This document shows, one piece after another, positions 1 through 64,000 of a stretch of DNA of 64,000 bases. Source of the stretch: Pseudomonas sp. TH41 (lineage in GTDB: Bacteria; Pseudomonadota; Gammaproteobacteria; Pseudomonadales; Pseudomonadaceae); NCBI RefSeq assembly GCF_016650695.1, contig NZ_JAEKFH010000001.1, positions 186,001-250,000 on the forward strand, written 5' to 3'. Under the pieces are notes generated by a model that saw nothing but the letters and a program-made list of their open reading frames with translations, was not told the DNA's origin and ran no database searches. How positions within the stretch are numbered: position 1 is the stretch's first letter; every line of letters starts with the position of its first letter. The translations under genes were made by a program, and so were the position numbers.

Positions 1-132
1 CTCTCTGATTTGCTCAGCCGCATCCCGTATCAGGATGTAGCGCGTGAGAAGGTGGTGTTGCCCAAGCGGCAGAAGCCAGGCGGCTATCGCGAACCGGATT
101 ATCCATTGCGGCGAATTCCCGAAAACTTCTGA
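1..132 (+). CDS. ppk2: Polyphosphate kinase 2, C-terminal end (partial)
   Basis: Open from the first base in frame 1 and ending at a TGA at 130-132. The 43 residues visible contain LLSRIPYQDV, EKVVLPKRQ and a GGY..PDYPL stretch, which resemble the extreme C-terminus of PPK2 enzymes, where a proline- and basic-rich tail follows the P-loop kinase fold. PPK2 transfers phosphate between polyphosphate and nucleotides. The catalytic Walker motifs lie outside the window, so the identity rests on the tail alone. The next gene starts 49 bases downstream on the same strand, so co-transcription is possible. Confidence 0.6.
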   Translation, partial: LSDLLSRIPYQDVAREKVVLPKRQKPGGYREPDYPLRRIPENF

Positions 133-181
133 AGGGTGCGTTTAAGCCCATCTGCGCTTTACACCAAAGGGCCACCGTCCA

Positions 182-1969
182 ATGAGCCATTCGGATGCTT
201 CGCCTCCCGTCCCGGAACCGGGCCGGATCGCACGTCGGGGCACCGGCGATGAGACCGGCTTGAGTCGCTGGCTCCCGGGACTTCGAATACTTCGCGAATA
301 CCAAATGGCCTGGTTACGTCACGACATCATGGCCGGTTTGGTGCTCACCACGATGCTGGTTCCCGTCGGCATCGCCTATGCCGTGGCATCGGGTGTGCCC
401 GGTATCTATGGCCTCTACGCGACCATCGTTCCGCTAATCGCTTATGCAGTGTTCGGACCTAGCCGGATTCTGGTGCTGGGGCCGGATTCCTCGCTGGCCG
501 CCGTTATCCTTGCCGTCGTCCTGCCACTGTCGGGTGGCGATCCCCATCGCGCCGTCGCCCTTGCAAGCATGATGGCGATCGTGTCGGGAGCCGTGTGCAT
601 CCTGGCGGGCATCGCGCGCTTGGGCTTTATTACGGAGCTTCTGTCCAAACCGATCCGCTACGGGTACATGAACGGGATTGCAGTGACGGTATTGATCAGT
701 CAATTGCCCAAGCTTTTCGGTTTTTCGATCGAGTCCCACGGCCCGCTGAGAAACCTGTGGGCCATCGCCACGGCGGTGATGGAAGGAAAAACCAACTGGA
801 CCACGTTTATGGTGGGCGCAGCCACCCTGGTCGTCATCCTTCTACTCAAAGGCAACAAGCGAATCCCGAGCATCCTGATTGCCGTGGCAGGAGCGACCGT
901 CGCCGTGGGTGTGCTGGACCTTGCCGCGCGCGCCGGTGTGTCAGTCCTCGGTTCTCTTCCACAAGGTTTGCCTGCGTTCGCTATCCCTTGGATCACCCAA
1001 GACGATATTGTCCCCGTCGTCATTGGCGGGTGCGCCGTCGCCCTGGTCTCGTTTGCCGACACCAGCGTGCTCTCACGTGTGTATGCGGCGCGGACCCGTA
1101 CCTATGTCGATCCGAATCAGGAGATGGTGGGGCTTGGTGTTGCCAACCTGGCCGCTGGATTTTTCCAGGGCTTTGCGATCAGTAGCAGTTCATCACGTAC
1201 TCCCGTGGCCGAAGCCGCAGGCGCCAGAACACAGTTGACCGGCGTTGTCGGCGCGTTGGCAGTTGCTGTACTGCTGATGGTGGCGCCAAACCTGTTGCAG
1301 AGTTTGCCCAACAGCGCACTGGCAGCGGTGGTGATTGCGTCGGCCATCGGCTTGATTGAAGTCGCCGACCTGCGACGAATTTATCGCATCCAGCGCTGGG
1401 AGTTCTGGTTGTCGATTGTCTGCACAATTGGCGTAGCGGTGTTGGGTGCTATTCAGGGTATCGGCCTGGCCATCGTGATCGCCGTCATCGAATTTCTGTG
1501 GGATGGCTGGCGGCCGTATTCTGCGGTGCTGGGGCAAGCCGAGGGGGTCCAGGGCTACCACGACATCCAGCGTTATCCGGACGCGAGCCTGATCCCCGGA
1601 CTGGTCCTGTTTCGCTGGGATGCGCCCTTGTTTTTCGCCAACGCCGAACTGTTCAACGACCGAGTGCTGGACGCCGTGGCGGCATCGCCTACGCCCGTGC
1701 GCTGGCTGGTCGTTGCGGCGGAACCCGTCACCAGTGTGGACGTGACCTCTGCCGACATGTTGGCTGAGCTGGACGAAACCTTGCGTGCGGCGGGTATCAA
1801 GTTGTGCGTGGCCGAAATGAAGGATCCGGTCAAGGACAAGCTCAAGCGATTCGGGCTTTTCGCGCGGCTGGGCGTAACGGCGTTCTTTCCAACCATCGAC
1901 GATGCAGTCGGCAACTATCTTTTGATTCATCCAGTGCAGAGTGCGGGGCAGCAGGACGAAGAGCGCTGA
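182..1969 (+). CDS. SulP family anion (sulfate-type) permease
   Basis: A 595-residue inner-membrane protein. An N-terminal cytoplasmic stretch is followed by about 12 hydrophobic segments (roughly residues 45-440), with the SulP signatures VPVGIAYA and GLYATIVPLIAYAVFG early and GPDSSLAAVI around residue 100. A C-terminal STAS domain (about 455-575) contains LVLFRWDAPLFFANAELF. The family moves sulfate, bicarbonate or other anions by symport or exchange; the substrate cannot be read here. Length is normal for SulP with STAS. No strong ribosome site precedes the ATG. It follows the ppk2 end closely and converges on the next gene. Confidence 0.92.
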   Translation: MSHSDASPPVPEPGRIARRGTGDETGLSRWLPGLRILREYQMAWLRHDIMAGLVLTTMLVPVGIAYAVASGVPGIYGLYATIVPLIAYAVFGPSRILVLGPDSSLAAVILAVVLPLSGGDPHRAVALASMMAIVSGAVCILAGIARLGFITELLSKPIRYGYMNGIAVTVLISQLPKLFGFSIESHGPLRNLWAIATAVMEGKTNWTTFMVGAATLVVILLLKGNKRIPSILIAVAGATVAVGVLDLAARAGVSVLGSLPQGLPAFAIPWITQDDIVPVVIGGCAVALVSFADTSVLSRVYAARTRTYVDPNQEMVGLGVANLAAGFFQGFAISSSSSRTPVAEAAGARTQLTGVVGALAVAVLLMVAPNLLQSLPNSALAAVVIASAIGLIEVADLRRIYRIQRWEFWLSIVCTIGVAVLGAIQGIGLAIVIAVIEFLWDGWRPYSAVLGQAEGVQGYHDIQRYPDASLIPGLVLFRWDAPLFFANAELFNDRVLDAVAASPTPVRWLVVAAEPVTSVDVTSADMLAELDETLRAAGIKLCVAEMKDPVKDKLKRFGLFARLGVTAFFPTIDDAVGNYLLIHPVQSAGQQDEER

Positions 1970-1998
1970 ACTTGATTGGAAACATTCCTGTTTCTCCT

Positions 1999-4830
1999 TT
2001 ACGCCACTCGCTCAATCGTATCGGAACTGCTCTTTTTTACGCCTCCAGTCCAGCGCATTACAACCATTCGAACTAGCTTGTTCCAGACATAACCAACGCC
2101 AATCCCACCGGCGATGGCAATGACTACCGCGAGCGCGGGTTGGTCATAGATATGACGGGCCAGGGACTGAAACTGGAAATGCGTTAAATAGATAAACAGT
2201 GTTGACGAGGCTATTAATGCAAGTCCCCGCGCGATGATGCCTGGCACAGGAATAGACCTGATCCAAATCACCGCAAGCACGGCAGGCAGGGATATATCAA
2301 TATATTCATTGATGTCGGAGAGGTTTAATCCCTGTCCGACGATTATCCAAATATCTTGCCCGACTATCAAAATGACAGCTATCGCACTGGCAACCCATTT
2401 CTGGAGGCTTGAATGAGCATAGTGAATGGCCATTCCGAGTACCATAATCGCGAGGTAGTGCTGGGGCACTCTGTTATAAAGCGGTGCCGCATCAAACATA
2501 TAGGCATTAATCATGATGTTTGCCACTGCCAACGCGCATGACGCTGCGATGAGATTGCGGAACGGGTTTGAAATTATTAGAGTTCTCACGCGCTTGAATG
2601 ACAGAGCGAATCCAATGATTATTATCATTTGCAGGAGAACTTCAATATACCAATACGCAAAGACACCTACGACATCCGGTGGGAACCAGTTTGAAATAAG
2701 CAGCAGTGTTTGCCAACGAATTTTGTCGAACAGAACCTGATTCAAAATGATGTACAGTATTGTGGGTATCGCGATGCTGGCCATGGATTTTAGCAGCAGG
2801 TGCACGTTGCCGCGCTCATGTATCGCTTTGAATTGAAACCTTGCCAGACTGATGCCGGACACTAGAAATAACGCCGTCGTCTCGCCTGAAAAGGGCCATG
2901 TTGAAAAAACATGAAAATGCCCGATAACAATAAACAATATAGCTGTTGCGCGTAACAAAATGGGTAGTTCCATTACCCGGGCTGAAAATTTTGACAGCTT
3001 GGTTGTGTGGGCTAACTCACAAAGTTCTCGTATGGGCATCACTTCCCATCGATCTGGCAAATGACCAATAAGCTCTTCAAGAATCATTGAAGCCTGGACG
3101 AACGAGAGCGAATCGCCACCCAGTTCCACAAACGATAAATTGGCATCGACCTGCGTGACTTCGAGTATTTCAGACCAGGCAGCCGCCAGTTTGTGCGCGA
3201 GCGGCGATAGATCCTGGCTTGAATTGATGGCCCCCGCATCCGTGTTACCGGTAATCGGAGGCAATGCCCGCTTATCAATTTTTCCATTCGGCGTCAGTGG
3301 AATAGCGTCCAGAAAAACGAACAACGCTGGCACCATGTATTCCGGGAGTTGTTGGGTGGCATGCTCACGCAACTCAGTCGATGAAACAGGTTGTGTTGAA
3401 ACGCAATAGGCAATCAGCTTTACGCTTGCACTGTCATTGTTCGCCAGAATAACGCACTGCTTGATCCGAGGGTGTCGTGATAGGGCACCTTCGATTTCAC
3501 TGAGTTCGATTCGGTGGCCGCGTATCTTGACCTGACTATCTCCCCGCCCTAGAAAACTGACACTGCCATCTGAAAGATAAGTTCCAAGGTCGCCGGTCCT
3601 GTAACAAATGTCGTCCTCGACATTTGTGAACGGATTCACAACGAACTTTTCCCGGGTTTGTGCGGTATCACCCCAGTAACCCAATGATAAATAGGGACTG
3701 CGTATAAGGATTTCTCCAGTCTCTCCTTCGCAGACCAACTGATTAGAATCATTCAGGACCAGCAGTTGGGCGCCTTCAATCCCTTTGCCAAGCGGAATTC
3801 TGGAATTGTCGGCTTCAGGGGCGACATGATGATACGCCATGGCCTGCGGTGTTTCCGTCGTACCGTAAAAATTCACGCTAACGGCATGGGGTGCAATAAC
3901 GCGTATTTGTTCGTATAACGTGGGGCTCAATGCATCTCCACCCCAAAACAGATACCGTAAATCGTTGAATTTTAATTTATTGATTTTTGCCCCGGTTTCA
4001 ATAAGTTTTCCCAAGGGCGGGGTAAGGTGAATGATGGATATTTTGTATTTATATATCCACGCCGCCAACGCCGAAGGATCTATGACGGTTGACTGTGCAG
4101 GAACAATAACTTTCGCGCCAATGGACAGAGGGGTAAATACGTCCCTGTACACAGGGTCGTGACCAAGCCCGGACAGTAAGGAAAAGCAATCGTCTTTTGA
4201 TAACGAATGGCGCTGAGTGTGCCACTCAATAAAGTGAACCAAAGGCGCATGATTTGTCACAATCCCCTTCGGTTCGCCGGTGCTGCCCGATGTGAATGTG
4301 ATATAGGCCGGATGACGAGAATTGACCTCTGGCAACGTCTGTTGATCAGCGGCGAACTCATGCAGTAATTGGGTGGGGCGTTCGGGAATTCTAACGACCT
4401 GCGGTGACGAACTTCTTGCCCTTGGCTCAAGCTGTTCGGGATTGAGGTCGACAGTAGCCTCACCACATAGCAGGACAAAGGAAGGCTGAAGCGTTTGAAT
4501 AATTTGACTGATGCGCGCAGGTGGATAAGCCGTGTCAGCAACGGTGAACGTCAATCCGGCACGCGAGGCACCGAGCATTGCGTACACCAGCCCCGCACAG
4601 CGACTTGAAACAATAACCACCCGGTCGGATTCGATAGCGCCGTTTTTAATCAAGAAGCAAGCAATGCGTTGGCTTATCTCTTCAAGCTGACGATAGTTGC
4701 AGGTCGCGTCTTCAGAGATAACAGCCACTGCATCAGGCGAGCGTTTCACCTGTTGCAGGAAATCCATGAAAATCGGACGTTCGGAACAATATTCCAGAGG
4801 AAGGGTCGGGTTGGGGCGGGCGTCCTGCAT
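1999..4830 (-). CDS. Adenylation-carrier-acyltransferase 3 fusion (NRPS-like)
   Basis: 943 residues with three parts. An amino-acid-type adenylation domain covers about 20-530: A3 loop FTSGSTGEPKG near 179-189, NFYGTTET near 320-326, GDSQVKIRGHRIE near 430-442 and the catalytic-lysine motif NGKIDKRALP near 515-524. A carrier domain follows with ELGGDSLSF near 569-577, Ser574 being the phosphopantetheine site. From about 620 to 940 there are some ten hydrophobic helices resembling acyltransferase 3 proteins, with RATAILFIVIGHFH at 627-640. There is no condensation or thioesterase domain. It presumably activates an amino acid, loads it on the carrier and passes it to a membrane acceptor; substrate and acceptor are unknown. 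The gene is more AT-rich than its neighbours, suggesting transfer. It is monocistronic. Confidence 0.85.
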   Translation of the reverse strand: MQDARPNPTLPLEYCSERPIFMDFLQQVKRSPDAVAVISEDATCNYRQLEEISQRIACFLIKNGAIESDRVVIVSSRCAGLVYAMLGASRAGLTFTVADTAYPPARISQIIQTLQPSFVLLCGEATVDLNPEQLEPRARSSSPQVVRIPERPTQLLHEFAADQQTLPEVNSRHPAYITFTSGSTGEPKGIVTNHAPLVHFIEWHTQRHSLSKDDCFSLLSGLGHDPVYRDVFTPLSIGAKVIVPAQSTVIDPSALAAWIYKYKISIIHLTPPLGKLIETGAKINKLKFNDLRYLFWGGDALSPTLYEQIRVIAPHAVSVNFYGTTETPQAMAYHHVAPEADNSRIPLGKGIEGAQLLVLNDSNQLVCEGETGEILIRSPYLSLGYWGDTAQTREKFVVNPFTNVEDDICYRTGDLGTYLSDGSVSFLGRGDSQVKIRGHRIELSEIEGALSRHPRIKQCVILANNDSASVKLIAYCVSTQPVSSTELREHATQQLPEYMVPALFVFLDAIPLTPNGKIDKRALPPITGNTDAGAINSSQDLSPLAHKLAAAWSEILEVTQVDANLSFVELGGDSLSFVQASMILEELIGHLPDRWEVMPIRELCELAHTTKLSKFSARVMELPILLRATAILFIVIGHFHVFSTWPFSGETTALFLVSGISLARFQFKAIHERGNVHLLLKSMASIAIPTILYIILNQVLFDKIRWQTLLLISNWFPPDVVGVFAYWYIEVLLQMIIIIGFALSFKRVRTLIISNPFRNLIAASCALAVANIMINAYMFDAAPLYNRVPQHYLAIMVLGMAIHYAHSSLQKWVASAIAVILIVGQDIWIIVGQGLNLSDINEYIDISLPAVLAVIWIRSIPVPGIIARGLALIASSTLFIYLTHFQFQSLARHIYDQPALAVVIAIAGGIGVGYVWNKLVRMVVMRWTGGVKKSSSDTIERVA

Positions 4831-5056
4831 GTTATTTGTATACTCCGTATGATCTATACGAGGCTAACGTCGAGACCCGAAATTCCTCATTGATATAACA
4901 CGAAAATTATCGATGGACGAGGCAAAAAAATGCAGCGTCGCTCCGCGGTAATTTTTAGTGAAGAGCATACAGCATGGAGCAGCCTATTGAGGTTCAGGCA
5001 GGCGGATTAACGTTAATGCCGAGCGGCCGATGGCGCCAGCGCGGTCCGGAAATGGC

Positions 5057-5283
5057 GGGGTTACCCTAATGCCAGTCAGTTAAGAAAATCTGAGGCGAAA
5101 CACGCTCTTGGTAGCAGCTGGCGAAGCCTGCGTTCGGCTGCGCAGCAGTCGTAAAACCTGAGCGCGAGGTCTTCCTGAAACACTGCGTTGCCTGATTTCA
5201 CGACTGCTGCGCAGCCGAACGCAGGCTTCGCCAGCTGCTACAGATCGCGTTACGGCTTAACTGACCGGCATTAGGGGTTACCC
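5057..5283. mobile_element. Composite palindromic element, copy 1 (MITE-like)
   Basis: The element proper is 5067-5273. Its ends are 18-bp inverted repeats: TAATGCCAGTCAGTTAAG on the left and, read inward from the right, TAATGCCGGTCAGTTAAG (17 of 18 identical). The same 10 bases GGGGTTACCC lie directly outside both ends (5057-5066 and 5274-5283), like a target-site duplication. Inside is a 131-bp palindrome (5111-5241). A second copy in the opposite internal orientation lies at 18453-18658. It codes for nothing recognisable. This looks like a non-autonomous element carrying a REPIN-type core. Confidence 0.75.
5111..5241. repeat. Large REPIN-like palindrome (GTAGCAGC type), copy 1
   Basis: Two perfect 42-base inverted arms starting GTAGCAGCTGGCGAAGCC and ending at the mirror GGCTTCGCCAGCTGCTAC, separated by a non-palindromic spacer of 47 bases. 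The inner half of each arm reads TTCGGCTGCGCAGCAGTCGT, unlike the other two copies in this window. Transcribed, it would form a very stable hairpin. It sits upstream of the NRPS-like gene and downstream of msrA. Confidence 0.9.
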
Positions 5284-5337
5284 AGGCTTTTGTGCTGCTG
5301 AGTCGGCGACTCGCCAGAATTCGCCTCTATTCAGTAA

Positions 5338-5844
5338 CTAGCCTCGTTTGGGCAGTTTCCAGTTTGGCCGAATGAAATGGCAGGTGTAACCGTTGGGATA
5401 GTGTTCGAGGTAGTCCTGATGCTCCGGTTCTGCCTCCCAGAAAGGGCCGGCGGGCGTGATTTCCGTGACGACCTTGTCGGGCCATAGCCCGGATGCATCA
5501 GCGTCGGCTACGGTGTCTTCGGCCACGCGCTTCTGCTCGTCGTTGAGATAGAAGAGGGCGGAGCGGTAGCTCGTCCCGAGATCGTTGCCCTGACGATTCC
5601 TGGTCGTCGGGTCATGGATCTGGAAGAAAAACTCGAGGATCTGGCGATAGCTGATCTGCGCCGGATCGAACACGATCTCGATCGCTTCAGCGTGTGTGCC
5701 ATGGTTGCGATAGGTCGCATTGGGTACGTCACCGCCCGAGTAGCCCACACGCGTGGACACTACGCCTGGATAGCGTCTCAGCAGATCCTGCATGCCCCAG
5801 AAACAGCCACCCGCCAGAATGGCTGTTTCAGTTCGTGTCGTCAT
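5338..5844 (-). CDS. msrA: Peptide methionine sulfoxide reductase MsrA
   Basis: 168 residues, the usual size of a stand-alone MsrA. It carries the signature [11 protein letters not shown] near the N-terminus (Cys14 is the nucleophile in GCFWG), then [21 protein letters not shown] and [11 protein letters not shown], all hallmarks of the family. The enzyme reduces the S-epimer of methionine sulfoxide in proteins and free methionine in the cytoplasm, resolved by thioredoxin. No MsrB domain is fused. It lies close downstream of the 13-residue repeat protein on the same strand (16-base gap), so read-through from that gene is likely. Confidence 0.96.
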
Positions 5845-5860
5845 AGTACGGTCCTTCCCG

Positions 5861-6688
5861 TTATTGGTTACCGATCGGGGTATTGAACTGGTCGGAATAA
5901 TTGCCGGTCATGAGAGAGGTCGCGACTCTATCCGACCCTACGCCAACGCGAGACACATACGCAAGACGGGCAGCACTCACTTTATCCGCACCATCGGAGG
6001 CAACCGCCCCGGCGCCGACATGGTCCGATCCGTCAGAGGCAACCGCTCCAGCACCGACATGGTCCGATCCGTCCGAGGCAACCGCCCCGGCGCCGACATG
6101 GTCCGATCCGTCCGAGGCAACCGCCCCGGCGCCGACATGGTCCGATCCGTCCGAGGCAACCGCCCCGGCGCCGACATGGTCCGATCCGTCCGAGGCAACC
6201 GCCCCGGCGCCGACATGATCCGATCCGTCAGAAGCAACCGCCCCGGCGCCGACATGATCCGATCCGTCAGAAGCAACCGCTCCAGCACCGACATGGTCCG
6301 ATCCGTCAGAGGCCACCGCTCCAGCGCCGACATGGTCCGCGCCATCGGAGGCCACCGCTCCAGCGCCGACATGGTCCGCGCCATCGGAGGCCACCGCCCC
6401 AGCACCGACATGATCCGATCCGTCAGAGGCAACCGCCCCGGCGCCGACATGGTCCGATCCGTCAGAGGCCACCGATCCGGCGCCGACATGGTCCGATCCG
6501 TCAGAGGCCACCGATCCGGCGCCAACATGGTCCGCACCATCGGAGGCAACCCGATTGGCACCTACGCGATCAGAACCACCCTCGGCCAATGCCTGAGCAC
6601 CTGCAGCCCAGACAGCGGTGACGCCAGAGGGCACCACGACCGTTGCCGCGACTGCAAATAAAACGCCTGAAAACAGCTTGTATTTCAT
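5861..6688 (-). CDS. Secreted protein made of 13-residue repeats
   Basis: 275 residues from the ATG at 6688, chosen because GGAG lies six bases before it; a GTG 15 bases earlier is in frame but has no such site. A Sec signal ([21 protein letters not shown], then AVWAAG) is followed by about 16 tandem copies of [13 protein letters not shown], 14 of them intact (residues about 47-228), with Ser/Ala swaps at position 6 and Ser/Ala at position 13. A short non-repetitive tail ends the protein. The 39-bp DNA repeat also keeps both other strands' frames open, so the long antisense frames here are by-products. Function unknown; a periplasmic or surface structural role is only a guess. Confidence 0.75.
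6005..6550 (-). repeat. 39-bp tandem repeat, 14 units
   Basis: Fourteen head-to-tail 39-base units encode the VASDGxDHVGAGx repeat of the secreted protein. Units differ by a few substitutions only (GTCCGA/GTCAGA and GGCGCC/AGCACC variants), and runs of four neighbouring units are identical, which points to recent expansion. Copy number should vary between strains without breaking the frame, because the unit is a multiple of three. Confidence 0.9.
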
Positions 6689-7006
6689 GATCTTCTCCAC
6701 CACCCGCTAGCCGCAAAGCAATTGAGCACAGCCCACCGTTCGACCCTTGGCGACACGACCCATTGGCTCGGGATTGATTACGTTGTGATAGGCACGGGCG
6801 CACCACAAAAGCGCACGGGTGTCGACAATCTGCATGACGCTTGAATAGCTGACTGAAGCAGTATAGATCCGTGGCTTTTCAATGGTTGAATGGTTGATGG
6901 ACGGGTTGACCTGGCCTGATGACCTGAACCAATGGTGTCGATTCGCGAAGTTTCATGATGTTCATTAGGCTGGGAAACCCAGCGCAGCCTGCGCTGGGTG
7001 CCGGGG
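6689..7006. other. Intergenic, 318 bases
   Basis: Contains the promoter region of the repeat protein on its left side and the terminator-like hairpin of ohr at 6977-6999. I see no convincing coding frame or repeat in it. Confidence 0.5.
6977..6999 (-). terminator. Hairpin downstream of ohr
   Basis: ACCCAGCGCA pairs perfectly with TGCGCTGGGT across a three-base loop, eight bases past the ohr stop codon. Read on the minus strand it is followed by only two or three T residues, so it is a weak intrinsic terminator or an mRNA-protecting stem. Confidence 0.6.
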
Positions 7007-7426
7007 TTAAACCAGATTGATCGTGACGTCGATGTTGCCGCGGGTGGCTTTCGAGTAGGGGCAGGTCTGGTGTGCAGCGTCCACCACGGCCCGAGCGACA
7101 GCAGGCTCAAGGCCCGGAAGGCTGACATTGAGGCGCGCCTGGAGGAAAAAGGCGTTGTCGGTCTTGCCCAGGTCCACTTCGGCATCGACAGCGACGTTGG
7201 TCGGCAAGGTCACCTTCAATGCGGCCGCTGCCTTGCCCATGGCTCCGATGAAACAGGCTGACCAACTGGCTGCCAGCAGTTGTTCGGGGTTGGTGCCACT
7301 GCCTGAGGAGCCCGGCGGGGAAAGCTTGATGTCCAGACGTCCATCAGAGCTTCGCGCCTCGCCGTCGCGACCTCCGGTGGTGTGAGTCTGGCCGGTATAA
7401 AGCACGGTGTCGATTTGATTGATCAT
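7007..7426 (-). CDS. ohr: Organic hydroperoxide resistance protein, Ohr/OsmC family
   Basis: 139 residues from the ATG at 7426, preceded by AGGAG at a good distance; an in-frame ATG seven codons upstream lacks a ribosome site. The start is YTGQTHTTGGRDGEARSSDG, typical of Ohr. Two conserved redox cysteines are present, one in SWSACFIGAM and one in HQTCPYSKATRGNI. Ohr is a cytoplasmic thiol peroxidase that reduces organic hydroperoxides using lipoylated proteins as electron donor. The usual OhrR regulator is not adjacent. msrA 1.2 kb away has a related oxidative-repair role, with the repeat protein between. Confidence 0.95.
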   Translation of the reverse strand: MINQIDTVLYTGQTHTTGGRDGEARSSDGRLDIKLSPPGSSGSGTNPEQLLAASWSACFIGAMGKAAAALKVTLPTNVAVDAEVDLGKTDNAFFLQARLNVSLPGLEPAVARAVVDAAHQTCPYSKATRGNIDVTINLV

Positions 7427-7664
7427 GAGTGGCTCCTGTTGAGGCAAAGGGCGTTGAGTGATGACGCCACTTCACTTTTTCACCCTCATGTACCGCGTAT
7501 GTGTCTTGATCCAATCGTTGTGTAACGCTGTGTAAGATCGCCAGGTAATATACAGACCGACACAAATCACTCCTCAATTCCTTCCCGGCAGCGAGTGGGT
7601 TTGCTGCCGGCGGCTTACCGGCAGAATCGTCAGTCTGTAAGCAGCCACTGATTGGGAGCAGAAC

Positions 7665-8051
7665 GTGAAGCCTATCGCCGTATTTACTGCCGCCTTGCTC
7701 ATTGCAGGATTCCTCAGCACGCCTGCCTTCGCGGTCGGTGATGCTGAAGCGGGCCAGAAACTATTCAGCCGGACCTGTGGCGGCTGCCATCAGGTAGGGG
7801 AGTCGGCGCGAGGGGCTTTCGGGCCGCAACTCAATGGCATTATTGGGCGTCTGGCCGGCAGCACGACGGACTATCAGTACTCCAACGCGATGAAATCATC
7901 AGGCGTCGTCTGGACCCGTGAAACACTGGCCGCGTACATCGAAAATCCTAAAGGAGTGGTGTCCGGAACCCGGATGATTTTCTGGGGGATCAGCGACCCG
8001 GAAAAGATTGAGAACCTGTTGGCTTACCTTCAGACGTTCCAGCCGCAGTAA
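7665..8051 (+). CDS. Periplasmic cytochrome c (class I)
   Basis: 128 residues. A signal peptide (IAVFTAALLIAGFLSTPAFA) precedes the mature protein. The single haem-binding motif CGGCH is at 38-42, with GAFGPQLNGIIGRLAG after it and a likely axial methionine in GTRMIFWGI near 105. The arrangement matches small c-type cytochromes of the c2/c550 kind, electron carriers of the periplasm. No partner oxidase or dehydrogenase is adjacent. It stands alone and converges with the chorismate mutase gene. Confidence 0.9.
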   Translation: MKPIAVFTAALLIAGFLSTPAFAVGDAEAGQKLFSRTCGGCHQVGESARGAFGPQLNGIIGRLAGSTTDYQYSNAMKSSGVVWTRETLAAYIENPKGVVSGTRMIFWGISDPEKIENLLAYLQTFQPQ

Positions 8052-8164
8052 TCAAGACGCGCGCGCAAGTCGATGCTACGTCATAGGGCCTTACTGGTCG
8101 CCAGATAGGCGCCCAGGCGTTGTCCCATTTGCTCGCCCAAGTCCTGCAAACTACTCAGTGCCGG

Positions 8165-8737
8165 TCAGCGATCAACGACGCACAGTTCCCCGGAGGCGCG
8201 TATCAAGGCCTGCCCATGCAATTGATCTTTGATCAGGCCGGCTCGCGCGGTACCCAGCCAGCTCGGGCAGTCCGGGTCCTTGCGATAGGGCGCGAAAGCG
8301 GCGTATTGCTGCAACAGAAGGTTTTGCAATTCATCCAGCCGAGGCCTGATTTCATTGACGAGGTCCGGCCGTGGCGTATCGGGCGCTTTGTCAGCCGCCT
8401 GCCATTGAGCGAGCAGTCCGTACTGCACCAACTTGTTGGCTTCGATTTGTGCGGCGGTCAATTCGGCCACCTCATCCGGGTCCAGTTTCCGGTCAATAGC
8501 CATCTCCCTGGCGTTGGCGATGACGAGGGCTTCCCGAGTGCTGTCTTGAATTGGTTTACCACTGTCCCACTTGGTCAGCGCCACCAGGTCAGCAATGATC
8601 AGGCGCTCATTCATCGTCACCAGCAGCGGCTGCAAACTATCGGGCGCCGGGGAGGGTGTGCTGGCCTGTGCAACGCAAGCGAGTAAACCGAACAGCGCGC
8701 AGGTCAGCCGCAGTGGTAAGCGTGGGGCGCGGGGCAT
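8165..8737 (-). CDS. Periplasmic chorismate mutase (AroQ gamma class)
   Basis: 190 residues from the ATG at 8737; an ATG 19 codons upstream would put a charged segment before the signal. A signal peptide with ALFGLLACVAQAS is followed by the all-helical AroQ core: NERLIIADLVALTKWDSGKPI, REALVIANA and TAAQIEANKLVQY, matching exported gamma-class enzymes. These convert chorismate to prephenate in the periplasm. The tail has two cysteines (DCPSW and ELCVV) that could form a disulfide, as in other exported members. The next gene upstream on the same strand is 69 bases away, so the two may be co-transcribed. Confidence 0.88.
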   Translation of the reverse strand: MPRAPRLPLRLTCALFGLLACVAQASTPSPAPDSLQPLLVTMNERLIIADLVALTKWDSGKPIQDSTREALVIANAREMAIDRKLDPDEVAELTAAQIEANKLVQYGLLAQWQAADKAPDTPRPDLVNEIRPRLDELQNLLLQQYAAFAPYRKDPDCPSWLGTARAGLIKDQLHGQALIRASGELCVVDR

Positions 8738-8806
8738 CGGCACACTCTCTTCTGTGGGTTTTCGGCAATGGCCATTCAAGTCGATTCGCGTCATCCATAC
8801 AACACG

Positions 8807-9154
8807 CTATTGCGGGTAGTTCGCCAGCCTGCGATCACCTGTCTCGATCAGTAGGCGCTCAACCTGTGCCAGTTCCCAGGTGCTGAGCAAACTGACCGGA
8901 TCGGTGCCGAAACGTTGCCAGCTGTCGAACTCACCCTCGCGGCCGTCCGGGCTCTGACAACGTTGGCAGTGGCGCAGGTGATTGCCATCGATATCGAGGG
9001 TCAGGCGCCAGCCCTCGACATCGACCTGTACCTGGCCGGGTTCGGCGTATTCTTCAAGGCGTTGTAGTGGACGAATGCCCAAGGCGGCGTCTCGCAGTTG
9101 CTGGTAAACCTCGCGGGCGGTCAGGGGTTGCACAGAAATCTCCGGTGGGGCCAT
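8807..9154 (-). CDS. Small conserved Pseudomonas protein (DUF7693-like)
   Basis: 115 residues from the ATG at 9154. It is soluble, without a signal or membrane segment. It starts with a helix LTAREVYQQLRDAALGIRPLQ and has a CQRCQSPDGREG stretch that could hold a metal or a disulfide, then SWQRFGTDPVSLLSTWELAQVERLL. I believe it belongs to a domain of unknown function found mainly in pseudomonads, but the assignment is from memory of the pattern and not secure. Function unknown. Confidence 0.6.
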   Translation of the reverse strand: MAPPEISVQPLTAREVYQQLRDAALGIRPLQRLEEYAEPGQVQVDVEGWRLTLDIDGNHLRHCQRCQSPDGREGEFDSWQRFGTDPVSLLSTWELAQVERLLIETGDRRLANYPQ

Positions 9155-9507
9155 GACATGCGTAGCGTCGGGGCACAGCATAGACGACAGGATGAAATTT
9201 CAGCGAGCTTCTACTGCTATTACTCGGCCATCCCACCCTTAAAATCAGGTTTTTCACGGATTACCGGGAAAGACACGCTTGATCTTCATGAAAAAAATTC
9301 GCTGTCCCGGTAACCGTACGCCATCTGCTTGATGATCTTTAATTCTGCGCTCTCCTCAGCGATTGAACGGCGGGAAATGTCAGACGTTTCAGAGAGTGTC
9401 GTAGGCTCGGTCCCAAACGCTTTCAGACCCCTCGGATAGCGCTGGATGACGGCCATAACCCTGTTAATACTTCGTTTCTCGACGGAGTTAATTGGCAGGA
9501 GCATCAG
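9155..9507. other. Intergenic, 353 bases, with a decayed segment shared with 10.57 kb
   Basis: The right part (from about 9379) is repeated before the second lipoprotein gene. In both copies one frame ends in the same peptide FRPLG followed by a stop, about 70 bases before the lipoprotein start, and the residues before it differ conservatively. This may be the remnant of an upstream gene or a short leader. Nothing else was recognised. Confidence 0.4.
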
Positions 9508-10359
9508 GTGACGGCACTCCATGGATGGACACCATCCGTTCTCAACAAAAGCCGGTCGTTGCGTCTCATACGCCGACAACTGGCTCGCGCACTGGCAATC
9601 AGCACGTTGGCGCTTGCCGTTGGTGGCTGCGTTTTTGCACCAGCAGAGACCTTTACCTTGCAGGCCGAAGTGCCGGCCGATTTCAGGGTCAAGGCGGATG
9701 CCTTTTATGTGCCGGCCACCGGCGAAACCTGTGAGGCGCCGCCGCGTGAAAGCGGGAAAGTGGCACCGAATCGCAAGTTGTTTACCAGTGAATACCAGAG
9801 CGTTGCGCGCACGGCCGAGTTTCAGGTGCCGCTGACGACGCGTGCGGGTGGCTGTCCGTTGGTGTTGAGTAGTTTGAGGTTGAATTTGCGAGCGAGATGG
9901 GGGCCAGACCGCTCTGATACTGATGGCGACTTTGCCAGCCTTTCCTTTTACGACGAACTTGCAGATGACCGTCCAGGTTTTCCAGCCTCTGGCATTCAGG
10001 AGTTTCAAGGGCAATGCCAATGGTTGTTTCGCACCATGGGTCCGTATCGCTACATCGTGAAAATCCTGCACTGCCGGGCTGTCGACGCGGATGGACAGAT
10101 GGTCAAACGCATGGCGGGTGGGGTGTTGCAGCGCGATCAGCTACCGGGCAGGACGGTGACGATGGTGTTCAAGATGGCAGCCGAGGAGAGGCCTTTTGGG
10201 CAAGACACCTGGGTCCGCTTTCCGCAAGGTTGGAAACGTTGCCTGGGCGAAAGCCTTGAAGACCAATACGCCTTCTGTCGCGGCAACACTACAGATTTCA
10301 AACCTTTCAAAATGCCCGACGGCAGAAGCTGCACCGTCTACCCCAATTGCACTGAATAA
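9508..10359 (+). CDS. Lipoprotein, copy A (putative lipase immunity protein)
   Basis: 283 residues from a GTG with AGGAG six bases before it; an internal TTG at 9559 would give a shorter signal. After about 22 residues comes a lipoprotein signal: basic RLIRRQ, hydrophobic LAISTLALAVGG, then Cys in the lipobox VGGC. The mature part is cysteine-rich (GETCE, GGCPL, GQCQW, ILHCR, WKRCL, AFCRG, SCTVYPNCTE), suggesting disulfides in the periplasm. No database family is named. Lipoproteins next to class 3 lipases in this layout commonly act as immunity proteins; that role is inference from the neighbour. It nearly duplicates copy B. Confidence 0.82.
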   Translation: MTALHGWTPSVLNKSRSLRLIRRQLARALAISTLALAVGGCVFAPAETFTLQAEVPADFRVKADAFYVPATGETCEAPPRESGKVAPNRKLFTSEYQSVARTAEFQVPLTTRAGGCPLVLSSLRLNLRARWGPDRSDTDGDFASLSFYDELADDRPGFPASGIQEFQGQCQWLFRTMGPYRYIVKILHCRAVDADGQMVKRMAGGVLQRDQLPGRTVTMVFKMAAEERPFGQDTWVRFPQGWKRCLGESLEDQYAFCRGNTTDFKPFKMPDGRSCTVYPNCTE

Positions 10360-10371
10360 GGGAGCAACAAC

Positions 10372-10533
10372 ATGACAGTCAAGGAGCAAGACGATAGCTG
10401 TTTCAGCAGCAAAATGCTGGTATGCCCACTACGGGGGCATTGGACGAGTTTTCGATTAGTGGACGAGCAGGGCGATGGAAAACCCTATGGCAGGTTGCTT
10501 CACACCCTTCGAGACAGTCTTGGTCAGACATGA
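10372..10533 (+). pseudogene. Truncated lipase gene (orphan N-terminus)
   Basis: An ATG 12 bases after lipoprotein A, with the same GGGAGCAACAAC leader as the intact gene, opens a 53-codon frame. Its first 45 or so residues match the start of the full lipase (CPLRGHWTSFRLVDE and GDGKPYG shared), then similarity fades through DSLGQ and a TGA stops it. Everything from residue 54, including the catalytic domain, is missing and is replaced by the start of the second unit. Either the residue of an unequal duplication or an effector N-terminal module left behind. Confidence 0.85.
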
Positions 10534-10701
10534 ACACTCTGCACACTTTTCAGCGAGTGCAAGGCTGGAGCTGTCAGACATTTCAGTGACGATTGTAAGT
10601 CCGATCCGAAACGTTTTCAGGCCCCTCGGATAGCGCTGGATGACGGCCATAGCCCTGTTAATACTTCGTTTCTCGACGGAGTTAATTGGCAGGAGCATCA
10701 G

Positions 10702-11553
10702 GTGACGACACTCCATGGATGGACACCATCCGTTCTCTACAACAGCCGGTCGTTGCGTCTTATACGCCGACAACTGGCTCGCACACTGGCAATCAGCATC
10801 TTGGCGCTCACCGCTGGCGGTTGCGTTTTTGCACCAGCAGAGACCTTTACTTTGCAGGCCGAAGTGCCGGCCGATTTCAGGGTCAAGGCTGATGCCTTTT
10901 ATGTGCCGGCCACCGGCGAAACCTGCGAGGCTCCGCCGCGTGAAAGCGGGAAAGTGGCACCGAATCGCAAGTTGTTTACCAGTGAATACCAGAACATTGC
11001 ACGCACGGCCGAGTTTCAGATCCCGCTGACGACGCGTGCGGGTGGCTGTCCGTTGGCGTTGAGTAGTTTGAGGTTGAATTTGCGAGCGAGATGGGGGCCA
11101 GACCGCTCTGATACTGATGGCGACTTTGCCAGCCTTTCCTTTTACGACGAACTTGCAGATGACCGTCCAGGTTTTCCAGCCTCTGGCATTCAGGAGTTTC
11201 AAGGGCAATGCCAGTGGTTGTTTCGCACCATGGGTCCGTATCGCTACATCGTGAAAATCCTGCACTGCCGGGCTGTAGACGCGGATGGACAGATGGTCAA
11301 ACGCATGGCGGGTGGGGTGTTGCAGCGTGATCAGCTACCGGGCAGGACGGTGACGATGGTGTTCAAGATGGCAGCCGAGGAGAGGCCTTTTGGGCAAGAC
11401 ACCTGGGTCCGCTTTCCGCAAGGTTGGAAACGCTGCATGGGCAAGAGTCTTGAAGACCCATATGCGTTCTGCCGCGGCAATACCACCGATTTCAAGCCGT
11501 TCAAATTACCGGATGGCCGCGAATGCACCGTCTACCCCAACTGCACTGAATAA
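10702..11553 (+). CDS. Lipoprotein, copy B (putative lipase immunity protein)
   Basis: 283 residues, same length and start context as copy A, with a handful of substitutions, mostly in the first 45 residues (LNKSRS/LYNSRS, ALALAV/ILALTA) and near the C-terminus (CLGESLEDQYA/CMGKSLEDPYA). The lipobox AGGC and all cysteines are kept, so both copies look functional. It ends 12 bases before the lipase start, as expected of a translationally coupled effector and immunity pair. Confidence 0.82.
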   Translation: MTTLHGWTPSVLYNSRSLRLIRRQLARTLAISILALTAGGCVFAPAETFTLQAEVPADFRVKADAFYVPATGETCEAPPRESGKVAPNRKLFTSEYQNIARTAEFQIPLTTRAGGCPLALSSLRLNLRARWGPDRSDTDGDFASLSFYDELADDRPGFPASGIQEFQGQCQWLFRTMGPYRYIVKILHCRAVDADGQMVKRMAGGVLQRDQLPGRTVTMVFKMAAEERPFGQDTWVRFPQGWKRCMGKSLEDPYAFCRGNTTDFKPFKLPDGRECTVYPNCTE

Positions 11554-11565
11554 GGGAGCAACAAC

Positions 11566-13725
11566 GTGACAATCAAGGAGCAAAAAGACAGCTGTTTCAG
11601 CGGAAAAATATTGGTCTGTCCACTGCGGGGGCATTGGACGAGCTTTCGATTGGTGGATGAATTTGGCGACGGGAAACCCTACGGCGGCTTGCATTATTCC
11701 GTTATCGACAGCATCGGCCAGGAATATACCGGACGGTTAGATGGTGAGGGGTTTGCCAAAGTAGAGAACCATTACCGCGGGCCTGTCGTACTCATCATGG
11801 ACAAGCGATACAACGGACTCGATCAACCATATGAACAATTGATAAAGCGAGAGTACTACCCCCTCCCCATCACCGAACTCCAGTTCCGCGCCGAACAAAC
11901 GCGTTTCTTCCACGACGACGGATTTCGGCGTGAGCACAACCCGGCGATCAAGGACGCCGATGTCTTTGTCCAGGTCGAGGTGCGGGACCTGGTGCGTGAA
12001 GGCGCGCATTTACCACCGGTGGTCCAGCGCTTCCATGAACCGCAATCGTCGCTGCTCCGAGCCATGAGTGAGCTGGGTATTGGCCCCGAGGTACCGTTCG
12101 GCATCGCCCTGAGCCCTAACCAGCACAATGTGCTGGAAGTGCGGCCGATGCGTGCCTTGCGGCCCATGCTGTCCACCGATGACTCGTTTTGTGCGCTGAA
12201 CCTTTATCAATTGGCGTTGATGGCGACCTTGAGTTACACCGACTTCGCTCAGGACCCGCGCGAAAAACCGCTGGATAAAGTGCGCTTTCCTGAGGACCCG
12301 AGCATCGGCAATCTGTTCGGCGAGGCGTTGGCTAATTACCGGGAAAACTGGCGAATCGATAAACACCAGCGCGATCGGTACTACCCGTTGTACGAGGATG
12401 TGCCGTATTCAAAACGCCTGGAGATCCTGCCGTTCGACCCGACGCTGTATGCGCAAAACCACCCGGACAAAGGCAAGGACCAGGAACACCCAGCCAACCA
12501 GCATTTTTTCGATGACCAGAAAGATGGCGGCGATACCCAGGCGTTTATCTGTCATCACGACGAAGTCGTTCTGATTTCAGTGCGCGGCACGGCCAGTCTT
12601 AAGGACGCGGTTCGGGATGTACACGCGCTTCAGGTTCCGTTCGAGGAGGGTGTCGGGCGGGTTCATAAGGGGTTCTACAGCGCGTTTCAGGCGATCAGTA
12701 ATTTTGTGCGGAGTTATCTGGGCAGATTTTATGTTGACCAGAAGATAATTATTTGTGGGCACAGTCTCGGTGGAGCTATCGCCTTGTTGCTGGCCGAAGC
12801 ACTGCGTCGAAGCACCACGCAGAAATACAACATCCTCCTCTACACCTACGGCGCCCCACGCGCCGGCGACTCAACCTTTGTTGAAGGGGCCGCCGACCTC
12901 GTCCATCACCGCATGGTCAACAACAACGACCCGGTTCCCGGCGTGCCGGCCCCCTGGATGAACGCCAACTGGAAGGTCTGGGTACCGGGCCTGGCGATGA
13001 CGGTCGTCAGCGGGTACGGCCTGCTGGTGTTCGGCGCCGGTCTGGTGCGTGTCGGCGGTGATCCCTATCAGCATCACGGTCGGCAGCAGCACTTTATGCC
13101 CGTAAGTTTCAATGCCAAGGAGTGGTCGGCCGTGTTGTGGGATCCGGATTGCGAGTCCATCGAAAAGGCCGCGTGTACCGCGATGCTGGAGAAGACCCGG
13201 CAAGGTGATATGCCGGTGCGCGACGGCCTGCTCGCGCAACTGATCAACTACACAGACCACATGATGGTTGCCAGTTACATTCCTTTCGCCTGGGCGACTT
13301 TGCGCCGCTGGCAGCAAACCCAGGAAACTGGCGCGAGCGTTGTTACCGAACGTGAGTACGACGTTGTCGATATCGCTCTCGCGGTGCTCAAGCAGAAACT
13401 TCACGAGTATGCCCAGAGGGTGCGCTATAACGAAGGACCGCGTGGCGCGACGAAAGATGAAAGCGCCACCATTGATGCATTGTACAAAGAGCGTGACCGG
13501 CTGACGAGAACCCGCAAACGCCTGCAAAACTTGCGCTATAACGGCCTCACCCTGGCTGACGTGTATGGCAGCGCTGCGCAGTCACCGGAGTTCACCGGTA
13601 GCGTGGAACGCTGGTTCAAACACGCTGAAAATCGGCGTTTGGAGCAGTATGCAATGATTCCAAGGCAATTGGATGATGGACTTCGGCTGGCCCGCAAGCC
13701 GCTGGATATCGATTCGATCAGCTGA
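11566..13725 (+). CDS. Class 3 lipase, putative type VI effector (Tle-like)
   Basis: 719 residues from a GTG with AGGGAGC before it. The first 110 residues form a separate N-terminal module (shared with the truncated copy). The lipase core has VSVRGTASLKDAV-type residues near 345 and the nucleophile elbow GHSLGG with Ser400; HHRMVNNNDPVPGVP (about 445) fits the aspartate region of lipase_3 proteins. A hydrophobic segment (VWVPGLAMTVVSGYGLLVFGAGLV) follows, then a charged helical tail. There is no signal peptide, as expected for type VI cargo. No vgrG, hcp or adaptor is in the window, so the delivery route is inferred. Alternative: an intracellular phospholipase. Confidence 0.8.
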   Translation: MTIKEQKDSCFSGKILVCPLRGHWTSFRLVDEFGDGKPYGGLHYSVIDSIGQEYTGRLDGEGFAKVENHYRGPVVLIMDKRYNGLDQPYEQLIKREYYPLPITELQFRAEQTRFFHDDGFRREHNPAIKDADVFVQVEVRDLVREGAHLPPVVQRFHEPQSSLLRAMSELGIGPEVPFGIALSPNQHNVLEVRPMRALRPMLSTDDSFCALNLYQLALMATLSYTDFAQDPREKPLDKVRFPEDPSIGNLFGEALANYRENWRIDKHQRDRYYPLYEDVPYSKRLEILPFDPTLYAQNHPDKGKDQEHPANQHFFDDQKDGGDTQAFICHHDEVVLISVRGTASLKDAVRDVHALQVPFEEGVGRVHKGFYSAFQAISNFVRSYLGRFYVDQKIIICGHSLGGAIALLLAEALRRSTTQKYNILLYTYGAPRAGDSTFVEGAADLVHHRMVNNNDPVPGVPAPWMNANWKVWVPGLAMTVVSGYGLLVFGAGLVRVGGDPYQHHGRQQHFMPVSFNAKEWSAVLWDPDCESIEKAACTAMLEKTRQGDMPVRDGLLAQLINYTDHMMVASYIPFAWATLRRWQQTQETGASVVTEREYDVVDIALAVLKQKLHEYAQRVRYNEGPRGATKDESATIDALYKERDRLTRTRKRLQNLRYNGLTLADVYGSAAQSPEFTGSVERWFKHAENRRLEQYAMIPRQLDDGLRLARKPLDIDSIS

Positions 13726-13803
13726 GTATGGCCAGCCTTGCATTTAAAGGAATACAAAAGATGCATGACTCATTCTGTGAACCGCGCTTTGGAATTGAAA
13801 TAG

Positions 13804-13836
13804 CCCCGTCCCTTGATTGGGCCGGGGTCGTTTTTA
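13804..13836 (+). terminator. Intrinsic terminator after the lipase operon
   Basis: CCCCG then CCC on the left pair with GGG and CGGGG on the right around the loop TTGATT, and the hairpin runs into TCGTTTTT. It lies about 80 bases past the lipase stop and just before the convergent toxin gene. Confidence 0.8.
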
Positions 13837-13839
13837 AAA

Positions 13840-14532
13840 TCAGGCCTCACTGATCTTGCTGACACTCGTGACCTGACCATTCCAGATCATCTCGTAATGC
13901 GCGGCTTGAATAACCGACAACACCGGTCTTGGTGTCATCAACGCCCAGCAATAACTGCCGCGCATGCGCACCGAGTTGTAACGAATGCCGGGACATCCCG
14001 CCTTTTTAACGGACCTCCCCAACAAACGGGAATACGTGTAATCGTCAGACGCATAAACAGGATCAGTCATCGCAATGGCTGCAGCATCTTTCATCGCTGC
14101 GTCCACAAACGAGCAGGACAAGCCCCGAAAAACGAACCGCTCATAGTTGAGGCTCGGTACGTTCGACCAGTACAGACTCTGGTGATGCCGCACCTCGGCC
14201 AGCGCCGTTTCCATGGAGTCCGCCAGATACAGCACCCCAAAGCTGCCATCACTGAACCGCGAACCCGCCGGGTTAACGTGGGTAAAAGGCGCGGTCGCGT
14301 ATGAGCAGCCAGGAATACCGAACGGGATCTCACGCCGTGGAATCAACTCAAGGCGACCCACTTCATTGTTCAGCCTGGGGTTAGTCAGCGCCTGTATCTG
14401 ATACAGCACCTCAAACGCGTCTGCGTCCGCGACGTCATCAAACAACGCAACAGGCGGAAACTTTGAATTGACCAGTCGATAGGCCTGTAACGGCTCACCG
14501 GCAAACGCTGCCAGTTCGCTCAGGCTCACCAT
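13840..14532 (-). CDS. RES domain toxin
   Basis: 230 residues. The RES-family features are visible: AYRLVNSKFPP near the start (Arg and Tyr of the active site), GSRFSDGSFGVLYLADSMETALAEVRHH with the conserved Glu, and RMRGSYCWALMTPRP near the end. RES toxins deplete or use NAD+ (ADP-ribosyl transfer or phosphorolysis). The start codon overlaps the end of the antitoxin gene by seven bases (ATGGTGA), so translation is coupled and the toxin is made second. Size is typical. Confidence 0.9.
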   Translation of the reverse strand: MVSLSELAAFAGEPLQAYRLVNSKFPPVALFDDVADADAFEVLYQIQALTNPRLNNEVGRLELIPRREIPFGIPGCSYATAPFTHVNPAGSRFSDGSFGVLYLADSMETALAEVRHHQSLYWSNVPSLNYERFVFRGLSCSFVDAAMKDAAAIAMTDPVYASDDYTYSRLLGRSVKKAGCPGIRYNSVRMRGSYCWALMTPRPVLSVIQAAHYEMIWNGQVTSVSKISEA

Positions 14533-14930
14533 TGCGCGCCTCGCAGTACGTCAATGCGCCGAAAGGTTTCATACAAAGAAATCATATCGCCCTGAGACAT
14601 GATCTCGAGCGGGGAGCGGCCATTGAAGAACTCGTTGTCGTTGGCCATCGACGGGAAGCCGTAGACGTTTTCCGGGTTATCGAAAACGAGGCGCAGGGCG
14701 GCGTGGATGTTGAGCACAAAACTGATGCGCTGCATCTGGTCCGAGTCCAGCGCCACGGCCCAATCGGGATCGCGCTGGCGGGCACGGGTGTAGGTGCTGC
14801 GGGAAATGCGCAGGATATGGCAGGCCTGATCGCCGGACGCCGCCCACTTTTCGAGAATGCCGACAGCGGCGCGCAAGCCGGTCACACACTGGCTTTTGGT
14901 AAAGGCTTGTTCTTGGAGGGCAACGGCCAT
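14526..14930 (-). CDS. Xre/MbcA/ParS antitoxin of the RES pair
   Basis: 134 residues from the ATG at 14930 with GAGGTA before it. The N-terminal half holds an Xre-like helix-turn-helix (AVGILEKWAASGDQACHILRISRSTYTRAR). The C-terminal half matches the MbcA/ParS toxin-binding fold: RISFVLNIHAALRLVFDNPENVYGF and NGRSPLEIMSQGDMISLYETFRRIDVLRG. Antitoxins of this family dimerise, cover the toxin active site and repress their own promoter, which should lie in 14931-15000. Confidence 0.9.
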   Translation of the reverse strand: MAVALQEQAFTKSQCVTGLRAAVGILEKWAASGDQACHILRISRSTYTRARQRDPDWAVALDSDQMQRISFVLNIHAALRLVFDNPENVYGFPSMANDNEFFNGRSPLEIMSQGDMISLYETFRRIDVLRGAQW

Positions 14931-15067
14931 GTTCACTACCTCAATGTGAATCCATAGACTCAAATGTAGGCATAAGTAATCTATAGATCAAGTTTGTCGC
15001 GACCAGTGGAGATCGACGATACAGCGCTGGCCTTGATCACTTCGATGTAATGCGCATTGCATATATG

Positions 15068-15112
15068 AAATTTACGCTGTAAATTTTCATGAAATTATAA
15101 AAACATAATTTC
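15068..15112. promoter_or_regulatory. Two palindromes before the polyamine oxidase gene
   Basis: AAATTTAC-GCT-GTAAATTT (15068-15086) and GAAATTAT-AAAAAC-ATAATTTC (15091-15112) are both perfect inverted repeats, 8+3+8 and 8+6+8. The second ends 12 bases before the start codon. They are good candidates for operators of the cupin-Xre regulator encoded next, and the AT-rich block also resembles a promoter. The assignment of the binding protein is inference. Confidence 0.55.
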
Positions 15113-15124
15113 ACGAGGCCTCGA

Positions 15125-16414
15125 ATGTTTCAGCAGTCCAAGCGACATGTCGCCAGCTATTACGCCCACAGTTGCGCCAATCTCCTGAGCGCTCGGCCCG
15201 CGCTTGTGGGGGAACACGACACCGACGTCGTGATCATCGGCGCGGGGTTTAGTGGCCTGCACACCGCATTGCGCCTGGCGTTGGCCGGAAAACGGGTGAC
15301 GCTGCTGGAAGCCAGCCGCGTGGCGTGGGCCGCCTCGGGGCGTAATGGCGGGCAGGCCATTCTCGGCTGGTCGTGTGACATGCCACCGCTGGAGTCCGCA
15401 TTGGGTTATGAACGCGCCAGGCGACTGTGGGACGGAATGCGCTGGGCCGCTAAGGAGTTGCGTGAATTACCGGGGCGTCATGGGTTCGACTGTGACTATC
15501 GGGCTGGGCATCTGTGGACTTCGGTCATGTCGCGCCGGGTCAGCCTGTTGACCGAGTGGCAACACGAGGCCAGTCATAAATGGGGGCATGATGGTTTGCA
15601 GTTCATCCCTCGCGAGCAGTTGCCCAATTGGGTGGCCAGCTACCGCTATCAGGCCGGCCTCTTTGATCCCGAAGGTGCTCACCTCAACCCGCTGAAACTG
15701 GCGTTGGGCCTGGCTGCCGCTATCGAGCGTGCGGGCGGTCGCATCCATGAACAAAGCAAAGCGTCGAGTTATCGAGAAGAGGGCGGTCGGTTCCGGGTGG
15801 CTACCGAGCACGGGGCGATTAAGGCCGACGTGCTGGTACTGGCCTGCAATGCCTATCTGGACCGGCTCGACCCGAAACTGGCCAGTTGCGTGTTACCGGT
15901 CGGGACGTATCAGGTCGCTACTGCACCCCTGACGCGTGAGCAGGCCACGGCGTTGCTGCCGACCAATGTATGCGTGACCGATAACCAGTTTGTCCTCGAC
16001 TACTTCCGCCGCACACCGGACAACCGCTTGCTGTTCGGCGGTGGCTGCACCTACCTGGGCGGCATGCCCAAGGACATCGCCGGTGCAACCCGGCCGTTTC
16101 TGGAGCGTGTCTTCCCGCAGCTCAAGGGTGTCGATCTGGAGTTTGCCTGGGGCGGACACATCGACCTCACCTTGAACCGCACACCGGACGTCGGACGTCA
16201 GGGTGATCGTTACTGGCTACAGGGGTACTCCGGGCATGGCGTGCTCCCGACACTGGCGGCCGCTCGCGCGGTGGCCGACGCGATTCTCGGCCAGGGGGAT
16301 GAATTGGCGTTGTATCAAGGCTTGAGTAATGGCAGCTTTCCCGGCGGCAAGTACCTGGCCGCGCCGCTGGAAGCCATCGGCAAAGCCTGGTACCGACTGC
16401 GCGACAGCATTTGA
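15125..16414 (+). CDS. FAD-dependent gamma-glutamylputrescine oxidase-like protein
   Basis: 429 residues, DAO fold. The FAD-binding GxGxxG is in VVIIGAGFSGLHTALRLALAGKRVTLLEA (about residues 35-63), followed by AASGRNGGQ, which is characteristic of the PuuB/OrdL group. WLQGYSGHGVLPTLAAARAVADAI near the end is the second dinucleotide-contacting region. PuuB oxidises gamma-glutamylputrescine to the aldehyde in putrescine breakdown. The two genes downstream encode a PuuR-like regulator and a PuuA-like ligase, which supports the pathway; the exact amine may differ in Pseudomonas, where several paralogues exist. A GAGG precedes the ATG. Confidence 0.88.
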   Translation: MFQQSKRHVASYYAHSCANLLSARPALVGEHDTDVVIIGAGFSGLHTALRLALAGKRVTLLEASRVAWAASGRNGGQAILGWSCDMPPLESALGYERARRLWDGMRWAAKELRELPGRHGFDCDYRAGHLWTSVMSRRVSLLTEWQHEASHKWGHDGLQFIPREQLPNWVASYRYQAGLFDPEGAHLNPLKLALGLAAAIERAGGRIHEQSKASSYREEGGRFRVATEHGAIKADVLVLACNAYLDRLDPKLASCVLPVGTYQVATAPLTREQATALLPTNVCVTDNQFVLDYFRRTPDNRLLFGGGCTYLGGMPKDIAGATRPFLERVFPQLKGVDLEFAWGGHIDLTLNRTPDVGRQGDRYWLQGYSGHGVLPTLAAARAVADAILGQGDELALYQGLSNGSFPGGKYLAAPLEAIGKAWYRLRDSI

Positions 16415-16439
16415 TGAGTCATTGACCGGAATCCCAGCC

Positions 16440-16997
16440 ATGAACAAGCAAGAAGAAATCGCCGCGCTGGCGATCCTTATTCACGATTTGCGCAAACACA
16501 AGAAATTCACCTTGAAGGACCTGGCTGACCAGATCGGTCGTTCGGTGGGTTTTTTGTCCCAAGTCGAGCGTGGCTTGTCTCGGCCAACGGTGGCCGATCT
16601 GACGGCGATCAGCGAAACCCTGGGCGTACCGACGACCTATTTCTATAGCTTGCCCAAACCCAAGGTTCTGCCGTGGGTGACCCGGCCGGACGAGCGTCGC
16701 ACGTTGTATTACGCCAACGGCATTACCGACATTCTGGTATCGCCCAAGATGAGGGCTTCGTTCTCAATGCTCGAAAGTCATCTGGAAGCCGGCGCCAGCA
16801 GTGGTGACAGGCACCTGACCGACAGCTCGGAGCAGGGCGGCTACGTGCTCGAGGGTGAGTTGACGCTCTGGCTGGGTGACGACGAAGACCCTGTCACGTT
16901 ACGAACCGGCGACAGCTTTCAGTTCGACAGTCACACCCGTTGCCGTTACGGCAACCTTACCGAGCATCTCACGCGAGTGCTCTGGGTCTACACCTGA
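16440..16997 (+). CDS. Xre-cupin regulator, PuuR-like
   Basis: 185 residues from the ATG at 16440. An Xre helix-turn-helix (LRKHKKFTLKDLADQIGRSVGFLSQVERGLSRPTV, split here across residues 15-50) is followed by a cupin sensor domain with LEAGASSGD, YVLEGELTLWLGDD and FQFDSHTRCRYGN. The layout matches repressors of putrescine use such as PuuR. It sits between the oxidase and the ligase genes on the same strand with short gaps (25 and 19 bases), so it is an operon member and probably represses its own operon at the palindromes near 15.1 kb. Confidence 0.88.
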   Translation: MNKQEEIAALAILIHDLRKHKKFTLKDLADQIGRSVGFLSQVERGLSRPTVADLTAISETLGVPTTYFYSLPKPKVLPWVTRPDERRTLYYANGITDILVSPKMRASFSMLESHLEAGASSGDRHLTDSSEQGGYVLEGELTLWLGDDEDPVTLRTGDSFQFDSHTRCRYGNLTEHLTRVLWVYT

Positions 16998-17016
16998 TAA
17001 CAACAAAGGAACAACC

Positions 17017-18366
17017 ATGATGGATGCTGCCTGCTCTGATTTGCTGTCCGAAGTGCGCGCTTTTCGCCAACGCTACCCCGAGGTGCGTTATGTCGACCTG
17101 ATTTCCCTGGACATCCCGGGGCATTTTTACGGCAAACGTTACCCCGTTGAGATGCTGGAAAAAGTCGCGGCCGGCAGCGCGCTCAAGCTGCCCCAGAACT
17201 GTGTACTGCTGGGCGTGCAAGGCGGGTTATTCAAAATCGGTGACTACTGCTTTAACGACGGTGACCCGGACGCGCTGCGTCGACTGGTCCCCGGCACACT
17301 CAAACCGGTGACCTGGGAAGCGCAGCCGCTGGGACAGATGCTGATCACTTCGGACGGCACCGAAAAGCCGATTGTTTTCGAACCGCGCGAAGTGCTGGCG
17401 CAGGTACTGGATCGGCTGGCGCGCAAAGGCATTCATCCGGTGGTGGCTTTTGAGCTGGAGTTCTACCTGTTCGATAAACAGCTGCGTGACGGCTTGCCTC
17501 AGTTCCCACGGGATGGCTTGACGGACGATGCCGATGATCAACCCAACATGCACATCGAGCGTCTCTCACGCTTTGCCCCGGTGCTGGACGAAATGGTTGA
17601 GGCGACGCGGGCTCAAGGCATTGATGCCACCGTGATTACGGCCGAACTGGGTCCGGGTCAGTTCGAGATCAACTTTGGTCATCTTGATGATGGTCTGCGT
17701 GCTGCCGACTGGGCCGCGCTGTTTTGTCGTAGCACCCGTGGCGTCGCGCTCAAGCACGGCTACCGCGCCAGCTTCATGGCCAAGCCTTACTTGCAGCACC
17801 CGGGCAGCGGCATGCATGTGCATGTCAGTCTGTATGACAGTGCCGGCAAAAACCTGTTGGCGGCGAACCAACAGCAACCGCTACGCCATGCCGTGGCGGG
17901 GTGTCTGGAACTGCTGCCACACAGCATGCCGATCTTCGCGCCGAACCAGAATGCCATGCGCCGCCTGGGCGGTACGGTGAACGTGGCCACACAAGCGAGC
18001 TGGGGTTTCGAAGATCGTGATGCGTGCTTGCGCATACCGGAGTCGGACTCGAAAAACCTGCGCATCGAATATCGACTGGCCGGTGCCGATGCCAACCCCT
18101 ATCTGGTGCTGGCGGCGATTCTGGTGGGGCTGGAACATGGTCTGGAAGCCGGCAAAGAACCCATCCTGCCGCTCAACGAAGACCGCAACAGTGGAGTCGA
18201 CTTCCCGCTGGAAATGCTCGAAGCCGTTCGCGCGATGCAGCATCAACCGCAACTGCGCGAAGGCTTGGGGGCTGAGTTCGTGGATGTGTATTGCGAGAAC
18301 AAACGTCAGGATCATCTGGCGTTCCTGCAGGAGATCAGTGCCCGGGAGTATCGCTGGTATCTGTAA
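17017..18366 (+). CDS. Glutamine synthetase family, gamma-glutamylputrescine synthetase-like
   Basis: 449 residues from the ATG at 17017 with AAAGGA before it; a second ATG follows directly. The catalytic barrel has FELEFYLF (metal-binding glutamates), ELGPGQFEINFGH, GSGMHVHVSLYD (ammonia/amine and ATP site) and RIPESDSKNLRIEYRLAGADANPYL, all GS-family signatures. No adenylylation-loop tyrosine region typical of GlnA is obvious. In this context it should ligate glutamate to putrescine or a similar amine (PuuA role), feeding the oxidase two genes upstream. The later enzymes (PuuC, PuuD) are not in the window. Confidence 0.88.
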   Translation: MMDAACSDLLSEVRAFRQRYPEVRYVDLISLDIPGHFYGKRYPVEMLEKVAAGSALKLPQNCVLLGVQGGLFKIGDYCFNDGDPDALRRLVPGTLKPVTWEAQPLGQMLITSDGTEKPIVFEPREVLAQVLDRLARKGIHPVVAFELEFYLFDKQLRDGLPQFPRDGLTDDADDQPNMHIERLSRFAPVLDEMVEATRAQGIDATVITAELGPGQFEINFGHLDDGLRAADWAALFCRSTRGVALKHGYRASFMAKPYLQHPGSGMHVHVSLYDSAGKNLLAANQQQPLRHAVAGCLELLPHSMPIFAPNQNAMRRLGGTVNVATQASWGFEDRDACLRIPESDSKNLRIEYRLAGADANPYLVLAAILVGLEHGLEAGKEPILPLNEDRNSGVDFPLEMLEAVRAMQHQPQLREGLGAEFVDVYCENKRQDHLAFLQEISAREYRWYL

Positions 18367-18452
18367 TGGGTGGGTGTTGATGGCATTAATCAATCGCCCG
18401 GCGGGCCTGAAGAAGACACCAGCGGCCTACGAAATATTCGCAGCATATCGGC

Positions 18453-18658
18453 TAATGCCAATCAGTTAAGCCGTAATGCGATCTGTAGCAGCTGGCGAAG
18501 CCTGCGTTCGGCGGCGAAGCCGTCGTGAAATCAGCCGATGCGGTACATCAGAAACACCTCGTGCGCAGGTTTTACGACGGCTTCGCCGCCGAACGCAGGC
18601 TTCGCCAGCTGCTACAAGAAGCGTGTTGCACCTGAGATTTCTTAACTGACAGGCATTA
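18453..18658. mobile_element. Composite palindromic element, copy 2 (inverted)
   Basis: 206 bp, ends TAATGCCAATCAGTTAAG and, inward from the right, TAATGCCTGTCAGTTAAG. The segments between ends and core are the reverse complement of those in copy 1 (AGATCGC.TTACGG on one side, an AAATCT..ACACGCT stretch on the other), so this copy lies in the opposite orientation. Bordering sequences GCATATCGG and GCGTATTGG match at 7 of 9 positions, perhaps a decayed direct repeat. The palindromic core is about 18492-18616. Confidence 0.72.
18492..18616. repeat. Large REPIN-like palindrome (GTAGCAGC type), copy 2
   Basis: Perfect inverted arms of 42 bases starting GTAGCAGCTGGCGAAGCC; the inner half reads TTCGGCGGCGAAGCCGTCGT in both arms, where copy 1 has TTCGGCTGCGCAGCAGTCGT. 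The arms thus changed together. It lies between the ligase gene and the convergent LysR gene. Confidence 0.88.
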
Positions 18659-18726
18659 AGCGTATTGGACAACCACACCATTGCCAAGCTGTTCAACAGC
18701 AGGCAGCGGGTGAACCAGGCGCTGGA

Positions 18727-19635
18727 CTAAATGGCAATCTCTGGCGTGCGACCTAAACCGGCTCCGGCCACTTCCTGTTCCAGCCAGTCGAGGAACTCGG
18801 AAAAGCCGCTTGAGCGTTTCACCCGTTTTGGATAGACCAGCGTGTACCGTCCACCGGTAATGACGCTGCCGGAATGCACTCGCGTCAATTGCTGGGTGAG
18901 CAACTCGTCGCGTGCGAGAACGGCGTCGACGAGCGCGATGCCCTGACCACATTTCACGGCGACGATAGCGGACTCCAGCGTATCGAAAGTCAGGTGAGCA
19001 TTATCGGCCCCGGTTGAACCCGGGTAGTACTCTTCCCAGCGGCGCCAGTCCAGACGATCCATGCTCGAGTCCACGAGCCGCGCGGTTTTGAGTAGCTCTT
19101 GCGGAGTTGTTCCGGCGAGCAATACCGGCGAGCACACCGGAATCAGTTCCTCTTCCCACATCTCCAGTGCTTCGAAGTCGGGCCATGTGGCTGTGCCGTA
19201 CGCGATCATGGCGTCGATCGATTCAAACGCAAAGTCGGGAAAGCGGTGATACACCGTGTCGACACTGACAGACACTTGCGGGTGCAAGCGATAAAACGCC
19301 GTAAGCCGTGGAATCAGCCAGCGTGCTGCCATGGTCGGATGCGCGCGCAGGCTGACGCTTCTGCCCACGGTCGCGAGCATGTGCGATGCATCCGACAGCA
19401 GGCCGATGACCTGCTCCGCAACCGGTACCAGCGACCGGCCTTCGGCGGTGAGCACGATTTTGCGCGTGTGCCGCTCGAACAGGCGGTTCTCCAGACGCGT
19501 CTCCAGTTGCGCAACCTGCCGGCTCACCGCGCTCTGGCTCAGGTTGAGCTGCTCACCTGCCTTGCCAAAATTGCCGGTCTTCGCAACCGTCAGGAATGCC
19601 TGCAAAAGCTCGATGGATGGCAGTTGGCGGCTCAT
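18727..19635 (-). CDS. LysR family regulator (GcvA-like)
   Basis: 302 residues. The N-terminal winged helix reads LPSIELLQAFLTVAKTGNFGKAGEQLNLSQSAVSRQVAQLE, typical of the GcvA/AmpR branch, followed by a periplasmic-binding-like effector domain. It is divergent from the flavoprotein gene at 19764 with a 128-base gap, the classical arrangement for a LysR activator and its target. It therefore probably controls the four-gene amine or amino acid cluster downstream of that promoter. The ligand is unknown. Confidence 0.9.
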   Translation of the reverse strand: MSRQLPSIELLQAFLTVAKTGNFGKAGEQLNLSQSAVSRQVAQLETRLENRLFERHTRKIVLTAEGRSLVPVAEQVIGLLSDASHMLATVGRSVSLRAHPTMAARWLIPRLTAFYRLHPQVSVSVDTVYHRFPDFAFESIDAMIAYGTATWPDFEALEMWEEELIPVCSPVLLAGTTPQELLKTARLVDSSMDRLDWRRWEEYYPGSTGADNAHLTFDTLESAIVAVKCGQGIALVDAVLARDELLTQQLTRVHSGSVITGGRYTLVYPKRVKRSSGFSEFLDWLEQEVAGAGLGRTPEIAI

Positions 19636-19763
19636 GTTTTCTATGCGCTCCTCGCATGGGATTGATGCAGATACATCACTGTTCTTTCAAATGATCGGGG
19701 CACATTCTTAGCCGAAATATCGACGCCACGCTACGCGTCATTCTCAACCTGACGGTCCCCCTT

Positions 19764-21107
19764 ATGAACACCCCAATAGCGGCATTTTCCACCGTGTCGG
19801 CGTCCCAGGACCTTTTGCCTCGTGAAGTCGACGTGGCGATCATCGGCGGCGGTCTGATGGGGTGTGCGTGCGCGTACTACCTTAGCAAAGCGGGCGCCAA
19901 GGTTCTTGTCCTCGACAAAAGCATCATTGCGGGTCAGCAATCGTCACGCGCGTGGGGCTTTGTTCGCCAGCAATCGCGTGATGAAGCCGAAGTTCCGCTG
20001 ATGCAAGCCAGCATCGAGATCTGGCGCTCGCTGGAACACGAGCTCCAGACCGACCTGGGGTGGCGCAATGACGGCTGTCTTTTCGTCGCGGGCAATGAGG
20101 CCGAACGTGACGGATACGAATCTTGGCTGACGGTCGCACGCAGCTTTTCGGTCGATACCGTGATGCTTTCGCCGCGTGAGGTGGCCAAAAAACTGCCGGG
20201 TTACGCCGTCCCGCAACTCGGTGGTTTGTTTACCGCCAGCGACGGTCAAGCGGAGCCCACGCTCGTGGCACGCGCCTTCGCGATGCGCGCCCGGGAACTG
20301 GGCGCCCACATCGTCGAACAGTGTGGCGCCAAAGGCATCGATGTCGCCGCCGGCCAGGTCGTGGGCGTTGAAACCGAGCGGGGCTACGTGAAGGCGAAAA
20401 CGGTGGTGTGCGCGGCGGGCGTCACCACGTTCCGCCTGCTGAAGATGCTCGGCATCTCCCTGCCACAGCAACTGGTCAGGGGAACGGTGGCGCGGACCAC
20501 GCCCGGACCGATGCTCAGCGGCATATCCACGATCGCCAACGGCGTGGGCTTCCGGCAAAGGATAGACGGCAGCTTCAACATCGCAGACGACGCCCATGTC
20601 GATGTCGACATGACGCTTGGCCATCTGCGCGCACTCCATTGGTATGCGCCTTCGCTGTGGGTGCACCGTAAATCGTTTCGCTTCAATTTGAACGGTGCGT
20701 GCCTGACGGATCTGCGCCAGCGCCTGCCGTGGTCGGAAGCGACGCGGCTAGGCGCGGGGATTCACCTGCGTAATCCGCTCACCCACCCGAATGACAAGGG
20801 GTTGGGAATGGCCATGCGCGCGCTCAAGGCCGCGTTCCCCGGACAGGTGAATACGCACATCGCCGACCGATGGGCTGGCGGTATCGATGTTTTGCCCGAC
20901 GGCATTCCCGTCATCGACGCGCAAGCGTCGCCGCGCGGCCTGGCCGTAGCCACCGGATTCTGCGGCCACGGCTTTGCCATGGGTCCCATCGTGGGCAAAA
21001 CCCTGGCGAACTGGATCGACTCTGGCGATCCAGGCCTTGATATGCGCCAGCTGCGTCTGTCGCGATTCGCCGAGGGCGACGTCAAGCCGCCGTCATCGCT
21101 GTTCTAG
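19764..21107 (+). CDS. FAD-dependent oxidoreductase (DAO/DadA fold)
   Basis: 447 residues. The FAD site is VDVAIIGGGLMGCACAYYLSKAGAKVLVLDK near residues 23-53, then SSRAWGFVRQQSRDEAE; C-terminal RWAGGIDVLPDGIPVIDA and ATGFCGHGFAMGPIVGK are typical of the beta subunit of sarcosine/opine/hydroxyproline-type oxidases. It is first in a row of three flavoprotein genes and a binding protein, all on the plus strand. Probably oxidises a secondary or D-amine, passing electrons to the respiratory chain. The cluster has a high-GC, Burkholderia-like codon use compared with its neighbours, which hints at transfer. Confidence 0.85.
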   Translation: MNTPIAAFSTVSASQDLLPREVDVAIIGGGLMGCACAYYLSKAGAKVLVLDKSIIAGQQSSRAWGFVRQQSRDEAEVPLMQASIEIWRSLEHELQTDLGWRNDGCLFVAGNEAERDGYESWLTVARSFSVDTVMLSPREVAKKLPGYAVPQLGGLFTASDGQAEPTLVARAFAMRARELGAHIVEQCGAKGIDVAAGQVVGVETERGYVKAKTVVCAAGVTTFRLLKMLGISLPQQLVRGTVARTTPGPMLSGISTIANGVGFRQRIDGSFNIADDAHVDVDMTLGHLRALHWYAPSLWVHRKSFRFNLNGACLTDLRQRLPWSEATRLGAGIHLRNPLTHPNDKGLGMAMRALKAAFPGQVNTHIADRWAGGIDVLPDGIPVIDAQASPRGLAVATGFCGHGFAMGPIVGKTLANWIDSGDPGLDMRQLRLSRFAEGDVKPPSSLF

Positions 21108-21171
21108 TCGATAGCCCTTTGTTAACGCTCATGCCTCAACACTCACGCGCCTACTTCCCGGGGGAAACACG

Positions 21172-22839
21172 GTGACACGACATCTCACGCCCAACATCTA
21201 CTACGATCCCGCGTCGGTGGCAGGCAAAGCACCGCCTATCAGCGACGAGACCGATATTCTCATCGTGGGCGCGGGCCCGGCGGGACTCGCTGCCGCACTG
21301 ACCGCCGCTGGGCATGGCCTGCGCGTCACACTGGTAGACGAAAATCCGGTCCCCATCGAAACCATGGGGGAGGAGGTGCCGCTTCATTTCGGTGGGCGGA
21401 TGGGCGCTGCGGTCTCTAACCGCAACAGCGTGCTGCAGACCCTGCTCGACGCCCGCCCGGAGATCGCCGATGCGCTTGAAGCCGGTGTCGACGTGCGGCT
21501 CGGCACGGCGGTCTGGGGACTGTTTCCTCAACAGCGCACCACGGCGTGGATCGAGGGCTCCGTCGCTGGCCTCGCCGATGACAAAAACGCCTGGCTGCTG
21601 CGCTTCAAGCAGGTGATCGTCGCCGCCGGAAGGCGCGACATGGGCCTCGCCTTTGACGGTTGGCATCGCCCCGGCGTCATGGGCGTGAGCGCCGCGCAAC
21701 GGCTGGCGACTGTTTACGACGCGCTGGACTGCAAGCGCGCCGTGCTGGTCGGTAGCGATACGCAAGCGCTAGCGTCGGCCCATGCGCTGATCAGCAAGGG
21801 CGTGCAAATCGTTGCAATCATTGAACAGGCCGGACACGTGAGTGGCGATCCAGCGCTGCTTGGCCTGCTGGTCGAGCACGGCGCTCAGGTGTTGACCGGG
21901 CATGTCGTTCGCGAGGCGGGCGGGGATGCATTCGGCGTCAAGCGGATTACGGCGGTCGCTGTCGACACGGCGGGTCGCCCCGTTTGCGGGTCGCTGAACG
22001 AAATCGAATGCGACACGGTGCTGCTTGGGGTGGCCGCCATTCCCGCGATCGAACTGGTCGAGGCCGCGGGGTGTCGCACGTCATTTCAGGCCGGCCGCGG
22101 CGGCCACGTCCCGGACACGGACCCTGTGCAGCGCACGTCGTTGCCGTTCATCCTGGTGGCTGGCGACTGCGCCGGCGTCTGGTCATCGAAAAGCCTCGAC
22201 GACAGCATTTCCCGGCGCGAAGGCCGGATCGCCGCGCACACCGCGCTGGCCGCGCTGGGTGTCGACAGGGGACCTAACGACAAAGCGCCAATGCCCGACG
22301 AGCCTGTCTGCGATGTTTCTGTCAACCGCGCAGCATGGGTGCGCGCGTCCACCGTCCACGCACAGAACGAACCCTTCGTGTGCCTGTGCGAAGAGGTGAC
22401 GGCCAGCGAAATTCTGGCACAACAGCCGCCGCGTTATCTCGACTGGACACCCGCCGACACGGCGGTGCAAAGCGTGATGACGTCGTCGCAGGCAAACGGC
22501 TCGCCCAACCCGGATGTGACGAAGCGTCTCACACGGGCCTGCATGGGCCCCTGCCAGGGACGTCGTTGCCGCGAACAGGTGGCAGCCTTGCTCGGCATCG
22601 GCGCCGGCGTGAGTGTCGACGTCATTGCGCTGGCCTCGTTTCGTCCTCCGGTCCGCCCACTGTCACTGCAGCAGGTGGGGCAGATCGAAGAAACACCGCA
22701 GATGCACAGCCGATGGGATGCGTGGTTTGACATGCCGTCGCAGTGGACGCCGTTCTGGCTGTGCGCTGGGCAGCAGACCGTCGCCAGGCGCCCGCAAGAC
22801 GCCATCCGTGACACCAACCCGCCGCACAACGAGGGCTGA
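21172..22839 (+). CDS. NAD(P)/FAD oxidoreductase with BFD-type [2Fe-2S] tail (OoxA/HcnB-like)
   Basis: 555 residues from a GTG preceded by GGGGGAAA. N-terminal dinucleotide fold: DILIVGAGPAGLAAALTAAGHGLRVTLVDE; second nucleotide motif around AVLVGSDTQALASA; FILVAGDCAGVW near residue 325 is the FAD-contacting GD motif. The C-terminal 90 residues carry cysteines in FVCLCEEVTASEI and ACMGPCQGRRCRE, the pattern of BFD-like [2Fe-2S] domains. It resembles the alpha subunit of octopine/nopaline oxidase and of D-hydroxyproline dehydrogenase. With the DAO proteins on each side it probably forms a hetero-oligomeric membrane-linked amine oxidase. Confidence 0.87.
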   Translation: MTRHLTPNIYYDPASVAGKAPPISDETDILIVGAGPAGLAAALTAAGHGLRVTLVDENPVPIETMGEEVPLHFGGRMGAAVSNRNSVLQTLLDARPEIADALEAGVDVRLGTAVWGLFPQQRTTAWIEGSVAGLADDKNAWLLRFKQVIVAAGRRDMGLAFDGWHRPGVMGVSAAQRLATVYDALDCKRAVLVGSDTQALASAHALISKGVQIVAIIEQAGHVSGDPALLGLLVEHGAQVLTGHVVREAGGDAFGVKRITAVAVDTAGRPVCGSLNEIECDTVLLGVAAIPAIELVEAAGCRTSFQAGRGGHVPDTDPVQRTSLPFILVAGDCAGVWSSKSLDDSISRREGRIAAHTALAALGVDRGPNDKAPMPDEPVCDVSVNRAAWVRASTVHAQNEPFVCLCEEVTASEILAQQPPRYLDWTPADTAVQSVMTSSQANGSPNPDVTKRLTRACMGPCQGRRCREQVAALLGIGAGVSVDVIALASFRPPVRPLSLQQVGQIEETPQMHSRWDAWFDMPSQWTPFWLCAGQQTVARRPQDAIRDTNPPHNEG

Positions 22840-22843
22840 CACC

Positions 22844-24013
22844 ATGCAGGCAGTTACGAAATCGTCCACCCGTGCGTCCGTCGTCATTGTGGGGGGCGGC
22901 GTGACCGGATTGAGCGCCGCCTGGTGGCTGGCCCGCGATGGCGTCGATGTGCTTGTTCTCGAAGCAAGCTTGATTGGCTGGGGCGCCTCGGGCCGTAACG
23001 GCGGTGGATGCTCACATCACCACAGCCCGCTGTTTGTCGAAGAACAGCGGCTCTGGCCGATGATGGACGAACTGCTCGGTTACCCGACCGAGTATCGCCC
23101 GGACCGGATCAGTATCGACCTCAACGAACATCAGCTTTCGCTCGATAAAAAAGTCGTGGACGAAGCCGCCTGGTACGGGTTGCGCGCCGACCTCCTGGAC
23201 CCTCAGCAGGTTCGGGAACTCGTACCCTTTGCTGGCGATAATGTGCTGGCTGGCTACTACTACCATTTCGGCGGCCACGCCAATCCGCACCGCACCCTGC
23301 AGGCCTACGCGTGGGCCCTGCAACATCTCGGCGGCCGCGTTCTCGAGCACACGTCCGTTGTCGCCATCGAACGCCAAGGCGACCGGGTGACGGGCGTGCG
23401 CACCGCACAAGGCCTGATCGCCTGCGACCACCTGGTGATTGCCGCAGGCCCGCACACCGGTGAATTGGCAGCCCAACTCGGCGTAGACATTCCGCTCGTC
23501 AGCGCGCGTGCCGAGATGATCGTTACCGAACCGCTCCCGTTGATGGAGGTCGGCGGTGTGGATGGCAATGGTTTGTATGGTCGGCAAACCCTGCGTGGCA
23601 ACCTGGCGTATGGCGGCGGCCCGCACGAATGGGTCGACCTCGCCGATCTGCGCGGCACCCGTGCGCAGTCGACACCCCTGCAATGCAGTATCGCCAGACG
23701 ACTCGCCGAACTGTTCCCCAAGGTCGCTCACAAACGGGTGATTCGCAGTTGGGCAGGGTTCATCGAAAATACCCCGGACGGTCGCCCCGTCATCGATCGT
23801 CCGGCCGCGCTGGATAACGTTATCGTCGCGACCCTGTCCGGTGTCGGTTTCGGACTCTCGCCGGCAAGTGGTCATGCCATTCGCGATCTCGTCGTCGACG
23901 GGACGTGCAGTTTCGCCGACCTGTCGAGCTTCTCGCTCACACGTTTTGCGGCCCTCGAGCCTGACTGGCAAGCCATTCAGGGATGGCTGCCGTTGCCCGT
24001 ACCCGGGGTGTAG
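22844..24013 (+). CDS. FAD-dependent oxidoreductase (DAO fold), third of the cluster
   Basis: 389 residues from the ATG at 22844, five bases after the previous stop. FAD site VVIVGGGVTGLSAAWWLARDGVDVLVLEA, then WGASGRNGGGCSHHHSPLF; C-terminal IRSWAGFIENTPDGRPVID and TLSGVGFGLSPASGHAIRDLV. It is a different paralogue from the protein encoded at 19764, so the cluster has one iron-sulfur flavoprotein and two DAO-type partners. No small HcnA-like ferredoxin gene is present. The substrate could be an opine-like or methylated amino acid. Confidence 0.86.
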   Translation: MQAVTKSSTRASVVIVGGGVTGLSAAWWLARDGVDVLVLEASLIGWGASGRNGGGCSHHHSPLFVEEQRLWPMMDELLGYPTEYRPDRISIDLNEHQLSLDKKVVDEAAWYGLRADLLDPQQVRELVPFAGDNVLAGYYYHFGGHANPHRTLQAYAWALQHLGGRVLEHTSVVAIERQGDRVTGVRTAQGLIACDHLVIAAGPHTGELAAQLGVDIPLVSARAEMIVTEPLPLMEVGGVDGNGLYGRQTLRGNLAYGGGPHEWVDLADLRGTRAQSTPLQCSIARRLAELFPKVAHKRVIRSWAGFIENTPDGRPVIDRPAALDNVIVATLSGVGFGLSPASGHAIRDLVVDGTCSFADLSSFSLTRFAALEPDWQAIQGWLPLPVPGV

Positions 24014-24092
24014 AAGGTTTTTCTGAAAATCGCTGCACGCAATTGGACTGTTCTATTTGCCACTCTCCTCCTGACAAAAAAAAGGATCGACC

Positions 24093-24890
24093 ATGAAACG
24101 AATGCTCCGCAATCTGGCTGTGCTGGCCTCTGTCGGCATGACGTTGTGTTCCTTTACGGCTCCCGCCAGCGCAGCGGCGGAGACGCTGCGTTTTGGTGTT
24201 GCCGCGGAGCCTTATCCGCCGTTTCTGGTCAAAACACCCACCGGGCAATTCACCGGTTTCGAGCCCGACCTGATCCGGGCGCTCTGCGAGCAGATGAAAG
24301 CCGAGTGCGAGATCAAGGAAGTGGCTTGGGACGGCATTATTCCGGCGCTGCTCTCCAACAAGTTCGACGTGCTCTTCAACTCAATGGGGATCAGCCCGGA
24401 ACGTCAGAAGGTCATTGCCTTCTCGCGCCCTTACTATGAGACGACGGGGATTTTCGTCGCCCCGAAAAACGTCAAGCTGACGCTGACACCGGAAGGTCTG
24501 GCAGGTAAGGCCATCGGTGTGCAGGGCTCGACCACCAATGCCGAGTTCATCCGCACCGCTTATGGCTCTGCATCGGGCATTCGTATCTACAACACGCAGG
24601 ACGACTGCAATGCCGATTTGCTGGCTGGCCGTATCGACGTCATGTTCCTCGACAAGCTCGGCGACATCGATTTTCTGAAGTCCGAAGACGGGACGGTGTT
24701 CGAGGAGAAAGGGACCGGCAGCGTCAAAATGGACCCCTTGCAATATGGCCTGGGTATCGGGGCAGGCCTGCGTAAGAGTGACACCGCACTCAAGACGCGA
24801 ATCGATCAGGCGCTCACGCAATTGCATGATTCGGGCAAGTACACGCAAATATCGGAAAAGTACTTTCCGGTCGATCTCTGGCCACAATGA
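24093..24890 (+). CDS. ABC-type amino acid binding protein, no permease nearby
   Basis: 265 residues. A signal peptide (NLAVLASVGMTLCSFTAPASAAA) leads into a type 3 solute-binding fold: LRFGVAAEPYPPFLVKTPTGQFTGFEPDLIRALC, then DGIIPALLSNKFDVLFNSMGISPERQKVIAFS and VQGSTTNAEF. It binds a polar or cationic amino acid or opine in the periplasm. It is last in the flavoprotein row, which suggests it captures the substrate of the oxidase, but no permease or ATPase gene follows (the next gene is convergent). Transport would need a shared ABC transporter elsewhere. Confidence 0.9.
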   Translation: MKRMLRNLAVLASVGMTLCSFTAPASAAAETLRFGVAAEPYPPFLVKTPTGQFTGFEPDLIRALCEQMKAECEIKEVAWDGIIPALLSNKFDVLFNSMGISPERQKVIAFSRPYYETTGIFVAPKNVKLTLTPEGLAGKAIGVQGSTTNAEFIRTAYGSASGIRIYNTQDDCNADLLAGRIDVMFLDKLGDIDFLKSEDGTVFEEKGTGSVKMDPLQYGLGIGAGLRKSDTALKTRIDQALTQLHDSGKYTQISEKYFPVDLWPQ

Positions 24891-24915
24891 AATCTGAGCA
24901 GCGAAGAAGAGTAGG

Positions 24916-24938
24916 GGAGGCTATTTCACCGAGCCTCC
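24916..24938. terminator. Terminator-like hairpin between convergent genes
   Basis: GGAGGCT pairs with AGCCTCC across nine bases, in the gap between the binding-protein gene and the GGDEF gene. It could end transcription from both sides, though the T tract is short. Confidence 0.55.
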
Positions 24939-24994
24939 TTGCCTGATAGCTCCGGGTATCGGTGCCGACGCTTTCAGCGACTTCGAGATGATGG

Positions 24995-26422
24995 TCAGGG
25001 CAGAGGTTGGAGGCTGGTTTTGAGGGCAGTGACCACACGGTTACGGCCTTCGTGTTTAGCGTGATACAGGCGTTGATCAGCTGTACGCAAAATGGCCTCG
25101 ATGGTGTCGCCGTCGCGGCCAGATTGCGATACGCCGATGCTCACTGTGACCACGGTTGACCGCTGCAAGCCATGAAAAGAATTATTTGCAACGGAGCTTC
25201 GCAGACGCTCAGCGATGACGTGCGCGCCCTCAAGTGAAGTCTGAGGTAGCAGTATCATGAATTCTTCACCGCCCACTCGGGCTACGCCGTCATACGGCCG
25301 GATGGAATCGAGGCATTTCTCCACGAAGCTCTTCAGGATGTCATCGCCAACCTGATGCCCGAAGCGATCGTTGATGGACTTGAAATTATCCAGATCGAGC
25401 GCCAACACGGAGAACGGCTCACCGCCGCGCTTGGTCCGGCCAATTTCGACTTCGACCCGCTCCATGAACCGACGCCGATTATCAGCGCCAGTCAGTGGAT
25501 CGGTCGCCGCAAGGTGCCCGAGTTCTTGATTGGTACGCTGGAGTTCCTGCAGGGCGCTCTCGGTATACGCCATCGCTTCGGCAAGACGCACCATCAACTC
25601 CTCTTGGCTGTAAATCTTCGAGAACGACCGCGTGGTGAGGAACGCTTGCACTACCCCATAGCTCAACATGAAGAATCCACCGGCGAAGATCGCATGAGCG
25701 AGCCACCACATGTGGTTCCACGGACGTGCAAGGATGAAGGCAAGGGATGACAGCGCGAACGCGGTGACCGAGATGACAAAAATCATCATCAGCGGCGAAC
25801 GGATACGGCGCAGCAGGAGCACTGCCACAGTCAATGTGGAAAGAACGAGGGCACCACCTTCCATCGAGAGGCGCACCGCGAGATTGCCGGCGATCGGCGA
25901 ATTAGCGACGTACGCCACTGCCACGTCAACCAGCAGGAACAGTCCTATCCAGGTCAGCCACGGGCGGGCCTTCATTCGTTGGTCCGCGGCATCCGGTGGG
26001 CGGTGGTACGACAGCATTCCGACTAACAGCAGAATCGACATGACCAGTCGAGAGGCCGGACCATAAAGCAGGAAGAGCCAGATATTGTGGTGTGCGAGCC
26101 CGGTGAATGCACCATGCAACGCGTAGATCAGCACAAAACCGAAAAAGCCAAGCGTCATCCAGCGCAGCAGCGGGTCTCCCGATGACTGATAGCAGCGCCA
26201 CGTTACGTAAGTAACAAACAAGCCTTCCAGGGTGGCTGCCGTGATCGCAATGATATGGAACAGGTGGTTCTCGAATATAAGGGTGGGGTCTTGAAAGAAG
26301 TATAAGTAGCCAATCAGATAGGCCGGAACAAACGCAAATCCTGCGAGCAGCAAGTAGGCGTAAACCTTGACGATGAGGCGAACAGCTTCAGGTGGCTCGC
26401 CGGTGGCGATGAGATTGCTCAT
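24995..26422 (-). CDS. Membrane-bound GGDEF diguanylate cyclase
   Basis: 475 residues from the ATG at 26422, chosen for GGAGGG four bases before it. The first 275 residues hold about seven to eight membrane helices in pairs, without a recognised sensor name. A short coiled linker (AEAMAYTESALQELQRTNQELGHL) leads to a GGDEF domain with DPLTGADNRRRF, LDLDNFKSINDRFGHQ and the active loop GGEEF. The DNA encodes ARVGGEEFMI, so catalytic residues are intact. No EAL domain. It should make cyclic di-GMP in response to a membrane or ligand signal. Confidence 0.93.
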   Translation of the reverse strand: MSNLIATGEPPEAVRLIVKVYAYLLLAGFAFVPAYLIGYLYFFQDPTLIFENHLFHIIAITAATLEGLFVTYVTWRCYQSSGDPLLRWMTLGFFGFVLIYALHGAFTGLAHHNIWLFLLYGPASRLVMSILLLVGMLSYHRPPDAADQRMKARPWLTWIGLFLLVDVAVAYVANSPIAGNLAVRLSMEGGALVLSTLTVAVLLLRRIRSPLMMIFVISVTAFALSSLAFILARPWNHMWWLAHAIFAGGFFMLSYGVVQAFLTTRSFSKIYSQEELMVRLAEAMAYTESALQELQRTNQELGHLAATDPLTGADNRRRFMERVEVEIGRTKRGGEPFSVLALDLDNFKSINDRFGHQVGDDILKSFVEKCLDSIRPYDGVARVGGEEFMILLPQTSLEGAHVIAERLRSSVANNSFHGLQRSTVVTVSIGVSQSGRDGDTIEAILRTADQRLYHAKHEGRNRVVTALKTSLQPLP

Positions 26423-26726
26423 GGTTCCCTCCAGTTTTAAATCCATTTAGCTAACACCGGTCCGGTATTGGAGCCGCCAACATGCCAACGGTCCCTCGCA
26501 TCATTACGCCAATAGGGGATGGACCGATCTATAGCATTTCAATATTAGACGCCTTACCCGTTTCTGCTGCGCAAGCAGGTAAAAATGTCCACGCGAGTTT
26601 CGGTGCTGGAAGTTCTCATCAGGCTGGATCGAGGCGTGGGTCATGGCTGTATCTTTATTAATGAATATCGCAATATACAAAACTACATAGCGCCTGACCT
26701 GCGCTTTCTTACGAAAGGAATGACTG
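26423..26726. other. Intergenic, 304 bases
   Basis: Region between two divergent genes. AT-rich near 26640-26690 (TATTAATGAATATCGCAATA), probably promoter for the peptidase gene. A 46-codon minus-strand frame is present without a ribosome site and was not accepted as a gene. Confidence 0.4.
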
Positions 26727-27392
26727 ATGACCACGGCTCTGGGCAGCAAAGAAGCGGTAGGTGAGCGTTACACGCTGGAATCGATGCGCCACGCACAGCA
26801 GATGACCTGGGAGGCCATCGAGCAGATTGCTCGTGCCATTTCGCCAGGCATACGCGAATCCGAGGCACAGTTGCTGGGCAAACAGATTTTGTCCGAACTG
26901 GGCATGGATCGAATCTGGCATCCACTGCTGATCCGCTTTGGAGCCAATACGCTCAAGACGTTCAAACAGCGCTCCGATGGCGATCCTGAATTGGGTGACG
27001 AAGACATTTTTTTCATCGACTTGGGCGTGGTATGGCAAGGGCACGAAGGCGATGCCGGCGCGACGTTTATCACCGGTTCCGACCCGGAAATGATCGCCTG
27101 TACCTTGGCTGCCAAGGAGCTTTTCAATCGGGTTGAGAGCTTTTGGCGTAGCGAGCGGGTTTCCGGCGTGGAGCTTTACGACTATGCAACCGCTCAAGCG
27201 CAGGCCATGGGATGGAAGCTCAACCTGGACATCAAAGGCCACCGAGTCAGCGATTTTCCTCATGCGATTCACCGGGGCGGTGACCTCGGTCATTTCGAGC
27301 ATTCTCCGAACGCCGGTCTTTGGATTCTGGAAATCCAGATCGCCCACCCTGAGCGTCCATTCGGCGCGTTCTACGAAGACTTACTCATCTGA
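26727..27392 (+). CDS. M24 family metallopeptidase (Xaa-Pro/creatinase-like)
   Basis: 221 residues, the length of a catalytic pita-bread domain without the usual N-terminal domain of prolidases. Metal ligands can be traced: Asp in FFIDLGVVWQ, Asp in GHEGDAGATF, His in FPHAIHRGGDLGH and Glu in LWILEIQIAHP; the final Glu of the canonical set is less clear. AAKELFNRVESF and SGVELYDYA fit helices of the fold. May be a peptidase or a non-proteolytic hydrolase such as creatinase. It has AAGGAATG before the ATG and is followed by a cut-off reading frame (27417). Confidence 0.8.
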   Translation: MTTALGSKEAVGERYTLESMRHAQQMTWEAIEQIARAISPGIRESEAQLLGKQILSELGMDRIWHPLLIRFGANTLKTFKQRSDGDPELGDEDIFFIDLGVVWQGHEGDAGATFITGSDPEMIACTLAAKELFNRVESFWRSERVSGVELYDYATAQAQAMGWKLNLDIKGHRVSDFPHAIHRGGDLGHFEHSPNAGLWILEIQIAHPERPFGAFYEDLLI

Positions 27393-27416
27393 TCGGCTTT
27401 CACTCAAGGAGTCCCC

Positions 27417-27458
27417 ATGACCTGCGACATAGAGCAACCGGTTCTGTTGTTCTCCTAG
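27417..27458 (+). pseudogene. Start of a gene cut off after 13 codons
   Basis: An ATG with AAGGAG six bases upstream, 24 bases after the peptidase stop, opens MTCDIEQPVLLFS and stops at TAG. The ribosome site and spacing look like a second operon gene whose body has been lost, since an SDR remnant on the other strand follows at once. Could also be a chance frame or a short leader peptide. Confidence 0.3.
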
Positions 27459-27488
27459 GCCCCGACAGGAAGGCTCGCGGTTCGTCTA

Positions 27489-27610
27489 TCAGAACGCCGG
27501 TGCGGTGGGGCGCAGAACGATCTCGTTGAGGTCCACGGCCGCAGGTTGTTCGATCGCGAACGCAACGGCGGGGGCTACGAAGCTAGCGGGAATGGCATGA
27601 AGCGAGGCTG
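27489..27610 (-). pseudogene. C-terminal remnant of a short-chain dehydrogenase
   Basis: Minus-strand reading gives HAIPASFVAPAVAFAIEQP then VDLNEIVLRPTA and a stop, the familiar C-terminal end of NADP-dependent SDR proteins. Upstream of it the frame loses any similarity, and the Rossmann fold and YxxxK region are absent. A deletion scar between the peptidase and alcohol dehydrogenase genes. Confidence 0.7.
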
Positions 27611-27663
27611 CTGTAATAGCGGCAGTTGAAGGCGCGTGCGGCATTACCCGACGCGCCAGTCTG

Positions 27664-28695
27664 TCATTTGCTGGCGTCCAGCACGACGCGGTAGCGCGCC
27701 TTGCCACTGCGCAGGTGATCGATGGCTTCATTGACCCGGCTCATGGGAAAGTGCTCGACCTGCGGCAGGATCTGATGACGTGCGCAGAACTCCAGCATGA
27801 TCGCGGTGGTACCGGGCGAGCCGACCGGCGAGGAGGACAAGCTCTTTTGTTGGGGAAGCAGGTCGAACACGTGCACTGGAATAGCGCCGGGTACGGCGCC
27901 AACAAAATGCAGGCGACCTTTGCCGCGCAGGGTTCCGAGCATGGCCGTCCAGTCGAGGTCGGCGTTGGCGGTGATCAGGAGAAAATCCAGGGTGCCGGCA
28001 ATGGCTTTCAGCGCGTTACTGTCGGTAGAGGCGACTACATTGTGTGCGCCCAGGCGCCTGGCTTCGTCCTGCTTGCTCAATGACGAGGTAAAGGCTGTGA
28101 CTTCGCAGCCCCAGGCGTTGAGGAAGCGCAGTGCCAGATGACCGAGGCCACCGATGCCCACCACACCGACCCGGTCAGTGGGCTTGACGTCGAATTCCAG
28201 CAACGGGTTGAACACCGTCGAGCCGGCGCAGAACAGGGGGCCGGCCAGGGCCGGGTCGAGTCCATCCGGTATCGGAAGGGCCCAGGCCCAGTGCGAACGC
28301 AGGCGGTCGGCGAAGCCGCCGTTGCTGCCGATGATGGTCGGTTTGACGGTGCCGCATAAGTGATGGGAGCCGCCGATACACGAGGAGCAATGCATGCAAC
28401 TGCCCTTGTACCAACCAATGCCCACCCGTTGTCCTACTTCGAGCCCGCGTACCTGCGCGCCCACTCGCACAATACGGCCGACCACCTCATGGCCGGGGAT
28501 AAACGGGTATTGGCTAATTCCCCAATCGTTATCGATCAGCGACTGGTCGGAATGGCAGACGCCGCAATACTCCACCGCGACTTCCACTTCCTCTTCCCCC
28601 AATGGACCGGGATCGTAGCTATAGCGTTCCAGTGGAGCGCCGGCCGCCATTGCGGCCCAGCCGGTGAAGGTCGAAAGTTCGGTACTGTCGCTCAT
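27664..28695 (-). CDS. Zinc-dependent NAD(P) alcohol dehydrogenase (YahK/CAD type)
   Basis: 343 residues from the ATG at 28695 with GGAGGT five bases before it. Catalytic zinc ligands: Cys in YCGVCHSDQ, His-Glu in GHEVVGRI; structural zinc cysteines in CMHCSSCIGGSHHLC; nucleotide motif GVVGIGGLGHLALRF. The protein matches medium-chain aldehyde reductases of the cinnamyl-alcohol dehydrogenase group, which reduce aldehydes with NADPH. Stands alone. Confidence 0.93.
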   Translation of the reverse strand: MSDSTELSTFTGWAAMAAGAPLERYSYDPGPLGEEEVEVAVEYCGVCHSDQSLIDNDWGISQYPFIPGHEVVGRIVRVGAQVRGLEVGQRVGIGWYKGSCMHCSSCIGGSHHLCGTVKPTIIGSNGGFADRLRSHWAWALPIPDGLDPALAGPLFCAGSTVFNPLLEFDVKPTDRVGVVGIGGLGHLALRFLNAWGCEVTAFTSSLSKQDEARRLGAHNVVASTDSNALKAIAGTLDFLLITANADLDWTAMLGTLRGKGRLHFVGAVPGAIPVHVFDLLPQQKSLSSSPVGSPGTTAIMLEFCARHQILPQVEHFPMSRVNEAIDHLRSGKARYRVVLDASK

Positions 28696-29017
28696 TAGGC
28701 ACCTCCAGATCAGGAGACAAGGCTTTGGCCGTTCAGGCGCTGCAGCGCAGCCAGAAAAGTGTAGCGTATCGCTTGCCGTTGTCTCAGTTGCCGATAGCAG
28801 GGGGCAACACATCAATCGTTCAGAGAACACTCCATTTGAGCTGCTTTTCATCCCAATTTAGAAGGGTGCAAAATGGCATGAGCTTCATGCAAAACCAAGC
28901 CGGGAGCCGGTCTCCTTGAATTTTTCTGCGGACTGTTATCCAGAAGCGGCCGGAGTGATACAGCGGAATTGGCGTCGAAACAGATAGTCAGGCGGCAATC
29001 GAAAGGGAGGCATGAAA
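28696..29017. other. Intergenic, 322 bases
   Basis: Between divergent genes. A small hairpin GGAG-CCGGT-CTCC near 28907-28920 followed by TTGAATTTTT is visible. Nothing coding or repeated recognised. Confidence 0.4.
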
Positions 29018-29680
29018 ATGACACGCGTCCGAGTTGAGGGCTTTACGATCTCGCTTGACGGATACGGAGCGGGTCCGAATCAGGACATGAGTCATCCGCT
29101 CGGCGTGGGCGGGACAGATTTGCACCAGTGGTTAGTCCCGACACGCACGTTCCAACGGACCCTGTTTGGCGCCGACGATGGCACAACGGGGATCGATGAC
29201 GACTTCGCTGCGCGGGGCTTCAAGAATGTTGGCGCCTGGATTCTCGGAAGAAACATGTTCGGACCGATTCGCGGTTCCTGGCCCGACATGAACTGGAAAG
29301 GCTGGTGGGGGGACAACCCGCCCTATCACGTGCCAACGTTCATCTTGACTCATCACGCGCGCCCGCCCATCCAGATGGAAGGCGGAACGACATTCTACTT
29401 CGTCACGGGCGGTATTCACGAGGCGCTTGACCGGGCGCGCGACGCAGCCAACGGAATGGATGTGCGCATAGGCGGCGGACCTGACACTATCCAGCAATAT
29501 CTTCGTACGGGCCTCATCGATGAGCTGCACATCGCTATCTCGCCGGTCCTGCTGGGCGGGGGAGAGCGACTGTTCGAGGGGATTGACGTGCGCGCTCTAG
29601 GATACGAATGCGTTCAGTTCGTTGCGTCGCAGAAAGCCACCCATGTTGTACTTCGGCGCCAAGGGCACCATGACGCCTGA
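29018..29680 (+). CDS. Dihydrofolate reductase family protein (RibD C-terminal type)
   Basis: 220 residues from the ATG at 29018; an ATG six bases earlier sits only one base after the GGGAGG ribosome site, which is too close. MTRVRVEGFTISLDGYGAGP is the usual first strand, followed by GAWILGRNMFGPIRGSWPD, PTFILTHHARPP, FYFVTGGIHEAL, VRIGGGPDTIQQYLRTGLIDELHIAISPVLLGGGERLF. These match small stand-alone DHFR-like/RibD-C reductases; the substrate is not known. Length is typical. Confidence 0.9.
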   Translation: MTRVRVEGFTISLDGYGAGPNQDMSHPLGVGGTDLHQWLVPTRTFQRTLFGADDGTTGIDDDFAARGFKNVGAWILGRNMFGPIRGSWPDMNWKGWWGDNPPYHVPTFILTHHARPPIQMEGGTTFYFVTGGIHEALDRARDAANGMDVRIGGGPDTIQQYLRTGLIDELHIAISPVLLGGGERLFEGIDVRALGYECVQFVASQKATHVVLRRQGHHDA

Positions 29681-29741
29681 CAACCGGTTGCTGTCCATCG
29701 CAACGAGCAGCAAACCACCCAAAGCAGTAACGCGTTGAGCG

Positions 29742-30368
29742 CTACTGATGAAACGTACGCCCCAATGCATCCAGCCGAACAGCAATCGGCGGTAAACGCT
29801 GGCTGCTAAGGGCTAGCGTTTCCACATCGTCTGCCGTGTTTTGCGCGATGGTCTGCACCGACTGCAAGTGTCCGATGATGTCGAAACTCGCCGTGGATTG
29901 TTCGCGGGTCGTGGTGACTATGCGCCCATTGAGTTCATCGATTTGCGATATATCGCTGCCTATCGCCTGCAACAGGGTCGCCGCCAGAAGGCTGTCTTCG
30001 ACACAACGCTCCACGCCTTCGTGGCTGGCATGCATGGCCTCGACGGCCTTGCGACTGCCTTGTTGCAACGCCTCGATGATCGTCCTGATCTCCTTGGTTG
30101 AGAGCGCCGTGCGTTGCGCCAGGCTGCGTACTTCATCGGCGACAACGGCAAAGCCTCGACCTTGCTCGCCGGCGCGCGCAGCCTCGATGGCGGCGTTGAG
30201 AGCCAGCAGGTTGGTTTGTTCGGCAATGCTGCTGATGACTTCCAGAACGGTACCGATTTGCTCCGCCTGTCCTGCCAGCGCTTGCACGGTATCGTTGGTG
30301 CCTTTCAAGCGCGACGCCAGCTGCGTGATTTCATGCTGGGCGCGGTTCACACTTTCCTGTCCTCGTGT
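29742..30368 (-). pseudogene. Chemoreceptor (MCP) C-terminal remnant
   Basis: About 203 codons of signalling domain: IAEQTNLLALNAAIEAARAGEQGRGFAVVADEVRSLAQRT is the hairpin tip of methyl-accepting chemotaxis proteins, with adaptation helices around it. The frame becomes non-homologous just upstream of RGQESVNRAQ, and no HAMP, transmembrane or sensor part exists. The CigR-like gene starts where the rest should be. A GTG could start a cytoplasmic fragment, but no ribosome site is visible, so a deletion remnant is more likely. Confidence 0.75.
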
Positions 30369-30451
30369 GATTTGGGGACGACAGGGAACCCACCGTGTCG
30401 ATAGCGTCTAACTTTACGAAACGATATTCCGCCACTCTGAAGGAACGACTC

Positions 30452-30904
30452 ATGCTCAGATCTCGCTCATTGATTGCAGCAATTACAGGCCTTGCGCTGG
30501 TCTGCGGCTCAGCGAGTGCATTAGCCGATCCTGGTAATGGAAAGGGCCAAGGAAACGGCAAGGGAAATCCGCAAAACAGTCAAGGTCATGCAAGCAAAGG
30601 CAAAAATTCCGGGGGTGGCGATTGGGATAATGGCCCAAGCATCAATCGCGCTGGCGTTATTGGGATTGTTGGTGGATATCGGGACTACTGGAGCCCCGGA
30701 CCTGCATTGCCACCCGGCATTCAAAAGAACCTCGCTCGAGGTAAGCCGCTTCCACCCGGGATTGCCAAAAAGCTGGATGGCCGGTTGATCGGCAGGCTGC
30801 CCCATTATGATGGCTATGAATGGCAGCAAGCTGGCACCGACTTGATACTGGTCGCGCTGGCAACCGGGCTCATCTACGAAGTGCTCAACGGCGCTTTTGA
30901 TTAA
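30452..30904 (+). CDS. RcnB/CigR-like secreted protein
   Basis: 150 residues from the ATG at 30452 with AAGGA before it. A signal peptide (LIAAITGLALVCGSASALA) is followed by a Gly/Asn/Lys-rich linker (GNGKGQGNGKGNPQN) and the RcnB-type core: ALPPGIQKNLARGKPLPPGIAKKL, then LPHYDGYEW, and a hydrophobic end ILVALATGLIYEVL. CigR-family proteins are membrane-anchored periplasmic proteins with regulatory effects on secretion or metal response; the role here is unknown. It abuts the chemoreceptor remnant. Confidence 0.82.
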   Translation: MLRSRSLIAAITGLALVCGSASALADPGNGKGQGNGKGNPQNSQGHASKGKNSGGGDWDNGPSINRAGVIGIVGGYRDYWSPGPALPPGIQKNLARGKPLPPGIAKKLDGRLIGRLPHYDGYEWQQAGTDLILVALATGLIYEVLNGAFD

Positions 30905-31396
30905 CTGTATAGACCGGGGACATAGCTAACAGGTGTGCGGGGACATGGTGGACACTTTCTGAAGGTTCGAGCCACCAAAACCGGGCCAGACCGAGGACGA
31001 CCTGCACTGAGGGCTCCTGGAAATCTATTCCGACCGGCCACCGGTATTCGTCGACGAACGCCACACCGAAGAGCAGATAAAGGCGCGCAACAGCTGCCGG
31101 AATTTTCCTCAGGTCGGTGACTGAGTCTCCTCATTTTTTGTTACCACACACCCCAGCTGCGTACAAAATCCAGCGGTGGTAACAGCCTCACGGCTGTACC
31201 CGCCCTTGCGCTCTACTATTTGCAAGCCCCATCCCAGACGGCTTCGCGCGCTTTCATGGGCAGCCACGCAACGAATTGGCCGGCCGATTGCATATGCTTG
31301 TCTGTACAAGTAAGTGTGTGTGCGTAAGACCATTCGCCTCACAGTACCTCTGCACTTGCGCCACAAGCGCTTTCGATAGACCTTGGGAATAAAACA
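30905..31396. other. Intergenic, 492 bases, with possible IS end
   Basis: The left part (30912-30960) has two copies of GGGGACAT 28 bases apart (ATAGACCGGGGACATAGC and TGCGGGGACATGGTGGAC), which resembles the non-coding end found beside some IS481/IS3-like transposase genes. No transposase frame survives. The right part (31140-31396) is the leader and promoter region of the ABC transporter operon. Confidence 0.35.
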
Positions 31397-32179
31397 ATGA
31401 AAAAAGCATTTCTGACCCTTTCTGCATTGGCGTTGTGTGTGGCTGCCGGCTCTGCCCTGGCCAAGGAATACAAGGAACTGCGTTTTGGTGTCGATCCATC
31501 CTACGCGCCCTTCGAATCCAAGGCCGCCGATGGCAGCCTGGTGGGCTTCGACATCGACCTGGGCAATGCGATCTGCGCCGAGCTGAAGGTCAAGTGCAAA
31601 TGGGTTGAAAGCGATTTCGACGGCATGATTCCGGGCCTCAAGGCCAACAAGTTCGACGGCGTGATCTCTTCCATGACCGCAACGCCTGCCCGTGAGAAGG
31701 CCATCGACTTCTCCAGCGAGCTGTTCTCCGGCCCGACCGCGCTGGTGTACAAGAAAGGCACTGCCATCGGCATCGATCCGGCCTCGCTCAAGGGCAAGAA
31801 GGTCGGCTACGAGCAGGGCACCATCCAGGAAGCCTACGCCAAGGCTGTACTGGACAAGGCCGGTGTCGAGACCCAGGCCTACGCCAACCAGGACCAGGTC
31901 TACACCGACTTGATCTCCGGCCGCCTCGATGCCTCGATCCAGGACATGCTGCAAGCCGAACTGGGCTTTTTGAAGTCGCCGCAAGGTACCGACTTTGAAG
32001 TCAGCAAACCGGTCGACAGCGAGTTGCTGCCAGCGAAAACCGCAGTGGGGATCACCAAAGGCAACGCCGAGCTCAAGGCCCTTCTGGACAAAGGCATCAA
32101 GGCGCTGCATGACAACGGCACCTACGCGGCCGTGCAGCAAAAGCACTTCGGTGACCTGAACCTTTACAGCGGCAAGTAA
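31397..32179 (+). CDS. Polar/basic amino acid ABC transporter, binding protein
   Basis: 260 residues. Signal peptide (AFLTLSALALCVAAGSALA), then the HisJ/ArgT/AotJ fold: ELRFGVDPSYAPFESKAADGSLVGFDIDLGNAICAEL, DFDGMIPGLKANKFDGVISSMTATPAREKAIDFS, and VGYEQGTIQEAYAK. Residues suit a basic amino acid (lysine, arginine, ornithine, histidine). First gene of a four-gene operon; a stable hairpin directly after the stop likely gives this mRNA segment higher abundance, as usual for binding proteins. Confidence 0.93.
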   Translation: MKKAFLTLSALALCVAAGSALAKEYKELRFGVDPSYAPFESKAADGSLVGFDIDLGNAICAELKVKCKWVESDFDGMIPGLKANKFDGVISSMTATPAREKAIDFSSELFSGPTALVYKKGTAIGIDPASLKGKKVGYEQGTIQEAYAKAVLDKAGVETQAYANQDQVYTDLISGRLDASIQDMLQAELGFLKSPQGTDFEVSKPVDSELLPAKTAVGITKGNAELKALLDKGIKALHDNGTYAAVQQKHFGDLNLYSGK

Positions 32180-32186
32180 CGACCCT

Positions 32187-32208
32187 GCGCCCATCCCCGG
32201 ATGGGCGC
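32187..32208 (+). terminator. Hairpin between binding protein and permease
   Basis: GCGCCCATCC and GGATGGGCGC form a perfect 10-bp stem with a two-base loop, followed by TTTCTT. Seven bases after the binding-protein stop. Likely a partial terminator or RNA-stabilising stem that lowers expression of the membrane components. Confidence 0.75.
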
Positions 32209-32234
32209 TTTCTTGATTGCCAAGGGGCTGCTCA

Positions 32235-32963
32235 ATGTTCGACAACCTATTGCAGATTCTGGGATTTTCCGGCTTCAGCCTTAAGGGCTTTGGCCCGCTA
32301 TTGCTGCAAGGCTCCTGGATGACGGTCAAATTATCCTTTCTGTCGCTGCTGGTGAGCGTGGGCCTCGGCCTGATCGGCGCCAGTGCCAAGCTTTCCAAGT
32401 CAGCGATGCTGCGCGTCCCGGCGCAGGCCTACACCACGCTGATCCGTGGCGTGCCGGACCTGGTGTTGATGCTGCTGATTTTCTACAGCCTGCAAACCTG
32501 GCTGACCAACCTGACCGAAGCGCTGGGCTGGGACTATATTGAAATCAACCCGTTCAGTGCCGGGGTCATTACTCTGGGCTTCATCTACGGGGCGTATTTC
32601 ACCGAGACCTTTCGCGGCGCGATCCTCGCCGTACCCCGCGGGCAGATGGAGGCGGCTACCGCCTACGGACTGACACGCGCCCAGCGCTTTCGCTTCGTGG
32701 TGTTCCCGCAAATGATGCGCTTCGCCCTGCCAGGCATCGGCAATAACTGGATGGTAATCCTCAAGGCCACCGCGTTGGTCTCGATCATCGGTCTGGCCGA
32801 TCTGGTCAAGGTGGCCCAGGATGCGGGCAAAAGCTCCTATCAGTTGTTCTTCTTCCTTGTGCTGGCCGCGTTGATCTATCTGGTGATTACCACCGCTTCG
32901 AATTACGTCTTGCGCCGGCTGGATGTCTTCTACTCAGCAGGCACCCGGGAGGCCGTACGATGA
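32235..32963 (+). CDS. Amino acid ABC transporter permease (HisQ-like)
   Basis: 242 residues from the ATG at 32235. About five membrane helices; the conserved EAA-type loop is FRGAILAVPRGQMEAATAYGLTRAQRFRFVVFPQ near residues 135-165, which docks on the ATPase. Begins with the GSWMTVKLSFLSLLVSVGLGL helix typical of HisQ/GlnP permeases. Its stop overlaps the start of the next permease by four bases (ATGA). Confidence 0.94.
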   Translation: MFDNLLQILGFSGFSLKGFGPLLLQGSWMTVKLSFLSLLVSVGLGLIGASAKLSKSAMLRVPAQAYTTLIRGVPDLVLMLLIFYSLQTWLTNLTEALGWDYIEINPFSAGVITLGFIYGAYFTETFRGAILAVPRGQMEAATAYGLTRAQRFRFVVFPQMMRFALPGIGNNWMVILKATALVSIIGLADLVKVAQDAGKSSYQLFFFLVLAALIYLVITTASNYVLRRLDVFYSAGTREAVR

Positions 32964-33670
32964 TCGAACTACTGCAGGAATACTGGCGACCCTTCCTTTA
33001 CCAGGACGGCAGTCATATCACCGGGCTGGCCATGACCCTCTGGTTGCTCAGTGCCTCGATTTTCTTCGGCTTCGTGGTGTCGGTGCCGTTGTCGATTGCC
33101 CGGGTGTCGTCCAATGTCTGGGTGCGCTGGCCGGTGCAGTTCTACACCTACCTGTTTCGCGGTACGCCGCTGTATATCCAGTTGCTGATTTGCTACACCG
33201 GCATCTACAGCTTTGCTGCGGTACGCGCCCAGCCGTTACTTGATGCGTTCTTCCGCGATGCGTTGAACTGCACCATTCTGGCCTTTGCCCTGAACACCTG
33301 CGCCTACACCACGGAAATCTTCGCCGGGGCGATCCGCAGCATGAATCACGGCGAAGTCGAGGCGGCCAAGGCCTATGGCCTGCGCGGCTGGAAGCTCTAT
33401 GCCTACATCATCATGCCGTCGGCCCTGCGCCGCTCGTTGCCGTACTACAGCAACGAAGTGATCCTGATGCTGCACTCGACCACCGTGGCTTTTACCGCCA
33501 CCGTGCCGGACATCCTCAAGGTCGCCAGGGACGCCAACTCGGCCACCTTCCTGACCTTCCAGTCGTTCGGTATCGCCGCAATCATCTATCTGGCAGTCAC
33601 TTTCTCTTTGGTCGGTTTGTTCCGCCTGGCCGAACGCCGCTGGCTGTCTTTCCTCGGCCCGGCTCATTAA
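32960..33670 (+). CDS. Amino acid ABC transporter permease (HisM-like)
   Basis: 236 residues, about five helices. Contains FRGTPLYIQLLICYTGIYSF early and the coupling loop AGAIRSMNHGEVEAAKAYGLRGWKLYAYIIMPSAL. Forms the heterodimeric channel with the upstream permease. Translationally coupled by start/stop overlap. Confidence 0.94.
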   Translation: MIELLQEYWRPFLYQDGSHITGLAMTLWLLSASIFFGFVVSVPLSIARVSSNVWVRWPVQFYTYLFRGTPLYIQLLICYTGIYSFAAVRAQPLLDAFFRDALNCTILAFALNTCAYTTEIFAGAIRSMNHGEVEAAKAYGLRGWKLYAYIIMPSALRRSLPYYSNEVILMLHSTTVAFTATVPDILKVARDANSATFLTFQSFGIAAIIYLAVTFSLVGLFRLAERRWLSFLGPAH

Positions 33671-33686
33671 TTCAGGAGGCTTGCAC

Positions 33687-34451
33687 ATGTACAAACTGAC
33701 CGTTGAAAACCTGCATAAAAGCTACGGCAACCACGAAGTGCTGAAGGGCGTTTCACTGAGCGCCAAAACCGGCGACGTGATCAGCCTGATCGGCGCCAGC
33801 GGTTCGGGCAAGAGCACGTTCCTGCGTTGCATCAACTTCCTGGAAACGCCCAACGACGGCGCCATGACCCTGGACAACCAGCCGATTCGCATGGTCCATG
33901 ACCGCCACGGCATGCGCGTGGCCGACGCCGATGAACTGCAACGCCTGCGCACGCGCCTGGCGATGGTGTTCCAGCATTTCAACCTGTGGAGCCACATGAC
34001 CGTGCTCGACAACATCACCATGGCCCCGCGCCGGGTGCTGGGGGTCAGCAAGAAGGATGCCGAGGAGCGCGCTCGTCGGTATCTCGACAAGGTGGGGCTG
34101 CCGTTGCGCGTCGCCGATCAATACCCGGCGTTCCTTTCTGGTGGCCAGCAACAACGCGTCGCCATTGCCCGGGCCCTGACCATGGAGCCGGAGATCATGC
34201 TGTTCGACGAACCGACATCTGCGCTCGACCCGGAGCTGGTGGGCGAGGTACTCAAGGTGATTCAGGGGCTGGCCGAAGAAGGGCGCACCATGATCATGGT
34301 GACCCACGAAATGAGCTTCGCCCGCAAGGTGTCGAACCAGGTGCTGTTCCTGCATCAGGGGCGTGTGGAAGAGCAGGGCGCACCCGATGATGTGCTGGGC
34401 AACCCCAAGAGCGAGCGCCTGCAGCAGTTCCTCAGCGGCAACCTGAAGTAA
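33687..34451 (+). CDS. Amino acid ABC transporter ATPase (HisP-like)
   Basis: 254 residues from the ATG at 33687 with AGGAGG eight bases before it (an in-frame TTG at 33681 is too close). Walker [11 protein letters not shown]-loop FQHFNLW, signature LSGGQQQR, Walker [15 protein letters not shown] and the switch VTHEMSF are all present. The insert [20 protein letters not shown] is typical of HisP relatives. Completes the SBP-permease-permease-ATPase operon. Confidence 0.96.
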
Positions 34452-34459
34452 CAAGAGCA

Positions 34460-34489
34460 CCTTCGAGCGACCGCCGGGTCGCTCGAAGG
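34460..34489 (+). terminator. Hairpin ending the ABC transporter operon
   Basis: CCTTCGAGCGACC and GGTCGCTCGAAGG, a perfect 13-bp stem with loop GCCG, nine bases after the ATPase stop. There is no T run, so termination efficiency is uncertain. Confidence 0.7.
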
Positions 34490-34496
34490 CATCGGC

Positions 34497-34649
34497 TCAA
34501 CCTTTCCAGGTCAGCCCGCCGCCTTCACGGGCACGCAGGGGAAACATAGGGTTCGCCACTTCTGGCGGTGTATTGATTGGGTTAATGCGCACTGCATTCC
34601 GTCTGTCGCAGGACTTGAACTGTCGGGGGCTTAACGCGTCATAAAGCAC
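34497..34649 (-). CDS. Possible small protein or C-terminal remnant
   Basis: A 50-codon minus-strand frame from a GTG at 34649 to TGA. The reading (LYDALSPRQFKSCDRRNAV, then INTPPEVANPMFPLRAREGG and a LTWKG end) looks coding in composition, but there is no ribosome site and an in-frame stop precedes it by two codons. I do not recognise it. It may be the tail of a lost gene lying between the ABC operon and the glycine-rich gene. Confidence 0.35.
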   Translation of the reverse strand: MLYDALSPRQFKSCDRRNAVRINPINTPPEVANPMFPLRAREGGGLTWKG

Positions 34650-34675
34650 GCGATATCAACCCTACGGAAGCAATC

Positions 34676-35200
34676 ATGCTTTTAAAGAACAAGAGTCTCG
34701 TTGCTGTAATGTCCTGCGCCCTGATGCTTGCGGCTGCCCCGTTACTCCCAGCTGAACTGTCCATCATGAACTCCGCCTATGCGAAGGACGGTGGTGGTGG
34801 TGGTGGTGGTGGTGGTGGTGGTGGTGGTGGTAACGGAGGTGGTAATGGGGGAGGAAACGGAGGTGGTAATGGCGGTGGCCATGGCGGCGGTATAGGCGCC
34901 GGTCACAGCGGTTCAAATCACGCCGGCGACTCTGACAGTAATGGCCACGGCAATGGACTGGCCAGCGATCATGCGGGCAGGGCTGTTCGCGACCATGGTG
35001 TAAGCGGAAACCACTACGGCAGTGATCGCAATGGTGATCGCGGTCATGGCACAACGACGTCAGGCATCGCCCACTCCAAAGATACTCGTGGCATTTCCAA
35101 AGCCCGAGCGATCGCGACCTCGACTCCTGGGGATCACAACTCAAAAGGGTTGAGTAAAGCCGGGACATCGATATCAAAAAATCGCATTGATCATCCATAA
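34676..35200 (+). CDS. Glycine-rich secreted protein with a GGT microsatellite
   Basis: 174 residues. A signal peptide (LVAVMSCALMLAAAPLLPAELS) leads to AYAKDG and 14 consecutive glycines coded by 14 GGT triplets (34790-34831), then NGGG repeats, a GHGGG..HSGSNHAGDSDSNGHGNG stretch and a basic tail. Low-complexity, disordered and exported. Similar Gly/His-rich proteins occur in pseudomonads without known function. The triplet tract can change length without frameshift. Confidence 0.75.
   Translation: MLLKNKSLVAVMSCALMLAAAPLLPAELSIMNSAYAKDGGGGGGGGGGGGGGNGGGNGGGNGGGNGGGHGGGIGAGHSGSNHAGDSDSNGHGNGLASDHAGRAVRDHGVSGNHYGSDRNGDRGHGTTTSGIAHSKDTRGISKARAIATSTPGDHNSKGLSKAGTSISKNRIDHP
34790..34831 (+). 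repeat. (GGT)14 microsatellite
   Basis: Fourteen uninterrupted GGT codons inside the glycine-rich protein gene, followed by interrupted GGN repeats. A likely site of slippage. Confidence 0.95.
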
Positions 35201-35255
35201 CGGCGGATAGGCACGTACAACAGACTCAACTACAAAGCCCGCGGTACGCTTGAAC

Positions 35256-35393
35256 TCAATTCGACTTCTTCGACGGATAGTTGCCGCGCAAGCCCCCGGA
35301 CTTGTTGCCGGTTTTGCTGGGCAGGTCAGGCACAACCGGGCGCGATCTGGGTTGAGGGTTGGAGCGGCTGCGGGGTTGGGGTTGTTTACTCAT
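35256..35393 (-). CDS. Small basic protein, 45 residues
   Basis: ATG at 35393 with AGGAG seven bases before it. The protein is very basic and rich in Ser, Pro, Gln and Arg (MSKQPQPRSRSNPQPRSR at the start, a GNKSGGLRGNYPSKKSN end). No signal or membrane segment. Likely disordered; perhaps nucleic-acid binding. The good ribosome site and clean composition make it a credible gene. Function unknown. It is encoded opposite to the glycine-rich gene, which converges on it. Confidence 0.65.
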   Translation of the reverse strand: MSKQPQPRSRSNPQPRSRPVVPDLPSKTGNKSGGLRGNYPSKKSN

Positions 35394-35477
35394 GGTTCGT
35401 CTCCTGACTTTTCAGCAAAAAAGGGGACGGTTCAGCACTTTTGGGTACTGGCGCATCCGTGCGCCAGTCGGCCGTCT

Positions 35478-36038
35478 TTAGCGCTTGATCAGCGAAATCT
35501 TCGTGCCTTCGATGCTGACCCCAGCCATTAACCCCTCCTGGTCGAAAATGAACGCGTAGGCCTCGTCCTTCAGCGTGGAGCTGGACAGATTCTTCGCGGC
35601 CCCTTCATCAACCACAACAACGGTAGGGCCTACACCGATTTCCCAGCCCTTGGTTTCGCGGATGTAGTTCACGGCTTTGTCGGTCATCAGGAACACCACA
35701 TAGCCGTACGACTGGGCGCCTGCCTGCAGCCCCCATGACCCGGTTACGGAGTTGTAATAACCCTCCACTGTCTTGCCCTTCAACAATTCGCCTTCACCAT
35801 AGCTACCCCCAAACACAAGGCCTGCCTTGATGATTTTCGGGAAGACAAGCACTGCTTTGGCGGTGTGTGAAATGGTTTCGGCAAGTGGATGGGACTTGTA
35901 GAGCGTTTGCAACGCTTGCCGAGAGTCGGTATTCAGATCCTCGGCGGTTGCCGCACCTGCAGTGTTCAGCAAACTCGCCGACGCCAGTGAGGCGGTCGCG
36001 AGGACCATCGATAGGAAAAACCGCATTGACTGAGTCAT
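35478..36038 (-). CDS. SYLF/YSC84-type lipid-binding lipoprotein-like secreted protein
   Basis: 186 residues from the ATG at 36038 (GGAG upstream); an ATG eight codons earlier is possible. A signal peptide (FFLSMVLATASLASASLLNTAGA) is followed by the SYLF domain: AKAVLVFPKIIKAGLVFGGSYGEGEL, GYYNSVTGSWGLQAGAQSYGYVVFLMTDKAV and GVGPTVVVVDEGAAKNLSSSTL. The fold binds phosphoinositides in eukaryotes; bacterial members are periplasmic with unclear roles. Confidence 0.9.
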   Translation of the reverse strand: MTQSMRFFLSMVLATASLASASLLNTAGAATAEDLNTDSRQALQTLYKSHPLAETISHTAKAVLVFPKIIKAGLVFGGSYGEGELLKGKTVEGYYNSVTGSWGLQAGAQSYGYVVFLMTDKAVNYIRETKGWEIGVGPTVVVVDEGAAKNLSSSTLKDEAYAFIFDQEGLMAGVSIEGTKISLIKR

Positions 36039-36242
36039 TTTCGTACTCCGATTCGGGAGCATGGGATGTGAGCAGCAGTCAGCGCCTGCCACCTGGCAGA
36101 AGAGCTACTGAAAATTATCCGGCGCACCCTAAAGTGTGTAAACGACTGGCTTCGCCTTTGAAATGAAGCAGGCCTGTGGCTTTGATCATTGGCGATGCCA
36201 TCACCTGCTTTGACCGCTGCGCACGGGCCGGGTTCGTCGTCA

Positions 36243-36362
36243 GAGACTGTAAAAGGCCAATGTAGGAGCGAGCTTGCTCGCGATGGACTCAAGAGCGGCG
36301 CGTTTATTCAGAAAACACGCGGTATCGTTAACGTCCATCGCGAGCAAGCTCGCTCCTACAGG
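36243..36362. repeat. REPIN (TGTAGGAGCG type) within a 120-bp duplicated block, left
   Basis: The palindrome TGTAGGAGCGAGCTTGCTCG...CGAGCAAGCTCGCTCCTACA spans 36261-36360. Together with the 18 bases before it and two after, it is repeated without a single change at 36546-36665. Confidence 0.95.
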
Positions 36363-36391
36363 TATTACACCCAGTCAGGCGCCCGTTTCAT

Positions 36392-36545
36392 TTATTCCGC
36401 CGTCTGCGCCCGCAAGCGTCTACCAATCACATCCATCAAGTCACAGCCATCGCGCAACGGGATGGCCAGCAGTTTGGAAAAATCCGACAGCACCACCGTG
36501 TCGCAACCAATCTCGGCGCGGAAGGCGATGTTTTCCAGCACCTGC
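36392..36545 (-). pseudogene. C-terminal gene remnant between two identical REPIN blocks
   Basis: Minus-strand reading LENIAFRAEIGCDTVVLSDF, SKLLAIPLRDGCDLMDVIGR then a RLRAQTAE end and stop looks like a genuine protein end, about 50 residues. Upstream it runs into the right-hand REPIN block and similarity is lost. I do not recognise the family. The rest of the gene is absent. Confidence 0.5.
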
Positions 36546-36665
36546 GAGACTGTAAAAGGCCAATGTAGGAGCGAGCTTGCTCGCGATGGACTCAAGAGCG
36601 GCGCGTTTATTCAGAAAACACGCGGTATCGTTAACGTCCATCGCGAGCAAGCTCGCTCCTACAGG
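36546..36665. repeat. REPIN within a 120-bp duplicated block, right
   Basis: Exact copy of 36243-36362, in direct orientation, 303 bases away. The palindrome is 36564-36663. Confidence 0.95.
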
Positions 36666-36855
36666 CTTCATCGGAACGGTCGGCAAGGTTAGCGATTCCG
36701 AGGTTTGTGTAGGAACTTTTATGCAGTCCTAGGACCTTCACTCCACTTGGCTGAAACGATCGAACCAGCTCCGAGCTGTTCATTTCACGTTGTTTATCAT
36801 CGCTGACGCTATCCTCTAGAATCCCATCCCCGCAGCCGAGCTGGACTTCCACCCA

Positions 36856-38212
36856 ATGCAAACCCCGACCACCCAACCCCCCTCTGGAAAACCTACCTCC
36901 TTTTCCTCGCCCCCATGGTCCTCTCCAATTTCCTCCAATCCATGTCGGGCACCGTCAACAGCATCTACATCGGCCAAATGCTCGGCACCCAAGCGCTGGC
37001 TGCCGTATCAGGCATGTTCCCCATCGTCTTTTTCTTCATCGCCCTGGTCATCGGCCTTGGCGCGGGGGCCGGCGTGCTCATCGGTCAGGCGTGGGGGCGC
37101 GTGAGCTGCATCGGGTGAAAGCCATCGCCGGGTCAACGTTGCTGCTGGGCGCGATGATCGGTTTGGCAGCGGCGGTGCTGGGCAGTGTGTTCGCACGGCC
37201 AGCCTTGCAAGGGTTGGGCACGCCGGTCGACGTGCTGGACGACGCGGTGGCCTACGCTCACGTGATGATGTGGATCATGCCGTCTATGTTGGTGTACGTG
37301 CTGTTCACCCAGCTGCTGCGTGGGGTGAGCGATACGGTGTCACCACTGGTGGCGCTGGTGGTGTCGACGTGTATCGGATTGGCGCTGACGCCGGCGTTGA
37401 TTCGTGGGTGGCTGGGGCTGCCGCCGATGGGGATTCAGAGTGCGGCGTATGCCGGGCTGGCGGGCAACTTGTCGGCGATGGGATGGCTGGCGTGGCGGTT
37501 GATTCGCAAGGGGCATCCGTTGGCGCCCGATCGGGAAATGTTTGCGGCGATGCGCCTGGATCGGGTGATTCTCGGCAAAGTGCTGCGCATCGGCTTGCCG
37601 ACCGGGTTGCAGATGGTGGTGTTGTCGCTGTCGGAGTTGGTGATTCTGGCGTTGGTGAATCAGCATGGGTCTCAGGCGACGGCGGCGTATGGCGCGGTGA
37701 CGCAGATCGTCAATTACGTGCAGTTCCCGGCGCTGTCGATTGCGATCACGGCGTCAATTCTCGGCGCTCAGGCCATCGGGGCAGGGCGCCTTGAACGCTT
37801 GGCGCTGATTTTGCGCACAGGGCTGTTGATCAATGTGTGTTTGACCGGTGGGTTGGTGGTGTTGGGGTATGGGTTGTCGCACTGGTTGCTGGGGTTGTTC
37901 CTGACCGAGGACAGCACTCGGGTGATGGCCGAGCACCTGTTGCACATCATGCTCTGGAGCCTGTTGGTGTTTGGCTTCCAGGCGATCATCGGCGGCATCA
38001 TGCGTGCCAGTGGCACGGTGTTGGTGCCGATGGCCGTTTCGATTTTTTGTGTGGTGCTGGTGCAATTGCCGGGGGCGTATCTGCTGGATGGGCAGTTCGG
38101 ATTGCAGGGTGTGTGGATGGCGTTTCCGATGGCTTATTTGGGGATGCTGGTGTTGCAGACGCTGTACTACAAATGGGTTTGGCAGCATCAGAAGATCGAG
38201 CGGTTGGTGTAG
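36856..38212 (+). pseudogene. MATE family efflux pump with two single-base frameshifts
   Basis: Three frames together give a full-length MATE transporter of about 452 residues, twelve helices. Frame 1 starts at ATG 36856 (TPTTQPP). At a C6 run (36877-36882) one base is missing; the next frame then reads LWKTYLLFLAPMVLSNFLQS, through GLGAGAGVLIGQAWG. At a G5 run (37093-37097) another base is missing, and the third frame continues ARELHRVKAIAGSTLLLGAM to the end at 38212. MATE pumps export cationic drugs with Na+ or H+. Both shifts are one-base losses in homopolymers, so sequencing error is as likely as true inactivation. An ATG at 36915 could restart translation only up to the second shift. 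Confidence 0.82.
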
Positions 38213-38307
38213 GCGCAGACGCTTGATGTCGGCCACCGTCAGACCGACAATCCAGGGTGACCATGTGATGCGAACCGACAGGCGTGATCGCCTGGGGAGG
38301 TGTTCAA

Positions 38308-38988
38308 ATGAGTCCCTCATCGCGAACCATCTTGCAGGACCGCGCCGCCGCCGGTCGAAGCCTGGTGGCACCGTTGCGACACTATGCGCATCGACCTGAT
38401 GTCATCATCCTCGCGTTGCCCCGTGGCGGTGTGCCGGTCGCTTATGAAGTGGCCGTTGCGCTGGAGGTTCGTCTGGACCTGATGCTGGTCCGCAAGCTGG
38501 GTGTTCCGTCTCATCAAGAGTTCGCGATGGGCGCGATTGCCAGCGGCGGCATCCAGATTCTCAATGAACAGGCGTTGCGGGCGCACCCGATTGATAAACC
38601 CTCGTTCGACGCCGTGGTCGCACGGGAAACGCGGGAGCTGTTGCGACGCGAGCAGGCTTACCGGGGGACGCGCGCTCCGGTACAGCTCAAGGATCAGGTG
38701 GTGATTCTGATCGACGACGGCCTGGCGACAGGCGCCTCGATGATGGCGGCGATCCACGCGGTGCGTCTGCACGCGCCAGCGCGCATCGTCGTCGCCGTGC
38801 CGGTTGCGCCGCCCGAGACCGCGCAGGCGCTGCGCAGCGAAGTGGATGAGCTGATTTGCCCGCTCATCCCCGAATGGCTCATGTCGATTGGCTATTGGTA
38901 CGTGGATTTTTCCCAGACGTCGGATGACGAGGTTATCAAGCTGTTGCAGCGGGCCTGGCAGAAGGAGGCCGGTCCCGACGGGATTTGA
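38308..38988 (+). CDS. Phosphoribosyltransferase family protein
   Basis: 226 residues from the ATG at 38308, with GGAGGT six bases before. VVILIDDGLATGASM near residue 130 is the PRPP-binding loop; DVIILALPRGGVPVAYEVA and LVRKLGVPSHQEFAMGAIASGG fit the fold. Stand-alone members like this (sometimes fused to hydrolases) are of unknown substrate. A STATIC start without upstream partner; the frameshifted MATE gene ends 95 bases before it. Confidence 0.9.
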   Translation: MSPSSRTILQDRAAAGRSLVAPLRHYAHRPDVIILALPRGGVPVAYEVAVALEVRLDLMLVRKLGVPSHQEFAMGAIASGGIQILNEQALRAHPIDKPSFDAVVARETRELLRREQAYRGTRAPVQLKDQVVILIDDGLATGASMMAAIHAVRLHAPARIVVAVPVAPPETAQALRSEVDELICPLIPEWLMSIGYWYVDFSQTSDDEVIKLLQRAWQKEAGPDGI

Positions 38989-39014
38989 TGGTCGCTGGAT
39001 CGGACCCGGAAAAA

Positions 39015-39114
39015 TGTAGGAGCGAGCTTGCTCGCGAAGGACTTGAGAGCAATGCGTTTATTCAGGAGAAACGCATTATCGTTAACGACCTTCGCGAGCA
39101 AGCTCGCTCCTACA
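39015..39114. repeat. REPIN (TGTAGGAGCG type)
   Basis: TGTAGGAGCGAGCTTGCTCG on the left, CGAGCAAGCTCGCTCCTACA on the right, with a 60-base loop containing a GCGTTTATTC..ACGCATTATCGTTAACG inner stem. Lies just after the phosphoribosyltransferase gene. Confidence 0.95.
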
Positions 39115-39149
39115 GGATTGGGTTTAACAACCAGATGCCGCGTTGAACC

Positions 39150-39227
39150 TCACGGTTTTGCTTGAGCCTTGGCTTTCTCTTCGATTTTCGCGTCTACCGC
39201 CGCGCGAATCTGGTCAATGCTGAAGCT
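39150..39227 (-). pseudogene. C-terminal remnant of an unrecognised gene
   Basis: Minus reading SASFSIDQIRAAVDAKIEEK then AKAQAKP and a TGA stop, a typical helical basic protein end. It collides with the acyl-CoA dehydrogenase remnant at about 39228, so two gene ends were joined head to head by a deletion. Confidence 0.45.
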
Positions 39228-39402
39228 CGCCGACCAAGGCATCCAGTTGCACGGCGGCATCGGCCTGACATGGGAATACGTACTGTCACACCATGCCAAG
39301 CATCTGCTGATGGTCGCACGCCAGTTTGGTGATGATGACCATCACTTGCAGGCTTACGCCAAGCTGATGCAGGTGAATCCCGCCGTTCACGAGGCTGCCT
39401 AG
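39228..39402 (+). pseudogene. C-terminal remnant of an acyl-CoA dehydrogenase
   Basis: DQGIQLHGGIGLTWEYVLSH followed by HAKHLLMVARQFGDDDHHLQ and a short tail to the TAG at 39400. QLHGGIGLTWEY is the well-known FAD-contacting motif near the end of acyl-CoA dehydrogenases. The other 300-plus residues are missing. Confidence 0.8.
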
Positions 39403-39591
39403 CTGTTCTTGAGCCAGTCCTGGAACGTTGTTGCGCTGACGATGGGGTTGGCGCATCGCCGGCGCCGACAGAGGGCAGGAAGTTTCGGCGGGGGTGGAAT
39501 AAAGGGCAGTTCTTTGCTTAAGTCCATCTATCGCTGGCCCGCGTGTGCGGGCGCCTCAGCTCTTGGCGGTAGCCCCCGACCGGACAATCCC

Positions 39592-40161
39592 ATGAATCCT
39601 CGATTCCCTCGGTTTGCTGTATTGGCCGCCGCGCTCACTTTCGGCTTCTTGCCCTGTGCCCAGGCGGTCGAATACACGCGAGTAAATGAGACTGCCAGCA
39701 CGATCTCCTTCACCTACAACCAGTTCAGCTCGCGGGTGTATGGCACGTTTGGCAAGTTCAAGGCCACGCTTGATTTCGACACGGCGAACCCCGCAGCGGG
39801 TCATGCCGCGCTCACCATCGAGCTCGACAGCATCGATGCCGGCAGCAACGAGGCCAACACAGAGCTGAAAAAGCCAGCGTGGTTCGACACGGCAACGTAT
39901 CCGGTGGCGACGTTTGAATCGACCGGCGTAAAAGCACTGGGCGGCAACCATTACACGATCACCGGCAAACTCACGCTCAGAGGCGTTACTCGTACGGTCT
40001 CCGTTCCGGTCCTCCTGAAGGTGGCGAACGCCATCGGTATCTTCGACGGCCAGCTAACGCTCAAGCGTAGTGACTTCAAGGTTGGCGAAGGTGAATGGGC
40101 CGATAGCGTTGTTTCCGACGACATCAATATCCGGTTTCGAATGGTTGCGCCGCAACACTAG
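39592..40161 (+). CDS. YceI family periplasmic protein
   Basis: 189 residues from the ATG at 39592. A signal peptide (FAVLAAALTFGFLPCAQA) precedes the YceI lipocalin-like barrel: ASTISFTYNQFSSRVYGTFGKFKATLDFD, LTIELDSIDAGSNEANTELKKPAWFD, TYPVATFESTGVKALGGNHYTITGKLTLRGVTR. YceI proteins bind polyisoprenoid-like lipids. No clear ribosome site precedes this ATG, though the signal peptide start supports it. Unaccompanied by the cytochrome b often found with yceI. Confidence 0.92.
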   Translation: MNPRFPRFAVLAAALTFGFLPCAQAVEYTRVNETASTISFTYNQFSSRVYGTFGKFKATLDFDTANPAAGHAALTIELDSIDAGSNEANTELKKPAWFDTATYPVATFESTGVKALGGNHYTITGKLTLRGVTRTVSVPVLLKVANAIGIFDGQLTLKRSDFKVGEGEWADSVVSDDINIRFRMVAPQH

Positions 40162-40218
40162 CGTGCCCATCTACACATGACGCCAGTGCCCCGGAGTCCA
40201 CATCGGCCGGGGCGCGGC

Positions 40219-40539
40219 TCACCTCACCCAATGTCCTTCGACCCAGCGCCAGTTCGGCCCGTGTGCCTGCCAATGCCCCGGTTTCCAGCGGGCGCCGTGC
40301 ATCACTGGCTGCCAGTGACCGGGCACCCAGGCATAACCGCGACCGTCCCAGCGCCAGTGGCCTTGATCCCAGGCGTAACCGGGACGTCCCGGGGGCATCA
40401 CCTCCATCCGCATGGGTGGCGGCGCTTGCTGGATGATGATTTCGGTCTGAGCAAAGACTGGCGTGCTCGACAGAGCGGCAAGCGCCAATGGGACAAGCAG
40501 AACGTGCCGCACATTAATCAGGGAACGCACAAATCGCAT
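40219..40539 (-). CDS. YXWGXW repeat secreted protein
   Basis: 106 residues from the ATG at 40539 with GAGGAG five bases before. A signal peptide (LLVPLALAALSSTPVFA) is followed by tryptophan repeats: GYAWDQGHWRWDGRGYAWVPGHW, GARWKPGHWQAHGPNWRWVEGHW. The family is common in proteobacteria as small exported proteins with no established function. Confidence 0.9.
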   Translation of the reverse strand: MRFVRSLINVRHVLLVPLALAALSSTPVFAQTEIIIQQAPPPMRMEVMPPGRPGYAWDQGHWRWDGRGYAWVPGHWQPVMHGARWKPGHWQAHGPNWRWVEGHWVR

Positions 40540-40676
40540 GACAACTCCTCAGGCCTGCATCCGAAAGTGAATGCTGCTGAAGAGTTGAACGCGAGAAACG
40601 GAAAATATCCGTCGTGAGGAAAATGAAATTTTTTTCAGGAAAAGGCTCCCTTTTGCGATGTGGACACCGAAGGGTT

Positions 40677-41774
40677 TTAGATGTCGATGGCCTTTTCTGT
40701 TGCACTTTTCGCCGCATCCAACAACCGATGCAAGCGCAGCGCATCCTCAAAGGTCGCTGCTGCATGCGTTCCTTCCGCTACATCCTGCGCATACACGTAA
40801 TACAGCTCCGCCAGTTCCAACACCGCCGATGGCAATGAAGAGGCCGGCAGCCGCAGGTAGTTTTCAGGCAGCGGCAATACTTGCAGCGCCAGATTGTCAC
40901 CGTGGGCGCCTTCGATCACATAGTCGTCGCCGACATCACCGAAGGCGGAACGGTTGGTGATTTTCAGGTCGCCCTGATCGCCGGTGATGTCGATCTGCAC
41001 GCCGGAGCCGTTGCGTTTTCCCCCTTCGATGTGGATCGAAATCACGGCGCCGTCTTCGAGCATGCCGCTGAGCACCAGTTGATCCGGCGCGCTGCTGGCC
41101 AGCACTTCGCCGGTTTCCTTGATGGTCACTTGCGGGAACTGATTGACCAGCAATCCCGACACGCTGGTCGGCCAGCCGGTCGCGGTGAAGAGCATGTCGA
41201 GGAAATGCCCGGCGTAGATTGCGATCACACTGGAGAAGTTCTCTTCGGGTGCGGTCCAGCGCAGCGCATTGGGGCGCAGGGCCTGGAAGTAATTCGTGCT
41301 GACGTGCAGGCGCACTGAGCGCAGTTTGCCGACGTAACCTTGCTGCAACAGGTCTTGCAGGTAGCGATTATGCGGTGCATGACGGCGTTGCAGGCCGACG
41401 ATGTGGCGCACGCCGGCATCGTTCGCCATCTGAAGCAGTTGCTCGGAGGCGCCAGTGGTGGTGGTTAACGGCCATTCGCAGTAGACGTCTTTGCCGGCGG
41501 CGATGGCCGCGCGCACGGTCTGTTCATGTTGGGGCGCGGTATTGAGCACCACCACGAGGTCGACGTCGGGATTGTTCACCAGTGCGTCGACCGAGTCGGC
41601 GACCTGCGCGATGGCGTATTCTGCGGCCGCTGCTTCAGCGCGTTCGCGGTGTTCGCTGTGCACCGCTTGCAACTGGTACTGCGGCAGCAGCTCAAGCACG
41701 CGCAAGTGGCCGTGGCGTGCCCAGTTGCCGACACCAATGATGCCGACGCGGATAGGAATGTGTGGAGTGGTCAT
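40677..41774 (-). CDS. Gfo/Idh/MocA family oxidoreductase
   Basis: 365 residues. The NAD(P)-binding start is IRVGIIGVGNWARHGHLRVLE; then VVLNTAPQHEQTVRAAIAAGKDVYCEWPLTT with the EKP-like position changed to EWP, a common variant. The C-terminal sheet domain follows. The enzyme family oxidises or reduces sugars and related polyols. The ATG has GAGGA before it. Monocistronic. Confidence 0.92.
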   Translation of the reverse strand: MTTPHIPIRVGIIGVGNWARHGHLRVLELLPQYQLQAVHSEHRERAEAAAAEYAIAQVADSVDALVNNPDVDLVVVLNTAPQHEQTVRAAIAAGKDVYCEWPLTTTTGASEQLLQMANDAGVRHIVGLQRRHAPHNRYLQDLLQQGYVGKLRSVRLHVSTNYFQALRPNALRWTAPEENFSSVIAIYAGHFLDMLFTATGWPTSVSGLLVNQFPQVTIKETGEVLASSAPDQLVLSGMLEDGAVISIHIEGGKRNGSGVQIDITGDQGDLKITNRSAFGDVGDDYVIEGAHGDNLALQVLPLPENYLRLPASSLPSAVLELAELYYVYAQDVAEGTHAAATFEDALRLHRLLDAAKSATEKAIDI

Positions 41775-41932
41775 GGGAGTGTCCTCGTAAGGTGATGGCT
41801 GACGAGGTGAAGTCTAGGGAGTGCGACTCAAGGGAAAAATGGGGTAGAACTCCGGACTCTTTGGACTGGGATGGCGCTAATCCGCCGATTGCGGAGTGAT
41901 TGATCGTGTCCAGTTAAGCGGCTCTGATCCAC

Positions 41933-42032
41933 TGTAGGAGCGAGCTTGCTCGCGATGGTCGTTAAGAATAACGCGTGTTTACTGGCTAAACGCGGCGCTC
42001 TTGAGTCCATCGCGAGCAAGCTCGCTCCTACA
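41933..42032. repeat. REPIN (TGTAGGAGCG type)
   Basis: Mirror arms TGTAGGAGCGAGCTTGCTCG and CGAGCAAGCTCGCTCCTACA, with inner GTTAAGAATAACGCG segment. Between the Gfo/Idh gene and the LysR gene. Confidence 0.95.
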
Positions 42033-42047
42033 ATTTCAACGCTAGGC

Positions 42048-42938
42048 TCAGGTTTTCAGAATGTTGTCCTTGAAGTAGTCGATCAACACCCGCAGCCTCG
42101 GCGCGGTCTGCTTGGACGCAGGCCAGAGCATCCACAGGTTGCCGGCGTGGTCGGTGTAATCCTCCAGCACCACCTTCAGCCTGCCGTCGGCCAGTGGCTG
42201 GCGGATTGAAAAATCCGGCAGGCAGGCAATCCCCACCCCATCGATCGCCAGGTACGTCAGCGGATCCATCGTGGTGCAGGTCAAGGCCTTCGTCAGATTC
42301 GGTTCAATGTGCGTCTCGCCGATGCGCAGCGGCCAACGCTCGATCATCCCGGTGGCCGGAAACTTGTGCAGCAGGCACACGTGGCGGCTCAGATCGTCCG
42401 GGTGCGTCGGCTCGCCATGCTGTTTCAGGTACTCGGGCGACGCCACCAACTGCAATTGATAGCCACCCAACTTGCGCGCCATCAGCCGCGAGTCCTGGGG
42501 CGCGCCGGTGCGGATCACTGCATCGAACCCTTCCTCGATCACGTCCACCATGCGGTCGGACATGTCCACGTCCAGCTCGATGTCCGGGTAGGTGCGCATG
42601 AACCCGGCCAGCACCGGCATGATCAGCACGTTCTGGATCGGCACGCTGATCCGCACTTTGCCCCGGGGGCTGGCGGACAGGTTCAGCAACTCCATCTGCG
42701 CCGCTTCCACTTCACTGATAATGCGTTTGCAGCGGTCCAGGAACAGCTCGCCTTCGGTGGTCAGGGTGACGCTGCGAGTGCTGCGATGGAACAAGCGCAC
42801 GCCCAGGCGTTCCTCCATGCGCGCCACGCTCTTGCCCACCGCTGAGGAGGAAATTTCCAGCAGGCGGCCGGCTTCGGTGAAGCTGCGGGTCTCGGCCACC
42901 TGAATGAAGGCCGTGATACCGCTGAGGCTGTCCATCAT
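42048..42938 (-). CDS. LysR family transcriptional regulator
   Basis: 296 residues from the first of two adjacent ATGs (42938). DNA-binding domain: ITAFIQVAETRSFTEAGRLLEISSSAVGKSVARMEERLGVRLFHRSTRSVTLT, the AaeR/CrgA branch. An effector domain follows. The next gene upstream (Old Yellow Enzyme, same strand, about 200 bases away) may be its target, as similar LysR proteins often control ene-reductase genes. No strong ribosome site. Confidence 0.92.
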   Translation of the reverse strand: MMDSLSGITAFIQVAETRSFTEAGRLLEISSSAVGKSVARMEERLGVRLFHRSTRSVTLTTEGELFLDRCKRIISEVEAAQMELLNLSASPRGKVRISVPIQNVLIMPVLAGFMRTYPDIELDVDMSDRMVDVIEEGFDAVIRTGAPQDSRLMARKLGGYQLQLVASPEYLKQHGEPTHPDDLSRHVCLLHKFPATGMIERWPLRIGETHIEPNLTKALTCTTMDPLTYLAIDGVGIACLPDFSIRQPLADGRLKVVLEDYTDHAGNLWMLWPASKQTAPRLRVLIDYFKDNILKT

Positions 42939-43025
42939 GGGGGTGTGCTCGATGCAGGGAGGGTTAAGGCAGAGTAGAGGCGGGAGGGGGAATTGCAAAG
43001 GGGAGGGAGCTGGAAACCGAGGTGC

Positions 43026-43115
43026 CGCCATCGCGAGCAGGCTCGCTCCCACACTTGACCGAGTCCTCTCAAGGGAACACGGTCACTGTGGGAGCGAGCC
43101 TGCTCGCGATGGCGG
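43026..43115. repeat. REPIN (TGTGGGAGCG type, arms inverted)
   Basis: GCCATCGCGAGCAGGCTCGC..TCCCACA first, then TGTGGGAGCGAGCCTGCTCGCGATGGC, i.e. the arms point outward compared with the other copies. Located between the LysR and ene-reductase genes. Confidence 0.9.
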
Positions 43116-43135
43116 TTTTACATTCAGCGCGAAAC

Positions 43136-44242
43136 TCAGGCAGTGGCTTGGTAGAACGGATAATCAGTGAAACCCACCTCAGTACCGCCGTAAAAAGTGT
43201 CACGGTCATAAGCATTCAACGGCAGGTCATGTCGAATGCGCTCTGGCAAATCCGGGTTGGCGATAAAATCGCGACCAAACGCCACCAGATCAGCATCGCC
43301 CGCTTGCAGGATCTGCTCGGCTGACGTGGCGTTGAAGCCACCGGCAGCGATGATCAGCCCATCGTAGTGACGCCGAATCAACTGCGCGGCGACCGGGTTC
43401 TGGTCTTTGCTCTCATCGATCGAGTTGCCCAACACACGCGGCTCGATCAGGTGCAGGTAAGCCAGTTTCAATGGCGCCAGCTGTTGTGCAACGTAGACGA
43501 ACAGTGCCTCAGGGGCGCTGTCTTTCATGTCGCCGAAGTTGCCGCTTGGACCAAGGCGCACCGCCACGCGATCGCTGCCCCAGACCGAAATCACTGCGCG
43601 GGTGATGTCCAGCAGAAAGCGCGCACGCTTGGCGATGCTGCCGCCGTAGGCGTCGGTGCGATGGTTGCTGCCGTCCTGCAGGAACTGGTCGATCAGGTAA
43701 CCGTTGGCACCATGGATTTCCACACCGTCGAAACCGGCTTCCAACCCCCGTTGTGCGGCACTGCGAAAGTCTTCGACCAGTGTTTCGACTTCGGCTTCGC
43801 TGATTGCGCGATGGGGTGTACTGGGCACCCAGCCGTTGGCGGTGTAGGCGACACCGTCGTACTCGACGGCAGAAGGCGCAATCGGTTGGGCACCGTCGGG
43901 TTGCATGTCACTGTGGGACTGACGACCGGCGTGGAACAGTTGCAGGAAAATCCGTCCACCCTTGGCGTGGACCGCTTCAGTGATGGCTTTCCAGCCAGGG
44001 ACCTGCGCGTCGTTGTACAGGCCGGGTGAGCCGAGGTAGCCATTGCCGGTGGTCGACACTACGGTGGCTTCGGAAATGATCAGCCCGCCGTCAGTGGCAC
44101 GCTGCGAATAGTATTCGGTCATCAACGCACCGGGCAGATCGCCGGGCTCGGAACGCATGCGGGTCAACGGCGCCATGACCACGCGGTGGGAGAGGGTGTG
44201 CGGGCCGATCTGGATCGTGGAAAGCAGGGTGGGATGATTCAT
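43136..44242 (-). CDS. Old Yellow Enzyme family ene-reductase (NemA/XenB type)
   Basis: 368 residues from the ATG at 44242 with GGAGGT before it. HRVVMAPLTRMRS and GLIISEATVVS bind FMN; the substrate-binding His-Asn pair is in VEIHGANGYLIDQFLQDGSNHRTDAYGGS; VAVRLGPSG, and AFGRDFIANPDLPERIRHDLPLN near the end. The enzyme reduces activated double bonds and nitro compounds with NADPH. The LysR gene downstream is a plausible regulator. Confidence 0.95.
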   Translation of the reverse strand: MNHPTLLSTIQIGPHTLSHRVVMAPLTRMRSEPGDLPGALMTEYYSQRATDGGLIISEATVVSTTGNGYLGSPGLYNDAQVPGWKAITEAVHAKGGRIFLQLFHAGRQSHSDMQPDGAQPIAPSAVEYDGVAYTANGWVPSTPHRAISEAEVETLVEDFRSAAQRGLEAGFDGVEIHGANGYLIDQFLQDGSNHRTDAYGGSIAKRARFLLDITRAVISVWGSDRVAVRLGPSGNFGDMKDSAPEALFVYVAQQLAPLKLAYLHLIEPRVLGNSIDESKDQNPVAAQLIRRHYDGLIIAAGGFNATSAEQILQAGDADLVAFGRDFIANPDLPERIRHDLPLNAYDRDTFYGGTEVGFTDYPFYQATA

Positions 44243-44464
44243 GGTGACCTCCAATAAGTGTCTGGAGGCGACTTTAGGCCAGTAGGATGGGGAGAAAAAT
44301 GGGCCAGCGATCCGCTCTCTCTGGACGAATTGCTCCGTAATCGATGGGCGCCCGGTCCACATTGCGTGGGCCGGACGTCAATCCCTTGAAGGATCTTTCC
44401 CACGCATTGGAATGATCATTCAGTAGCGCACAACTTTCCAAGACGTTTCCTACAACGTACCCTG

Positions 44465-44494
44465 TTGCCGCGTTTCGGCATCGACCCCTATAGT
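44465..44494 (+). promoter_or_regulatory. Sigma-70-like promoter for the structured leader
   Basis: TTGCCG, an 18-base spacer, then TATAGT at 44489-44494. It points toward the leader and the small gene at 44719, and would give a 5' leader of about 215 bases. Confidence 0.45.
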
Positions 44495-44591
44495 TCGGGC
44501 TCGCGGAAAACACCGCGAACGACCTTGGCCGGTCGATTACCCAAAACGCAACGCCGTCATTGTTCCGACTTCATGTCTGGGCTTCGTGTTA

Positions 44592-44695
44592 TGGCAGCTG
44601 TGCGCGGGACACCTTCGGGTGTGCCGGAGTTCTGGGTACCGGTCGGCCAACCCGCACACAGCTGCCACCTTTATTCGCTTGGCCGCGAACGGTGG
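44592..44695 (+). ncRNA. Highly structured leader RNA candidate
   Basis: A 17-bp stem with one mismatch pairs TGGCAGCTGTGCGCGGG (44592-44608) with CCCGCACACAGCTGCCA (44651-44667). It encloses a TTCG-capped hairpin ACACC-TTCG-GGTGT and a GCCG...CGGC hairpin. A second structure, CCACC..TTCGC-TTGGCC-GCGAA.GGTGG (44665-44695), overlaps the stem by three bases, so the two could exclude each other. It ends 24 bases before the ATG of the small gene. I recall similar leaders before related small genes in other pseudomonads and some likeness to C4-type antisense RNAs, but cannot confirm either. Confidence 0.55.
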
Positions 44696-44718
44696 TAGCT
44701 CTATTTGGACCTACACCC

Positions 44719-45021
44719 ATGTTCGACCAAGTCATGCCCCGTTACCTCCCCATCGACACCTACGACGCCGAAAACCCGGTGCTCTTCATCAACACTCACA
44801 AAGAACTCAGCGACATGGCCGCCTGCGCCATGCATCGCTTCACAGTGGTTCGCGATTTAGCGGACACCTTTTCCAGCTTGAACCTCAAAGGTATTTCCGA
44901 TTGCGATCTGACGCGCGTTACCCGTGCCGTGCATCTGCTCATGCGTGAAGGGTGCGCGATACTGGATGTGCTTCAGGCGCGGGCGTTGCAACGGGAGGAG
45001 GGGTTCAAGGCGACGGTTTAG
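44719..45021 (+). CDS. Small Pseudomonas protein (DUF3077/DUF6124-like)
   Basis: 100 residues from the ATG at 44719. All-helical, no signal: MAACAMHRFTVVRDLADTFSSL and TRVTRAVHLLMREGCAILDVLQARALQ. Fits small helical proteins restricted to Pseudomonas. The ATG has no obvious ribosome site (TTGGACCTACACCC before it), so translation may depend on the folded leader directly upstream. Function unknown. Confidence 0.65.
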   Translation: MFDQVMPRYLPIDTYDAENPVLFINTHKELSDMAACAMHRFTVVRDLADTFSSLNLKGISDCDLTRVTRAVHLLMREGCAILDVLQARALQREEGFKATV

Positions 45022-45035
45022 CGGTGGTGCCTCCG

Positions 45036-45138
45036 GCCCCTTCGCGAGCAGGCTCGCTCCCACAGTGAATCTTCAGTGAACACAAAATCTGTGTACGACG
45101 AAGATCCACTGTGGGAGCGAGCCTGCTCGCGATGAGGC
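45036..45138. repeat. REPIN (TGTGGGAGCG type, arms inverted)
   Basis: CTTCGCGAGCAGGCTCGC..TCCCACAG on the left and CTGTGGGAGCGAGCCTGC..TCGCGATGAGG on the right, spacing about 45 bases. Confidence 0.9.
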
Positions 45139-45288
45139 CGGCAGGTGACGCACATCTGTCACCTGACACACAACCCGGTCTCATCCCCGATATCGCAGCG
45201 CGTCCAACAACAAAGCAAAAGCCGGCGACGCCGCAATGTGCGCCGGCACGTTATGATTGGCACGTCCGCCCTCAAAGTCAGAGCCACA

Positions 45289-45978
45289 ATGCCCCAGATC
45301 ACCCATTTCAAAACGCCGTGCCCCGAACACTTCAACAGCCAGATCCTGCAGATGGTCGTCGACAACCTGACCGATATCAGCATGGTCGCCATCCCGCCGA
45401 GCAACCTGTTGTACAACGTGTACCAGTACGCGATTGGCTATGAGGTTCATCTCTATCTGGAGGCGTTGAACGGGGCGAAAGGGATTGCCGTGGAGTTGCT
45501 GGTCGCGACGGAAGTCGACGATCCGGACACGGTCGTTGGCTTTTTGCTGTTCCTGCCGATCAAGGACGATCCCGAGGCGTGTGGCGTGGCCTATATGGCG
45601 GTGCAGACCGGTCATCGGCGTCAGGGCGTCGCGCGGCGCCTGCTACGGGAAATGGTCGGCCGTTACCCTCACGCCGAGCTGACGTGCGCGGTTGCCAAGG
45701 TTTCCTGGTTTGAGTCGATGGGGTTTCAGGTCGTGGGCGTGCGCGGGACTCAGGTGTTGATGAATACCCGCGATCATGGCTCCGACGGCTTGATGGGGCT
45801 GCTGGATGTCGCGTCGATCTACAGCTCGCTGGAGGTGCGGCAAATTCATACGTACCTGCTGCAAAAACACGGCAAGCGGGCGATGCTCGATGCGGAAAAG
45901 CAGCGTGACCGTCATCTGGACCAGATGACGCGCAAAGCGAATGAATTTGTCCGCGAACGCTTGGGCGCACGCGGTTAA
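45289..45978 (+). CDS. GNAT family N-acetyltransferase
   Basis: 229 residues from the ATG at 45289; another ATG 12 codons upstream is in frame. The acetyl-CoA loop is AVQTGHRRQGVARRLLREMV, preceded by VGFLLFLPIKDDPEACGVAYM, and CAVAKVSWFESMGFQVVG closes the fold. A 70-residue helical extension after it (YLLQKHGKRAMLDAEKQRDRHLD) is unusual. Substrate unknown. A terminator hairpin follows the gene. Confidence 0.85.
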   Translation: MPQITHFKTPCPEHFNSQILQMVVDNLTDISMVAIPPSNLLYNVYQYAIGYEVHLYLEALNGAKGIAVELLVATEVDDPDTVVGFLLFLPIKDDPEACGVAYMAVQTGHRRQGVARRLLREMVGRYPHAELTCAVAKVSWFESMGFQVVGVRGTQVLMNTRDHGSDGLMGLLDVASIYSSLEVRQIHTYLLQKHGKRAMLDAEKQRDRHLDQMTRKANEFVRERLGARG

Positions 45979-45980
45979 GG

Positions 45981-46069
45981 GTGGGAGCGAGCCTGCTCGC
46001 GAAGGCGGTGTGTCAGTCAACATCAATGTTGAATGCCAGGGGCCCTTCGCGAGCAGGCTCACTCCTACA
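45981..46069. repeat. REPIN (TGTGGGAGCG type)
   Basis: GTGGGAGCGAGCCTGCTCGC on the left; the right arm reads CGAGCAGGCTCACTCCTACAG with two substitutions, so it is decaying. It begins two bases after the GNAT stop codon. Confidence 0.9.
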
Positions 46070-46070
46070 G

Positions 46071-46095
46071 AAGCCCGACCAGTGCCGGGCTTTTG
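46071..46095 (+). terminator. Terminator after the GNAT gene
   Basis: AGCCCG and CGGGCT form a stem around ACCAGTGC, followed by TTTTGGG. It lies right behind the REPIN, and another hairpin AAAGAGC-CTCAAC-GCTCTTT is 25 bases further (46121-46140). Confidence 0.7.
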
Positions 46096-46372
46096 GGTGT
46101 CTGGAAGTCGGGTGATTAAAAAAGAGCCTCAACGCTCTTTGATGGGGAGGAAGTGGAGCCCTGAGGCTCAAGATGCGCATGAAACAAGTGGTGAGCTTAG
46201 AAGGGGTTCAGTTCACTCACCACTTACGCAACGGCTTGCGTCAACAAGCGGCTGCGTAAATCCATCGTAGAAAGTTGCGGTTTTGCGCTCAAGTACCGCT
46301 AGTCGCATCCCCTGCTCGCGAAGAGGCCGGCACAATCACCGTAAATCCCAGCCCAAATAAACACACATTCCT
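46096..46372. other. Intergenic, about 280 bases
   Basis: Holds the AAAGAGC..GCTCTTT hairpin (46121-46140). A stretch GAAACAAGTGGTGAGC with CACTCACCACTTACG forms another partial stem near 46185-46225. No coding frame or known repeat recognised. Confidence 0.4.
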
Positions 46373-46503
46373 GTAGCAGCTGGCGAAGCCTGCGTTCGGC
46401 GGCGAAGCCGTCGTGAAACCTGTGCACGAGGTGTTTCTGATGCACCGCGTCGGCTGATTTCACGACGGCTTCGCCGCCGAACGCAGGCTTCGCCAGCTGC
46501 TAC
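46373..46503. repeat. Large REPIN-like palindrome (GTAGCAGC type), copy 3
   Basis: 42-base inverted arms like copy 2 (inner half with GGCGAAGCC). It is followed by AGATCGCGTGGCGGATGGCATT, which keeps part of the inner border of copies 1 and 2, but the 18-bp outer ends are missing. Either the ends decayed or this is an independent core. Confidence 0.9.
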
Positions 46504-46554
46504 AGATCGCGTGGCGGATGGCATTCACCGTCATGAAAAACCAGAGCGCACAAC

Positions 46555-47496
46555 TCAGTCCCCGAGCGTGAACACCAACGCCTTCAACCCGCATTCGACA
46601 TCCGTGTCGGGAAACTCTGGCGGATTGTCCAGCCGTTGCACAAAACGCAGGCTCGGTGCTTCACGGGTGACGCCGTCGATGAGGAAGTCCGCACCGAAGG
46701 CCGGGTCGTTCATGCAGGCCAGCACAGTGCCTTGAGGGCTAAGCAATTCCGTCAGGCGGCGCAGCACGCGCTGATAGTCCTTGGTCAGCAGGAAGCTGCC
46801 TTTCTGAAAGGATGGCGGGTCGATGATCACCAGGTCGTAAGGGCCCTTGCCGATCACCTTGCCCCATGACTTGAACAGGTCATGGCCGAGAAAACTCACC
46901 TTGCTCAAGTCATGCCCATTGAGCCGGTGATTGTCGCGGCCACGGCTCAAGGCCGGGCTGGACATGTCCAGGTTGACCACCTGGGTCGCGCCGCCTTCGA
47001 TGGCCGCCACCGAGAATCCGCAGGTGTAGGCGAACAGGTTCAATACCCGCTTACCCTCGGCATTCGCCCGCACCCAATCGCGACCGTAACGCATGTCGAG
47101 GAACAGGCCGGTGTTCTGTTTTCGGCCCAGGTCCACCCGATATTGCAGGCCGCCCTCAGTGATCGTCAGCTCGTCGATCTCATCGCCCACTAACCACTCG
47201 GTGGTGCTTTGCAGCAAATAGCGGTGTTGCAACAGCAAGGTGCGCGCACCCGATTGTTCCCAGACCGGCGACCGCGTGAGCGCCAACAGCTGCTGTTTCA
47301 ACGCCTCCAGTTGCGCCGCTTCAGGTTCCTTGAACAGCGACACCAGCACCACGCCTTGCAACCAGTCCACTGTCAGTTGCTCCAGCCCCGGCCAGCAACG
47401 GCCACGGCCGTGGAACAGCCGGCGGGTTTCCGCGGGGGGCGTTGCCAGGGCGGTCAGCAAATGGGCATGCAGGGTGGAGAGGGCGTCTGAGTTCAT
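46555..47496 (-). CDS. Class I SAM methyltransferase, RlmI/RlmK-like
   Basis: 313 residues. ENTGLFLDMR-type sequence is present as KQNTGLFLDMRYGRDWV, then the SAM site VLNLFAYTCGFSVAAIEGGA with NLDMSSPALSRGRDNHRLNG, and catalytic-loop IDPPSFQKGSF. These resemble the methyltransferase domain of 23S rRNA m5C/m7G enzymes (RlmI, RlmK) without the N-terminal PUA or THUMP domain. It probably methylates rRNA or tRNA. Monocistronic. Confidence 0.88.
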   Translation of the reverse strand: MNSDALSTLHAHLLTALATPPAETRRLFHGRGRCWPGLEQLTVDWLQGVVLVSLFKEPEAAQLEALKQQLLALTRSPVWEQSGARTLLLQHRYLLQSTTEWLVGDEIDELTITEGGLQYRVDLGRKQNTGLFLDMRYGRDWVRANAEGKRVLNLFAYTCGFSVAAIEGGATQVVNLDMSSPALSRGRDNHRLNGHDLSKVSFLGHDLFKSWGKVIGKGPYDLVIIDPPSFQKGSFLLTKDYQRVLRRLTELLSPQGTVLACMNDPAFGADFLIDGVTREAPSLRFVQRLDNPPEFPDTDVECGLKALVFTLGD

Positions 47497-47545
47497 CGGG
47501 CTGGGTCGGCAATTTGAGGGGGCGGCATTTTAACCACGCAATACC

Positions 47546-47635
47546 TGTGGGAGCGAGCTTGCTCGCGATAGCGGTAGGTCAGTCAACATTGATGTTGAAT
47601 GTAATGCCGCCATCGCGAGCAGGCTCGCTCCCACA
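47546..47635. repeat. REPIN (TGTGGGAGCG type, mixed arms)
   Basis: Left arm TGTGGGAGCGAGCTTGCTCG (AGCTTGCT form), right arm CGAGCAGGCTCGCTCCCACA (AGGCTCG form), so the two halves belong to different subtypes. A further TCCCACAGG follows at about 47645. Confidence 0.9.
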
Positions 47636-47758
47636 GGTATTGGGCTCCCACAGGTTATTTGGGGGGTAGTTATCACGTTTAATTTAACTTTACGTGAGGA
47701 TTTGGCGATCTTCAGGCCCCCATACTTGGCCCCATCGATCAACCGCCGGGAGCCCGAC

Positions 47759-48379
47759 ATGTCGCCATTACCTGCTCCACCCACGGTCAACACTCATCCG
47801 CGCTGGCTGCGGCTGACCCATTGGCTGAACGCCCTGGCGGTGCTGGTGATGGTCACCAGCGGCTGGCGAATCTATAACGCCTCACCCCTTTACGATTTCA
47901 GTTTTCCCAAGTCGATCACCCTGGGCGGCTGGCTTGGCGGCGCGCTGCAATGGCATTTCGCGGCGATGTGGTTCCTGGCGATCAACGGCCTCATCTACCT
48001 GATCATCAACATTGCCAGTGGCCGTCTGTCGCGGCGCTTTTTCCCGGTCTCGCCCAAAGGTGTCGTGCACGACCTGTGGGCCGCGTTGAGGGGGCGGCTG
48101 GGGCATGCCGACCTGAGTCATTACAACCAGGTGCAACGGGTGGCTTACTTGTTCGTGATGATCGACATAGCGCTGCTGGTGGTTTCCGGGCTGGTGTTGT
48201 GGAAATCCGTGCAGTTCCCGCTGCTGCGTGAATTGTTGGGCGGCTACGACACCGCACGGCATGTGCACTTCATCGCAATGTCGCTGTTGGTGGCTTTCGT
48301 CGCGGTTCATCTGGTGATGGTGGCAGTGGTTCCAAAAACGCTGTTGGCGATGATTGTCGGTCGCAAGGAGCCCGTATGA
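47759..48379 (+). CDS. Cytochrome b family membrane protein (YedZ/thiosulfate reductase b type)
   Basis: 206 residues from the ATG at 47759 with GGGAG before. Four to five membrane helices with haem histidines in RLTHWLNALAVLVMVTSGW, LQWHFAAMWFLAINGLIYL and TARHVHFIAMSLLVAFVAVHLVMV. It matches di-haem cytochrome b561-like subunits. The downstream molybdoenzyme gene overlaps by four bases, so the two form one electron transfer unit at the membrane. Confidence 0.9.
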   Translation: MSPLPAPPTVNTHPRWLRLTHWLNALAVLVMVTSGWRIYNASPLYDFSFPKSITLGGWLGGALQWHFAAMWFLAINGLIYLIINIASGRLSRRFFPVSPKGVVHDLWAALRGRLGHADLSHYNQVQRVAYLFVMIDIALLVVSGLVLWKSVQFPLLRELLGGYDTARHVHFIAMSLLVAFVAVHLVMVAVVPKTLLAMIVGRKEPV

Positions 48380-49161
48380 AAAAGCGCATAGACGGTTCAG
48401 GGCTGGACGAGTCGTCCATCCTGACAGACGCCCGGAAAACCATCGCACCGCAGATCGAGGATCGCTCACGGCGCTCGTTTCTGATGCGTGGCCTTACCCT
48501 CGGCGGCGTTGCCATGCTGTCCGGGTGCAACCTGACGGACAACGAAAGCGTCGAGACGGCACTTTCCTCCATGTCTCGATTCAATGACCGGGTGCAGGGC
48601 TGGTTGTTCAACCCCAACGCACTGGCGCCGACCTACCCCGAGTCGATGATCACCCGACCGTTTCCTTTCAATGCTTTTTACAGCATCGACGAGGCACCGA
48701 CCGTCGAGGAAGACAGCTATCGACTGGAGGTCACCGGGCTGGTCGCCGACAAACGCAGCTGGCGCCTCGAAGAACTGCGGGCTATGGCGCAGACCGAGCA
48801 GATCACCCGGCACATCTGCGTCGAAGGCTGGAGCGCGATCGGGCGCTGGGGCGGCGTGCGGTTCAGCGATTTCCTGAAGCGGGTCGGTGCCGACACGGAG
48901 GCCAAATATGTCGGTTTCAAATGCGCCGACGACTACTACACCAGCATCGACATGGCCACTGCGCTGCACTCGCAGACCTTGCTGACACTGACCTATGACG
49001 GCGCGGTGCTGCCGCGTCAATACGGCTTCCCGATGAAGCTGCGCATGCCCACCAAGCTGGGCTACAAAAACCCCAAACACATTCAGGCGATTTTCGTCAG
49101 CAACACCTACAGCGGTGGCTACTGGGAAGACCAGGGCTACAACTGGTTCGGTGGCAGCTGA
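48376..49161 (+). CDS. Sulfite-oxidase-type molybdopterin oxidoreductase (Tat, lipobox)
   Basis: 261 residues. A twin-arginine motif (SRRSFLMRG) and a hydrophobic stretch with GLTLGGVAMLSGC end in a lipobox cysteine (LSGC), so it may be a Tat-exported lipoprotein. The molybdenum-cofactor core has RHICVEGWSAIGRWGGVRFSDFL; the Cys in ICVEGW is the Mo ligand. LRMPTKLGYKNPKHI and YWEDQGYNWFGGS end the protein. It is similar to YedY/MsrP-like enzymes, which reduce methionine sulfoxide in periplasmic proteins, but the substrate is not proven here. Coupled to the cytochrome b gene. Confidence 0.9.
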   Translation: MKKRIDGSGLDESSILTDARKTIAPQIEDRSRRSFLMRGLTLGGVAMLSGCNLTDNESVETALSSMSRFNDRVQGWLFNPNALAPTYPESMITRPFPFNAFYSIDEAPTVEEDSYRLEVTGLVADKRSWRLEELRAMAQTEQITRHICVEGWSAIGRWGGVRFSDFLKRVGADTEAKYVGFKCADDYYTSIDMATALHSQTLLTLTYDGAVLPRQYGFPMKLRMPTKLGYKNPKHIQAIFVSNTYSGGYWEDQGYNWFGGS

Positions 49162-49229
49162 CGGCGCTTGCCCACTTCAACGCGCAGCGTTCGCTGCGTT
49201 CACTCGCCACCTGTGCTTCAAGGAGTTTC

Positions 49230-49520
49230 ATGATGAAAAAGTTAACCACCGCCGTTCTGTCCATGTGCCTCGCCCTGGGCGCCGCCAGCGTGTACGCCGC
49301 CGAGGCTACAACGACCAACGGCATGAGCAACGACAGCATGAGCAACGACTCGATGTCCAAGGATGCCATGCAGAAAAACACCATGAAAAAGGACGCCATG
49401 TCCAAGGATTCCATGAGCAAGGACACGATGAAGAAAGACACCATGTCCAAGGACCCCATGAAGAAAGATGCGATGACCAAGGACCAGGACGCGATGAAAA
49501 AAGCCGCGCCGTCCTACTGA
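49230..49520 (+). CDS. MXKDX pentapeptide-repeat secreted protein
   Basis: 96 residues from the ATG at 49230 (AAGGAG before it). A signal peptide (LTTAVLSMCLALGAASVYA) is followed by about a dozen repeats of the form M[SKT]KD[AST]: DAMQKNTMKKDAMSKDSMSK, KDTMKKDTMSKDPMKKDAM. The family is known as MXKDX repeat proteins in proteobacteria; function unknown. The gene follows the cytochrome b/molybdoenzyme pair by 68 bases. Methionine-rich repeats next to a possible methionine sulfoxide reductase are suggestive. Confidence 0.9.
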   Translation: MMKKLTTAVLSMCLALGAASVYAAEATTTNGMSNDSMSNDSMSKDAMQKNTMKKDAMSKDSMSKDTMKKDTMSKDPMKKDAMTKDQDAMKKAAPSY

Positions 49521-49537
49521 TCCGCACACCGTCATTC

Positions 49538-49564
49538 GAGGGTATGACTTGAAGTCATACCCTC
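49538..49564 (+). terminator. Terminator after the MXKDX gene
   Basis: GAGGGTATGACTT and AAGTCATACCCTC are perfect mirrors around a single G, 18 bases past the stop, followed by ATGACTTTT. A strong bidirectional hairpin. Confidence 0.8.
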
Positions 49565-49768
49565 ATGACTTTTAATGGTTACAGCCCCGCAAACCCCCAG
49601 TGTTAAAAAATCGCAAACACAGCTCATCAACTACAAAAAAGAGCGTTTGCACCCATGCCTGATTCTCTGCGCCACGTCCTTCGCTCTTCAATCCCCGACA
49701 GTTACCACGCGACCTCCACGGTCTGCGTGCGCATCGATTAACCCAAATCCCTGAAGAGAAATGCCCCC

Positions 49769-50281
49769 ATGAAAGAACTCGACCTGTACATCGGTGAAGG
49801 TTTCGAAGGCCCTGGCGTGAACGCCGCACACATCAACATTCTGATCGGTCCGCGCAACGGTCCGGCGGGGCAGGCGTTTGCCAACAGCCTGGCGTCGCCG
49901 AGCCAGGGGCACTGCCCGTTCATGGTGATTGCGCAACCGAACATCCCGGTCAAACCAATGACCCTTTACGTCAACAAAGCCGCGATCAGCAGCGACCTGC
50001 ACGGTAACGCCACCTGGGGCGCGTCCCAGGCCGGTATCGCCAAGGCTGTGCTCGAAGCGTTGCTGGACGGCACCTTGCCGCCGGAAGCCGAAGACGAATG
50101 GGCCATCGTGACGGCCAACTGGGTCAACCCGGCCTGCGATGACCTGGATGCGGTCTACCTGAACAACTACAACGCCTGCCGCACGGCCATCCGTGCCGCG
50201 CTGACCGGCAAGCCGGAAACTGCGCAACTGGCGGATGTGGTCAATCACATCAGCAACCCTTTCTACACCCCAAAAGCCTGA
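49769..50281 (+). CDS. fae: Formaldehyde-activating enzyme (Fae) homologue
   Basis: 170 residues, the usual Fae length. GEGFEGPGVNAAHINILIGP corresponds to the Fae N-terminus and keeps the catalytic His (His21 of NAAHI); AFANSLASPSQGHCPFMVIAQPN and KPMTLYVNKAAI also align by eye with Fae. True Fae condenses formaldehyde with tetrahydromethanopterin in methylotrophs. No methanopterin gene or methanol oxidation gene is near, and the partner genes are an aldo/keto reductase and an aldehyde dehydrogenase, so the substrate may be another aldehyde or cofactor. It heads an operon (10-base gap to the next gene). Confidence 0.85.
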   Translation: MKELDLYIGEGFEGPGVNAAHINILIGPRNGPAGQAFANSLASPSQGHCPFMVIAQPNIPVKPMTLYVNKAAISSDLHGNATWGASQAGIAKAVLEALLDGTLPPEAEDEWAIVTANWVNPACDDLDAVYLNNYNACRTAIRAALTGKPETAQLADVVNHISNPFYTPKA

Positions 50282-50291
50282 GGTTCGCACC

Positions 50292-51326
50292 ATGCAATAC
50301 ATTCGTTTGGGCAACTCCGGCCTTGAAGTCTCCCGCCTGTGCCTGGGCACCATGAACATGGGCACCCCGGACTGGAAACCGTGGATCTTCGACGAGAAGA
50401 AAAGCGAGCCGATCATCAAGCATGCACTGGACAACGGCGTGAACTTCATCGACCTGGCGGACTTCTATTCCGCAGGTACAGGCGAAGAAGTGGTGGGGCG
50501 CATCGTCAGCCGCCTGGCTCGTCGCGAAGACCTGGTGATCACCACCAAGGTCGGCTACGGCACCCGCACCGGCATCAACGCCAGCGGCCATTCGCGCAAG
50601 CACATCATGGACAGCATCGACGCGTCGCTGAAGCGTCTGAACATGGATTACGTCGATGTGTTCATGCTGCATTACTTCGACGTGAACACCCCTGTTGAAG
50701 AAACCATGAGCGCCATGAACGACATCGTGCGCTCTGGCAAGGCCCGTTACATCGGCGTGTCGACCATGCTCACCGGGCAACTGGCAAAAATCCTCATGGC
50801 CTGCGAGCGCCATGGTTGGGTCAAGCCGATCAACATGCAACTGCAACTGAACTGCGCCTACCGCGAGGAAGAACGCGAGATGATTCCGTTCTGCCGCGAT
50901 CAAGGCCTCGGCGTCTCGGTGTTCAGCCCGCTGGCCCGTGGTTTGCTGACCGGCGATGTGCAGTCGACTCGCAACCAGACCGACTTCTTCACTCAGCAGA
51001 TGTACAGCGACGAAGCCTCGTTTGAAATCGCGCATTCGGTACAACGCGTGGCCCGTGCCCGTGGCGTGTCCAATGCGCAGATTGCTCAGGCCTGGGTCGC
51101 CAACCATCCGGGTGTCGATTGCATGTTGGTAGGCGCTGACACCACTGCGCAGTTCGACAGCGCCCTGGCGGCACTGGAGACCAAGCTCGATGCCGAAGAA
51201 CTGCATGAGCTGGAACGCAACTACACCCCGTGCGACGTGATCAACGATTACACCGCTGGCAAACGTATCTTGCGTTCGGCCCGCCCGGGCCTGGAGCGCT
51301 TCAACCTGACCGAGGCGGTGGCATGA
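50292..51326 (+). CDS. Aldo/keto reductase
   Basis: 344 residues from the ATG at 50292. YIRLGNSGLEVSRLCLGTMNMG is the usual AKR start; DLADFYSAGTGEEVVGRIV and LVITTKVGYG (catalytic Asp, Tyr, Lys); YVDVFMLHYFDVNTPVEETM with the conserved His; and a C-terminal cofactor region with GADTTAQFDSALAALE. The family reduces aldehydes and ketones with NADPH. Stop overlaps the next start by four bases. Confidence 0.93.
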   Translation: MQYIRLGNSGLEVSRLCLGTMNMGTPDWKPWIFDEKKSEPIIKHALDNGVNFIDLADFYSAGTGEEVVGRIVSRLARREDLVITTKVGYGTRTGINASGHSRKHIMDSIDASLKRLNMDYVDVFMLHYFDVNTPVEETMSAMNDIVRSGKARYIGVSTMLTGQLAKILMACERHGWVKPINMQLQLNCAYREEEREMIPFCRDQGLGVSVFSPLARGLLTGDVQSTRNQTDFFTQQMYSDEASFEIAHSVQRVARARGVSNAQIAQAWVANHPGVDCMLVGADTTAQFDSALAALETKLDAEELHELERNYTPCDVINDYTAGKRILRSARPGLERFNLTEAVA

Positions 51327-52756
51327 GCGCGCTGATTCGTAACGGCAACTACATCGACGGCCAATGGTCCAGCGGTGGTTCGACGTATTCGGTGTTCAAC
51401 CCCGCCAATGGCGAGTTGATCACCGACGTACAAAAGGCCGGCGCTGAGGAAACCAACCTCGCCATCGACGCCGCCAACCGCGCGTTGCCAGCCTGGCGCA
51501 AGCTCACCGCCAAAGAACGCAGCCAGAAGCTCAAGCGCTGGAGCGAGCTGATGCTGAGCAACCAGAAGGATCTGGCGATCTTGCTCAGTCGCGAGCAGGG
51601 CAAGCCACTGGCCGAAGCCATGGGCGAAGTGGTCTACGCGGCGAGTTTTCTGGAGTGGTTTGCCGAAGAAGCCAAGCGGGCTTACGGCGATGTGATCCCG
51701 AGCCACAAGGCCGATGCGCGGATCATCGTGGTCAAGGAAGCCATCGGCGTGGTCGCGGCGATCACCCCGTGGAACTTCCCGCTGGCCATGGTCACGCGCA
51801 AGGTCGGCCCGGCGCTGGCGGCCGGTTGCACGATGATTCTCAAACCGTCGGAAGAGACGCCGCTGTCGGCGTTCGCCCTGGCCGTGTTGGCAGAGCAGGC
51901 GGGCATTCCGGCCGGTGTGTTCAACATCGTTTCCGGCGACGCCGTGGCCATTGGCGGTGCGCTGCAAGCCTCCGGCATCGTGCGCAAGTTGTCGTTCACC
52001 GGTTCCACCCGCACCGGCAAATTGCTGATGCGCCAAGCCGCCGACACCTTGAAAAAGGTTTCGCTGGAACTGGGCGGCAACGCGCCGTTCATTGTCTTCG
52101 ACGACGCCGATCTGGACGCGGCCGTCAAAGGCGCGATGGCGTCGAAATTCCGCAACACCGGGCAAACCTGCGTCTGTGTGAACCGCTTCTTCATTCAGGA
52201 TGGCGTGTACGAAGCCTTCACCGGCAAGTTGGCCGAAGCGGTTGCGGCAATGCGCGTCGGCAGTGCGCTGGACGGTGAAACCGAGCAAGGTCCGCTGATC
52301 AATGCGGCGGCGCTGGCCAAGGTTGAACTGCACGTGGGTGATGCGCTGGAGAAGGGCGCCAGGTTGCTGTGCGGCGGTCGTCGTCATGCACTGGGCGGCA
52401 CGTTTTATGAGCCGACCATTCTTGTCGAAGCCAACAGCGACATGCTGATTGCCCAGGACGAAACCTTTGGCCCGGTGGCGGCCTGCTTCCGCTTCAGGGA
52501 CGAGGCCGAGGTGCTGCAACGGGCCAACGACACGCCCTACGGCTTGTCGGCCTACTTCTACAGCCGCGACATCGGCCGTGTATGGCGCATGGCCGAAGGC
52601 CTGGAAGCCGGCATGGTCGGGATCAACGAAGGGATCATTTCCACGGAAGTGGCGCCGTTCGGCGGCATCAAGGAATCGGGCCTCGGTCGCGAGGGTTCGA
52701 AGTACGGTCTGGAGGACTACCTGGAAATCAAATACCTGTTAATGGGCGGCCTGTAA
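51323..52756 (+). CDS. NAD(P)+-dependent aldehyde dehydrogenase
   Basis: 477 residues from the ATG at 51323. Catalytic Cys is in RNTGQTCVCVNRF, general-base Glu in LELGGNAPF, and the nucleotide motif is FTGSTRTGKLLM; TPWNFPLAM and AKEAIGVVAAI-type sequence (VKEAIGVVAAITPWN) are typical. Closest to succinate semialdehyde/lactaldehyde-type dehydrogenases. Third gene of the fae operon; with the aldo/keto reductase it would give reduction and oxidation of the same aldehyde. Confidence 0.94.
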   Translation: MSALIRNGNYIDGQWSSGGSTYSVFNPANGELITDVQKAGAEETNLAIDAANRALPAWRKLTAKERSQKLKRWSELMLSNQKDLAILLSREQGKPLAEAMGEVVYAASFLEWFAEEAKRAYGDVIPSHKADARIIVVKEAIGVVAAITPWNFPLAMVTRKVGPALAAGCTMILKPSEETPLSAFALAVLAEQAGIPAGVFNIVSGDAVAIGGALQASGIVRKLSFTGSTRTGKLLMRQAADTLKKVSLELGGNAPFIVFDDADLDAAVKGAMASKFRNTGQTCVCVNRFFIQDGVYEAFTGKLAEAVAAMRVGSALDGETEQGPLINAAALAKVELHVGDALEKGARLLCGGRRHALGGTFYEPTILVEANSDMLIAQDETFGPVAACFRFRDEAEVLQRANDTPYGLSAYFYSRDIGRVWRMAEGLEAGMVGINEGIISTEVAPFGGIKESGLGREGSKYGLEDYLEIKYLLMGGL

Positions 52757-52772
52757 GGCACCGGCGCCCTTG

Positions 52773-52872
52773 TGTAGGAGCGAGCTTGCTCGCGATGGTC
52801 GTCAACGATAACGCTGCGAGCCTGGCACCCCGTGGCGCCCTCAGGTCCATCGCGAGCAAGCTCGCTCCTACA
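52773..52872. repeat. REPIN (TGTAGGAGCG type) inside the operon
   Basis: TGTAGGAGCGAGCTTGCTCG, inner GTCAACGATAACGCTGCGAG, right CGAGCAAGCTCGCTCCTACA. Located between the aldehyde dehydrogenase and MFS genes. Transcribed, its hairpin could stabilise the upstream message or reduce expression of the transporter. Confidence 0.95.
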
Positions 52873-52922
52873 GGTGTTACACGTTTCACTTCTCCGTCAA
52901 TAACAACAAATTGGAGATTTAC

Positions 52923-54287
52923 ATGTCCGTCCAACCGATAAAAATCGACGACCTGCCCATCGGGCGCTTTCACCTGAAAATCGCCGGCCTGACGTTCGGC
53001 GCACATTTCACCGACGGCTACATCCTGGGCCTGATCGGTATCGCGTTCACGCTGCTGAGCCCGCAAATGCACCTGGACGCGTTTTGGCAAGGATTGATCG
53101 GGGCCTCGGCGCTGATCGGTCTGTTCCTTGGCAGCCTGTTTTTCGGCTGGATCTCCGACAAGGTGGGCCGGCAGAAGATCTTTCTGGTCAGCTTCGTGCT
53201 GATCACCCTCGCTTCGGTCATGCAGTTCTACGCCGAAACGGCCATGGGCCTGTTTCTCTGCCGGGTGCTGATCGGCATTGGCCTGGGCGGTGATTTTAGT
53301 GTCGGTCACGCCATGCTCGCCGAGTTCTCGCCGAAGAAACACCGGGGCGTGTTGCTCGGTTCGTTCAGCGTGATCTGGACCTTCGGCTATGTCGCCGCGA
53401 CCTTTGTCGGTACCGCCATGCTGAGCCTCGGTGACGATGCCTGGCGCTGGATGCTCGCGTCGTCGGCCATTCCTGCGGCGTTGATTCTGATCGCCCGCAT
53501 CGGTACGCCGGAGTCGCCGCGCTGGTTGGTGAATCAGGGCCGAATTGCCGAGGCGCGCGCCATCGTCAAGAAGCACCTGGGCGACAACGTCGAGCTCGAC
53601 GAAACCCAATCCACCGAAACCCGTTCCGGCTACGCGGTGTTGTTCAGCCGTGAATACCGCAAGCGCACGGCGTTCAACTGCCTGTTCTTTGTCTGCATCG
53701 TCATGCCGTACTTCGCCATCTACACCTTCCTGCCGTCGATCCTGCAGAAGATGGGCCTGGCCGAAGGCTTTGGCACCGAGTTGATGCTGAACATGTTGTT
53801 GATTCTGGGCGCGCTGATCGGAATTTGGTGCACGGTGAAGTTTTCGCGCCGGGGCTTCCTGATCAACTCGTTCATCATTCTCGCGGTGGCGTTGTTTTTG
53901 CTGGCGGTGCTGCCGGGCAGCGCGGCGTTTTTGATGGTGCTGGTGTTTGGTCTTTTCACGCTGGTGCTGTCGGCGGTGAGTAACCTGGTGGGCGTGTTTC
54001 CGGCGGAGAGTTTTCCGACTGAAGTGCGGGCCAGCGGGATCGGCCTGGCCACGGCGGTGAGCCGCCTGGGCTCGGCGGTGAGTACGTTCCTGTTGCCAGT
54101 GAGCGTGGCGGGGATTGGCTTGAGTCCGACCATGGGCATTCTGGCGGCGATCCTGGCACTGGGGGCGATCCTGTCGTGGGCCTGGGCGCCGGAAACCAAG
54201 TCCCTGACACTGAGCCAGGCGTGCAAGGCGCAGAGCCCGGTGGAGGGGAGTGCATCGGTGGCTGTGAAAGCAGCGGCGCCGATCTAA
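52923..54287 (+). CDS. MFS transporter (metabolite:H+ symporter type)
   Basis: 454 residues from the ATG at 52923 with GGAG before. Twelve helices; the loop 2-3 motif is GWISDKVGRQKIFLVSFVL, and RVLIGIGLGGDFSVGHAMLAEFSPKKHRG after helix 4 is typical of the sugar/aromatic acid symporters. Expected to import the substrate of the fae-AKR-ALDH operon. A 166-base gap with a REPIN separates it from the dehydrogenase gene, so co-transcription is likely but may be attenuated. Confidence 0.92.
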   Translation: MSVQPIKIDDLPIGRFHLKIAGLTFGAHFTDGYILGLIGIAFTLLSPQMHLDAFWQGLIGASALIGLFLGSLFFGWISDKVGRQKIFLVSFVLITLASVMQFYAETAMGLFLCRVLIGIGLGGDFSVGHAMLAEFSPKKHRGVLLGSFSVIWTFGYVAATFVGTAMLSLGDDAWRWMLASSAIPAALILIARIGTPESPRWLVNQGRIAEARAIVKKHLGDNVELDETQSTETRSGYAVLFSREYRKRTAFNCLFFVCIVMPYFAIYTFLPSILQKMGLAEGFGTELMLNMLLILGALIGIWCTVKFSRRGFLINSFIILAVALFLLAVLPGSAAFLMVLVFGLFTLVLSAVSNLVGVFPAESFPTEVRASGIGLATAVSRLGSAVSTFLLPVSVAGIGLSPTMGILAAILALGAILSWAWAPETKSLTLSQACKAQSPVEGSASVAVKAAAPI

Positions 54288-54305
54288 ATAACTACACAGA
54301 TCAAC

Positions 54306-54388
54306 TGTAGGAGCGAGCTTGCTCGCGATGGAGTGTCAGTCGACATCAATGTAGCTGACGCACCATCGCGAGCAAGCTCGCTCCTACA
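54306..54388. repeat. REPIN (TGTAGGAGCG type)
   Basis: Mirror arms TGTAGGAGCGAGCTTGCTCG and CGAGCAAGCTCGCTCCTACA with a short inner segment (GGAGTGTCAGTCGACATCAA). Between the convergent MFS and LysR genes. Confidence 0.95.
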
Positions 54389-54403
54389 GTGGGCATCGGT
54401 GTT

Positions 54404-55279
54404 CTAGGGATTGCTGACCAATTCCAACCACTCGGTAAACAACCGCACCTTCGACAATCCCTGTTTGTCGTTCGCCACATCCAGCCAATACCCATACGGC
54501 CCGATCACTTCCACCGGGGTGATGGGCAACAGGCTGCCATTGGCCAACTCCTTTTCGATCATCTGTCGGTCGATCACGGCCAATCCACCGCCCGCCAGAG
54601 CGGTGTGGATCACCTGATCCAGGGTGCTGAATTCCAGACCTTGCCCGGCATCGACATCCTCGCGGCCCATCGCCGCCAACCAGTTCTCCCACACCTTCAA
54701 TCGCTTGCCGTCATGCAGGATATGTAGCAGTGGAAGCTGCTTCAAATCCGGTGGCTGACCGTGGCTGAACAGCTCCGGGCTGGCCACCGCGATGTGCCGC
54801 TCCATCACCAGTAATTGGCTGCTGCAATGGCTGGCCGCTTCGAGGCCAAAGCGGATGTGACAGTCTATTTCCGCGAGGTTGTCCTGGCTGCCCTGGTTGG
54901 TCACGCTGAGGCTGATGTCCGGGTAGCGTTGACAGAACGCGCGCAAGTGCGCAGATAACCAGCGAGTCGCCCAGGTCGGTGGCGCAAGGATGCGCAGGCG
55001 CTGGCGCAGGTTGGGCACGCGCACCGCTTGCAGGGCCCGCTCGATGTGATCGAAGGCGTCACTGAGATTCGGCGAGAGGGCGCTGCCGATTTCGGTCAAC
55101 GACAATCCCTGCGGTGTACGGATGAAGAGTGTCACACCGAGGTAGTCTTCGAGCTGCTTGATCTGGCGGCTAACCGCGCCTTGGGTAACGTTCAGACCCA
55201 CAGCCGCCTGACTGAAACTGCGATGCCGCGCGACCTCTTCGAAGACGCGCAGCATGTTGAGCGAGGGCAGTTGACGCAT
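54404..55279 (-). CDS. LysR family regulator (GcvA-like)
   Basis: 291 residues from the ATG at 55279. LPSLNMLRVFEEVARHRSFSQAAVGLNVTQGAVSRQIKQLED is the GcvA-type winged helix; an effector domain follows. It converges with the MFS transporter gene, so it could regulate the fae operon from outside, though no shared promoter region exists. A GTG or TTG start upstream (55297) is less likely. Confidence 0.9.
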   Translation of the reverse strand: MRQLPSLNMLRVFEEVARHRSFSQAAVGLNVTQGAVSRQIKQLEDYLGVTLFIRTPQGLSLTEIGSALSPNLSDAFDHIERALQAVRVPNLRQRLRILAPPTWATRWLSAHLRAFCQRYPDISLSVTNQGSQDNLAEIDCHIRFGLEAASHCSSQLLVMERHIAVASPELFSHGQPPDLKQLPLLHILHDGKRLKVWENWLAAMGREDVDAGQGLEFSTLDQVIHTALAGGGLAVIDRQMIEKELANGSLLPITPVEVIGPYGYWLDVANDKQGLSKVRLFTEWLELVSNP

Positions 55280-55549
55280 GAAAGGTTGACTCCGCACCTG
55301 CTGCCGACGCGTTGAAGCGTGGGCCCGGGTTGTTTTTTTTGGATGAATGTTGAGTAGTGCGTATCTGACGCTCAGTCACAGGCCGCGCGCAAGTGTTGTT
55401 GAGCTGGTGGCAATCTGATTGCGCTGAAGGCCTGATTTTGGCGTCCGGCTGTATCAAAAATGAATTTCCGCGAAGTCCGCTGCTCATAACTGATAGGTAG
55501 CGGGATAAAGCCGCCAAAAACAGCGATGCAATCAGGGAGTAACACGGTC

Positions 55550-55951
55550 ATGAGTCCAGTATCGACGGTGGGCGTTCCTGGCAGGTTGATTCTAGTGGTT
55601 GAAGACGACCCGCTGATCCTGGAGTTTCTGTGCGAAATTCTTCAGGAAGAGGGTTTTGTGGTGGAACCGCAGATCAGTGCGGACGCCGCATCGATTTATC
55701 TGCAACAACATGCGCAGGATGTGAGTTTGTTGCTGACCGACATCACCATGCCAGGCAAGCTCAATGGCGCGGACCTGGCCAATCAGTTCGGCGACCGCTG
55801 GCCAGACAAGCCGATCATGATCATGTCCGGGTACGAAACGCCGGAAAGCGCCGGGGTCAGGCATTCCGTTTCATTCATCAAGAAACCCTGGGCACTTGGG
55901 CAGTTGCTCGATTGCGTGCAAAGCGCATTCCTGTCGAACCGTACCTTGTAG
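55550..55951 (+). CDS. Single-domain response regulator receiver
   Basis: 133 residues from the ATG at 55550 (GGGAG ten bases before); an ATG at 55526 is in frame. A CheY-like receiver: LVVEDDPLILEFLCEIL with the acidic pair, LLLTDITMPG with the phosphoacceptor Asp, MIMSGY and FIKKPW (Lys of the active site). No output domain, so it acts through protein contacts or as a phosphate sink. The stop codon TAG lies inside the REPIN at 55947, which thus supplies the end of the frame. Confidence 0.9.
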   Translation: MSPVSTVGVPGRLILVVEDDPLILEFLCEILQEEGFVVEPQISADAASIYLQQHAQDVSLLLTDITMPGKLNGADLANQFGDRWPDKPIMIMSGYETPESAGVRHSVSFIKKPWALGQLLDCVQSAFLSNRTL

Positions 55952-56046
55952 GAGCGAGCTTGCTCGCGAAGGACGTTAACGATAACGCGTTCTTCCTGAA
56001 CAAACGCGTTGCTCTCAAGTCCTTCGCGAGCAAGCTCGCTCCTACA
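55947..56046. repeat. REPIN (TGTAGGAGCG type) overlapping a stop codon
   Basis: Starts TGTAGGAGCGAGCTTGCTCG and ends CGAGCAAGCTCGCTCCTACA. The TAG inside its first bases is the stop codon of the receiver gene (55949-55951). Confidence 0.95.
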
Positions 56047-56101
56047 CGGATCGTGTACATTCCTCGATATATCCGCCAGGCCTTGCGAAAGGAAGCTGTC
56101 T

Positions 56102-56770
56102 TTGTCTGCTCAAGAATCCGTCTTCAATACCCCGTACCGCGCCTTTCTGTTCGATATGGATGGCACCGTCCTCAACTCCATCGCCGCCGCCGAGCGGATC
56201 TGGACCACGTGGGCCTTGCGCCACGGCATCGATGTCGAGGCGTTCCTGCCGACTATCCACGGCGCTCGCGCCATCGACACTGTCAACCGCCAAGCGTTGC
56301 CGGGGGTGGATGCAGAGGTTGAAGCCGCGTGGATAACCGAGGCAGAAATCGAGGACGTGGAAGGGATTGTCGAGGTGGCAGGCGCCGCGAATTTCCTGAT
56401 GTCGTTGCCGGCCAATCAATGGGCCATCGTCACTTCCGCGCCGAAAGCGCTGGCCTTGCGTCGGATGGCGGCGGCGGGGATCCCGGCACCTGAAGTGATG
56501 GTAACCGCTGAAGACGTCAGCGCCGGCAAGCCCGATCCAGCAGGCTACCGACTGGCTGCTCGACGGCTGGGCGTTGAAGTGACCGAATGCCTGATTTTTG
56601 AAGACGCGACGGTGGGCATACTCGCCGCCGAAGCAGCGGGGGCTGACCTGTTGATCATCACCTCGACCCATGATCATCCGATCGAGACTTCCCATGCGAC
56701 GCTGGCCAGCTATGACTCGGTCGCCTGCCGAGTCGATGGCGATGGCCGGATATGGCTGCATTCTTCGTAA
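56102..56770 (+). CDS. HAD family phosphatase
   Basis: 222 residues from the TTG at 56102, with AAAGGAAG seven bases before; no ATG is suitably placed. FLFDMDGTVLNS is motif I, WAIVTSAPKALA gives motif II Thr/Ser, AGKPDPAGYRLAARRLGV has the motif III Lys, and IFEDATVGILAAEAAGADLLIIT is motif IV. The cap type and sequence resemble sugar phosphatases (2-deoxyglucose-6-phosphate/hexitol phosphatase group). Substrate unknown. Confidence 0.9.
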   Translation: MSAQESVFNTPYRAFLFDMDGTVLNSIAAAERIWTTWALRHGIDVEAFLPTIHGARAIDTVNRQALPGVDAEVEAAWITEAEIEDVEGIVEVAGAANFLMSLPANQWAIVTSAPKALALRRMAAAGIPAPEVMVTAEDVSAGKPDPAGYRLAARRLGVEVTECLIFEDATVGILAAEAAGADLLIITSTHDHPIETSHATLASYDSVACRVDGDGRIWLHSS

Positions 56771-56784
56771 TCAACACTGTCCCC

Positions 56785-56874
56785 TGTGGGAGCGGGCTTG
56801 CTCGCGAAGAGGCCGGTACATTCAAGATCAACGGTGACTGACACACTGCCTTCGCGAGCAAGCCCGCTCCCACA
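56785..56874. repeat. REPIN (TGTGGGAGCG type, GGGCTTGC variant)
   Basis: TGTGGGAGCGGGCTTGCTCG with mirror CGAGCAAGCCCGCTCCCACA. Both arms carry the GGGCTT variant, so they changed together. Confidence 0.95.
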
Positions 56875-56891
56875 TTGGAAGTGTGTTGGCT

Positions 56892-57551
56892 TCAGTACAG
56901 GCCGGGAATCAACCGCCAACTGCGGCTGCAATATGCCTCGTATTCACCACCAAATCGCGCCCTCAGCAGCGCTTCTTCGGAGTGGATACGAGCAATCAGC
57001 GGAATCAGTGTCAACACCGCCAACAACACACCCACCCCTGAACGAAACGCCAGCGCCCAGCCCAGCGCAATGACCAACATCCCCAAATAGCTGGGGTTGC
57101 GCAGGTTTCGGTAAATCCCGTCAGTCACCAGACGGTGTCCCGGTTGTATCGCTACCAGGCCGCTGAAGCGGTTGCCCAGCACAAACACCGGCCACAACCG
57201 CAGCGCGCCGCCGACGATGAACAACAGCGCCCCGAGCCACCGCACGCCTTCGCCACCGAACGTCCAGAAGTCGACCCGGTCCGTGTAGGCCGGCAGGTAC
57301 CCGCTCAATAACCCGATCACCCCAAAGGCCGGCAGCACCCAGCGATTGGCCCGGTCCTCTTGTTCACCGGAGCTGAGGTTAACTTCGCTAAACAACGAAA
57401 CAATCGCCATCACCAGGGTCGCCAGTGCAACGACCACCAGTGCTGAATGGGAACAGAAAGCCGCCAACCCACCCAGCCCCCAAACGGCAAGCGCCAGGTA
57501 GGCGAGGGTGGATACGACGGCGAAAAACGCCAGTTTGGCCGAGATTTTCAT
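56892..57551 (-). CDS. Isoprenylcysteine carboxyl methyltransferase family (ICMT-like)
   Basis: 219 residues from the ATG at 57551 with GGAG before. About six helices; the cofactor region is NRFSGLVAIQPGHRLVTDGIYRNLRNPSYLGMLVIALGWALAF followed by HSEEALLRARFGGEYEAYCSRSWRLIPG at the end, characteristic of bacterial ICMT-like proteins. Bacterial members methylate lipids or isoprenoids rather than prenylated proteins. Single gene. Confidence 0.9.
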   Translation of the reverse strand: MKISAKLAFFAVVSTLAYLALAVWGLGGLAAFCSHSALVVVALATLVMAIVSLFSEVNLSSGEQEDRANRWVLPAFGVIGLLSGYLPAYTDRVDFWTFGGEGVRWLGALLFIVGGALRLWPVFVLGNRFSGLVAIQPGHRLVTDGIYRNLRNPSYLGMLVIALGWALAFRSGVGVLLAVLTLIPLIARIHSEEALLRARFGGEYEAYCSRSWRLIPGLY

Positions 57552-57593
57552 CTGCATCTCCATATCAGGAATACATCATTCAGTGTAGGAGCG

Positions 57594-57683
57594 AGCTTGC
57601 TCGCGATGGTCGTAAACGATGACGCGTATTGCCTGGAAAAATGCGCCGCCTTCGAATTCATCGCGAGCAAGCTCGCTCCTACA
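57594..57683. repeat. REPIN (TGTAGGAGCG type) overlapping a stop codon
   Basis: TGTAGGAGCGAGCTTGCTCG to CGAGCAAGCTCGCTCCTACA. On the minus strand its TGTAGGAG end provides the TAG that stops the GlxA-type gene (57679-57681). Confidence 0.95.
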
Positions 57684-58617
57684 GGGTTCTGGCATTACGT
57701 CGGATGACTTGCGGCGGTTGCCCGAACGCCCGAAGGAACGCTTCGCGCATGCGGCGGCTGTCGTTGAAGCCGGCCTCAACCGCGATCTGATCGAGGGTCA
57801 GTCGTCCGCGCTCCAGCATCTGCCGTGCCGCTTCCAGGCGCAGGTTTTCGATGGCTTTAGCCGGCGACTGACCGGTTTCTGCGCGAAACGCCCGGCTGAA
57901 TTGCCGAGGGCTCAGGCGCGCCACGTCCGCCAGTTGCTCCACGGACAGCGCCTGCGCGAGGTGTTCCCGGGCATAGCCGAGGACGGTCTGAATACGGTCG
58001 GATTTCGGTTCCAGTTCCAGCAGCGCCGAGTGCTGCGACTGACCGCCCGCGCGGCGCTGGTACATCACCAGTTTCTGCGCCACGGCACGGGCCAGTTCGG
58101 CACCGTGATCCTTTTCGACCATGGCCAACGCCAGGTCAATGCCAGCGGTCATCCCGGCGGAGGTCCAGATCGAACCGTCGACCACATAGATCCGGTCTTC
58201 TTCGACCTTGATCGTCGGGAATCGCGCTTGCAGTTCCCGAGCGTAAGCCCAATGCGTGGTTGCCCGCCGTCCCTCGAGCAATCCGGCCTGGGCCAGGACG
58301 AACGCCCCGGAGCAAATCGACGCCGTACGACGGGCGGCTTTCACGTTGTCCCGCAGGTACGTCAGCACACCCTCGGGCGCCTGTTCGATGATGCAGTCGC
58401 CGCCGACCACGATCAACGTGTCGAACACGCGCTCATCGAATGCCTCGGTTCCGATGCTCAAGCCACCGGAAGCGCGCAACGTGCGGCCGTCCTCGGACAG
58501 CACGCTGACGTCATAGAGCGCTTCACCAGCGCTGAAGTTGGCGTACTCAAACACCGGCATGGCGGCCAGCGCCATGGACTGGAAACCTTCAAACACCAAG
58601 AACGCCACGGAAGTCAT
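57679..58617 (-). CDS. GlxA family regulator (DJ-1/PfpI plus AraC domains)
   Basis: 312 residues. The N-terminal 165 residues form a class I amidotransferase-like domain (VLSEDGRTLRASGGL, LIVVGGDCIIEQA, SICSGAFVLAQAGLLEGRRATTHWAYARELQARFP). The C-terminal AraC HTH has EHLAQALSVEQLADVARLSPRQFSRAFRAETGQSP and QIAVEAGFNDSRRMREAFLRAFGQPP. The pattern is that of GlxA/ArgR/CdhR regulators. It is divergent from the SDR gene, 123 bases away, which is a likely target. The final codons are followed by the stop inside the REPIN. Confidence 0.93.
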   Translation of the reverse strand: MTSVAFLVFEGFQSMALAAMPVFEYANFSAGEALYDVSVLSEDGRTLRASGGLSIGTEAFDERVFDTLIVVGGDCIIEQAPEGVLTYLRDNVKAARRTASICSGAFVLAQAGLLEGRRATTHWAYARELQARFPTIKVEEDRIYVVDGSIWTSAGMTAGIDLALAMVEKDHGAELARAVAQKLVMYQRRAGGQSQHSALLELEPKSDRIQTVLGYAREHLAQALSVEQLADVARLSPRQFSRAFRAETGQSPAKAIENLRLEAARQMLERGRLTLDQIAVEAGFNDSRRMREAFLRAFGQPPQVIRRNARTL

Positions 58618-58740
58618 CGATATGTCCTCAAAAGGTCATGTCCTAAAAACGTATCTTAAACGTCATTTGAGACGAGCGTAAGTCGATTTATAACTGCTCA
58701 CACCCGGCGAACCTATCGCCTCACTGTGAAGGAAATAGAC

Positions 58741-59532
58741 ATGACACTTTCATCCAAAGGCACCGCATTGATTACTGGCGCGTCTTCCGGCATCGGCGCG
58801 CTGTATGCCGACCGCCTCGCCCGGCAGGGTTACAACCTGATTCTGGTGGCCCGTAACCAGCAAAAGCTGAACGCCCTGGCCAACCACTTGAGCAACGAAA
58901 CCGGCCGAACGGTGGAAGTGGTCGCCGCCGATTTGAAAAACAAAGTTGACCTGCTGCGGGTCGAAGACATTCTGCGCCACGATGCGAGCATCACCCTGTT
59001 GGTCAACAATGCCGGGGTCGGCGCTGTCATGCCGCTGGTCGCCAGCCCGGTGGATGAGATGGAGGAGATGGTGACCCTCAATGTCACCGCGCTGATGCGT
59101 CTGGCCTATGCGGTGGTGCCTGGCTTTGTCGCTCGCGGCACCGGCACGGTGATCAATATTTCCTCGATCGTTGCTGTCGCGCCGGAAATTCTCAACGGTG
59201 TGTATGGCGCGACCAAGGCGTTTGTCTTGAGCTTGAGCCAATCAATGCACCATGAGTTGGCCAGTCAAGGCCTGCGCATTCAGGCCGTGTTGCCAGGCGC
59301 CACTGCCACCGACTTCTGGACCGAAGCCGGCAACCCGGTGGAAAACCTGCCGCAAGAGATCGTGATGTCCGCGGAAGACCTGGTCGATGCCGCTCTGGTG
59401 GGTCTGGCAAACGGTGAAGTGGTGACCCTTCCAAGCCTGCACGAAGGTCAGGAGTGGGACCGCTACGAAGCCCAACGTCAGACGCTTTCGGGTTTGTTCT
59501 TTCACTCCACGGCAGCGCCGCGCTATCGCTGA
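58741..59532 (+). CDS. Short-chain dehydrogenase/reductase
   Basis: 263 residues from the ATG at 58741 with AAGGAA before. TGASSGIGALYADRLARQGYNLILVARN binds NAD(P), NNAGVG stabilises the sheet, catalytic Ser in INISSIV and Tyr-Lys in YGATK. Length normal. Divergently placed to the GlxA-type regulator gene, so probably controlled by it. Substrate unknown. Confidence 0.93.
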   Translation: MTLSSKGTALITGASSGIGALYADRLARQGYNLILVARNQQKLNALANHLSNETGRTVEVVAADLKNKVDLLRVEDILRHDASITLLVNNAGVGAVMPLVASPVDEMEEMVTLNVTALMRLAYAVVPGFVARGTGTVINISSIVAVAPEILNGVYGATKAFVLSLSQSMHHELASQGLRIQAVLPGATATDFWTEAGNPVENLPQEIVMSAEDLVDAALVGLANGEVVTLPSLHEGQEWDRYEAQRQTLSGLFFHSTAAPRYR

Positions 59533-59635
59533 GACGATGAGCCGGGGGCAGGGTGAACTAAACTGGGATAAGGACCGTTCACCACCGACTCGTTGAACCT
59601 TCGACGAGTCGGCGGTTAGCCAAAGGGAGCCGACC

Positions 59636-60568
59636 ATGCTTCACATCAGAACGCCCTTGATTCTCCATCCAGACCTGTCGACTCCATCCCGGCGAATCTG
59701 GCTCAAGCTGGAAAACCTGCAACCCAGCGGTTCGTTCAAACTTCGCGGCATCGGGCTTTTGTGCAGCCAGGCCGCGGAGCAGGGTAAACGCCGGGTGATC
59801 TGTCCTTCCGGCGGCAACGCCGGTTTTGCCACCGCGGTGGCTGCCGCCAGCCTGGGATTGAAAGCCTGCATTGTGGTGCCACACACCACGCCGGAAGCGA
59901 CCCGCGCACGGATCAGGAAAACCGGTGCCGAGGTGATTGTCCATGGCAAGGTTTGGGACGAAGCCAATCAACGGGCCAAGGAGCTTGCGCAGGGCACGGA
60001 CACCGAATACGTGCCAGCCTTCGATCATCCGGTGTTGTGGGAAGGGCACAGCACGATGGTCGATGAAATCCTCGAAGACTGTCCTCAAGTCGATGCGGTC
60101 GTGATGTCGGTAGGCGGTGGAGGTTTGCTGGCAGGGATACTCACCGGATTGATCCGCCACCATCGCATGGATTGCCGGATCGTCGCGTGTGAAACTCAAG
60201 GGTCGGCGTCATTCGCCGCCGCAGTGAGCGCCGGACATCCGGTGATATTCCCCCGGATCGATACGGTCGCAAGGTCGCTCGGCGCGACTCTGGTGGCGGC
60301 GTGGCCGGTGCAGCACATCGTCGATTTTCCCCATGAATGCGTGGTGCTCAGTGATGAGCAGGCGATCATGGGCGTGGTTCGTTATGCCAACGACTTGCGT
60401 CAGTTGGTCGAGCCCGCGTGTGGCGTTTCATTGGCGATCGGCTACCTGGATCACCCCGCAATCGCCGACGCCCACGACGTGGTGATCGTGGTGTGCGGCG
60501 GAGTCAGCATCAATGCGTCGTTGGTGGCCGGATGGGCGCGCTCATCGGCGAGCGCTGAAGCAAAGTAG
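59636..60568 (+). CDS. PLP-dependent serine/threonine dehydratase-like enzyme
   Basis: 310 residues. SGSFKLRGIGLL contains the PLP lysine; CPSGGNAGFATAVAAASLGLKACIVVP binds the phosphate; VVMSVGGGGLLAGILTGL is the glycine-rich phosphate loop. The fold II enzymes of this size (no ACT domain) include catabolic L-serine and L-threonine dehydratases. The family makes pyruvate or 2-oxobutyrate plus ammonia. A hairpin (CGACTCGTTGAACCTTCGACGAGTCG, written here in two parts: CGACTCG and CGAGTCG) precedes the start at about 59586-59611. Confidence 0.9.
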   Translation: MLHIRTPLILHPDLSTPSRRIWLKLENLQPSGSFKLRGIGLLCSQAAEQGKRRVICPSGGNAGFATAVAAASLGLKACIVVPHTTPEATRARIRKTGAEVIVHGKVWDEANQRAKELAQGTDTEYVPAFDHPVLWEGHSTMVDEILEDCPQVDAVVMSVGGGGLLAGILTGLIRHHRMDCRIVACETQGSASFAAAVSAGHPVIFPRIDTVARSLGATLVAAWPVQHIVDFPHECVVLSDEQAIMGVVRYANDLRQLVEPACGVSLAIGYLDHPAIADAHDVVIVVCGGVSINASLVAGWARSSASAEAK

Positions 60569-60611
60569 GGCCGCAAAGTCGATCCAGTGTTCGCGAACCC
60601 CACCGCTGCTT

Positions 60612-60926
60612 TTATTGACCGTCATTGGATTCCTGAACGAGGATAGCTCTGGCCAGGTCCTCGTCGCTGGCGTTGAGGCCAGGATTTTCCTGACGAATCC
60701 GTTTTAAAACCGACTCCAGATACACCCCGCGAATCGCACCGCCACTGGCCACGAAGCTGGACGCGTCATCCCGGGCGGGAATCACCAGTTTGTGGTTCTT
60801 GAAGGTCGAGTACAGGGACGCAGAAACCCCGGCTGACGTGGCGACATCGCCCGCATCCACTTTGGCCATAGCCGAGCCAAAGGGTAAACACAGCATCAGG
60901 GAAGAGATGATAATCAGACGGCGCAT
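60612..60926 (-). CDS. DUF2388-like secreted protein
   Basis: 104 residues from the ATG at 60926 with GAGGA before. A signal peptide (LIIISSLMLCLPFGSAMA) is followed by DAGDVATSAGVSASLYSTFK, PARDDASSFVASGGAIRGVYLESVLKRIRQE and SDEDLARAIL, matching a small family restricted to pseudomonads. Periplasmic, helical. Function unknown. Confidence 0.85.
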   Translation of the reverse strand: MRRLIIISSLMLCLPFGSAMAKVDAGDVATSAGVSASLYSTFKNHKLVIPARDDASSFVASGGAIRGVYLESVLKRIRQENPGLNASDEDLARAILVQESNDGQ

Positions 60927-61129
60927 GTTGGTGTCCTCTGAAAGCGTGAAGCAAAAAAGAAGGTCTTTCATAATTTAGGATGCATGGCGGTCGACAGGAG
61001 TTCCCTGTTGATGCGTTATAAGTCCAAAGCCGGAAATCCCGATGCCTGACACCGATGATCAGCATCTGCGATGTTGCTTGCCGGGGGGGCTATGCTTGGC
61101 AGTGCGCCCATCACAATGGGAGACCGAAG

Positions 61130-61723
61130 ATGATCAACGTACGTACTGCCCGTATGCTTGCCGATTACAAACAATGGGCCGATCAGCGCCTCTATGACAG
61201 CCTGGCCGCGCTGCCGCCGGGCGAAGTCAAAAAAGAGCGGGTATCGGTGTTCAAGAACATGATCGGCACCCTGAACCACATCTATGTGGTGGACTGCATC
61301 TGGCAGGCCCACCTCGAAGGCCGAGGGCACGGCTTCAAAACCTCCCATGATCTGCTCCACGCCGAACTCCCGGACCTGCGCCGAGCGCAAAGGGACATCG
61401 ACCACTGGTATTGCGACTGGAGCGCGCGGCAGACCGAGGCCTCGCTGGATCAACCCGTCGAGTTCAGGTTTGTCTCGGGAGAAAGCGGCACCATGAGCGC
61501 CGGCGCGATGCTGCTGCACGTGGTCAACCACGCCAGTTATCACCGTGGCTGGGTGATCCAGATGTATTTCGACATTCCGGCCATGCCGCCGACGACCGAC
61601 CTGCCGATCTTCCTGCGCGAGACCGATTCCGGTTTCAACTCGCGCAATACACCGGCAGTGGCGCCGACCTGTGTCGGGACATTCGCGAGCGCAACCAACG
61701 TTCTGCCGAGTCGTTATCGTTGA
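61130..61723 (+). CDS. DinB family protein
   Basis: 197 residues from the ATG at 61130 with GGGAG before. Four-helix metal-binding bundle: MLADYKQWADQRLYDSLAAL, GTLNHIYVVDCIWQAHL (His), and LLHVVNHASYHRGWVIQMYF (two His of the site). The fold includes thiol transferases and unknown hydrolases. After FLRET the last 30 or so residues (NSRNTPAVAPTCVGTFASATN) look unlike family members and overlap the remnant on the other strand, so the natural end may have been altered. Confidence 0.85.
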   Translation: MINVRTARMLADYKQWADQRLYDSLAALPPGEVKKERVSVFKNMIGTLNHIYVVDCIWQAHLEGRGHGFKTSHDLLHAELPDLRRAQRDIDHWYCDWSARQTEASLDQPVEFRFVSGESGTMSAGAMLLHVVNHASYHRGWVIQMYFDIPAMPPTTDLPIFLRETDSGFNSRNTPAVAPTCVGTFASATNVLPSRYR

Positions 61724-61789
61724 CGCCGGCGACTAGTGTTGGCGGTGCCTCAGTTGGTGCAGCTGATTCCGACGGAAATCTCCCCGGAG

Positions 61790-61952
61790 GCGGGCGTAAT
61801 CGGTCGTCAAACAGATTGCGCAACTTGGCCAGTGAGGCACTGACGGCGGGCTGGCCGAGGAACAGCTTCTCCCCAGCCCGGGTCCGGTTCTGTTCGAACA
61901 TCAGGGTTTCGAAAATCACCAGCAGGTTCAGTCCACGCGGCGTAGCCGACAA
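61790..61952 (-). pseudogene. LysR N-terminal remnant
   Basis: Minus reading LNLLVIFETLMFEQNRTRAG then EKLFLGQPAVSASLAKLRNL is a LysR winged helix; after FDDRL the similarity ends. The effector domain is missing. About 50 codons survive between the DinB gene and the RHS gene. The frame goes on to about 61635, opposite the end of the DinB gene, without any resemblance to LysR. Confidence 0.75.
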
Positions 61953-62063
61953 ATCACCGACAAAGCAGTTTTACCCCGCTGCGCCTTGAATAAAGCTCAA
62001 GCCATACTTTGGGCGAGTTTCCCCCATTCGGCTGTACGGTTGTTTGTTTGGACTTGAGTAACT

Positions 62064-63167
62064 TTAATCGAATTCGTTGATGCCTCTTATTTCTTGGCCG
62101 ATTCGTACGTTTTCGTCATAAAGAATTTGACGTGCAGCTGATACGGTGTGATCTATTCTTTCGAAGTACCCTTTTTTTATATTTGATGGGATTTCTACTC
62201 CATTGCGATCTATGATAGGCTCCGACATCGCGAGTTCATAGAGGAAAGAATATTTTCCATTTCTGGACGTACTCTCCATTAGCGTTTCTAGTAACTTTGC
62301 GGAATTGGTTGGTCTGTGAGGAGTTTTTGCAAAGTTCTGCAACGCTACGGGCAAGTTGTCCAAGGGCAGTTCATGTCTGGAGACAGAGCCTGCTGCGATG
62401 TTTTTTAAGTTTGGTGAGAGACGATTATCATAATCAAATTTAAATACCGCCGCTTGGTGCGATACTAAGGCTTTGAACCCATTCATCACGTCTTGCCGGC
62501 GTTCTGCAAGTGCTAGTGCTTTTTCTGGTGTTAAATTTTGGTGGGGGGGGTAACTAAGTCTGTCCAGAATCCCATTCAATCTCCATTTTCTTATGTGTAC
62601 TTTGACCATAACTACGCCGAAGAGGCCGACTTTGGCGTGTCCGCTAGGATCGATTTTATTAACTGGGTCGCCTGCACAATATACATATGGATTTAGTCCG
62701 CCCCTTCCAAATGGACTCCAGCTATCCGGACTGTTAAATCGCATCAATACCGGATTAAATGCTCTATACCCATGTCCCAACAGGTAGTGCCCTGTCACCG
62801 GATCTCGCCGTTCGCCATTGAAGCTCACCAGGCTGAGAAACCCACTTTCATTGGGGCGATGGCCATAGGGCGAATAGGCAATGGCACGTCTCTCATTATT
62901 TGCCTTAAGAGCCTGCATCACCGAGCGTTGCTGATTGGTGGCCAGCAGCGTGCTGTCGCCCCCATCGCCCTGACGCTGTTGTTGCGCCAACAATTGGTCG
63001 CCGTACTGAAAGATCGAATGCTGCATCGCTCCCTGTATCTCGGTAGCCAAGCGGCTTTTGCAGTAAAAGCGCTGATGCGTGGGCATCTCCGACTGAGTGT
63101 GATTGATCAGGCGATCCAGTGGATCGTAGCGATAGTGGCAGAGCAAAGTTGGCAGTATGGGCGACAT
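62064..63167 (-). CDS. RHS-core protein with variable C-terminal domain (putative polymorphic toxin)
   Basis: 367 residues. The first 177 form the RHS repeat-associated core: DPLDRLINHTQ, YSPYGHRPNESG, FNGERRDPVTGHYLLGHGYRAFNPVLMRFNSPDSWSPFGRGGLNPYVYC and the end DPVNKIDPSGH. The core is followed by about 190 residues with no recognised family and AT-rich DNA, a typical toxin replacement site. Histidines and lysines (HIRKW, RISYPP-like segments) do not form a known active site by eye. No upstream full RHS gene and no obvious immunity gene follow; such short forms are common in pseudomonads. Confidence 0.82.
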   Translation of the reverse strand: MSPILPTLLCHYRYDPLDRLINHTQSEMPTHQRFYCKSRLATEIQGAMQHSIFQYGDQLLAQQQRQGDGGDSTLLATNQQRSVMQALKANNERRAIAYSPYGHRPNESGFLSLVSFNGERRDPVTGHYLLGHGYRAFNPVLMRFNSPDSWSPFGRGGLNPYVYCAGDPVNKIDPSGHAKVGLFGVVMVKVHIRKWRLNGILDRLSYPPHQNLTPEKALALAERRQDVMNGFKALVSHQAAVFKFDYDNRLSPNLKNIAAGSVSRHELPLDNLPVALQNFAKTPHRPTNSAKLLETLMESTSRNGKYSFLYELAMSEPIIDRNGVEIPSNIKKGYFERIDHTVSAARQILYDENVRIGQEIRGINEFD

Positions 63168-63595
63168 TGGTGCACTCTAAGTTCTCAAGGTCTGGGAGCT
63201 TGAGTATCTGCTGTGATGCCCAGGTTGGGTACTAGCAGAACTGCTAGTTTTGCCTTGTACCAGTCAAGTACAAAAACCTATGGATTACCGATCGCCTGTG
63301 GCGAGGGAGCTCGTCGGAACGCCGCACCGTCCTGCTCGGCCGCGCAGCAGTCGTAAATCCTGTGTACACGGTTTACCTGAATGACTGCAGTTGCAGGTTT
63401 TGGGGTCGCTGCGCGACCCAACGGGGGTAAACCCCCTCGCCACGGGGCATTGCGGCTCAAGGCTTTCTGGATCATGGTGATACCCCATTCCGACGCCACC
63501 CGTCCCAGCGCGCCGCTGTCATCGGCTAGCATGGGCGCGGCTTTGCGGGTTGATAGCCTGGCGATCCGACTTCGTTGATTAAGAGAGAACATGAC
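63168..63595. other. Intergenic, 428 bases, with decayed palindromes
   Basis: 63338-63362 (CGGCCGCGCAGCAGTCGTAA) matches part of an arm of the GTAGCAGC-type palindrome. GGCGAGGGAGCTCG (63301-63314) and CCCCCTCGCCACGGGG (63431-63448) look like halves of yet another REP type. A GGGTCGCTGCGCGACCC stem lies at about 63403-63419. No coding frame recognised. Confidence 0.5.
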
Positions 63596-64000
63596 ATGGC
63601 AACGGCATCAGCATTTATCGATATCCCGGCTTCGGCTGACAAGGTCTGGCAATTGATCGGCGGCTTCAACTCACTGCCGGACTGGCTGCCGATGATCACG
63701 AACAGCGAGGCCAGTGAAGGCGGGCGTGTGCGCACGTTGCAAACGGTGGATGGCGCGGTGGTGGTTGAGCGGCTTGAGTCGTTTGATAACGCCGCGCAGA
63801 CGTACAGCTATTCGATTGTGCAGGCGCCGTTTCCGGTCACCGATTACCTGGCGACTCTGCGGGTTGAAACGCAAGGGCAGGGGGCTCGGGTGACGTGGTC
63901 AGGGCGGTTTGCGCCTGTCGGTGTGAGTGACGAAGAGGTCGTGGCGCTGTTTACCGGGATCTACCAGGGTGGCCTCGAAGCGCTGCGGGCGAATTACCCA
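63596..64000 (+). CDS. SRPBCC family protein (partial, cut by window end)
   Basis: Starts at ATG 63596 (GAGAG about 10 bases before; an out-of-frame ATG lies five bases upstream) and stays open to base 64000, 135 codons. ATASAFIDIPASADKVWQLIGGF and LPDWLPMITNSEASEGGRVR are the first helix-grip strands of polyketide cyclase/dehydrase-like proteins; VTWSGRFAPVGVSDEEVVALFTGIYQGGLEAL fits the last helix, so little of the gene is missing. Binds a hydrophobic ligand; function unknown. Confidence 0.88.
   Translation, partial: MATASAFIDIPASADKVWQLIGGFNSLPDWLPMITNSEASEGGRVRTLQTVDGAVVVERLESFDNAAQTYSYSIVQAPFPVTDYLATLRVETQGQGARVTWSGRFAPVGVSDEEVVALFTGIYQGGLEALRANYP

Follow-up and report, generated by a model that had tools for sequence, protein, structure and literature searches.

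The window analysed here, a 64-kb stretch of Pseudomonas sp. TH41 DNA, contains two copies of one element (copy 1, 5067-5273; copy 2, 18453-18658) in which 18-bp inverted ends and two unequal arms (26 bp and 14 bp) enclose a 131-bp GTAGCAGC palindrome. This raises the question of whether the unit is a REPIN, spread by its RAYT, or a transposable unit that has captured a REPIN and is moved by another transposase, as the sequence-only reading had suggested. Copy 1 is 207 bp long, non-coding and too short for a transposase. Its palindrome, with 55-nt arms of 91% complementarity, begins GTAGCAGC on both strands; as in a REPIN, it consists of two GTAG-tagged REPs in inverted orientation that form a hairpin. 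Around it, the left end TAATGCCAGTCAGTTAAG matches the reverse complement of the right end, TAATGCCGGTCAGTTAAG, at 17/18 positions, and GGGGTTACCC flanks both ends as a perfect (10/10) target duplication, confirming the nested palindrome, ends and direct repeat that had been noticed there. As a REPIN has no further inverted ends or duplication, the unit taken as a whole is more than a REPIN alone.

Copy 2 had been described as having the same ends and an inverted core. The ends are indeed the same; inversion of the core as a separate event was rejected, because the whole interior including the subterminal arms is reversed, making copy 2 the same element in the opposite orientation. No convincing target duplication was found at copy 2, the best candidate matching at 8/11 positions. 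Copy 1 is on the downstream side of a methionine sulfoxide reductase gene, and copy 2 is flanked by two convergent genes, one glutamine-synthetase-like and one LysR. At 46373-46503 the window has a third palindrome (L059), which is without the ends, with best flank matches of 8/17 and 9/17. Over the window, the end pattern was matched four times at up to three mismatches, vs 0.13 expected. Also in the window, a minus-strand open frame at 5861-6703 encodes a protein of many repeats (17 protein letters).

Table 1. Positions of the parts of the two element copies in the window.
Feature	Position	Strand
Copy 1, left target duplication GGGGTTACCC	5057..5066	
Copy 1, left 18-bp terminal inverted repeat, IS4-subgroup type	5067..5084	+
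Copy 1, long subterminal arm, 26 bp	5085..5110	+
Copy 1, 131-bp GTAGCAGC palindrome, REPIN core	5111..5241	+
Copy 1, short subterminal arm, 14 bp	5242..5255	+
Copy 1, right 18-bp terminal inverted repeat	5256..5273	-
Copy 1, right target duplication GGGGTTACCC	5274..5283	
Copy 2, terminal inverted repeat (element in opposite orientation)	18453..18470	+
Copy 2, short subterminal arm	18471..18484	-
Copy 2, 131-bp palindrome	18485..18615	-
Copy 2, long subterminal arm	18616..18640	-
Copy 2, terminal inverted repeat	18641..18658	-

An insertion sequence (IS) with the same terminal repeat, which the sequence-only reading had recommended looking for, was found in the IS4 subgroup. Thirty Pseudomonas IS loci were fetched; both ends had 0 mismatches to the 18-bp pattern in seven (L099, L101, L108, L109, L119, L122, L127), one end in three more, and many of the others carry a sister end type, TAATGCTGTTCACTTAAG. 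L101 is a shortened copy, and the other six full-end elements are 1426-1429 bp long. The two IS proteins scanned contained Nterm_IS4 and DDE_Tnp_1 domains and both scored above the NCBIfam IS4 cut-off; a gene with Nterm_IS4 was present in 21/249 genomes of the genus. By blastn, the E. coli IS4 transposase gene was matched at ~67% identity, the alignment covering 66% of the IS; in three of the four E. coli IS4 loci fetched (L268-L270) one end reads TAATGCCAGTCAGTTAAG and a duplication of 12 to 14 bp is present. No ends with duplication were found in the fourth, a frameshifted copy. In L099 (487-525) and comparable copies of the IS, one of the two ends, AATGCCAGTCAGTTAAGCTGACTGGCATTTTT, forms a hairpin of its own with T-rich DNA after it; an IS4-subgroup IS may bring its own terminator, replacing the one split on insertion.

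Across the whole host genome the end pattern gave 42 matches at up to two mismatches, vs 1 for a reversed control pattern. Twelve two-ended copies were identified (ends at up to three mismatches, copies with large inserts left out), ten of them with the GTAGCAGC palindrome (197-207 bp) and two of 155 bp with a different REPIN, GTAGGAGCGAGCTTGCTCGC. Their duplications were perfect in 3/12 and within one mismatch in 5/12, the other 7/12 having at least two mismatches. We also started from the palindrome. The genome search gave 128 GTAGCAGC arm matches, and loci fetched from among the matches listed held 49 two-armed palindromes; when an end was scored as a match of at least 13/17, ten of these had both ends, 14 had one and 25 had neither, and the reversed end pattern occurred at 0/98 flanks. 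Absence of the ends from other palindromes, which the sequence-only reading had named as evidence against itself, was therefore half borne out: the GTAGCAGC palindrome also exists without IS4-type ends.

Several composite copies in the host genome are apparently interrupted by other mobile elements. In L047 (1285-2842) a 342-aa gene, presumably resembling an IS110-family transposase gene, separates the REPIN from one of the IS4-type ends, and in L037, L046 and L048 foreign sequence begins soon past the end, as if these had been interrupted in the same manner. Nested palindromes were seen in L038, L045 and L048 (position 6715), where a GTAGGAGCG REPIN lies within the loop of the GTAGCAGC palindrome.

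The 42 vs 1 end matches, together with the likeness to IS4-subgroup ends, point to an IS4-type MITE, and the unit has several of the attributes of one: ends matching an autonomous IS, short length and many copies, a duplication of about one helix turn (copy 1) and an empty site (L040, below). Judging from sequence comparison, we consider it probable (roughly 80%) that 5067-5273 is a non-autonomous IS4 element built around a REPIN and moved in trans by an IS4 transposase, by cut and paste, into hairpin targets. The existence of an IS4-subgroup IS with 0-mismatch ends thus supports the earlier proposal of a transposable unit with a captured REPIN, mobilised by a transposase other than a RAYT.

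The host genome contains no IS4-subgroup transposase, as judged by matches to PF13006 and to alignment A1; the autonomous partner is present elsewhere in the genus. Eight other transposases of the host genome that match DDE_Tnp_1 were rejected as mobilisers, as their loci held no end-like match at up to three mismatches except for a relic at L130; two of the eight, rechecked at up to four mismatches, again gave no end-like match. The relic (L130:519-536) is of the sister type, TAATGCTGTTCACTTAAG, and stands alone in the host genome. Only 9/35 composite-bearing genomes gave any IS4-group match, several of these matches being fragments, and there was no IS4-subgroup match in G224, which has 45 composite copies. 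If the 249 genomes of the transposase search are those numbered G000-G248, four genomes by our count had both transposase and composite vs about three expected, which is no enrichment. With IS4 matches in so few composite-bearing genomes, the case for the mobiliser is built from ends, duplications and target choice.

To examine target choice, 84 IS loci (80 plus the four from E. coli) were searched, blind to the target, for inverted ends with a duplication; 54 succeeded, and the 30 that gave none were dropped. The restored target formed a hairpin of at least 7/9 pairs in 47/54 insertions (7/54 scored below 7), compared with 2.3% of 2700 random sites from the same loci, and was terminator-like (a hairpin with an A-run and a T-run) in 43/54, compared with 2/2700 controls. 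Pairing scores averaged 7.13 at the duplication centre vs 1.4-3.1 at all other offsets to 15 bp; over the 54 insertions the dyad of the hairpin falls on that centre. A small number of genomes (Acidovorax temperans, Xanthomonas arboricola) contributed many of the loci, and the sample is one of insertions in several genera, not of lineages. By sequence, IS4-subgroup copies are mostly at the centres of terminator-like hairpins, terminators here being defined by shape only. An IS4 insertion reportedly lies in the pheST attenuator, and the target of IS231A is said to be GGGN5CCC. In the titles and abstract openings listed by searches of the open-access literature no IS was said to target terminators, the nearest reports being PMC2266710, PMC1525189 and PMC9208149. 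Such a target rule (terminator-like hairpin centre, 43/54) would let a bacterial transposon land safely downstream of genes. The window sites are weak hairpins (6/9 for copy 1, 5/9 for copy 2), and 1/12 copies in the host genome reached a hairpin score of 7.

Composites of this kind were then sought in 298 Pseudomonas genomes. Exact end pairs occurred 191-221 bp apart in 12/298 and 97-157 bp apart in 23/298; by our own count the two lists combine to 32/298 genomes with IS4-ended elements, at up to 45 copies. REP heads of GTAG/GTGG type were present on both strands in 40 of 48 distinct interiors (three of them from the host genome), on one strand in seven and on neither in one (L291), while flank windows of the same length had them on both strands in 15/2880 and on one strand in 147/2880. 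Several REP classes are represented among the interiors, and in L139 the head pair faces outward. Counting independent captures from the arms is not claimed, several arms being alike by eye.

Exact duplications flanked 24 of 45 composite copies in other genomes. The targets of these 45 were hairpins in 20 cases and had a REP head in the duplication in 17 (mostly GGGCAAGCCC or GGGCTTGCCC); 34 had one or the other, against 58/2700 controls, and 11 had neither. REP heads therefore occur both inside composites and in their duplications, making REPs both cargo and target. In G142 (10 copies) and G224 (45 copies) the composites were alike over the 80 bases compared, among the copies listed, and for the one copy examined per genome the duplication matched at 10/10 (L274) and 9/10 (L292) positions. 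Look-alike composites at many sites, with duplications of their own, suggest that the composite as a whole has moved.

The empty site that the sequence-only reading had predicted in relatives was found at a sister copy, L040 (duplication GGGTCGATGCC). In 28 of its 29 best relatives (297/298 genomes matched somewhere in the query) the site was empty, with the target intact in single copy; the junction was gap-free in 27, and in one there was an extra T beyond the target. In the 29th, G150 (L308), the L040 position is occupied by another GTAGCAGC element of this type. For copy 1 of the window, a search of 38 genomes gave best relatives matching one flank only, and no syntenic site was found in the 12 loci read.

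These data bear differently on the other ways in which such a unit could have arisen. That the RAYT spreads the whole as an enlarged REPIN, with the IS4-like ends as passengers, fits the RAYT gene that adjoins a GTAGCAGC REP in the host genome, the lack there of an IS4-subgroup transposase, and the 25/49 palindromes that must have spread or survived without ends. (At L182 the GTAGCAGC REPs flank the RAYT on a single side; at L184 both sides carry a related type, at three mismatches.) We nevertheless regard it as very unlikely, since the outermost conserved bases are the IS4 ends, followed by duplications mostly of 10-13 bp that are centred on hairpins or REP heads, like those of the IS itself, and since the L040 empty site is cut exactly at the IS4 ends. 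To our knowledge, RAYT insertion does not leave such duplications.

REPINs could instead have inserted into IS4-derived MITEs that had already spread, the composite itself hardly moving. The variation of REP heads between genomes, with some arms alike by eye, would agree with this, as would shorter forms with a collapsed REP and ends 37-96 bp apart, seen in 9/298 genomes. However, all nine retain a REP head or remnant (by a loose head list), and no REP-free MITE was seen among them, the searches having covered end spacings of 37-157 and 191-221 bp; the look-alike composites at many sites in G142 and G224, with duplications at L274 and L292, also speak against it, and we think it unlikely. In three short composites (L327, L331, L332) the REPIN hairpin is down to a few bases, as if deleted or excised. 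REPs recombine readily, and some host copies have no duplication, so recombination, with no transposition at all, of REPINs with either solo IS4 ends or chance palindromes was also considered; given the exact duplications, the L040 empty site, the near-fixed lengths and the 42 end matches vs 1 in the control, it is scarcely credible.

Under the preferred reading, a REPIN-bearing IS4 MITE, an IS4 transposase would bind the 18-bp ends, excise the unit and insert it into a hairpin-forming target through cuts staggered by 9-14 bp around the centre of the dyad. The REPIN would travel as a passenger, with a RAYT route of its own besides, and the mobilising IS would since have been lost from the host genome. 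The REPIN could have come to lie inside either by many entries or by one ancient union with later turnover of the REPs. We suggest more tentatively, and at somewhat less than even odds, that a single vehicle serves two unrelated transposition systems: REPINs would be recurrent cargo between IS4 ends across Pseudomonas, the transposase would find its targets by the dyad structure of the DNA (terminator hairpins, REP heads, perhaps extruded cruciforms), and REPs would serve as cargo and landing site alike. REPINs are abundant non-coding repeats of Pseudomonas, and the accessible text of PMC3116915 (2011) regards the mechanism of their spread as central yet unresolved; models of that spread would have to change if there were a second, conventional route by cut and paste. 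No REPIN-IS4 composite was found in the titles and abstract openings listed by searches of the open-access literature.

Among known systems, the element is closest at its ends to IS4 itself (E. coli insG) and to the IS4 subgroup of the IS4 family, sharing the 18-bp end pattern, duplications of 9-14 bp and the same kind of site. It differs in being too short for a transposase and in carrying a REPIN, and composites elsewhere also use REP heads as targets. REPs as landing sites are already known for the IS4 family: the part of PMC1525189 available to us describes ISRm22 in REPs in Sinorhizobium and, in a table, 3/11 IS4 copies in REPs in Shigella flexneri. In those cases the IS lands in REPs, whereas the present element also has a REPIN inside. 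Its core, like a REPIN, is a pair of GTAG-tagged REPs in inverted orientation, and a GTAGCAGC REP of the host genome adjoins a RAYT gene; around this core, however, the window unit has 18-bp IS4 ends and a target duplication, and the available portions of PMC3116915 and PMC3733652 mention no such ends. MITEPsy1 and MITEPsy2 of Pseudomonas syringae are likewise short and non-coding with inverted ends, but according to the available text of PMC3189936, in which IS4 does not appear, those ends are ISPsy2-like and ISPsy30-like (Tn3 family), and there is no REPIN cargo. In P. putida and P. fluorescens, degenerated GTAG-1 units joined to unrelated SLSs occur in hundreds of copies, as described in the accessible part of PMC3733652; there, as here, a REP is joined to another inverted repeat, a likeness drawn from their description, which is as flanks of RAYT genes.
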